From a virus, in IMG/VR virus record IMGVR_UViG_3300008740_000038, positions 1-27,112 of that record: a DNA stretch of 27,112 bases. One strand, given 5' to 3'. The translations under genes and the position numbers were made by a program. Within the stretch, counting starts at the first letter, position 1. Each line of letters opens with the position of its first letter. The notes beneath the pieces are model-generated. The model had not been told where the DNA came from. It did no database searches and was given only the letters and a program-made list of their open reading frames with translations. Below are positions 1-27,112 of this stretch, one piece after another.

Positions 1-103
1 CTGCCAATTCTTTTATCGCGTATTGAACTATACCTGGCACAGCGCCGAACCTGGCCGTCAGGCCATTTAGCTGAGCAATTCCTTTTACAACTATAGCTAC
101 CAA
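1..103 (-). CDS. Partial virion morphogenesis gene, N-terminus only
   Basis: An open frame continues past the left edge of the window. It reads VAIVVKGIAQLNGLTARF and on from a TTG at 103 that overlaps the stop of the upstream gene (TAG at 97-99). About 34 residues are visible. The pattern of a short beta-strand, 'KGIAQLN' and a following helix resembles the start of HK97 gp10 / phage virion morphogenesis proteins, and such genes commonly follow DUF1320 genes in Mu-like head modules. That position and the tight overlap are the main support. The start is uncertain because TTG is weak and no clear ribosome binding site precedes it, so translation is probably coupled to the gene before. Confidence 0.45.
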   Translation of the reverse strand, partial: MVAIVVKGIAQLNGLTARFGAVPGIVQYAIKELA

Positions 104-534
104 TTGCGACGTGTCCCATCGTATGTAGGACCAACGCCTATGCGCGACACACCGCCGGTTTGCACTTGCGGCGCGCCCTCATTTCGCGTGGTGCCATCTG
201 AGCCGCTTGGCAACGACACAGAGCCCTTATTCAACATCTCCAACCAGCGCATAGCGTCTACATAGCGCTCTCTGATCTGGTTGTCGTGCGGACCTGGCCG
301 CCAACCACGCCACCCCAGCAACCTATATGCCGTAATAGCTACTGTAGCTTCTACAATTGATGGGTGGTATGGCGCGACCAGCGGTGCCTTATAGTGACTA
401 GGTAGGTAGGTGTCGATGGTGCCAGAAGCCGTCAAAATCTGCGCTTCTATGTCGGCTGGATCTACACCGTCCAAAGCTGTGCCTCTCAAGCCTAAGCTTT
501 TGAGGTCATCTATAGTCGCATAAGGCACCGCCAT
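97..534 (-). CDS. DUF1320-type head-tail connector protein (Mu gp36-like)
   Basis: This 145-residue protein starts MAVPYATIDDLKSLG and has the helix-rich N-terminal pattern of the DUF1320 family, with 'ATIDDL', 'ILTASGTIDTYL' and 'VEATVAITAYRLLG'. In Mu-like phages the gene lies directly after the major head protein and is thought to act at the head completion or neck step, between capsid portal and tail. The C-terminal 40 residues are rich in Gly, Ser and Thr and look flexible. Its usual length of about 140 residues is kept. The gene sits 11 bases downstream of the major head gene on the same strand, and its stop overlaps the next gene, so it belongs to the structural operon. Family assignment is by pattern and context. 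Confidence 0.75.
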   Translation of the reverse strand: MAVPYATIDDLKSLGLRGTALDGVDPADIEAQILTASGTIDTYLPSHYKAPLVAPYHPSIVEATVAITAYRLLGWRGWRPGPHDNQIRERYVDAMRWLEMLNKGSVSLPSGSDGTTRNEGAPQVQTGGVSRIGVGPTYDGTRRNW

Positions 535-545
535 TTTATGGCCTA

Positions 546-1451
546 TTAGTTAGCACGAGCGGCTAGGAACCAGAGGCTGTAGCCAACTGCGCCGCGCGCA
601 TCCATACCCCAAACAAATTGGTTATCCCAAAACGCGTTGTCGTCACTCGGCGCGGTCTTGCTTACCAGCTCCGGCGATCGACGTAGCTGATAAATCAACG
701 GCTTGATTGGACGACGGGTGTCCATCAGATACCACTGCGCCGGATCCGCAAGCCGTTCCATAACCAACACAGTCGCAGTGTTGCGCAACACGTTGGTTTG
801 CGGCGACGTTCCAGCATCACTCGGGATGAGTTCTGCCTCTAGGATGGTGCGCGCAGTGCGCTCCAATGCGGGTGGCACCACCAGCAGATTCGGACGAACG
901 CCCAGCGGACGGCCATCTTCACCGATAAAGGTGGTCGACATGGCCGAGCGCACAGCCTCATAGTTGGCAGCAGTCAGCGGTGTGGCCGGGAAATCGTTCG
1001 CAACAGCAGCACCGCCAGCAAGCAAGCTGGGATGTGCGGCGTTGAAAAACGACACACCATCGAAACCGAGGTTTGCGCCACCGCCTTCGAGTGCGGCAAC
1101 GGCCAGGTCATCGGGCCACATGGCAGCTTGCTCACCCATCGACTCGAATAGCGGAGCATAAACACCGAGATTGTCATCTTCGATGTCGTCCCGATCCACA
1201 CCAATAGTAAGCTCAAAATGCTGGTTAACCAGCTGGTAGTGGTAGCTATTCAGGTTCTGAATGACACGCGGGCCCAACCATTCGCGCATGGCAGGAATTT
1301 TGGCCATCCAGCCATAATCGTTTTGGCGAGTGCTGCTGGGAACCATCGTGGCGTAATTCTGCCAAGTGGTCTCAGCACGACCATAGGCCGCATGAAATTG
1401 GGTGCTGAACGTCGTTTGCAACGTCCGAATAGTAGCTGGTGTGATTAGCAT
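546..1451 (-). CDS. Major head protein, Mu gpT family
   Basis: This 301-residue protein builds the icosahedral capsid shell. It matches the Mu T major head subunit family along its length: an N-terminal 'TPATIRTLQTTFSTQF' segment, then 'WLGPRVIQNL', the strand pair 'LVNQHFELTIGVDRDDIEDD', a 'FESMGEQAA' helix, the 'FDGVSFFNAAHP' loop, 'LGVRPNLLVVPPALERTAR' and a C-terminal 'FVWGMDARGAVGYSLWFLAAR'. These features and the roughly 300-residue length are those of the family. AAGGAT lies 7-8 bases before the ATG. The gene follows the small decoration protein and precedes the DUF1320 gene, the standard Mu-like order. No truncation or odd residue is apparent. Confidence 0.9.
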   Translation of the reverse strand: MLITPATIRTLQTTFSTQFHAAYGRAETTWQNYATMVPSSTRQNDYGWMAKIPAMREWLGPRVIQNLNSYHYQLVNQHFELTIGVDRDDIEDDNLGVYAPLFESMGEQAAMWPDDLAVAALEGGGANLGFDGVSFFNAAHPSLLAGGAAVANDFPATPLTAANYEAVRSAMSTTFIGEDGRPLGVRPNLLVVPPALERTARTILEAELIPSDAGTSPQTNVLRNTATVLVMERLADPAQWYLMDTRRPIKPLIYQLRRSPELVSKTAPSDDNAFWDNQFVWGMDARGAVGYSLWFLAARAN

Positions 1452-1463
1452 GTTCTATAATCC

Positions 1464-1892
1464 TTAGTTGCTAGCTGGGAATTGCGTCGCAACCCAGGCA
1501 ATGTTGTGCACAGCGTCGTATTCGTACAGGACGCCAACGACCGACACGGCAGCATTGGTCGACACGGTTTGATCATCCTCGCCATAAACCACGGCACCAG
1601 TGTCTGCCAATGCGACAGGTGCAACGAGATCATTTTCCCATGCAAAGATGCCCGACCTGACGTCGCAATTTGCATCGCCAGCAGCGCCAGTTGTATTGTC
1701 TACGGTTTCTTCGGCGCGACCGACCGGCGTAAGGCCGGCTGCCGCGGTAACCGGCTCCAAAAAGCCAGCAGCATTTAGGGCAACGAGCGCCCCTTGATAG
1801 ATGACAACAGCGGCCGCTACGGGTCGCGTGTGACGAAATGCGAAAGGTGCCGCTTTTTCTGCGGTGTCACGCTCAGTAGTTAGCGCAGCCAT
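1464..1892 (-). CDS. Head-decoration-like protein (DUF2190-like)
   Basis: This 142-residue, Ala/Val-rich beta protein lies between the protease/scaffold gene and the major head gene, where many Mu-like phages encode a small capsid decoration or stabilising protein. Visible patterns are an N-terminal 'FRHTRPVAAAVVIYQGALVALN', a central 'VGRAEETVDNT' and a C-terminal 'VVGVLYEYDAVHNIAWV'. The first is typical of decoration proteins that begin with a strand of the form 'I..G.LVALN'. It contains no Lys beyond the N-terminal dozen residues and is acidic, fitting a surface capsid protein. The start at 1892 lies 3 bases after the protease stop. Assignment rests on pattern and synteny, so it is good but not certain. 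Confidence 0.65.
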   Translation of the reverse strand: MAALTTERDTAEKAAPFAFRHTRPVAAAVVIYQGALVALNAAGFLEPVTAAAGLTPVGRAEETVDNTTGAAGDANCDVRSGIFAWENDLVAPVALADTGAVVYGEDDQTVSTNAAVSVVGVLYEYDAVHNIAWVATQFPASN

Positions 1893-1895
1893 TGT

Positions 1896-2378
1896 TCAAC
1901 CTGCCTTTTTGGTTTTGGTATTGATTTGCTCGCGCTTGCGCTCAGCAATGAACGCCTCCCGCGATACGTTGGGCATAAGCGACAAGACATGCTCGTCCTC
2001 ATCGCTCAGCATAATCGATGCTTCCTTGGTATCGTCTACGGTTTTGTTTTCGCTAGTCGCGGTCGGCGCGCAGTCGCCAAACGACTTGACCTGGTCAAAG
2101 CTCAGGGTGCGAAGGAATGCATGGATGCTCGGCGGTGCCTTGCCTTCTTTGCTGAGCTTTGCGATCAAAGCATCGCGTTGCGAAGTGACTTTCTCTGCTT
2201 CCAATTCGGCAACGCGCTGGGCCAGCTCGATGCTTTTAGCAGAGCTATCCTTTAGCTCATTAATGTTAGCCAGAACGTCTGCCAATGTTTTTGCACCAGG
2301 TACAGCCGACAAAAGTCGTGTGGCCTGCTGTGCAACTTCCGCCTCGCTTTCGAGGCCGAATAGCTTGAGTAGATGCAT
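1896..2378 (-). CDS. Nested in-frame scaffold protein, possible internal start (gpZ-like)
   Basis: Within the protease gene an in-frame ATG at 2378 (residue 196) is preceded by AAGGA ten bases upstream. It marks exactly the switch from the protease domain to the charged helical scaffold region. The product would be 160 residues starting MHLLKLFGLESEAEV. In phage Mu the scaffold gpZ is made from an internal start in gene I in this way. The internal ribosome binding site is visible; that it is used is inferred from the Mu precedent. If it is used, most scaffold would be made free of the protease domain. Confidence 0.55.
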   Translation of the reverse strand: MHLLKLFGLESEAEVAQQATRLLSAVPGAKTLADVLANINELKDSSAKSIELAQRVAELEAEKVTSQRDALIAKLSKEGKAPPSIHAFLRTLSFDQVKSFGDCAPTATSENKTVDDTKEASIMLSDEDEHVLSLMPNVSREAFIAERKREQINTKTKKAG

Positions 2379-2963
2379 GCTTTCGGTTTCCTTATTCGCC
2401 AATGGCGGTGTTTGTTCAATACTATCACCAGCGTTTTCGCTGGCAACAAGTGGGATCTGGTCCTTTGTAGCAGGCAAATTTGTAAGTGCTACATTCACAA
2501 GCCGAGTGATTCTATAGGCCTTATCATCTTCATTATCGCCGATATTAATCGGATTGGCCATGTCGACGTCGAATGCTGGCGAATAGTGCCTAAATTCCCT
2601 ATGTTTTAGCATACTTACAGCCCTCGGTGTCCACTCAACATTAGCTGCTACCAAGCTGCCATCCACGATAGATGGGGTAAACCAGCCCGCCGCGCTAGAG
2701 CTTTCTGCCGATGGCTTGCCGCTCAGCATGCCATGATCATAGTCGATAGGAAGCTGGGCCATGCCGTGGTCGCCATAGGCCTGCATAACTAGCGCAGCAG
2801 AAACATCGTCGAACATAAAGTTCCCCTTGCTTGTGCGCATGACGCCCTTAGGGAATATTACGAACGAGTCTGCTGGGCTATCGTCCTCGTTATCATCGGA
2901 TACAAATAGAAGGTCGCTGGCGTGAATCAGCCTGGTCATCGGCCCCTTTTTTTTCTCTACCAT
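1896..2963 (-). CDS. Prohead protease/scaffold precursor, Mu gpI family
   Basis: This 355-residue protein is the head maturation protease of Mu-like phages. In the family the N-terminal part is a serine protease that removes scaffold after prohead assembly and the C-terminal part acts as scaffold. The likely catalytic His lies in 'LPIDYDHG' (residues 71-78) and the likely Ser in 'FRHYSPAFDVD' (124-134). From about residue 196 the sequence becomes a charged, helical, coiled-coil-like region ('LAQRVAELEAEKVTSQRD') ending in a basic tail, as expected for scaffold. The stop of the preceding minor head gene abuts this ATG directly (TAAATG), so translation is coupled. An internal start for a separate scaffold is described in its own entry. 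Confidence 0.85.
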   Translation of the reverse strand: MVEKKKGPMTRLIHASDLLFVSDDNEDDSPADSFVIFPKGVMRTSKGNFMFDDVSAALVMQAYGDHGMAQLPIDYDHGMLSGKPSAESSSAAGWFTPSIVDGSLVAANVEWTPRAVSMLKHREFRHYSPAFDVDMANPINIGDNEDDKAYRITRLVNVALTNLPATKDQIPLVASENAGDSIEQTPPLANKETESMHLLKLFGLESEAEVAQQATRLLSAVPGAKTLADVLANINELKDSSAKSIELAQRVAELEAEKVTSQRDALIAKLSKEGKAPPSIHAFLRTLSFDQVKSFGDCAPTATSENKTVDDTKEASIMLSDEDEHVLSLMPNVSREAFIAERKREQINTKTKKAG

Positions 2964-3662
2964 TTATATCCCTGATATTTCTGCTTTGTTAATAAGCTCT
3001 CGAAAGGAGGCTGGGTCGTATTTGTCGGGCGATGGCTTCCAATCTGCGAAGTTGGATTTACGTGGGCTATCACCGAAACCTGGCTGGGGGTCTGGGCGGG
3101 TTGGCCAGTGGCCTATCCCTCTACGCTTGGCTTGCTTTTTGGTTAGTGGTCGAACGCTTGATCTGCAATTGTAATGCAAAGGAGGCCAGTTGCTGTCCCA
3201 CCACGGATCATCGGATTTCCTTACTATACCGTCCCGTATTTTGCAATATACACTAGTTCTATCGTCTAGAACAGCATCATACATCCTATAGGGCCTAGAT
3301 TGCATCATGTCTGGCTGTTCCATTTGATGCCATCTACCAGCATTGTACGCGGTCTGAACGGCCATAAACCAGATAAGACGCACGCGGTATGGCATCTCAC
3401 CACCCCATGCCTCGTATAATTTATCCTCTACACGCGCAGCGAATTCGTCATACGGGATGCCAAGCTCTATGCTTCTGGTTATTTCGTCAAATACGTCCTG
3501 CACCAAACCAAGCTGGGCCACGTTAGAAATCCAAAAAGCGTGTTTCTTTGCGTCCTCTCGTATGGCAGCTAACTCATCATCCGTTATTGGTGTTCGGGCA
3601 ATATGCCAGGCTATGGCCTCCTCGAATTTTGCGCCAAGTATGTCGGACTTTGGCCTAGCCAT
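2964..3662 (-). CDS. Minor head protein, Mu gpF-like head morphogenesis family
   Basis: This 232-residue protein carries the signature of the Mu F-like head morphogenesis family: 'VQTAYNAGRWHQM' in the middle, then 'YRMYDAVLDDRTSVYCKIRDG', and 'WPPLHYNCRSSVRPLTKKQ' near the C-terminus. The C..H..C pattern (Cys in 'VYCKI', His/Cys in 'LHYNC') is conserved in this family and often proposed to bind metal. The role is assembly of the portal vertex and possibly protection of the injected DNA end. At 232 residues it is shorter than Mu F (over 400), but many F-like proteins are this size. Its ATG overlaps the portal stop (TAATG), the standard gene order. Confidence 0.85.
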   Translation of the reverse strand: MARPKSDILGAKFEEAIAWHIARTPITDDELAAIREDAKKHAFWISNVAQLGLVQDVFDEITRSIELGIPYDEFAARVEDKLYEAWGGEMPYRVRLIWFMAVQTAYNAGRWHQMEQPDMMQSRPYRMYDAVLDDRTSVYCKIRDGIVRKSDDPWWDSNWPPLHYNCRSSVRPLTKKQAKRRGIGHWPTRPDPQPGFGDSPRKSNFADWKPSPDKYDPASFRELINKAEISGI

Positions 3663-5167
3663 TATAGCTCATCTACGACAGCGAACCTTCCGGCCAGCTC
3701 GCTAAGAACAATAGCCTTCTCGAATAGCTCAACAAAACCAGCGTCGCTCATGTTTGCGTATGCTTCGCGCAGGTTGAGCTTTAGCTCATCATAGCCGTTG
3801 CTTTTTTTGACTATGTCGACTACTTCCTGCAATCCAATTTTGTCTTTGCTAAGCCTGACACCCTCGTCCGTCATATCGTCTACATAGAGCTGTCCCTCGA
3901 CGAAAGCTCTATTTGTATCGCCGCTGGCTAGGCGCATGCTTGTCTCTTGCTGGATAGGCTCTATAGCAGCAGGCTGCGGCAAATCTGTTCTCGACACACC
4001 GAAGCGCTCTATGCCGTCTATCTGAAGGCCAACCGCATTAAGCTGGGCTACTGCCCGGCCCAAATGCTCTAGCGTCTCGGCGTCCATTTTTAGATCTACT
4101 GGTGGGTCTACATCCCAATGAGGCCACGGTACGTCATCTAAATCGCCACCATAGTTGTACTTAAACCACCATTCGAGCATTTGTACGCGCAACTCTGTGC
4201 TGAGCACCTGGGCGTCGCCCTCGGTTCGCTCTCGCTTCACCTCTCCGCCAACCTGTGCAGCAGCTAAACTCCCGCTGTCAATTTGCGTGGTCAGGTTGTT
4301 GCCAGTGAGAGTGATCGCCATAGAGTCATCAACATGGCGTATTAGGTCCTTGAAGCCATCACTGTTCTGGTCTGTAGCCTCTAACAACCGCAAATCGAAC
4401 TTGGCGCCATCCTCGTCAACATTGGTAGGCAGCTGGATTGTGGTCTCAGTAGACAATACACGGATGTCTTCTTGGAACTGGTCTTTCTCTAGCTCGGAGC
4501 TAACGCTTGGTACATCAGCCAAAATGATAGGCATGCCATGGCGCTCGCTATAGCGGGCCCAATCTCTCACAGCGAATTGCCGCACCAGCCACGGGATTGC
4601 CATGCAGCGTACTAAGCCGTTCATCCATGGCTCATCGCCGCGGCCAAGGACAACCCACTTGCCGTCGCTACCGTCCATCGGTACTTTTATATTACCGTCG
4701 CGGGTTGTTAGATAATAACAACGCTCCTCACGATAGGCCCAGGCCCATTGCATGTTCCATACTTTTAGACGTGGTATCCACTCTGAGTCTGTGCGCTCCC
4801 ACACTATCTCAGCTATTGCGACACCCATCATCAGGTACCATCGCAATAGCTCAGACAAAGTCGCCTCACCGGCTCCTCTCCACCACCAGCTTTCGGCGCT
4901 TTCGGCAACCTCTGCTGCCCTACTGCTGTCATCCTGACCAGGTAGCATGCTGAAGCTAGACCGCATAAGAGAGTTTATGCGTGTAGCCAATACAGCTGCG
5001 AACCGATCATCTCGGCCCATAGCGTCTACCAATTTAGCTGCTTCATCGAAGTTGCCGACTTCGTGAGCATTCAGGGCGCTACGCACAGAGTTAACCGACC
5101 AGACAGGGCGGATGCCAGGCGTCCAGGGAACATAAACTCGGCGCTGTTGCTCACGTGGTGATGGCAT
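3662..5167 (-). CDS. Portal protein, DUF935 (Mu gp29-like) family
   Basis: This 501-residue protein forms the dodecameric portal through which DNA is packaged and ejected. It has the DUF935 order of motifs: N-terminal 'MGRDDRFAAVLATRINSL', 'ESWWWRGAGEATLSELLRWYLMMGVAIAEIVW', 'PRLKVWNMQWAWAY', the 'RDWARYSERHGMPIILA' segment typical of this family, 'LLEATDQNSDGFKDLIRHVDDSMA', and 'LTTQIDSGSLAAAQVGGEVKRE'. Length is within the usual 450-530. It overlaps the preceding zinc-finger gene by 17 bases and the following F-like gene by one base. No key part appears missing. Confidence 0.88.
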   Translation of the reverse strand: MPSPREQQRRVYVPWTPGIRPVWSVNSVRSALNAHEVGNFDEAAKLVDAMGRDDRFAAVLATRINSLMRSSFSMLPGQDDSSRAAEVAESAESWWWRGAGEATLSELLRWYLMMGVAIAEIVWERTDSEWIPRLKVWNMQWAWAYREERCYYLTTRDGNIKVPMDGSDGKWVVLGRGDEPWMNGLVRCMAIPWLVRQFAVRDWARYSERHGMPIILADVPSVSSELEKDQFQEDIRVLSTETTIQLPTNVDEDGAKFDLRLLEATDQNSDGFKDLIRHVDDSMAITLTGNNLTTQIDSGSLAAAQVGGEVKRERTEGDAQVLSTELRVQMLEWWFKYNYGGDLDDVPWPHWDVDPPVDLKMDAETLEHLGRAVAQLNAVGLQIDGIERFGVSRTDLPQPAAIEPIQQETSMRLASGDTNRAFVEGQLYVDDMTDEGVRLSKDKIGLQEVVDIVKKSNGYDELKLNLREAYANMSDAGFVELFEKAIVLSELAGRFAVVDEL

Positions 5168-5447
5168 CGGCTATAGCCTCCTCGGCTTTTGCTGCTCTTC
5201 TATTCTGTTTTCGTAGGCGATATTCGCACTTCCTAGAGCATGTAAGGCGGTCTGGCCTGGCCCACTCATCATTGCATATGATGCAAGCCACCGCGCTTTC
5301 GCTAGAGCTAGTGCGCTTTTCATAGCATGTAATACATAACACAGTGCCGTCGTCAGCTAAATAGACTTCTGCGCTCCTATTGAACGCAGCATTGCATTGG
5401 CTATTTTTGCAGCGGCATCGACTCCCCACTCTTACCTTAACCCACAT
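5151..5447 (-). CDS. Small Cys-rich zinc-finger protein between terminase and portal
   Basis: This 98-residue protein is not recognised as a known family. It contains four Cys clusters: C-x-C and a further Cys in 'SRCRCKNSQC', CxxC in 'VLCITC', CxxC in 'VACIIC', and CxxxC in 'LTCSRKC'. Two zinc sites are therefore likely, followed by a very basic helix ('EYRLRKQNRRAAKAEEAI'). That layout suggests binding of nucleic acid or of the terminase. A good ribosome binding site, GGAAGGAAC, precedes the ATG. It lies 13 bases after the large terminase stop and overlaps the portal start by 17 bases, so it is co-expressed with packaging genes. A packaging accessory role is inferred only from position. Confidence 0.7.
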   Translation of the reverse strand: MWVKVRVGSRCRCKNSQCNAAFNRSAEVYLADDGTVLCITCYEKRTSSSESAVACIICNDEWARPDRLTCSRKCEYRLRKQNRRAAKAEEAIADAITT

Positions 5448-5460
5448 AAATTGTTCCTTC

Positions 5461-6849
5461 CTACATTCTGCGCTTCATTCCTGGCGCTTTCTTTCTCGTA
5501 TTGGTGCGGCGCTTATACAATACACGATGCGCGCTCGCTATAGCGTCTACCTCGTCATCCCTTGCATCGTTTATACCCGTGAAGTTTTCCATAACCTCTA
5601 GAAAATCGAACAGCCATGGCGCATCAAAAGCGGTCGGATCTGGCACCAGTATGTTTCCGCTATTCCAAGCAGCTGCGCATTCCTGCGCCCTAACGAACTT
5701 GTCAGTAGTAGTCGTTCTAAATTCCAAGCGCTGCACCCTGCGCTTTATGAACTGTACAGAACCTTTCTCGACACCCGACCCAATAAACAACATACGGCCG
5801 GGGTACTTCCTGGCTGCCGATACAAGAGACAAAGTGAACTCAGGAGCCTCTACCTGCTTGCTGATGCAATCTATTACATAAAACTTATCGCCAAACCTGC
5901 CCATCGTTATGCATACGCTATGATCGGCCCTGGTCTTGCTTGTATAGGCTAGGTCTACGCCGTGAGAATACTGCAGCTGCTTTGGCAACTCGGTATAAAA
6001 ATGGGGCGCATTAAAGACCGACCCGCCCCGCTTGCGCGGCCTGCCTTGGAATAGGGAATCAGAACCATAGGCGCCAATGGTGGCCATACGGTCTAGCAAC
6101 ACTTCCTTTGTCCAGCCTATGTCTGGCGCAAGCGGCTCGCCCTCTTGCCTGCCGTCCTCGTCGCCGGGTTCAGCTATGGCGCGACGGGTTACGCCGCTCC
6201 ACCCTTCTTTGTTTGCCCTACCTATCGGATCATCTGGATGCCATCTTGTATGAACTAGGAACACCGAGCCATCGGGCGTAAGCCTGGTTAGTATGTCATC
6301 CGTTATGCTGTCCCATACTTTATCGCGTACAGTTGGGCTCTCAGCTTCTGCTCGGTTCTTGATCGGGTCGTCTACATACGCCCTATTGAAGCCGCGACCC
6401 GTCACCTCTCCGCCGATGCCGCGAGCCACCAGGCCGCCGCCCTCGGCGGTCATCCACTCTGCTGCCCTATTGCTATCGCCCAGCTTAACGCCTGCCTGCT
6501 TTGCGAGCCTCCTGGCTCGCTTGCTCTGCTTCACAGCGAACGTGGCCGTGTGTGTCATATATAGTATGTGGGCCGTGGGGTCGCGCCGAAGTGTGCGCGC
6601 TATGTCGTGCAAGATTAGCTCAGACTTGCCATGCCGTGGCGGCACAGTAAACCATAGTTTGCATGGCCCATGCTCAGCCGCATCCATAGCCCATGCCAAC
6701 TGCCATAGCCATGTAGGCGATAGCAACTCAGGCGATAGCCAGGGGATGAAGTCCAGGACGCTAGTGGACGACGCCTTCAGCCTCGATAGCGCGCGCTGCG
6801 CTAACTCTTGCCAGCTCGGATAGCAGGGCTGAATATGACCGCTCATCAA
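5461..6849 (-). CDS. terL: Terminase large subunit (ATPase plus nuclease)
   Basis: This 462-residue protein is the motor that pumps DNA into the prohead and cuts it. The ATPase domain has a Walker A 'PPRHGKSE' (residues 70-77) and an acidic 'RAYVDDP' (about 156-162) in the Walker B position, with the coupling-type segment 'VFLVHTRWHPDD' after it. The C-terminal nuclease is RNase H-like: 'GVDLAYTSKTRADHS' (about 297-311) gives the first catalytic Asp and 'DDEVDAIASAHRVLY' near residue 430 gives the last acidic pair. The ATG at 6849 overlaps the small terminase gene by 89 bases, unusually long for this genome. No other ATG precedes the conserved core, but a shorter non-ATG start cannot be excluded. 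Confidence 0.92.
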   Translation of the reverse strand: MMSGHIQPCYPSWQELAQRALSRLKASSTSVLDFIPWLSPELLSPTWLWQLAWAMDAAEHGPCKLWFTVPPRHGKSELILHDIARTLRRDPTAHILYMTHTATFAVKQSKRARRLAKQAGVKLGDSNRAAEWMTAEGGGLVARGIGGEVTGRGFNRAYVDDPIKNRAEAESPTVRDKVWDSITDDILTRLTPDGSVFLVHTRWHPDDPIGRANKEGWSGVTRRAIAEPGDEDGRQEGEPLAPDIGWTKEVLLDRMATIGAYGSDSLFQGRPRKRGGSVFNAPHFYTELPKQLQYSHGVDLAYTSKTRADHSVCITMGRFGDKFYVIDCISKQVEAPEFTLSLVSAARKYPGRMLFIGSGVEKGSVQFIKRRVQRLEFRTTTTDKFVRAQECAAAWNSGNILVPDPTAFDAPWLFDFLEVMENFTGINDARDDEVDAIASAHRVLYKRRTNTRKKAPGMKRRM

Positions 6850-7210
6850 GAACCCTTTCTGCAGCCTGTATAAACTCTCGTTTTGTTTCTTCTATAGTTG
6901 CTTCGATCTCAATACGCTGTGTGACTTTGCCATCTATGCGATCGAATATCTCATGCAAATGGTTGAACTTACCTTTAGCTGCCTCATGAATTAGCTTCTT
7001 TACAACTATATCTGCTAGTTGCCCGTCGTTCTTTGATAGCGCAGCTCTAAGCCTATTCGTTAGATTAACGCTGCCTTTGGGCCTGCCTCCGGGGTTGCCG
7101 CTTTGGCCTTTCTTCCACCTATGCTCTTTAGGCGGCACAAACCCACTACGCGGAGAAGCTCCTTTTGCTAGTTTCTTTGCTTGCTTCTCAGGTTTGCTAT
7201 CCTTTGGCAT
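6761..7210 (-). CDS. DUF5681-type, probable small terminase subunit
   Basis: This 149-residue basic protein has the hallmark 'KKGQSGNPGGRPKGS' at about residues 34-48, characteristic of DUF5681 proteins, which are often encoded directly before the large terminase. The following helical part ('NRLRAALSKNDGQLADIVVKKLIHEA', 'EIFDRIDGKV') fits a small oligomeric DNA-binding subunit that recognises the packaging site and hands DNA to the large subunit. The N-terminal 30 residues are Lys-rich and probably disordered. It starts inside the end of the methyltransferase gene (14-base overlap) and runs 89 bases into the large terminase gene. The packaging role is inferred from family habit and position. 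Confidence 0.75.
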   Translation of the reverse strand: MPKDSKPEKQAKKLAKGASPRSGFVPPKEHRWKKGQSGNPGGRPKGSVNLTNRLRAALSKNDGQLADIVVKKLIHEAAKGKFNHLHEIFDRIDGKVTQRIEIEATIEETKREFIQAAERVLDERSYSALLSELARVSAARAIEAEGVVH

Positions 7211-8339
7211 TGGCTATCCTTTTGGCTTTGCCATTGGTCAAATTCTCCCAACGCTCAACGATGACGTCGCAATAGCTCGCAGAAAGCTCGAGGCCATAGC
7301 ATATACGATTTAGCTGTTCTGCAACGACGATGCTGGTACCAGAGCCGAGGAACGTATCCAATACAAGGCCGCCAGTATTTGGCATGCCTCGGGCCATAAG
7401 CCATGACCACAGCTTGATAGGCTTGGGGCATGCATGATCTACATCAGGCGATGCCGTATTGCAGCTAAATGCGTCGGGCCTGCGTCCCCTGCCTTGCATC
7501 AGGTATGGGTCTTTACCGTATGCAAGGATAGGCTGCCACGAGCAAAAGCCCCACTCGCATGACGTAACCGCTCCTGGGATATGCCAACACAATGTCCAGC
7601 TTGGCTCTGGGTAGTCATACTGCCTACCAGCTCCACACGTCAGCATAACTACGTCGCATAGCTCGCGCGCCATCGGCAAGAACGAACCAATTAGCTGGCG
7701 CATGTTGCCCCGGCTATCGTCGAAATCAGCGTTGTGATTGAGATCTACCCCATAGGGCGGATCAGTTAAACATAGCTCAGCATGATCACGGTCGCCCATG
7801 GCAAACATAACGTGGTCTCTATTCGTGCTATCGCCACACAGCAGGCGATGGTCGCCAAGCTGCCACAGGTCACCGGGCTGCGTCACAGGTTTAGCTGGCG
7901 CATGCGGCACCTCGTCTTCTTCTATGTCATCTATGCCAGTTAGCTCGGATACGAGCTTATCCAGCTCTTTTTCGCTATAGCCTATAGCCTCTAACAACTC
8001 CTCGTCGTCTATGGCAAGCGCGCTCAATTGCTCGGATAAAGCGGCATCATCCCACTCAGCTAGCTCTGCTGTCCTATTGTCAGCGATAGCGTATGCGATG
8101 CGTTCACTACCCCCCAGCGCTGTGCGCACTATGTGGATGCTATCCCAGCCAAGCTCACGAGCAGCATGCAAGGTCCCATTGCCAGCGACCACCACACCGC
8201 CCTCATCTACCACAATAGGCTTTTGTTGACCGAACCTGACCAGGCTCGCCTTTATAGTCTCTATGTTCCGCTGCCCATGCTTACGCACGTTCGCAGGGTC
8301 GTTCACCAGCTCCTCAATCCGAGCCGCCATAGTCCGCAT
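7197..8339 (-). CDS. ParB-like domain fused to N4/N6 DNA methyltransferase
   Basis: From the ATG at 8339 this is a 380-residue protein with two domains. Residues ~5-95 match ParB/Srx-like nuclease domains ('NDPANVRKHGQRNIETI', 'VVAGNGTLHAARELGW', 'AYAIADNRTAELAEWD'). Residues ~155-380 are an amino-methyltransferase of beta order: catalytic 'LTDPPYG' comes first (about residue 193), then the AdoMet-binding 'LDTFLGSGTS' near the end. It would methylate adenine or cytosine amino groups in DNA, probably protecting phage DNA or marking a packaging site. It is the first gene of the leftward unit. A GTG at 8357 could add six residues, but neither start has a Shine-Dalgarno site and the promoter at 8346-8354 places the transcript start at the 8339 ATG, so I chose that. 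Confidence 0.85.
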   Translation of the reverse strand: MRTMAARIEELVNDPANVRKHGQRNIETIKASLVRFGQQKPIVVDEGGVVVAGNGTLHAARELGWDSIHIVRTALGGSERIAYAIADNRTAELAEWDDAALSEQLSALAIDDEELLEAIGYSEKELDKLVSELTGIDDIEEDEVPHAPAKPVTQPGDLWQLGDHRLLCGDSTNRDHVMFAMGDRDHAELCLTDPPYGVDLNHNADFDDSRGNMRQLIGSFLPMARELCDVVMLTCGAGRQYDYPEPSWTLCWHIPGAVTSCEWGFCSWQPILAYGKDPYLMQGRGRRPDAFSCNTASPDVDHACPKPIKLWSWLMARGMPNTGGLVLDTFLGSGTSIVVAEQLNRICYGLELSASYCDVIVERWENLTNGKAKRIANAKG

Positions 8340-8345
8340 ATCGCG

Positions 8346-8354
8346 ATGATAGCA
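8346..8354 (-). promoter_or_regulatory. Extended -10 promoter for the leftward packaging/head operon
   Basis: On the minus strand TGCTATCAT is an extended -10 element (TGn plus TATCAT, 5 of 6 matches to TATAAT). The six bases CGCGAT separate it from the ATG at 8339, so transcription should start at or next to the A of the ATG and give a leaderless mRNA. No good -35 is seen, as is usual for extended -10 promoters. The same spacing recurs at 23127-23135. Confidence 0.5.
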
Positions 8355-8387
8355 CACCCCAAAATGAGTCAGCTAAAACGAGAAATA

Positions 8388-8406
8388 GTTAAAGTAAAAC
8401 TTTAAC
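8388..8406. promoter_or_regulatory. Perfect operator-like dyad GTTAAAGT-aaa-ACTTTAAC
   Basis: Two exact 8-base arms flank a 3-base centre, giving a 19-base palindrome. Its centre lies about 58 bases upstream of the predicted leftward start at 8339, a position more typical of an activator or an upstream repressor site than of a promoter-occluding operator. Candidate binders encoded in the window are the HTH protein at 12537 and the winged-helix protein at 18304; which one is unknown. Confidence 0.6.
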
Positions 8407-8545
8407 AATCGATACAAAAGTTGGGACAGTTGGGACAAAAAAAAAGAACAACAATTTCAACCACTTAGGTCTAGTTGGGACAGTTGGGACAGCAGTTGGG
8501 ACAGGGCTAATACGGCGTAATAATTAAGGTTTTCTACTTTGCTGT

Positions 8546-8625
8546 CCCAACTATGGGATTTTTTCTAGTGCAGTAACTTTCTAAAATTTAAAAACCCCCG
8601 TACACGAAAAATTCCCATAGTTGGG
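8546..8625. repeat. Inverted repeat CCCAACTATGGGA / TCCCATAGTTGGG
   Basis: Two 13-base arms at 8546-8558 and 8613-8625 are exact inverse complements, separated by 54 bases that include an AT-rich stretch (8567-8590). Each arm contains part of the GTTGGGACA element joined to TATGGGA. The separation is the same as that between the two tandem element pairs to the left. The AT-rich centre could act as an unwinding segment. Confidence 0.6.
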
Positions 8626-8680
8626 CCACCCAGATAGAAAAGCTTAATGATAGCGCGCACATAACCCCGGCCCAACTACC

Positions 8681-8706
8681 TGTCCCAACTTTCGCTAGTT
8701 GGGACA
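8681..8706. repeat. Inverted pair of array elements, 10-bp stem with 6-base loop
   Basis: TGTCCCAACT and AGTTGGGACA are perfect arms around the loop TTCGCT. It could be a bound dyad in double-stranded DNA or a hairpin in single-stranded DNA, the latter a common form of a primosome or initiator site. There is no T-run after it, so a terminator is unlikely. Confidence 0.6.
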
Positions 8707-8768
8707 CCCACGCAATTCCGCGCACTTACACCCGTCCCAGCCTGTCCCAACTCCAAACGCCCCAGCGC

Positions 8769-8780
8769 CGCTCTAGAGCG
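8769..8780. repeat. Perfect 12-bp palindrome CGCTCTAGAGCG
   Basis: A perfect 12-base palindrome lies just to the right of the last GTTGGGACA-type element, at the boundary between the AT-rich and GC-rich halves of the control region. It may be a protein-binding site; no function can be assigned. Confidence 0.35.
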
Positions 8781-8922
8781 CCGATGGCCACCCCAGGCAT
8801 AATCTAGCGTCCGCGCCCCCAAACACGCCGCAGCGGGCCTCCTGCGCGGCCACAGGGCCACTCTACCCGCACAGACTGACCCCATACGCGCGCGCGAGGG
8901 CCAACCGCACTGCCACCTAGCC

Positions 8923-8998
8923 CAGGCACGTTTCTTGCATAGGAACCCATGTGTAGGCAAACGTAGGTGCTGGTGGGAGTAATCGTATCAGGCACGTT
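8923..8998. repeat. Direct repeat CAGGCACGTT upstream of the early promoter
   Basis: CAGGCACGTT occurs at 8923-8932 and 8989-8998, 66 bases apart and in the same orientation. The second copy ends ten bases before the -35 box at 9008. They could be regulator sites for the early promoter. The evidence is the exact repeat and its position only. Confidence 0.35.
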
Positions 8999-9007
8999 CC
9001 AACAATG

Positions 9008-9036
9008 TTGACATGTGGGCGCAGCCGCACCATATT
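9008..9036 (+). promoter_or_regulatory. Sigma70-type early promoter
   Basis: A perfect -35 box TTGACA (9008-9013) is followed after 17 bases by CATATT (9031-9036, 4 of 6 matches to TATAAT). The predicted start is near 9043, giving a leader of about 270 nt before the first gene at 9316. This is the best sigma70-like promoter seen ahead of the early operon. Confidence 0.6.
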
Positions 9037-9043
9037 GGTCCTG

Positions 9044-9297
9044 GGCGCAGAGATGCGCCGGGGGAAAATATCCCCAGCCAGCACAGAACAAGGGTTACGA
9101 CCCCAGGATCGGCGGTGCGCAACGTGCGACCCGACGAGCCAAGATCGGAGTTGTCCCTGCCCACTTTCGCAACCTTGTAACGCTAGCCGTGTTCGGCTGT
9201 CCTAGGCAGCCGACCACCAGACCTAGCGCATCAACAAAGCGGGAACGGGACCACGCCGCTTACGGCCAAGAAGGTCGCGGCCCTTGTTCTGTGTTGG
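9044..9297 (+). ncRNA. Candidate structured leader RNA closed by a 25-bp helix
   Basis: Positions 9078-9102 can pair with 9273-9297 over 25 positions: 21 Watson-Crick pairs, three G-U wobbles and one A-C mismatch. The first 17 pairs are unbroken. Inside, CGCTAG (9181-9186) pairs with CTAGCG (9223-9228) and encloses a hairpin TCGGCTG / CAGCCGA (9193-9199 / 9207-9213). A further perfect stem GGCGCA-gaga-TGCGCC (9044-9059) lies at the predicted transcript 5' end. The closing helix ends six bases before the AAAGGAG site of the first gene. The pairing is seen in the sequence; a regulatory role is inferred. Confidence 0.5.
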
Positions 9298-9315
9298 AAT
9301 TTGAAAGGAGCAAGC

Positions 9316-9579
9316 ATGCACACCAAAACCAACTCAATCCGTAACCTGCTCGCTGATGCCGCGCTTACCACGCGCGGGCGGTCCGTCCCGCATGGTCCCA
9401 ACCTGTTCGGCGATTGCGTGTGGTCCGCTGTGATCCTTGACCTTGTGCGCGAACGCAACGCCGCCACTGGCGGACACCGGTGCGACGACACCGGCCTGCC
9501 ATGGTCGGCCGAAACCCTCGCGGCCGCGGCCGGCGCCAGCCTGCCATGGGCCAGCGTCACTAGCCAGGAGCAAGCATGA
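9316..9579 (+). CDS. Hypothetical protein, first gene of the early operon
   Basis: This 87-residue protein starts MHTKTNSIRNLLADAALTT and is of no family I recognise. The start is fixed by AAAGGAG at 9303-9309, six bases before the ATG; an in-frame TTG further upstream at 9301 lies ahead of that site and is not preferred. The sequence has a short helical N-terminus, a central Cys-poor stretch with 'FGDCVWSAVILDLVRERNA' and an Ala-rich end. It is the promoter-proximal gene after the structured leader, so its translation is the one most directly exposed to that leader. Its stop overlaps the next start as ATGA. Early-operon first genes in phages are often host-takeover or regulatory proteins, but nothing in this sequence proves that. 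Confidence 0.65.
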   Translation: MHTKTNSIRNLLADAALTTRGRSVPHGPNLFGDCVWSAVILDLVRERNAATGGHRCDDTGLPWSAETLAAAAGASLPWASVTSQEQA

Positions 9580-9758
9580 AATACAAGATACTAGACACAG
9601 TCGCCACCCCTTCGCCCCAGCGCGAAGCCGAGACCCTGTCCGCATGCCTGGCGGCCGATCGCGGCGTCGGCAGCCAGGTGCTGCGAATCGACAGTCACAC
9701 ATGGGACGTCGCTGCCGACGATGGCCGCGCGATCCGTTTCACGAGCATGGGCGCGTGA
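9576..9758 (+). CDS. Small hypothetical protein
   Basis: A 60-residue acidic protein starting MKYKILDTVATPS, not recognised. It overlaps the preceding stop (ATGA) and has AGGAG at 9566-9570. The 13-base start context AGGAGCAAGCATG is identical to that of the preceding gene. The pattern of alternating strands ('SQVLRIDSHTWDVAADDGRAIRF') suggests a small beta protein. Coding status rests on the ribosome binding site and the overlap. Confidence 0.6.
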   Translation: MKYKILDTVATPSPQREAETLSACLAADRGVGSQVLRIDSHTWDVAADDGRAIRFTSMGA

Positions 9759-9765
9759 GGGATCT

Positions 9766-9975
9766 ATGCGCGAGCTGATCGAGATGTGCCGATTGAGGGA
9801 TGCCTATTTCGCCGAGTGCGAGGTACGCGCGGCGCGGCACGCGCTACGCGCGGCGCAAGAAAAGCTACGCGCGGCGCAGGCAAAGCTGCGCAGCTGTGAG
9901 CAGTGGTGCTCGCTATGCGAGCAAAAGAAGAGAGATAGCGGCGCCTACATGGCGTCGACTTGGAGGGATTCCTGA
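9766..9975 (+). CDS. Small coiled-coil protein with 21-bp heptad repeats
   Basis: A 69-residue protein starting MRELIEMCRLRDAYF; GAGGGAT at 9757-9763 selects this ATG. Residues ~20-45 are four heptads: VRAARHA, LRAAQEK, LRAAQAK, LRSCEQW. They are encoded by 21-base near-repeats in which TACGCGCGGCGC recurs at 9824, 9845 and 9866. A short parallel coiled coil is very likely. Three Cys follow in 'RSCEQWCSLCEQK', which might bind metal. The stop overlaps the next start as TGATG. No family is recognised; an oligomeric adaptor or DNA-binding accessory role is possible. Confidence 0.6.
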   Translation: MRELIEMCRLRDAYFAECEVRAARHALRAAQEKLRAAQAKLRSCEQWCSLCEQKKRDSGAYMASTWRDS

Positions 9976-11120
9976 TGAAGTACAAAATTCCAGCATATGC
10001 GCTACATAAAATTAAGAGCAAAGTCGCTCGTTACGAGCGAAAGGCGGCTCGCCTGGGCTGCGAGCCCATGGGTTTCGAAGCGAGCGAGCCCTATTTCGAG
10101 CGCGATACACACGGCAACGGCGGCATGTGGGTCGACGTGACCGTGACGGGCAAGGCGCCCAGGGTCGCTGGTTGGGCCTTTCTGGCTCGGATCGAGCATA
10201 CAAGCGAGGGAAATATCCTGTCAGCGACGGAGGGCTACACGCCGCCCCCTGGGTGGCGACAGGCAGCGCCCACATGCGACCACTGCGGCACGAGGCGCCG
10301 TCGTCGCGACACGTATGTGCTACGCAACGGCAACGAGACTAAACGTGTTGGCCGAACTTGCCTGGGTGATTTTCTCCGCGGTGAAGATCCATGGGCGGCG
10401 CTGGCCGTGTGGGCAATATGCAAGGCCATGCGCAGCTTGGGCCAGTATTGCTACGACTCGCACCGCTGCTATGAGGTGCGACAGTATTTGACGCATTGCG
10501 CCGCCGCAGTGCGCGAATATGGTTGGCACAGCCGACGATCGGGAAGCTCAACAGCCGAAGCTGCGTACGACTCGCTCCTTGACAACGCGCCGGTCACAGT
10601 CGACGACCGAAGGCTGGTCGACACGGCGCTGGACTGGCTAGACACAGCCGGCGACTCTGATTATTTGCACAATCTACGGGTCGCATGCAGCCTGCAAATA
10701 TTCGACACGAGGCACATGGGGCTGCTCGCAAGCCTGTTTGGTGCGCACAAGCGCGCCACCGAGCGCGCTAAAGAGCGCAAGCAGCGCCCAGTGTCGTCGC
10801 ATGTCGGAGTCGTGGGGGCTCGCTGGTACACGCGCCTGTCTCTCAAATCCGTGTCGACTTTCGAGACGGATTTTGGCGAGTGCCATCTGCACACGCTGGA
10901 AGACACAGCCGGCAACGTGTTCAAATGGTTCACCAGCAACGAGCTAGACGAGGATTTCGAGGGTGACTTTATGTTCACTATTAAGAAACACGACACCTGG
11001 CGTGGAAAAGCTCAGACCGTCATCACGCGCGCCCGCGTGGTCGCGAAACCACCGCGATGGCTCTGCGACAGTGGGCGCGTATACAAGACGAAAAAGGAAA
11101 AAAAGGAGATGTGCGCATGA
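9975..11120 (+). CDS. Phage zinc-finger/OB-fold-like protein, probable nucleic-acid binding
   Basis: From the ATG at 9975 (GGAGGGA eight bases upstream) this is a 381-residue protein. About residues 95-130 hold a zinc-binding unit: 'CDHCGTRRRRRDTY' with a second Cys in 'VGRTCLGDFL', a layout found in phage and plasmid proteins of unknown role. The C-terminal third (~280-365) reads like an OB-fold: 'FETDFGECHLHTLEDTAG', 'NVFKWFTSNEL', 'FMFTIKKHDTWRGKAQTV'. Middle helices contain several Cys and His. The combination suggests a single-stranded nucleic-acid binding protein used early in infection. It overlaps genes on both sides (TGATG, ATGA). The domain reading is by pattern and from memory of similar phage proteins. 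Confidence 0.7.
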   Translation: MKYKIPAYALHKIKSKVARYERKAARLGCEPMGFEASEPYFERDTHGNGGMWVDVTVTGKAPRVAGWAFLARIEHTSEGNILSATEGYTPPPGWRQAAPTCDHCGTRRRRRDTYVLRNGNETKRVGRTCLGDFLRGEDPWAALAVWAICKAMRSLGQYCYDSHRCYEVRQYLTHCAAAVREYGWHSRRSGSSTAEAAYDSLLDNAPVTVDDRRLVDTALDWLDTAGDSDYLHNLRVACSLQIFDTRHMGLLASLFGAHKRATERAKERKQRPVSSHVGVVGARWYTRLSLKSVSTFETDFGECHLHTLEDTAGNVFKWFTSNELDEDFEGDFMFTIKKHDTWRGKAQTVITRARVVAKPPRWLCDSGRVYKTKKEKKEMCA

Positions 11121-11368
11121 AATACATCGTACAAAGCGCGTCGGCGCGCGTACCAAGTCAATACGGCACATACCGCCGAGTAGCCGTCCTGCTCGTCAAG
11201 GACGGCGTCGAGCGCGCGTCTATGATCAGCGAGCGGTCACGGGACGTTCTAGAGGTGGTCCGCACGTGGGAAAATTGCAACGTCGGCATCACCAAGCGCT
11301 GCGCCTACGAGCGCGCGCGTGCTGAAGCAAGGGCCCTCGCCGCAGAGCTTAACAAGGGCACGTCATGA
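11117..11368 (+). CDS. Hypothetical protein
   Basis: An 83-residue protein starting MKYIVQSASARVPSQYG. The start is chosen by AAGGAG at 11103-11108 and by an ATGA overlap with the preceding stop; in-frame codons further upstream lie inside the previous gene. It has an N-terminal beta-hairpin-like part ('YRRVAVLLVKDG') and a basic C-terminal helix ('ERARAEARALAAELNK'). No family is recognised. It is part of the tightly coupled early operon. Confidence 0.65.
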   Translation: MKYIVQSASARVPSQYGTYRRVAVLLVKDGVERASMISERSRDVLEVVRTWENCNVGITKRCAYERARAEARALAAELNKGTS

Positions 11369-11547
11369 CCCTCATAGGCACGGCTCACTTTATAGACCGC
11401 GCTGCGGCGGTGGCATATTATGTCGCGTATGGGCTCGACCCCGCTGCGGTAGACGACAAGCTGGCACGTGGCGAAATACACCTTGGCAAGCCGCCAGCGC
11501 GTGTGGTTGCCGTTATTGATGGCCGCTATCATGTGGATGGCTCATGA
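11365..11547 (+). CDS. Small hypothetical protein
   Basis: A 60-residue protein starting MTLIGTAHFIDRAAAVAYY. It overlaps the genes on both sides by four bases (ATGA at each end). The segment 'RAAAVAYYVAYGLDPAAVDDKLARGEI' suggests a helical pair, then a strand 'RVVAVIDGRYHVDG'. I recall short phage proteins with a similar 'AVAYY..YG......V..KL..GEI..G.P' pattern, but no function is known. Both overlaps support translation. Confidence 0.65.
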   Translation: MTLIGTAHFIDRAAAVAYYVAYGLDPAAVDDKLARGEIHLGKPPARVVAVIDGRYHVDGS

Positions 11548-11729
11548 AACTTGGTGAGGCAATCAAGCTAGCTGCGAAGGCAGACGACCCTAAGTTGGCT
11601 CTAAGTTGCGCCGAGTTTATGCGCTTTAAACTTGGCCTGAGCTATTTTCATGCAGCCGAGATTGTTGAGGGGCTGGGAGTACCAATAGCAACATGGGATC
11701 AGCTTTTATATCGAGCAGAAGATGAATAG
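11544..11729 (+). CDS. Small hypothetical helical protein
   Basis: A 61-residue protein starting MKLGEAIKLAAKADDP, coupled by an ATGA overlap. It is predicted to be all helical, and the part 'YFHAAEIVEGLGVPIATWDQLLY' has a helix-turn-helix-like rhythm. There is no confident family. A small DNA-binding or adaptor role is possible, but this is only a structural impression. Confidence 0.6.
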   Translation: MKLGEAIKLAAKADDPKLALSCAEFMRFKLGLSYFHAAEIVEGLGVPIATWDQLLYRAEDE

Positions 11730-11862
11730 AGAAAAAAAGCGCTGCCACGTGTGCGAGCGCTCGTTGCCTCTGTGGAAATTTGCCCATTGGCGAGCGCAGT
11801 GCAAGCTGTGTGTGGCGCGCATAAAACGGCTAAAGTACGCCGCAAAGAAGGGTGACAAGTGA
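11722..11862 (+). CDS. 46-residue zinc-ribbon miniprotein
   Basis: A short gene starting MNREKKRCHVCERSLPL and ending KKGDK. Two CxxC pairs, 'CHVC' (residues 8-11) and 'CKLC' (27-30), sit 15 residues apart, with many Lys and Arg and a basic C-terminal helix. This is a classic single zinc-ribbon layout, as in HNH-like or recombination-adaptor miniproteins, but no HNH catalytic residues are present. It overlaps the preceding gene by eight bases and the next by four (GTGA), which fits the operon's coupling habit. Confidence 0.6.
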   Translation: MNREKKRCHVCERSLPLWKFAHWRAQCKLCVARIKRLKYAAKKGDK

Positions 11863-12329
11863 AAAAAACGAACATATATCCAACGCGCTATTGCGCGTTT
11901 GACAACCCTAACACTTGGGCTATTTTCGAGCCCACCGAGGGCGGCTTATTTCGGCATTGCCGGCCAGACGCAAGGCTGGCCCCTGTGTCGCAATTGGGGC
12001 TGCTGACCAAGTGCTTAGGAGAGGTAGCGGTGATCTACATACCGCAGCAGAACGCTCACTACCCAGATCTGACCGATGGCGGCTATGTTGAGGTTCGTGG
12101 GAAACTATCTGCGCATCCAGATGATCCGATAGGTAGGGTCAAGGGCGTCAGCGGATACGTAATATCAGGTGAATACACCGCCCCCACAGAGAGCCGCAAA
12201 CAGTGTCACCTCGAAGCAAAGGCAAAGACGGTTGCTGAGGCCATGGCCATCGCAGACGAGTGGCTGGCAAGCGTAACGAGTAACCAATCGGCAATAGCCG
12301 ATGCAAACAGAAAGAAGGAACCAAAATGA
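11859..12329 (+). CDS. Hypothetical protein
   Basis: A 156-residue protein starting with GTG (MKKTNIYPTRYC), overlapping the previous stop as GTGA, with GAAGGG about six bases upstream of the start. It has a mixed strand/helix pattern ('GLLTKCLGEVAVIYIPQQN', 'GGYVEVRGKLSAHPDDP', 'KTVAEAMAIADEWLASV') and a Lys-rich tail. No catalytic motif is visible and no family is recognised. It is followed in the next codon overlap by another small gene. Confidence 0.65.
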   Translation: MKKTNIYPTRYCAFDNPNTWAIFEPTEGGLFRHCRPDARLAPVSQLGLLTKCLGEVAVIYIPQQNAHYPDLTDGGYVEVRGKLSAHPDDPIGRVKGVSGYVISGEYTAPTESRKQCHLEAKAKTVAEAMAIADEWLASVTSNQSAIADANRKKEPK

Positions 12330-12550
12330 ATAGAGCACAAGTTGGCGCACTAGAAGACACAATAGACAGCATCGCGCTGCGCGATATAGACACGGCATTG
12401 GAGCATGCCAGGTTTTTGCCCAGCAGCTGCGACCGCGTGACGCGCGCGCTACGTCGCAAGGCTGGCCCGGATTGGGAGACGGCAAAGGCCGCGGCCGAAT
12501 TGTTGGTAGCCAAACACCGTCCCCTGGTATGGGACGATGGTTGTAGCTGA
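12326..12550 (+). CDS. Small hypothetical helical protein
   Basis: A 74-residue protein starting MNRAQVGALEDTIDS, with AGAAGGAA before the ATG and an ATGA overlap. It is helical throughout, with 'ALEHARFLPSSCDRVTRALRRKAGPDWETAKAAAEL'. No family is recognised. Its 3' end overlaps the HTH gene by 14 bases. Confidence 0.6.
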   Translation: MNRAQVGALEDTIDSIALRDIDTALEHARFLPSSCDRVTRALRRKAGPDWETAKAAAELLVAKHRPLVWDDGCS

Positions 12551-12749
12551 TACAATCCGCCGTGCCCGCAATGCGCGCGGCATGACACAAGCACGCCTGG
12601 CCGCTCTGTGCGGCTGGGCGCGCACTTACCAAGTCCGGCTAGAAACGGGTCGCATACCCAACCCGCGGGCCGACACACTAAGACGGATCGCGCAGGCACT
12701 GGGAATGTCTATGCCTGCTTTTTGGAGCTATCAAAATGTCGACGAATAG
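12537..12749 (+). CDS. XRE-family helix-turn-helix regulator
   Basis: A 70-residue single-domain DNA-binding protein. 'IRRARNARGMTQARLAALCGWARTYQVRLETGR' is a standard XRE/Cro-type HTH, with the recognition helix around 'ARTYQVRLETG', followed by 'PRADTLRRIAQALGM'. Such proteins bind short palindromic operators as dimers. It is embedded in the early operon, overlapping the genes on each side (14 bases each), so it probably acts as a feedback repressor or switch rather than as an autonomous lysogeny repressor. The 8388-8406 dyad is one candidate target in the window. The start lacks a strong ribosome binding site, so translation is likely coupled. Confidence 0.85.
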   Translation: MVVADTIRRARNARGMTQARLAALCGWARTYQVRLETGRIPNPRADTLRRIAQALGMSMPAFWSYQNVDE

Positions 12750-13611
12750 AATACAGGGACCATCGACAGCCAGCGTGCGAGTGCTACTGCATGGCGTGAC
12801 CGGTGTTGGCAAAACCACCTTCGGCGCAGGCATGCCACGACCGCTCTTTATATGCGCCGAAGATGGCGCTCGCTACCTGGGCGTAGATAGGTATCACCCA
12901 GGGTCGTGGTCTGAGCTTCTAGAGTTTTTAGAAGACATTAAAAAGGAGGAGAAGTACCAGACAATAGTGGTCGACAGCATCGACCATCTTGAGCCGCTTG
13001 TCTGGGATCACGTTTGCGAGCAACCAGACGATCGTGGCAGAAAGCACCCACATATCTCAGCTTGGCCATACGGCCAGGGATATGCGCGCGCATTAACAGA
13101 GTGGCGCAATTTCCTGGCACGGCTGGATAGGTTGACTAAAGTCGGATTGCGAGTCTGCCTGATAGCTCACACAAGTGTGCGGCCATTCAAAAACCCCGTC
13201 GGAGAGGACTACGACCGATACGAGATAAAGCTACATAAAGGCGCATCGGCGGTGGTGCAGGAGTGGGCGGACGTTGTTGGGTTTGCGGCATTTGCCGATA
13301 TAAATCCGATCAGACAAGACGGACGAAAGAAAGCACCAGACGGAGCCAGCCGCACGCTATATCTAGAGCGTAGGGCTGCCTGGGATGCGAAGGCTAGATT
13401 TGATGCACCGAGCCAAGTCGAGCTAGAGTGGCTTAGCCTAGCCAAGCTAATACCTGGCGAGCCGGCTCACGAGCTAGGCTCAGCAATCAAAAACCAGCTG
13501 TCTGGCGATACGCTAGATAAGGCCCAGGCAGCGTATAACAGAGCAAAAACGCAACGGGACCTGGCCATACTGGCCGAGAAAATCAAACTGCATATTCAGA
13601 AGGGAAAATAA
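12736..13611 (+). CDS. AAA_24/Sak4-like RecA-fold ATPase
   Basis: A 291-residue P-loop protein. Walker A is 'GVTGVGKTT' (residues 20-28), followed by 'PLFICAEDGARYL', the acidic strand characteristic of AAA_24 phage proteins. Walker B is 'TIVVDSID' (about 76-83). 'VCLIAHTSVRPFKNPVGEDYDRYEIKLH' matches the later sensor-like segment. Members such as Sak4 are short RecA-like proteins that work with a phage SSB in single-strand annealing or recombination. That fits the directly following SSB-like gene. TGGAG precedes the ATG by eight bases. The last ~60 residues are helical and less conserved. Confidence 0.85.
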   Translation: MSTNRIQGPSTASVRVLLHGVTGVGKTTFGAGMPRPLFICAEDGARYLGVDRYHPGSWSELLEFLEDIKKEEKYQTIVVDSIDHLEPLVWDHVCEQPDDRGRKHPHISAWPYGQGYARALTEWRNFLARLDRLTKVGLRVCLIAHTSVRPFKNPVGEDYDRYEIKLHKGASAVVQEWADVVGFAAFADINPIRQDGRKKAPDGASRTLYLERRAAWDAKARFDAPSQVELEWLSLAKLIPGEPAHELGSAIKNQLSGDTLDKAQAAYNRAKTQRDLAILAEKIKLHIQKGK

Positions 13612-13613
13612 CT

Positions 13614-14006
13614 ATGTGGACTACAGCGACACCAAAGGGCGACAGCTTCAGGGCCGACGGAGAAACGAGCAAAGGCACACCGTTTGTGTCTTGTATTTTC
13701 GTGCTAGAGGACGGCGAAGAGTTGTGGTGGAGGGGATACCTGAGCTTGAAAGCAATAGACAGAACAAAAAAACAGCTAACCAAACTCGGCTGGCAAGGGG
13801 AGCCTATGGGCGAGTGGCGACTATCTGAGGACCCATGCCGCGTATTAATTGAAGAGCGCGAGTTCGAGGGTACTACGTATAAAAATGTAGCGATGATTGC
13901 GACATCCAGCAGTGGGTCTGGCAACACGTCGAAAGCTGACCAGTTGCTAGGCGTGACTAGGCAGCCGGATCCGTCGGGCCTGGGAGACGATGACATCCAG
14001 TTCTAG
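13614..14006 (+). CDS. SSB-like protein with acidic DDDIQF tail
   Basis: A 130-residue protein directly after the Sak4-like gene, with AAGGGA before the ATG. The N-terminal ~95 residues have an OB-fold-like strand pattern ('PFVSCIFVLEDGEELWWRG', 'CRVLIEEREFEGTTYKNVAMI'). The next part is a flexible Ser/Gly/Pro linker. The protein ends GLGDDDIQF, closely resembling the conserved acidic tip of bacterial SSB (DDDIPF), which recruits partner enzymes. It probably coats single-stranded phage DNA and recruits the following helicase or the Sak4-like protein. Its 3' end overlaps the helicase gene by 17 bases. The similarity to DUF669/phage SSB-type proteins is in layout rather than in a strong motif. 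Confidence 0.7.
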   Translation: MWTTATPKGDSFRADGETSKGTPFVSCIFVLEDGEELWWRGYLSLKAIDRTKKQLTKLGWQGEPMGEWRLSEDPCRVLIEEREFEGTTYKNVAMIATSSSGSGNTSKADQLLGVTRQPDPSGLGDDDIQF

Positions 14007-15438
14007 GCCACTTTGGCCGCACCAAAAGCGCGCTGTCAATGACGTCATGCGCGCTTGGAGGGATGGTATCGCTAGGCGGGTTTGCCTGGTGATGCCACCC
14101 GGTGCGGGCAAGACTGAGGTAGCTGCTGAGATAGCCCGCAGGGCATTGCGGGCGGGTATTAGGTGTGTTGCCTATGCGCACCGAACCGAGATTGTAGATC
14201 AGCTTTATCAGCGACTACCAGAGTGCGGCGTAGCTGGTACTAAGGCACGCGTGGTTGCTGCCACCTATCAATATGGCACCAACGAACTTGTGGCCAGAAA
14301 GCTGGGTGGCGATGGCATCGTGATAGTGGATGAGTGCCACCACTTGCCTGTTGATCAGTGGTGGGCTAGCAGAGTGATCGAGCTATACGGCTCCAACCGC
14401 TGGCTAGGACTAACGGCAACACCGCAGCGCGGCGATGGTAAACCGCTTAGCGGTACTTTTGACCACCTGATAGTCGGCGCAAACTATAGCGAGCTTTTGG
14501 ACGCTGGTAGGATTGTACCGTGTAAAGCGTACTGTCCACCGCGGCAAATTGGGTCAGGCGACTTGGCGCAATGCCCAATTAAAGCATATAAAAAATATGG
14601 CAACGGACAGCAGACGTTCGTTTTCGTATCACGTAAAGAGGAGAGCGACCGGCTGGCGGCGGACTTCTGCGCGGAAGGGATCGAGGCAGCATCTATAACC
14701 GCAGACACGGCCCCTGGGCCCAGGCAATACTGGGTCGACCGGTTTAGGCGCGGCGTTACAAGGGTGCTCGTTAACGTCTATACGCTAACAGAAGGTGTGG
14801 ACGTGCCCAATGCATCATGCGCTATTCTGTGTCGCAATTTTGGGTCAGCTAGCACCTATCTGCAATCGGTTGGTCGCGTTACCCGATCCGCCCCAGGCAA
14901 AGAATGCGCCACAATAATCGACCTATGCGGCAGCGTTCTGCGCCATGGCTTGCCCACAATCGATAGAGAATATAGCCTCGAAAGCGGCATTGCTCCATCA
15001 CAATCGGCAGCAATGGCGGGTGTGTCAGTTTGCAAGAGTTGCGGAATAACCTACGCCGCCGGTCCGACCCATTGCCCGGAATGCGGCAACGACAATCGAT
15101 CGCAAAAGAAAAAACCAAAGATTTGGTCACTAGATTTGGCTGAGGTATACTCAGGCTCGGATACAGACGCAGCTGCCAAGCGAGCAGAATTCATACGGCT
15201 TAGAAACTTGGCATATTCACGGGGCTGGTCACTCAGTTGGGTGATTAGAGAATACAAAAAACTATTCGAGGCTGACCCTCCGTTGTCAATATATACAACC
15301 GAGGACAAGCGTAGAGAATGCAAGCGGCTTCTTGAGCTGCAGATAGATAAGGGATTTAAGAGGGGCTACACGTATGCGCGATTTCAGAAATTATTCGGCC
15401 ACCCGATGCCAGGGGACTGGTGGGGGCTTGCTAAGTAA
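13990..15438 (+). CDS. Superfamily 2 DEAD/DEAH-box helicase
   Basis: A 482-residue helicase of the UvrB/ResIII-like phage type. Motif I is 'PPGAGKT' (36-42), Ia 'AYAHRTEIVDQL', II 'VDECHH' (113-118), III 'LTATPQR', V 'VYTLTEGVDVPNAS' and VI 'QSVGRVTRS' (292-300). After the two RecA lobes a zinc ribbon follows, 'CKSCG' and 'CPECG' (about 348-366). The C-terminal ~110 residues are helical and basic. It probably unwinds duplex DNA at the replication fork or during recombination, with the SSB-like and PrimPol-VapE proteins. It starts inside the SSB-like gene. All core motifs are intact. Confidence 0.9.
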   Translation: MTSSSRPLWPHQKRAVNDVMRAWRDGIARRVCLVMPPGAGKTEVAAEIARRALRAGIRCVAYAHRTEIVDQLYQRLPECGVAGTKARVVAATYQYGTNELVARKLGGDGIVIVDECHHLPVDQWWASRVIELYGSNRWLGLTATPQRGDGKPLSGTFDHLIVGANYSELLDAGRIVPCKAYCPPRQIGSGDLAQCPIKAYKKYGNGQQTFVFVSRKEESDRLAADFCAEGIEAASITADTAPGPRQYWVDRFRRGVTRVLVNVYTLTEGVDVPNASCAILCRNFGSASTYLQSVGRVTRSAPGKECATIIDLCGSVLRHGLPTIDREYSLESGIAPSQSAAMAGVSVCKSCGITYAAGPTHCPECGNDNRSQKKKPKIWSLDLAEVYSGSDTDAAAKRAEFIRLRNLAYSRGWSLSWVIREYKKLFEADPPLSIYTTEDKRRECKRLLELQIDKGFKRGYTYARFQKLFGHPMPGDWWGLAK

Positions 15439-15649
15439 CGGCTGGCTGCCTGTTTGCCGAATACAAACGATTGTTTTTGTTGCCGTATTGTTTACGGGTT
15501 GCACGTCTGCAAAGATTGCCTGCATTAAGCACGTACATAGAAACTACAATCTTGTGGTCGACAACCTGGTGCGAGTAGATGCGCCAGCGCGCGCATTTGC
15601 AAACGAGAACAACGACTATAGGGCTGACGTTAAGGGGTGTATAAAGTGA
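15428..15649 (+). CDS. Small early lipoprotein (candidate superinfection exclusion)
   Basis: An open frame encodes a typical lipoprotein leader: a short N-terminus with one Arg, then 'TIVFVAVLFTGC', with Cys25 as the lipidation site and Thr/Gly at -2/-1, followed by 'TSAKIACIKHV'. I chose the TTG at 15428, 8 bases upstream of the helicase stop, because the signal peptide then has normal length (73 residues total, about 48 mature). An ATG at 15374 would put 18 extra polar residues ahead. It ends by a GTGA overlap with the next gene. A small lipoprotein in an early replication operon, far from the lysis genes, resembles phage lipoproteins that block receptors or DNA entry; this role is inferred. 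Confidence 0.5.
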   Translation: MLSNGWLPVCRIQTIVFVAVLFTGCTSAKIACIKHVHRNYNLVVDNLVRVDAPARAFANENNDYRADVKGCIK

Positions 15650-16152
15650 AGGAGCGCGAGCTTTTGCGGGCTATACGCCTGGCCGTTGGCGGCCGTGGCG
15701 ACGTCGTATTGTGGCGCAACAGCACAGGGGTTGCGCAATACAAAGACAGCCATAGGGTACCGTACGGACTATGTCCTGGCGCAGCCGACTTGATAGGCAT
15801 CATCAAGCCGCATGGGTCCTTCTTGGCTATCGAAGTGAAAACCAAAACCGGTCGCCTGTCTAAGGACCAAAAAAGCTTCCTGCGACTGGTGGAAAAAAGC
15901 GGCGGGGTAGCTGGGGTGGCGCGATCTGTAGCAGAGGCACACGACATCGTAGACAGTGCAAACCGAGCGACAACGCTCGCTGGTGACGAGCTGGATGTGT
16001 TGGAATTTGTACGCCGTAGATTGATGGATGGCAAACGAGCATACGGCCAGCTGAATCTAGCCGAGGACAAGCGCAATTGGGAGAACGAGCTGGCCGCAGA
16101 ATTGGTAGACGCTATTCTGTATATAGGATTTAAAAATGCTGAGCGCTCTTGA
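15646..16152 (+). CDS. VRR-NUC nuclease with extra C-terminal helical domain
   Basis: A 168-residue protein starting at GTG 15646, which overlaps the previous stop (GTGA) and has TAAGGGG eight bases upstream; GTG 15637 is less likely. The N-terminal ~105 residues are a VRR-NUC PD-(D/E)XK nuclease: 'VVLWRNSTGVAQY', 'CPGAADLIGI' (catalytic Asp), 'FLAIEVKTKTGRLSKDQKSFL' (E-x-K) and 'GGVAGVARSVAEA'. These nucleases act on junctions or flaps. The last ~50 residues ('VLEFVRRRLMDGKRAYGQL', 'ENELAAELVDAILYIGF') form a separate helical unit with an ExxxExxxD rhythm somewhat like MazG-type proteins. It ends inside the primase gene. Confidence 0.8.
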   Translation: MKERELLRAIRLAVGGRGDVVLWRNSTGVAQYKDSHRVPYGLCPGAADLIGIIKPHGSFLAIEVKTKTGRLSKDQKSFLRLVEKSGGVAGVARSVAEAHDIVDSANRATTLAGDELDVLEFVRRRLMDGKRAYGQLNLAEDKRNWENELAAELVDAILYIGFKNAERS

Positions 16153-18190
16153 TGAGTCTATGTTGTCGTATGCGCTGGGATACGCGGCCAGGGGATGGCC
16201 CGTCTTTCCTTTGCATAGCATATCAAACGGTAGATGCAGCTGCGGCAAGCGGCTGTGCCCTAACGCTGGCAAACACCCGCGCACCCTGAGCGGCCTAAAA
16301 GACTCCACAATAGACGGCGCAAAAATACGCAGCTGGTGGAAGCGATGGCCTACCGCAAACATTGGCATAAGGACCGGCGCTGGCCTAGTTGTATTAGACG
16401 TAGATGTGGCAAAGGGTGGTGACAATAGCCTAGAGAAACTGACCGAGCTAGGCGACCTTGGCGACACGATCACGGTTAAGACTGGTGGCGGTGGTTACCA
16501 TTGGTATTTTGCTACAGATAGGCCGGTAAAATGTAGCGTATCCAAATTGGCACCAGGTATCGACGTACGCGGCGAGGGCGGTTATGTGGTGGCGCCACCG
16601 AGCAACCACGCCAGCGGTGACCAGTACGCCTGGGAAGGTTTTATAGACGTGCATACTGGCGAGGGTAGCCTGAGCCCTTGCCCACCATGGCTGCTTGCGC
16701 TTGCAATCGATGCGCGCTCGAAACGATCGGACGTCGATCCATACCGAGCACAAGCGTTTATAGCATCCACTCGCAACAACGCTCTAACAAGCATGGCTGG
16801 CACAATCCGCCGACGCGGCGCTGGGTATGAGGCAATCCTGGCGTTACTGGAGACGATGAACCGCGAAAAGTGCCGACCACCACTTGATAGCTCAGAGGTC
16901 CAGCGGATAGCGCGCAGTGTGGCGAAATACGAGCCTGCAGATCCTATACTCGGTACAGTCGAAAGGCACGGCGGAGACGCGGACGACGACGATAGCTGGC
17001 GCAAAGCTCTAGTACTTACAAAGGAAAATAAGCTGGCTAAAACCGCAGGCAACGCGTCGCTGCTAATGTTGCATAGCACTGGGTGGAAAGGCTGCCTGGC
17101 TCAGAACACCTTCGAAAACGAAGCACAGTGGGTTAAGCGGCCGCCGCATATACCTGGGGCGGAAATGCTGACCCCACAGCTTGGCCCAATAGCAGAAACA
17201 AATACGGTTTATGTGCAACAGTGGATAGCACACACACACAAGTGCACGATAGGCCGTGAGGCTTTATGGCAGTCTATCAAGACGGTCGCAACAACTCAGG
17301 ACATACACCCTGTGCGCGAATGGCTCGACTGCATCGAGTGGGACGGCAAGCAAAGAGTCAAGTCGTGGCTGCCACTGTGTCTAGGCACAGTAGATAGCAA
17401 ATACACCAGGGACATAGGGCAAGCATGGCTTGTGTCTGCAATAGCTCGCATCATGCGCCCAGGGTGCCAGGCTGACCATGTCCTGGTCCTAGAAGGCGGC
17501 CAAGGCACAGGCAAATCTACGGCCATGCGAACACTGTTTGGCGATGAGTGGTTTTTGGATTGCCTGCCCGATATTCGCCATAAAGATGCGCTAATGGTCA
17601 TGCGTGGAAAATGGGGTATCGAGGTTGCCGAGTTGGATAGCTTCCGCGGCGCTGCTGAAACTAGGATCAAATCCTTTATTACACAGCGTATTGACGAGTA
17701 TCGGCCGTCACACGAGAGGCAAGTTGTCCGCTATCCCAGGCAATGTGTCATCGTAGGCACTACAAACGAAGAAGACTGGCTAACCGATTCCACTGGTGGA
17801 CGCAGGTTCTGGCCGATCAAGGTTGGCAAAATAGATCTCAAAAAAATAGAAGCCGAAAGGTCTCAGCTATGGGCTGAGGCTGCGCACCTTTACAACGCTG
17901 GGGCTATATGGTGGCCAAAGGGTGAGCTTGCCAAGCTGGCCAAAAAGCAACAATCTCAGCGTCACACACATGATGTATGGCAAGACCTAATAGCGTCTAC
18001 AGACTCCACATCACTGGATGCTGATTATGTCTATCGCACGATATTGGGTATTGAGCCTGGGCGCATAACCAAATCCGACCAGGTGCGAGTCGGCGCTGTC
18101 ATGCGCAGGTTGGGATATAAAAAAATCAGGAGGAGGCGAAATGGTGTACGAATCACAGCGTATGAAAAGCCGAAAAATGATCATCAATAG
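16136..18190 (+). CDS. PrimPol-VapE primase/helicase fusion
   Basis: A 684-residue replication protein. Residues 1-185 are a bifunctional primase/polymerase domain: Cys-rich 'CSCGKRLCPNAGKHP', catalytic 'VVLDVDV' (D88, D90), 'GGGGYHWYF' with the catalytic His, and 'GIDVRGEGGYVVAPPS'. Residues ~205-265 match a PriCT helical domain. From ~350 a VapE/D5-like superfamily 3 helicase follows: 'VREWLDCIEWDGKQR', Walker A 'GGQGTGKST' (454-462), 'KWGIEVAELDSF', and 'VIVGTTNEEDWLTDSTGGRRFWP'. It should synthesise primers and unwind DNA at the origin. It overlaps genes at both ends. This fusion is common in phages and mobile elements, and here it is the likely replication initiator. Confidence 0.92.
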   Translation: MLSALDESMLSYALGYAARGWPVFPLHSISNGRCSCGKRLCPNAGKHPRTLSGLKDSTIDGAKIRSWWKRWPTANIGIRTGAGLVVLDVDVAKGGDNSLEKLTELGDLGDTITVKTGGGGYHWYFATDRPVKCSVSKLAPGIDVRGEGGYVVAPPSNHASGDQYAWEGFIDVHTGEGSLSPCPPWLLALAIDARSKRSDVDPYRAQAFIASTRNNALTSMAGTIRRRGAGYEAILALLETMNREKCRPPLDSSEVQRIARSVAKYEPADPILGTVERHGGDADDDDSWRKALVLTKENKLAKTAGNASLLMLHSTGWKGCLAQNTFENEAQWVKRPPHIPGAEMLTPQLGPIAETNTVYVQQWIAHTHKCTIGREALWQSIKTVATTQDIHPVREWLDCIEWDGKQRVKSWLPLCLGTVDSKYTRDIGQAWLVSAIARIMRPGCQADHVLVLEGGQGTGKSTAMRTLFGDEWFLDCLPDIRHKDALMVMRGKWGIEVAELDSFRGAAETRIKSFITQRIDEYRPSHERQVVRYPRQCVIVGTTNEEDWLTDSTGGRRFWPIKVGKIDLKKIEAERSQLWAEAAHLYNAGAIWWPKGELAKLAKKQQSQRHTHDVWQDLIASTDSTSLDADYVYRTILGIEPGRITKSDQVRVGAVMRRLGYKKIRRRRNGVRITAYEKPKNDHQ

Positions 18191-18338
18191 CAGAGACGTA
18201 AGCATAAATTGGCTGTGTCGCGTGTTGCCCATGCCATGGTTTGGCGACTGTGGCATATATCACAACCCCGCTACCGGCGACGTGAGGCCTGTTTGGTATT
18301 GCAATGATGGCAACCCAAGACAAGTTTCCTGGTCGTAA
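18141..18338 (+). CDS. Small hypothetical protein with very strong ribosome binding site
   Basis: A 65-residue basic protein starting MVYESQRMKSRKMI, of no recognised family. Its start lies within the end of the primase gene, but AGGAGGAGG at 18128-18136, four bases before the ATG, is the strongest Shine-Dalgarno sequence in the window. The product contains three Cys and six Trp or Tyr ('INWLCRVLPMPWFGDCGIYH', 'PVWYC'), suggesting a small folded or metal-binding domain. It overlaps the next gene by 35 bases. Confidence 0.55.
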   Translation: MVYESQRMKSRKMIINSRDVSINWLCRVLPMPWFGDCGIYHNPATGDVRPVWYCNDGNPRQVSWS

Positions 18339-18657
18339 ACCATACAAACGACTGTCGCTAAAAGAAAAATCCACCATTAGGCTGGCCATCATGGTTGCCA
18401 TAAGGCAATTCATGTCCGCCAATGGCTACGCCCCAACCAGGCGAGAGCTTGAAGCGATAACCGGCTACAATAGGCGACACATCAAAGAGGGCATAGATCG
18501 CCTAGAGAAAATGGGTGAGCTAAAAGTAGCGAGCAAGGTTGCTCGCGGCATAACAATCACCCAGCTAAAAACGCTGTGCCACAAATGCGACGGAATATGG
18601 TCGCCTATCCCATGCCAGGCATGCGACGGCTCAGGGCTGGTGCCATGGTTGCCATAA
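18304..18657 (+). CDS. LexA-like winged-helix protein with zinc-finger tail
   Basis: A 117-residue protein starting at ATG 18304 (a second ATG follows at once). Residues ~25-85 look like a LexA-type winged helix: 'AIRQFMSANGYAPTRRELEAITGYNRRHIKEGIDRLEKMGEL'. The wing is 'VARGITI'. It has no LexA peptidase domain. The C-terminal ~30 residues carry 'CHKC' and 'CQACDGSG', a zinc ribbon with a DnaJ-like repeat unit. It is the last gene of the early operon and lacks its own ribosome binding site, so it is probably coupled to the preceding gene. A transcription regulator that switches on late genes, or one that acts on the 8388-8406 dyad, is plausible but not shown. Confidence 0.7.
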   Translation: MMATQDKFPGRKPYKRLSLKEKSTIRLAIMVAIRQFMSANGYAPTRRELEAITGYNRRHIKEGIDRLEKMGELKVASKVARGITITQLKTLCHKCDGIWSPIPCQACDGSGLVPWLP

Positions 18658-18744
18658 AGCATGCTCTCAGTAGGTGGCCATACTAAGCTGCGACGTATGC
18701 GCCATGCTGATAGGAAGCATAGAGCCCAGGCAGCTTAATCTGTT
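18658..18744. other. Convergent intergenic spacer with nested stems
   Basis: This 87-base gap separates the ends of the early operon and the endolysin gene. AAGCTGC (18685-18691) and GCAGCTT (18730-18736) are exact inverse complements, and TATGC/GCATA (18696-18700, 18717-18721) lie inside. There is no T-run on either side, so a rho-independent bidirectional terminator is possible but weak. Confidence 0.3.
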
Positions 18745-20562
18745 CTAGACACAGTGTGGCAGCACTTTGGCAACGTTAAGGTCGAGCGGGCCGTCTGCTT
18801 CTGGCCCTCTATATGAACCTGACTTCTGCCATATGGCCCAATCGCCATCGAAGCTTGGCTCATCTACGCCGTAGTGTGCCACCCAAATGGGGTGCTTTCG
18901 GAATAGATCCGGCTTGCCTAATACAGCATCGATGCTGGGGCTCACATAGAGCATGACATCGCCATACCTGGATGCCAGAACCTCTGCCATGTGGTGGCTA
19001 TAGCTCAGCAGCTTGGTGGGTTGCCACGGGTCGTAGTCGTTGCGCTCTATGTCTAGCACTGGCAATAGATCAAGCTCACCATAGCCTACATCATCCAGGC
19101 ATTTGCAAAACTCATCCAATTGCTTGGCCCATGGCTGCGACGTCCTAATGAAGTGATAGGCGCCAAATGACAGGTGTGTGCGCGCTATGCTTTTGCTGTG
19201 CGCTACAAAGTGCTTATCTTTCTTTGTTCCGTATGTGGCGCGACATATCACGAACGAATGAAGCTGCTCTATAATGTCCCAGTTCAGTGATGATGGGCGT
19301 TGCCAGCTGGATATATCTAACCCGGTTTCGCTTTCTTTATCATCTTCTAGAATGGGCTGCTCATAGACCAGCTTATCTGTGCCCAGCCACCTAGAGAACA
19401 AATGGTCTGCATCGTATTCTAGAACGTCGCTATCACTATGTAATGGCTCACGGTCTGGCGGCTCTGTAATTGGTATAACCTTTGGCTCGTCGCCGTGCCA
19501 CTTGCCAACCCCGAGCAGCAAAGGGTCTCGCACAGATCTCTTATAGTTTATGACAACCCTGTCAGCCATTGGCCCAGAGTTGCCTTCTATAGTGGTTATA
19601 TTCCCGCTGCTCTCGTCGTATCCCTTGATGATCCCAATGTGACCAGTCCAGGATTCAGAGCTTGGCCTACGCCATACAATGACATTGCCAGGCAAAATGT
19701 TCTCTTTGTTTAGCTTGCGCCTATCTATCCATAGACCAGCTTTTTTTAGCTGGACCATCGTAGCCTGTGCGCCAGGGCTGCCTTTGATAGGCAACTCAAA
19801 TCCACTTTCTGCAGCCTCTCTTAGCCAGGCCGCTACCGCTACCGCGCACCAGTTCTGCGGTGGCCGCAAGCCGAACGGCTTCAGGTATTCGCGAATACGC
19901 TTGCCATCGTTGCGGCCGAGGTCTTCTTTGACGCCTATATCAGACTCTGCCGCAGCTAAAACTGCATCGCTATAGCTGTCGTATTTTGACCCGTCAGACT
20001 CTAATGATACCACGTATGTAGTGGACGCATAGTCGTGGTGGTGCAGGCCATGGCCCGAATATGGGTTCTGTATATAGCTGCCATCTTCGTTACGCCAGCC
20101 GAATAGCGCACCCTTGTTAGACGCGTCGCCCAGCTCAGCCCAACACTTCCCTATGTTGGCTACTGGCCCCTCTCCACCATAGCCTACTGCCTCCAGCTCT
20201 TTATCTACTGTATTGTCATGGATGGTTGCCCACGCCTTGCTGGCCATGTTCTCGTTGCGGAACTTATTTATGGCAGCTGTTGTTAGCGGCAACCCGGCAG
20301 CCGTAACCATAGCCGCAGTAGGCAGCGTGACCGGTCTAATCCAAACGCTAGCGCTGTGTAGCTCTTTAAGCTCGTCTACCGTTGGTACCCTGCATCCATT
20401 TTTGCTGCACCACTGCCTGGCCTCACCCAGGCTCAGCCTGGCGTAAAGCTCGTTTTTTCTATCATATAGAGGCAGAAACGAGATGCGCTTGCCGTTTGAT
20501 AGCTCATGCCAATTCCCGCGAATCACGCAGTCTTCTATGTCGGATATAAAAACTTCACCCAT
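18745..20562 (-). CDS. Modular endolysin: N-terminal domain + CHAP-like + GH25 muramidase
   Basis: From the ATG at 20562 this is a 605-residue peptidoglycan hydrolase with three parts. Residues ~1-195 have a compact domain ('SLGEARQWCSKNGCRVPTVDEL', 'GWRNEDGSYIQNPYSGHG') that is not assigned. Residues ~200-345 are CHAP/NlpC-like: 'RPPQNWCAVAVAAWL' (Cys239), 'PGNVIVWRR', 'WTGHIGIIKGY' (His308), 'TTIEGNSG'. Residues ~413-600 are a GH25 lysozyme: 'GLDISSWQ', 'FGAYHFIR', 'LLPVLDIE' (acidic pair about 504/506) and 'DGDWAIWQ'. It would cut both peptide and glycan. A TTG at 20610 would extend it into the upstream gene, but ATG 20562 follows that gene's stop by two bases and is preferred. It closes the lysis cassette. 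Confidence 0.85.
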   Translation of the reverse strand: MGEVFISDIEDCVIRGNWHELSNGKRISFLPLYDRKNELYARLSLGEARQWCSKNGCRVPTVDELKELHSASVWIRPVTLPTAAMVTAAGLPLTTAAINKFRNENMASKAWATIHDNTVDKELEAVGYGGEGPVANIGKCWAELGDASNKGALFGWRNEDGSYIQNPYSGHGLHHHDYASTTYVVSLESDGSKYDSYSDAVLAAAESDIGVKEDLGRNDGKRIREYLKPFGLRPPQNWCAVAVAAWLREAAESGFELPIKGSPGAQATMVQLKKAGLWIDRRKLNKENILPGNVIVWRRPSSESWTGHIGIIKGYDESSGNITTIEGNSGPMADRVVINYKRSVRDPLLLGVGKWHGDEPKVIPITEPPDREPLHSDSDVLEYDADHLFSRWLGTDKLVYEQPILEDDKESETGLDISSWQRPSSLNWDIIEQLHSFVICRATYGTKKDKHFVAHSKSIARTHLSFGAYHFIRTSQPWAKQLDEFCKCLDDVGYGELDLLPVLDIERNDYDPWQPTKLLSYSHHMAEVLASRYGDVMLYVSPSIDAVLGKPDLFRKHPIWVAHYGVDEPSFDGDWAIWQKSGSYRGPEADGPLDLNVAKVLPHCV

Positions 20563-20564
20563 TG

Positions 20565-21032
20565 CTAGCTCACATGTCCGTTGCTGCCATGGTTTGCCGA
20601 TGACCCCCAAGCATTAAGCATCGGCATTTCCACATCTACCTCTATTTCGTCATCTACATCCACAAAGATGGTTTCTGCTGATGTATGAAGCTGCTTTGCA
20701 TGATCGTGGTCTGGCACCTTGAAGCCAAAGCGCCTAGCAAGATGCACGAACATAGGAGGCAAAGTCCTGAGGTGCTCAACACTATGTACAATCCATAAAG
20801 ACTGTTCGTCGGGCGCGGACTCTCTTAGTCGTGCTAGTTCATGCTCGCAGTGTAGTCTCTCTTGCTCGGCATCAATCCATCGAACAGCTAAAGCGATTAC
20901 TTTTTCGCGAACTTCCGCATGCTGTTGTGGTAAGGTACGCTCTGAGCCAAGCCGAACGGCCAACCATACGCAACAATAGCCTATGCCGCCTACTATTAAT
21001 GGCAGCCACACGCTGGTAAGAGGCTCACTCAT
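20565..21032 (-). CDS. Single-span membrane protein of the lysis cassette
   Basis: A 155-residue protein with one N-terminal membrane segment ('VWLPLIVGGIGYCCVWLAVRLG', residues ~8-29), then a charged helix ('REKVIALAVRWIDAEQERLHCEHELARLRES') and an acidic C-terminal part. That topology is compatible with an inner-membrane spanin or a holin regulator, but the acidic C-terminus is not typical of either, so I leave it unassigned. It overlaps the upstream stop as ATGA and ends two bases before the endolysin start. Confidence 0.65.
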   Translation of the reverse strand: MSEPLTSVWLPLIVGGIGYCCVWLAVRLGSERTLPQQHAEVREKVIALAVRWIDAEQERLHCEHELARLRESAPDEQSLWIVHSVEHLRTLPPMFVHLARRFGFKVPDHDHAKQLHTSAETIFVDVDDEIEVDVEMPMLNAWGSSANHGSNGHVS

Positions 21033-21400
21033 ACCGAGACCTCTACGTCCAACCCGCCGTCGTCTCTACGTAGCACCACAGACGACTGTGCGAATTGCAT
21101 TTCGTTGCTGATATTAAAGCCGCTTTTTTTTAGCTCTATCAGCGCTTCCCTTTTTGCAAGCGCGTCAACCTGCGAAGCACTGAACGATACGCGATGCAAC
21201 GTCCGCGGCACGCTTCTATTTTGCGTATGAGTGTTCGTCGTCGCTTGATTATACGACGTACCACCCATGGCGCTTTGACCTGACGCCACGACCCTTTGCG
21301 CCGTATTAGCCCGCACCACTGTCCCCGCTTCGGGCGCGACAGACCTCCGTAGCCCATCAGAACCTGTAGCAGCATTGCCCTCCCCGTTTGCTTTTTGCAC
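21029..21400 (-). CDS. Hypothetical protein nested with the transglycosylase 3' end
   Basis: A 123-residue protein from GTG 21400, which has GGAGG five bases upstream. A GTG at 21412 and an ATG at 21268 are alternatives. The N-terminal half is low-complexity (Gly, Ala, Asn, Thr) and overlaps the transglycosylase gene in another frame by about 260 bases. The C-terminal half, outside the overlap or at its edge, looks like a real domain: 'LHRVSFSASQVDALAKREALIEL', 'VVLRRDDGGLDVEVSV'. Its stop overlaps the next gene as ATGA, which supports translation at least of the C-terminal part. Confidence 0.45.
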   Translation of the reverse strand: MQKANGEGNAATGSDGLRRSVAPEAGTVVRANTAQRVVASGQSAMGGTSYNQATTNTHTQNRSVPRTLHRVSFSASQVDALAKREALIELKKSGFNISNEMQFAQSSVVLRRDDGGLDVEVSV

Positions 21401-21813
21401 GTCCGCCTCCACAATGACAAAACCTTCGCAGTTAATTGTATGTTGTATGTTCCGTTTTTTAGCCTATTGCGCACGGCGCGGCATTGTTCGCTTGGATTAT
21501 TTACTGGGTCTTTGTCTGTTCTACATTTGCCGTGAAACCTAGCCCTGTGCTGTCCCAGGCCTATGTCTTCTTTATCCGAGCTAACAAGGTGAGAGCGCCA
21601 GCGGCTTTCGTGGTGGATTAGCGCCACTATTGTTAGGCTATCGAACCTAACAGCCGACGCTGATTTCCGAACGGTTTTGGCGTACGATAACGCCCTATTG
21701 ATCGGCATAGATGGGCTAGATTGAAGTATGGCCCACACTATAATTGGTATAGCTCTGATCATAAATGGCACATGACGCAAACGGAAGGAACGGGGGGGAG
21801 TTGCATGCGCCAC
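21139..21813 (-). CDS. Lytic transglycosylase-like (SLT domain) protein
   Basis: A 224-residue protein with an SLT-type lysozyme fold. 'IVALIHHESRW' holds the likely catalytic Glu (about residue 69), and 'DKEDIGLGQHRARF' corresponds to the family's G-[LI]-[MG]-Q motif. The later part ('SLWRRTCKKQTGRAMLLQVLMGYGGLSRP') fits the helical back of the fold, and the C-terminus is strongly basic. It would cleave peptidoglycan glycan strands. A hydrophobic stretch 'AIPIIVWAIL' precedes the domain and may be an export signal. The ATG at 21762 starts just before that stretch; GTG 21813 gives a longer, basic leader. Neither has a clear ribosome binding site, so the start is uncertain. Confidence 0.7.
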   Translation of the reverse strand: MAHATPPRSFRLRHVPFMIRAIPIIVWAILQSSPSMPINRALSYAKTVRKSASAVRFDSLTIVALIHHESRWRSHLVSSDKEDIGLGQHRARFHGKCRTDKDPVNNPSEQCRAVRNRLKNGTYNIQLTAKVLSLWRRTCKKQTGRAMLLQVLMGYGGLSRPKRGQWCGLIRRKGSWRQVKAPWVVRRIIKRRRTLIRKIEACRGRCIAYRSVLRRLTRLQKGKR

Positions 21814-21831
21814 ATGCCGTGGCGGATCATA

Positions 21832-22029
21832 TCACTCCCCGTCAAACCTATCATCAAGTATTTTTCTCGCCTCGTTTTCTTGCTCCTTTAGCTCAGCAGA
21901 AGTAGCGGCTACGAACCTTTTGACGATGAGCTTTGCTGACTCTAGATCTCCTTGGCTCGCATATCGAACAGCCGAGGCGATTGCTTTGCTAGCAGCTGAG
22001 ACTATTGGGGCAATTAGATTCTCTATCAT
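21832..22029 (-). CDS. Small helical hypothetical protein
   Basis: A 65-residue protein starting MIENLIAPIVSAASKAIASA, overlapping the upstream stop as ATGA. It is helical, with a weakly amphipathic N-terminus and a charged end ('ELKEQENEARKILDDRFDGE'). No family is recognised. It lies between the lipoprotein and the transglycosylase and may be a partner of either. Confidence 0.6.
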   Translation of the reverse strand: MIENLIAPIVSAASKAIASAVRYASQGDLESAKLIVKRFVAATSAELKEQENEARKILDDRFDGE

Positions 22030-22454
22030 TTAATGCTCGCCATCATCAACATAATTGAGCTATGCGCCTTTTGAAGGTCCCCATACAGCCCAATGACTCT
22101 AGAAAGATCTGGGCTCTTGCCGGCGTCAATAGCAGACCTAGCCAACAGCAACGCGTCGGCTAGTGCGTTCTGTATCCCTTCGGCTGTCTTGAACGCTTCG
22201 AATACAGCAGCATAGTTTGCTACGGTATCCTCTATTTTTTTTTCGCCAGCCTCTTTGCTTTCTGCTGTTTTTGCTATAGCTACCAAAACAGATTTTCGCT
22301 GAGCTATGGCGCTAGACTGAACCCTGTTCAGAATGTCTACCACAGAATTGTTAGCAGCAATGGCCGAGCCAATTGCTGAGTCGGCAACTGTGCCGTATGG
22401 TGCGCCGCACCCCACTACATAGGCAAAAATAATTAATCTGATTTTTGGTAGCAT
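22026..22454 (-). CDS. Lysis-cassette lipoprotein, coiled-coil type
   Basis: A 142-residue protein whose N-terminus 'MLPKIRLIIFAYVVGCGAP' is a lipoprotein signal, with Lys/Arg, a hydrophobic core and a VVGC lipobox (Cys16). The mature part is helical and coiled-coil-like ('VVDILNRVQSSAIAQRKSVLVAIAK', 'LYGDLQKAHSSIMLMMASI'). An outer-membrane spanin is a natural guess in a lysis cassette, but the classical o-spanin is shorter and Pro-rich, so this is uncertain. The start has only a weak ribosome binding site and may be coupled to the 26-residue frame just upstream. It ends as ATGA with the next gene. Confidence 0.6.
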   Translation of the reverse strand: MLPKIRLIIFAYVVGCGAPYGTVADSAIGSAIAANNSVVDILNRVQSSAIAQRKSVLVAIAKTAESKEAGEKKIEDTVANYAAVFEAFKTAEGIQNALADALLLARSAIDAGKSPDLSRVIGLYGDLQKAHSSIMLMMASIK

Positions 22455-22513
22455 CTATTTACCAAAAGCTGCGTGGTTGCTCTCATGCTCTGCACAGCTA
22501 GCTCTGTGCTCAC
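22433..22513 (-). CDS. 26-residue coupling ORF
   Basis: A frame starting GTG at 22513 overlaps the stop of the gene before (GTGA) and reads MSTELAVQSMRATTQL and on to a stop at 22433, inside the start of the lipoprotein gene. All neighbours use the same 4-base overlaps, and the lipoprotein ATG at 22454 has no strong ribosome binding site, so this tiny frame may serve to carry ribosomes to it. It may also be chance. It is not recognised as a protein family. Confidence 0.25.
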   Translation of the reverse strand: MSTELAVQSMRATTQLLVNRCYQKSD

Positions 22514-22809
22514 TGGCTGTTCGTCTCGGTGTAATCCGCTAGAGCTTGGCTCATTTCCAGAGCCCCTCTTGCCACTTGCGCCAGCTCCGCCCTTGCCTGC
22601 TGCTGCTCTGCCATTCTCGCTTCGTTTAGCCGCGCTATTTCCTTGTCTTTCGTTGCGACTATTTTCTCGTGGCGCGTCATCGCTGCTTTGTATTCCGCAT
22701 CGCGCCTCTGTAGGAACACCCAAAACGCCCAGCTGACTATAGCAAGCAGAAGGGTCGGTAGACCGTATTGAACTAGAGCTGTTGCTACCTGTTCCATTTG
22801 GCATGTCAT
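22510..22809 (-). CDS. Membrane/coiled-coil protein, holin-like partner
   Basis: A 99-residue protein with one membrane span ('VQYGLPTLLLAIVSWAFWVFLQ', residues ~13-35) and a long coiled coil ('RRDAEYKAAMTRHEKIVATKDKEIARLNEARMAEQQQ'). This layout, one N-terminal span and a soluble coiled coil, is found in phage inner-membrane spanin and holin-partner proteins. The start at ATG 22809 overlaps the upstream stop (ATGA); an ATG at 22797 is an alternative. I noted a second frame over the same stretch, rich in Ser and Gly, which is a shadow. Confidence 0.65.
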   Translation of the reverse strand: MTCQMEQVATALVQYGLPTLLLAIVSWAFWVFLQRRDAEYKAAMTRHEKIVATKDKEIARLNEARMAEQQQARAELAQVARGALEMSQALADYTETNSQ

Positions 22810-23120
22810 CCACCCACAACGGTTTTGCCTATGCTATGAATGCCTGCCGCCGTTGCGATCGCTGTCATTGCTGTGGCTATTACGTCATCCAGTGGCTTGG
22901 TGCCATCCGTCAGCGCAAGCGCCACTGGTGCCATAGCCAGAATAAGATTCGCAAGTGCCTTTTTTCTGCCGCTAGTGAGCGCACCAGAATCCTTTGCGAG
23001 CCAATCCTTCAGCTTTGGCAAAGATTTTATCGCCCATATTGTAAGAAATAGCGTGGCACCAGCTATGAGTCGACCATTGCCACTCATAAACCAGCCGATA
23101 ATATCCTGTAAATTTGGCAT
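22806..23120 (-). CDS. Holin-like membrane protein
   Basis: A 104-residue protein with two predicted membrane segments, 'LIAGATLFLTIWAIKSL' (~18-34) and 'ALANLILAMAPVALALT' (~55-71), separated by a short charged loop and followed by a third weaker hydrophobic stretch ('VIATAMTAIATAAGIHSIG'). Size and topology fit a class II/I holin that would open the inner membrane to the lysins. It is the first gene after a strong terminator and has its own extended -10 promoter six bases from the ATG, so its mRNA would begin at the start codon. The next gene overlaps as ATGA. Confidence 0.65.
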   Translation of the reverse strand: MPNLQDIIGWFMSGNGRLIAGATLFLTIWAIKSLPKLKDWLAKDSGALTSGRKKALANLILAMAPVALALTDGTKPLDDVIATAMTAIATAAGIHSIGKTVVGG

Positions 23121-23126
23121 AGCTCA

Positions 23127-23135
23127 ATTATAACA
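23127..23135 (-). promoter_or_regulatory. Extended -10 promoter for the lysis cassette
   Basis: On the minus strand TGTTATAAT combines TGn with a perfect TATAAT. The six bases TGAGCT lie between it and the ATG at 23120, predicting a transcript that begins at the start codon. It sits immediately after the T-run of the terminator at 23137-23179. No -35 match is seen. Confidence 0.55.
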
Positions 23136-23136
23136 T

Positions 23137-23179
23137 AAAAAAGCCCCCACCCTAGATCGGACCAGAACAGGGCAGGGGC
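23137..23179 (-). terminator. Strong rho-independent terminator after the tail-fibre genes
   Basis: The minus-strand RNA forms an 11-bp stem, GCCCCTGCCCT with AGGGTGGGGGC, with two wobble pairs in the middle and a 15-base loop, followed by six U. It lies 45 bases after the last tail gene and should stop readthrough into lysis genes. Confidence 0.85.
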
Positions 23180-23224
23180 CACGGGACCAACGTAGGGAGA
23201 CTGACCCCGCCGCTGGCCAGCGAC

Positions 23225-23584
23225 TTATGTTAGCTCAGCTAATACCTCAAAAAACAGATAGGTGCTCTCTGGCAAGGTCATGAGGCCAGCGCCGCCAGCA
23301 AAGCTGATTTGTAGCTCCGATGCATACATGCCAGCTACAGACGGCGAAGGCGTCCAGTTGTATAGCCACACACCATTAATAGCATCTACGATAGTAGCCA
23401 CGCCTGATTCGACCGGCGCGGTCGACAGCGGCACGCCATCGTTGTCTACTAGCTGCCACCTAAACTCTAGCGTCGTGCCCGTTAGATTTGCTATTGTGCC
23501 ATCAGGCAACGTGGCCACCCGTTGCAGTGGTGGCAAGTTGTCGCCTAGCTTGATAGACCAGCTGGGATTTACTGCACTGCTCAT
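23225..23584 (-). CDS. Baseplate/fibre-associated beta protein (BppU-like N-terminal type)
   Basis: A 119-residue protein from the ATG at 23584, which overlaps the upstream stop (ATGA). A longer in-frame start at 23665 would put a basic Cys/Arg-rich run inside the preceding gene and is rejected. The pattern 'SIKLGDNLPPLQRVATLPDGTIANLTG' followed by 'TLEFRWQLVDN', 'IVDAINGVWLYNW' and 'AGMYASELQISFAGG' is that of a small Ig-like/BppU N-terminal type domain, common in tail-tip and baseplate proteins. It is the last gene before the terminator. Confidence 0.6.
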   Translation of the reverse strand: MSSAVNPSWSIKLGDNLPPLQRVATLPDGTIANLTGTTLEFRWQLVDNDGVPLSTAPVESGVATIVDAINGVWLYNWTPSPSVAGMYASELQISFAGGAGLMTLPESTYLFFEVLAELT

Positions 23585-24165
23585 GATGCCAGGTATGGTG
23601 CGGCTGCGGCATCGACTGCTGACTCGTCTGCAGCGGCCAATACAGCATCTATATATGTTTGGCATGATGCGCGCTCTACCAATACCGCAGCCGATACAGT
23701 AGAAACCGCACCATTTAAGTCGTTTGCATCTATTAAGTCGTATCTGCCTCTCTCATTGAACGTATAAACCGTAAAGGGATACTGCACCAAGCCCAGCGCT
23801 TGCATGCTCACCAGCTTAGACCAGTCGCCCTGGCTTTTTTCAGAGCACGAAAACAGGTTGCCGGATGATGCTGGATACTCCGCACGAACGCTATTCTCTA
23901 ACCTTTTGCTTCTATGCTTCAATAGAGAAGCTATGGTGCGATCTTTATACGGCTCAATGCCGCTGTGTGCGGCCACCAAAGCATCGCACTGCGTTTGCTC
24001 TGCGGCGCTTGGGTTGCCATCGAATAGCAAAGCAAAGGCATCCTCTGTGCGGTTGATGCCGTCAAAGGGTGTGGTGATGGCTGCGTCTGCTTTGATTTGC
24101 TCGCTCAGCAGTGCAATGTCGAGCGTTCCGTCGCTCGTGTCTGCTGTCGTATAGTTTGGAAACAT
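23581..24165 (-). CDS. Tail-fibre associated protein, DUF4376-like pattern
   Basis: A 194-residue protein from ATG 24165, which overlaps the upstream stop as TGATG with GGAGG eight bases before. The extended start at 24180 is not needed. The central part 'KLVSMQALGLVQYPFTVYTFNERGRYDLIDANDLNGAVSTVSAAVLVERASCQTYIDAV' resembles the short domain found in phage tail-fibre assembly or tail proteins (DUF4376-like: a strand pair, then 'D......V...' and a helix with R...C). The N-terminal half is acidic and helical. Assembly chaperone or minor fibre protein are both possible. Confidence 0.55.
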   Translation of the reverse strand: MFPNYTTADTSDGTLDIALLSEQIKADAAITTPFDGINRTEDAFALLFDGNPSAAEQTQCDALVAAHSGIEPYKDRTIASLLKHRSKRLENSVRAEYPASSGNLFSCSEKSQGDWSKLVSMQALGLVQYPFTVYTFNERGRYDLIDANDLNGAVSTVSAAVLVERASCQTYIDAVLAAADESAVDAAAAPYLAS

Positions 24166-25547
24166 CAGCTCACCCTCCACAGCTCAATGATGGCATCCTG
24201 GATGCCAGCTGTGCCGCCCTCTTGCTGCCGCCATTCGATGTCAAATGTCATGCTTTGATTAGAGAATACAATTCCACCGCTGCCACCAGCGAACTCGCGA
24301 TTGTCGGTGTCTTTTGGTTCGAGCCGCTGGATTGACCCAACGTCAAGCGCCAGCGTTCTATTTCGAAGCCTAACCTCCACAGAATCAGCGCCATTTTCCT
24401 GATCGATCACAGCCTGCCACTTTATTCGGTATGTGCCCGTGAGCACAGGGGTGGCCAGTGTTGCTTTGATCTGGAACGTGGTCGCTGTGGTGGTAGATCG
24501 CGGTCGTGAGCCGACGCCTTGATAGTCGGCACCAAACATCGGGCCAATATCGGCTACACCGCTGCCACCGTCCGCCACATTAAAGCCTACGAAATTCAGG
24601 CTGCTGTGTGGAGTATTGGCGATTGCTGAGCCGTTGTCCTCAACGTTAATTGTGGAGCCTGCCCCTGGTGGCCCCTGTGGCCCGGCTGGGCCGTTGGCGC
24701 CAATCGATGCGATCGTGAGCCCAACGCCTCCCGTGGCCGTGTCGTAGCCAGCCACGTTGTAGGTCACTTGCGCCATGACTCGCACGACATCGCCAACCGA
24801 CAGCGACAGGATAGCCGTGCGGCCGCAAGTGCCATCCACGCCAGCCGTGCCACCGGCGAACCAATGCGACACCTGGCCGCGGGTCGCAGGAACCTCTGTG
24901 CCGTTAATTTCGACCCATGTTTCGGCTACGCGGATCGAGGTGTCGGTCTCGCCAAAGGTCACACCATACGTGACAAGATAGTTGCCGGCGCCGCCAGCCT
25001 GCACCGTCACTTCGTTTGTTGCCAGCGAAAACAGGGCATTGCTTTGGCGCTCGGTGTTCAGGCCAAGAACGGTTGGCGTTACACCGACCGCGGTGGTCCC
25101 TGAGTCATAGTAATCTACATAAACCGCTGATGCTCCGCCGCCGCTTGTGGTCGAGGTCCAAACAGCAGCGCCGGCTGTTGCGTCTGTGCAAACAAACTCG
25201 CCGGGCGACGAGATATTTAGCCAGCGTACGCCAGGCTGAAATCCCAGGCTGTCATCGTCGTTGGCAGTTGGGTTTGTGTTGGTTATCTGGTTCTCAATTG
25301 TCGGCGATGGCGCGATGGGTGGCGCTGGCGTATGGGCAGCAACCGCACCAGTCAGCAGCGTCTCTTGCGGCCCTGACAATGCCGATGCGTAGTAGATGGC
25401 CAGATCATCAAGCTCGGTGGTGATGTTGCTCAGAGCCGGAAACCCTGGGTTTGCAACAGCTAAAGCAAGAAGCTGCGACCATAGCTGCTCAGAATTGACA
25501 GCCCCGGTCGCGGTGTCTGATGAAATCGAATAGTCGTATTGTGCCAT
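24165..25547 (-). CDS. Tail fibre with C1q-like domain and collagen-like linker
   Basis: A 460-residue virion protein. Residues ~1-110 are an acidic N-terminal helical/linker part. Residues ~135-280 have a C1q/TNF-like jelly-roll pattern ('YVDYYDSGTTAVGV', 'YLVTYGVTFGETDTS', 'GRTAILSLSVGDVVRVMAQVTY'). 'GPAGPQGPPGAG' is a short collagen-like GPX stretch near residue 290, and the last ~110 residues form a beta domain related to that of the neighbouring gene. Together these are typical of trimeric receptor-binding fibres. The ATG at 25547 abuts the stop of the upstream gene (TAGATG). Confidence 0.7.
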   Translation of the reverse strand: MAQYDYSISSDTATGAVNSEQLWSQLLALAVANPGFPALSNITTELDDLAIYYASALSGPQETLLTGAVAAHTPAPPIAPSPTIENQITNTNPTANDDDSLGFQPGVRWLNISSPGEFVCTDATAGAAVWTSTTSGGGASAVYVDYYDSGTTAVGVTPTVLGLNTERQSNALFSLATNEVTVQAGGAGNYLVTYGVTFGETDTSIRVAETWVEINGTEVPATRGQVSHWFAGGTAGVDGTCGRTAILSLSVGDVVRVMAQVTYNVAGYDTATGGVGLTIASIGANGPAGPQGPPGAGSTINVEDNGSAIANTPHSSLNFVGFNVADGGSGVADIGPMFGADYQGVGSRPRSTTTATTFQIKATLATPVLTGTYRIKWQAVIDQENGADSVEVRLRNRTLALDVGSIQRLEPKDTDNREFAGGSGGIVFSNQSMTFDIEWRQQEGGTAGIQDAIIELWRVS

Positions 25548-26366
25548 CTATGCCACCCTAACAAATTCCATTCTTGCATCGCCTATACCCGATAGAACAC
25601 CAGCAACACTAGATCGGAACAATAGGCTGAACGTGTCCGCAGTAACCGCACCATAGACAAGCTCAACAAACCCAGCCGCCCGCATCAGCTGATTTGTGCC
25701 ACCAGGCCCAGGACCGCCAGCATCCTGTGGCTCCTGGTTGTGGCTCATAAGGACATTTAACGCGGTGTCTTGGATTTCAGCGTTAAAATCATTGCCTGTG
25801 CTGTTGTGATTCCAGCTATAAGACCACCGCAATTGATACGATCCGGCCGGTACAGCTGGATGCACCAGCGCAAGCTTTAGCACCAGTACGTTGCTAACGG
25901 TCGTAGAGAATGCAAGCGACTCTGCATAAGTGCGCTCGGTGCCATAGACGTTAGGCGCAGAGCCAACGACGGTTAGGCCGCTGCGGATCATCAGCTCGCC
26001 ATCATTTATAGCGCCATAGCTTAGCGCCGAGCCTCCCGACTCCTGCAATCCTACAACGGCTGGCGATGGCAGCGTGCCGCTTAGGTCGCCACCCAGCGCC
26101 GTTGCGTCTGTAATCGGGCCATTGCCACCAATGGTAGACACCAGTGGATTGGGGTATGTGCCTGACAGATCACCGCCGGCTGCACCTGATGGCGGACCGC
26201 CGCTAGTTACGGATGTATAGGCGCCACCAAATGCGCTCACCTCTACATCGCCAGTGCCAACGTTAGCGCGCAGCCTAACCGTAGTGGGCGAAGATAGGCC
26301 AGCAGCAGCGCCATCATCTAGCTCGATTACCTCTGCGCCGGCTGGGCCTTTTGCTGCAATTGGCAT
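25548..26366 (-). CDS. Tail fibre/tip protein
   Basis: A 272-residue beta-rich protein. The N-terminal ~60 residues ('VIELDDGAAAGLSSPTTVRLRANV') precede two copies of the fibre motif 'GGDLSGTYPNPLV' and 'GGDLSGTLPSPAVVGL', typical of phage tail fibres. The last ~115 residues form a beta domain ('VLVLKLALVHPAVPAGSYQLRW', 'FNAEIQDTALNVLMSH') that aligns in layout with the C-terminus of the next fibre gene. It starts by TAATG overlap. Probably trimeric and exposed; the receptor is unknown. Confidence 0.7.
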   Translation of the reverse strand: MPIAAKGPAGAEVIELDDGAAAGLSSPTTVRLRANVGTGDVEVSAFGGAYTSVTSGGPPSGAAGGDLSGTYPNPLVSTIGGNGPITDATALGGDLSGTLPSPAVVGLQESGGSALSYGAINDGELMIRSGLTVVGSAPNVYGTERTYAESLAFSTTVSNVLVLKLALVHPAVPAGSYQLRWSYSWNHNSTGNDFNAEIQDTALNVLMSHNQEPQDAGGPGPGGTNQLMRAAGFVELVYGAVTADTFSLLFRSSVAGVLSGIGDARMEFVRVA

Positions 26367-26515
26367 TAGTGGACCTCATATCTGGTGACGCCGCAGCCTT
26401 TTGGGAAAAACAGGGTCATGCGGCCATTGCCTAGGATCAAACGGATCAATGCGTCTGGGTTGGCTTCCCTGGTCGGCTCGTATTCGCTCATCTGCTGGAT
26501 ATCAATTATCGCCAT
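26366..26515 (-). CDS. 49-residue small protein between fibre genes
   Basis: A short gene from ATG 26515 (GGAGGAG upstream), starting MAIIDIQQMSEYEPTRE and ending 'FFPKGCGVTRYEVH'. It overlaps the gene on each side by one base (TAATG), which strongly suggests translation. The sequence 'ANPDALIRLILGNGRMTLFFPKG' is a compact helix and strand pair. It is not recognised. A small structural or assembly factor is the natural guess from the position. Confidence 0.65.
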   Translation of the reverse strand: MAIIDIQQMSEYEPTREANPDALIRLILGNGRMTLFFPKGCGVTRYEVH

Positions 26516-27054
26516 TACTCCTCCACAGCAAATGCGCCCTTGCTCAAGTCCACAACTGGCAAGCCTGCCACTAGGCTAGGGATGCCACCCACAAGAAAGT
26601 CAGAAACCGTGGGCGTGCCAACTGCAAACCGCGATGCAGCTGGCGTTGCAAACACAAGCGAGCCACCAGCATCCACTTGCACAGCATGATCGATCGTGTT
26701 GCCAGTGCCCCAAACAGTGCCACGCACTAGCACATTCCCGTGCGTTTCACATCGTAGCGCTCTAGATATGGCCACAGGTTGATCAATCAGCACCCATTCG
26801 CCAGATGGGCCAATGCGCAGCGTGCCATCGGTTTCGGAGCCAATCTCACAGGCTTGTGCGGTGTACTGCGCCACATTGCGCGATAGGAGCTCAATGATTG
26901 AGCCGCTGCCTGCCACAACACTAGCCCTAATCCAATTGCTATATAGAAAAAGCTGAGAATTGAAGGCCCTCATGCTTGTAGATGAGCATTCGGCATTACA
27001 GCCTAACATGCCTGCCCCAAAAAAAGTGCTGCCACCAAAGTAGGGGCTGTTCAT
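26515..27054 (-). CDS. Tail-fibre/spike-like protein, right-handed beta pattern
   Basis: A 179-residue protein starting MNSPYFGGSTFFGAGM. Repeated short strand-turn units ('GSIIELLSRNVAQYTAQACEIG', 'GTLRIGPSGEWVLIDQPVAIS', 'GNVLVRGTVWGTGN') suggest a beta-helix or spike. An in-frame stop lies at 27067-27069, so the gene begins inside the window; the next upstream ATG is out of frame. The ribosome binding site is weak. It is followed by coupling to the 49-residue gene. Confidence 0.6.
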   Translation of the reverse strand: MNSPYFGGSTFFGAGMLGCNAECSSTSMRAFNSQLFLYSNWIRASVVAGSGSIIELLSRNVAQYTAQACEIGSETDGTLRIGPSGEWVLIDQPVAISRALRCETHGNVLVRGTVWGTGNTIDHAVQVDAGGSLVFATPAASRFAVGTPTVSDFLVGGIPSLVAGLPVVDLSKGAFAVEE

Positions 27055-27066
27055 CTCGAGGTGGCA

Positions 27067-27112
27067 TTAAGTAAACGACACATAGCCATCAGTGATTTGC
27101 ACGCCCCTGTCG
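27067..27112 (-). CDS. Partial upstream gene, C-terminal end only
   Basis: The minus strand at the right edge reads DRGVQITDGYVSFT followed by a stop at 27067-27069. It is the end of a gene that lies outside the window, with the same direction as the fibre genes. Too little is present to assign it; 'GVQITDGYVSF' is the kind of short strand pair seen in tail proteins. Confidence 0.45.
   Translation of the reverse strand, partial: DRGVQITDGYVSFT

Follow-up and report, generated by a model that had tools for sequence, protein, structure and literature searches.

An array of GTTGGGACA iterons between divergent gene modules of a tailed phage: a candidate SaPI/PICI-like replication origin

What can nine copies of one nine-letter word be doing in a single gap between the genes of a phage? 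In the window, that is, the whole stretch of 27,112 nt analysed here, the word GTTGGGACA occurs nine times at 8420-8751, on the + strand at 8420, 8429, 8474, 8483, 8495 and 8698, and on the - strand at 8543, 8681 and 8743, and no further exact copy is found in the rest of the window. As the first-pass annotation had claimed, this clustering in both orientations is beyond chance: 0.13 copies are expected on both strands of the whole window, and none of 100 shuffled windows reached nine. The gap separates leftward head genes from rightward replication genes. The leftward genes at 546-5167 encode a major head protein, a head maturation protease and a portal of phage type. We consider that the array is a theta origin like those of SaPIs and PICIs, read from a remote position by the phage's own PrimPol-VapE protein through its winged helix, and the probability we give to this reading is roughly 0.77. 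The parts of the array are the following, with the state of each in a close relative, L011.

8420 to 8751, no strand assigned: iteron array with nine exact GTTGGGACA, proposed replication origin on the grounds of copy count and recurrence beside VapE genes
8420 to 8437, + strand: outer left abutting iteron pair; only one exact copy of L011 aligns here
8474 to 8503, + strand: inner left iterons 8474, 8483 and 8495; all three exact in L011
8495 to 8551, no strand assigned: left core pair 8495+ / 8543-, 48 bp apart; 47 bp in L011, with one mismatch in the - site
8552 to 8619, no strand assigned: AT-rich dyad centre, candidate DNA unwinding element; the richest 50 bp, at 8570, are 72% AT
8620 to 8676, no strand assigned: right core pair 8620+ (GTTGGGCCA) / 8668- (CGGCCCAAC), degenerate, 48 bp apart; both exact in L011, 47 bp apart
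8681 to 8751, no strand assigned: outer right iterons 8681-, 8698+ and 8743-; of these, 8681- and 8698+ are exact in L011
8494 to 8690, no strand assigned: imperfect inverted repeat with the AT-rich segment at its middle; arms 75% complementary

How is the array organized? The abutting pairs 8420/8429 and 8474/8483 are offset by exactly 54 bp, and the copies 8681- and 8698+ form a 10-bp stem with a 6-nt loop (8681-8706), both as first noticed. Beyond the nine exact copies there are the two variant sites, 8620+ and 8668-, the latter with two mismatches to GTTGGGACA, and since these degenerate sites complete a second core pair, the layout becomes symmetrical: iterons, a '+ / -' pair 48 bp apart, the AT-rich centre, another '+ / -' pair 48 bp apart, and iterons again. 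The AT-rich segment reported beside the array is likewise real, with 42% GC at 8400-8699 against 54% over the whole window. Folded as single-stranded DNA, 8494-8690 gives z = -6.3. An Rfam search returned no match at gathering scores, and weak miRNA and nhaA-I matches over the dyad were taken as chance hairpin matches. The cumulative GC skew has its minimum at 9648, about 1 kb from the array; because this point coincides with the divergence of the genes, it is weak evidence for an origin. It is also to be mentioned that a candidate structured RNA of 291 nt lies at 9040-9330 (fold z -5.8, closed by a long stem), following a promoter-like site at 9008-9036 and within the leader of the rightward genes. 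It has no Rfam match, and two contigs that carry a 19-mer of it looked like unrelated coding sequence.

Is the array kept in other phages? In L011, the one close relative found, the array is kept, and the left-hand genes match those of the window with 79% DNA identity over 3990-8364. Identity is 73/81 inside the exact GTTGGGACA sites versus 178/251 in the spacers between them, and both variant sites of the window are perfect GTTGGGACA there. The replication genes of L011 are out of view because its contig stops about 420 bp past the array. Compared with phages by blastn, the array yielded chance pieces only. Paired copies of the word itself were sought in 2.9 million viral contigs. At least four copies within 600 bp were found at 53 loci, which fall into 17 groups unrelated at the DNA level, including L011, with a locus GC of 40-71%; matches with two or three copies are left out of this count. 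In 12 of the 17 groups the array stands beside a replicative helicase gene, usually within 200 bp 3' of it, and the core-pair layout, '+ / -' pairs 42-48 bp apart around an AT-rich centre, is found in several unrelated lineages besides the window. The first-pass annotation had proposed looking for such clusters beside PrimPol-VapE genes of related phages, and would have taken a lack of conservation there as a refutation. The repeats are in fact conserved in L011, and in unrelated phages they recur beside VapE and other initiator helicase genes.

The neighbour is VapE in seven groups (L004/L005, L014/L068, the L017-L107 group, L028, L029/L059, the L054 group and L374), and in these the array is usually found 3' of the VapE stop codon at a distance of 4-70 bp. 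Some members of the L017-L107 group have it 1.8-4 kb 3' of VapE, so that adjacency is not obligatory. Other arrays stand close to or at the 3' end of AAA_25 helicase genes (L010, L016/L046, L087), of a DUF927 protein gene (L009) and of a DUF5906 protein gene (L002/L379). The arrays of L046, L010 and L087, placed at the 3' ends of genes for RecA-fold AAA_25 primase-helicases, have the same word as the VapE arrays. No neighbour is assigned in the remaining five groups, which are L003, L007, L019 and L112, together with L011, whose contig ends too early. Of nine array or relative records checked for VapE at other places in the contig, two have such a gene. How much of this could come from chance? 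Scanned as a control, the reversed word ACAGGGTTG gave 55 contigs, none with more than five copies in 600 bp; the real word gave 107 contigs and as many as nine copies. As ten control loci have four or five copies, the weight rests on neighbours and layout and not on copy number alone, and of the 17 groups, a few that have four or five copies may be something other than origins. One 46.6-kb contig (L112, L133, L108) carries GTTGGGACA-N4-TGTCCCAAC hairpins at about nine scattered places, which looks like a dispersed hairpin element rather than an origin.

The question can also be put from the side of the protein. From 160 VapE loci fetched by protein alone, a sample weighted towards Pseudomonas and Alphaproteobacteria, the 500 bp 3' of VapE were examined. 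The top repeated 7-mers in these flanks are GTGGGAC (33 of 156 loci), TGGGACA (24) and TGGGACG (19). On the 5' side, not one of 154 flanks has three copies of TGGGACA. Repeats of exact GTTGGGACA occur in only three of the VapE loci, and thus the protein-first result backs the family of words rather than the exact one. Strong 3' iteron families, defined by a score that exceeds six shuffles by a fixed margin, are present in 27 of 69 dereplicated loci, and consensus words from the VapE loci and six named phages include GGTTGGTGAC, GGTTGGGAC, AGGTTGGAC, AGGTGGGAAC, ACTGGGAACA, GGTAGGGAC and GGTAGAACA. Individual VapE records show TGGGACA ten times (Lacticaseibacillus JB1P3), GGGACAAC five times (Corynebacterium Dina), CTGCAACA nine times (Paenibacillus Logan) and TGATGCAA six times (Staphylococcus phiSa2wa_st30), while Ruegeria V7 and Javan168 have no 3' iterons and Bacteroides BU2-2 no convincing ones. 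Iterons 3' of VapE are frequent, not universal. None of the VapE records inspected has an annotated origin.

Which protein, then, would read the word in this phage? Proteins of the PrimPol-VapE kind are widespread among phages, satellites and prophages, and 1405 phage records match that of the window or one of its domains.

16136 to 18190, + strand: PrimPol-PriCT-VapE protein, 684 aa, proposed initiator helicase (Pfam PF09250, PF08708, PF05272; fold match 7PDS)
17924 to 18172, + strand: its C-terminal winged helix, residues 597-679, proposed iteron-binding domain (AlphaFold2, block pLDDT about 74-89)

Pfam finds Prim-Pol (E 7.5e-43), PriCT_1 and VapE (E 7.6e-78) in this protein. In the AlphaFold2 model residues 284-684 are well predicted, the PrimPol part poorly, and the best solved match of the model of 284-684 is SaPI PriRep1 with dsDNA (7PDS; Z 32.4, rmsd 6.1 over 387 residues), spanning both the AAA+ helicase and the C-terminal winged helix. 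As a homologue of SaPI PriRep1, the PrimPol-VapE protein of the phage is a strong candidate for the initiator that would recognize GTTGGGACA. SaPI Rep itself reads the iterons of the origin downstream of its gene via its C-terminal domain (PMC7581432), and a rep-ori segment of EcCICFT073 supports plasmid replication (PMC6092414). No initiator of the Rep_3 type, whose gene would sit beside the iterons in an iteron plasmid replicon (Rep_3, RepA), was matched by Pfam among the 13 proteins of the window that were scanned. Because a search of viral contigs with the single protein found no relatives, an alignment of 16 proteins was used as the query. The closest relative found, L199, is 39% identical and has no TTGGGAC within the 11 kb covered. 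At 118-321, about 2.7 kb upstream of its PrimPol-VapE gene, L199 has six direct repeats of GTCGCAGTGG, possibly its own origin.

If the array is an origin, what kind is it? Phage P4 offers one comparison: its alpha protein is a primase-helicase initiator that acts with short iterons, GGTGAACAG, at two separated cis sites, ori and crr. The word GGTGAACAG resembles GGTNGGNACA. The window differs from P4 in having no second array. Near-inverted copies of one array do stand 5 kb apart in L009 (8545-8635 and 13603-13693), one 3' of an integrase gene and the other 3' of the DUF927 helicase gene, which recalls ori and crr. The closest likeness is to the pri-rep-ori modules of SaPIs and PICIs (PriRep1, PDB 7PDS; SaPI5 primase-helicase, PDB 7OLA), which likewise combine a primase and an AAA+ helicase with a C-terminal winged helix, and in which two iteron sets flank an AT-rich region as in the window (PMC6092414, PMC7581432). 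The primase of these elements is fused to the helicase or encoded beside it; in the window it is fused, as Prim-Pol plus PriCT_1. Their origin lies directly downstream of rep, whereas our array lies 7.4 kb upstream of the PrimPol-VapE gene, between divergent modules of a tailed phage, and the 3' flank of that gene has no TGGGAC repeats. Cch2 of SCCmec (D5 type) also binds direct repeats downstream of its gene via its C-terminal domain (PMC7581432), and SCCmec Cch is a DUF927-type helicase; DUF927 and DUF5906 genes are among those that carry GTTGGGACA arrays here. For Cch2, however, the reported iterons number only three, of 5 nt each, and its helicase branch is unlike VapE. In pRN1, an archaeal plasmid, ORF904 is likewise a PrimPol fused to a helicase, and the minimal replicon includes 166 bp of downstream sequence (PMC4234260). 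The locus looks functional and is largely explained by a known kind of origin. What sets it apart is its unusual position and its word: among the matches listed, our literature search found no description of GTTGGGACA as an iteron. The first-pass annotation knew of no described initiator with this site; with PrimPol-VapE a homologue of a described initiator can now be proposed.

The first-pass annotation had left the choice between an origin and a cooperative switch. Two genes of the window bear on this and on a related alternative.

7197 to 8357, - strand: gene for a ParB-like/DNA methyltransferase protein, to the left of the array and in the same synteny in L011
12537 to 12749: Cro-like HTH gene, 70-aa protein

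A switch would mean that a phage repressor or Cro-like protein, such as the 70-aa HTH protein, controls divergent promoters via the repeats. The divergent position of the array and the presence of such a gene would suit this, as would a promoter-like match that overlaps iteron 8495, the better match being that at 9008-9036. However, the same arrays in other phages sit 3' of helicase genes, homologues of the HTH protein occur in only 16 loci and at scattered distances, and the dyad around an AT-rich centre suits an origin better, so that layout and recurrence together favour the origin and make an operator array unlikely. The array may still act as a switch in addition to being an origin. Could the word instead be a partition or methylation site of the ParB-domain/methyltransferase protein? 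That gene adjoins the array and keeps its place in L011, but its homologues are not consistently beside the arrays of other phages, and GTTGGGACA is no palindrome, unlike parS; such a role seems very improbable.

A subtler alternative accepts the origin and assigns its binding to another phage protein or a host protein, a shared third factor that would explain why one word stands beside VapE, DUF5906, DUF927 and AAA_25 genes. Helicases of such different families beside GTTGGGACA arrays do invite this thought, and among VapE loci the similarity of iterons tracks that of C-terminal domains poorly (rho 0.09, reached in 115 of 1000 permutations); with helicase-core identity the correlation is significant (rho 0.28, 0 of 500 permutations). 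Yet the iteron words of VapE loci are different but related, a pattern to be expected of co-evolving initiators but not of a single conserved host factor, and SaPI Rep reads its own iterons (PMC7581432). We regard a third factor as rather improbable. It is conceivable, though doubtful, that GTTGGGACA is an origin word common to VapE, DUF5906, DUF927 and RecA-fold AAA_25 initiators, that origins and initiators are exchangeable, and that the origin of the window has moved away from its initiator gene.

How might the SaPI/PICI-like origin, which we prefer, work? From the layout, its recurrence and the homology, we infer that binding, melting and the start of replication all take place at the array. 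The C-terminal winged helix of PrimPol-VapE would bind the GTTGGGACA iterons that flank the AT-rich centre, and helicase rings, two hexamers by analogy with SaPI Rep, would assemble there. The rings would then melt the centre, from which bidirectional replication would start, with the fused PrimPol making the primers. The word and its layout turn up next to helicase genes in many unrelated phages, and so the word family (roughly GGTNGGNACA) together with a dyad that has core pairs 42-48 bp apart would make many VapE-type origins predictable by computer. With a recognizable word family and layout, the specificity of initiators would become directly testable, as would any competition for origins between satellites and helpers.
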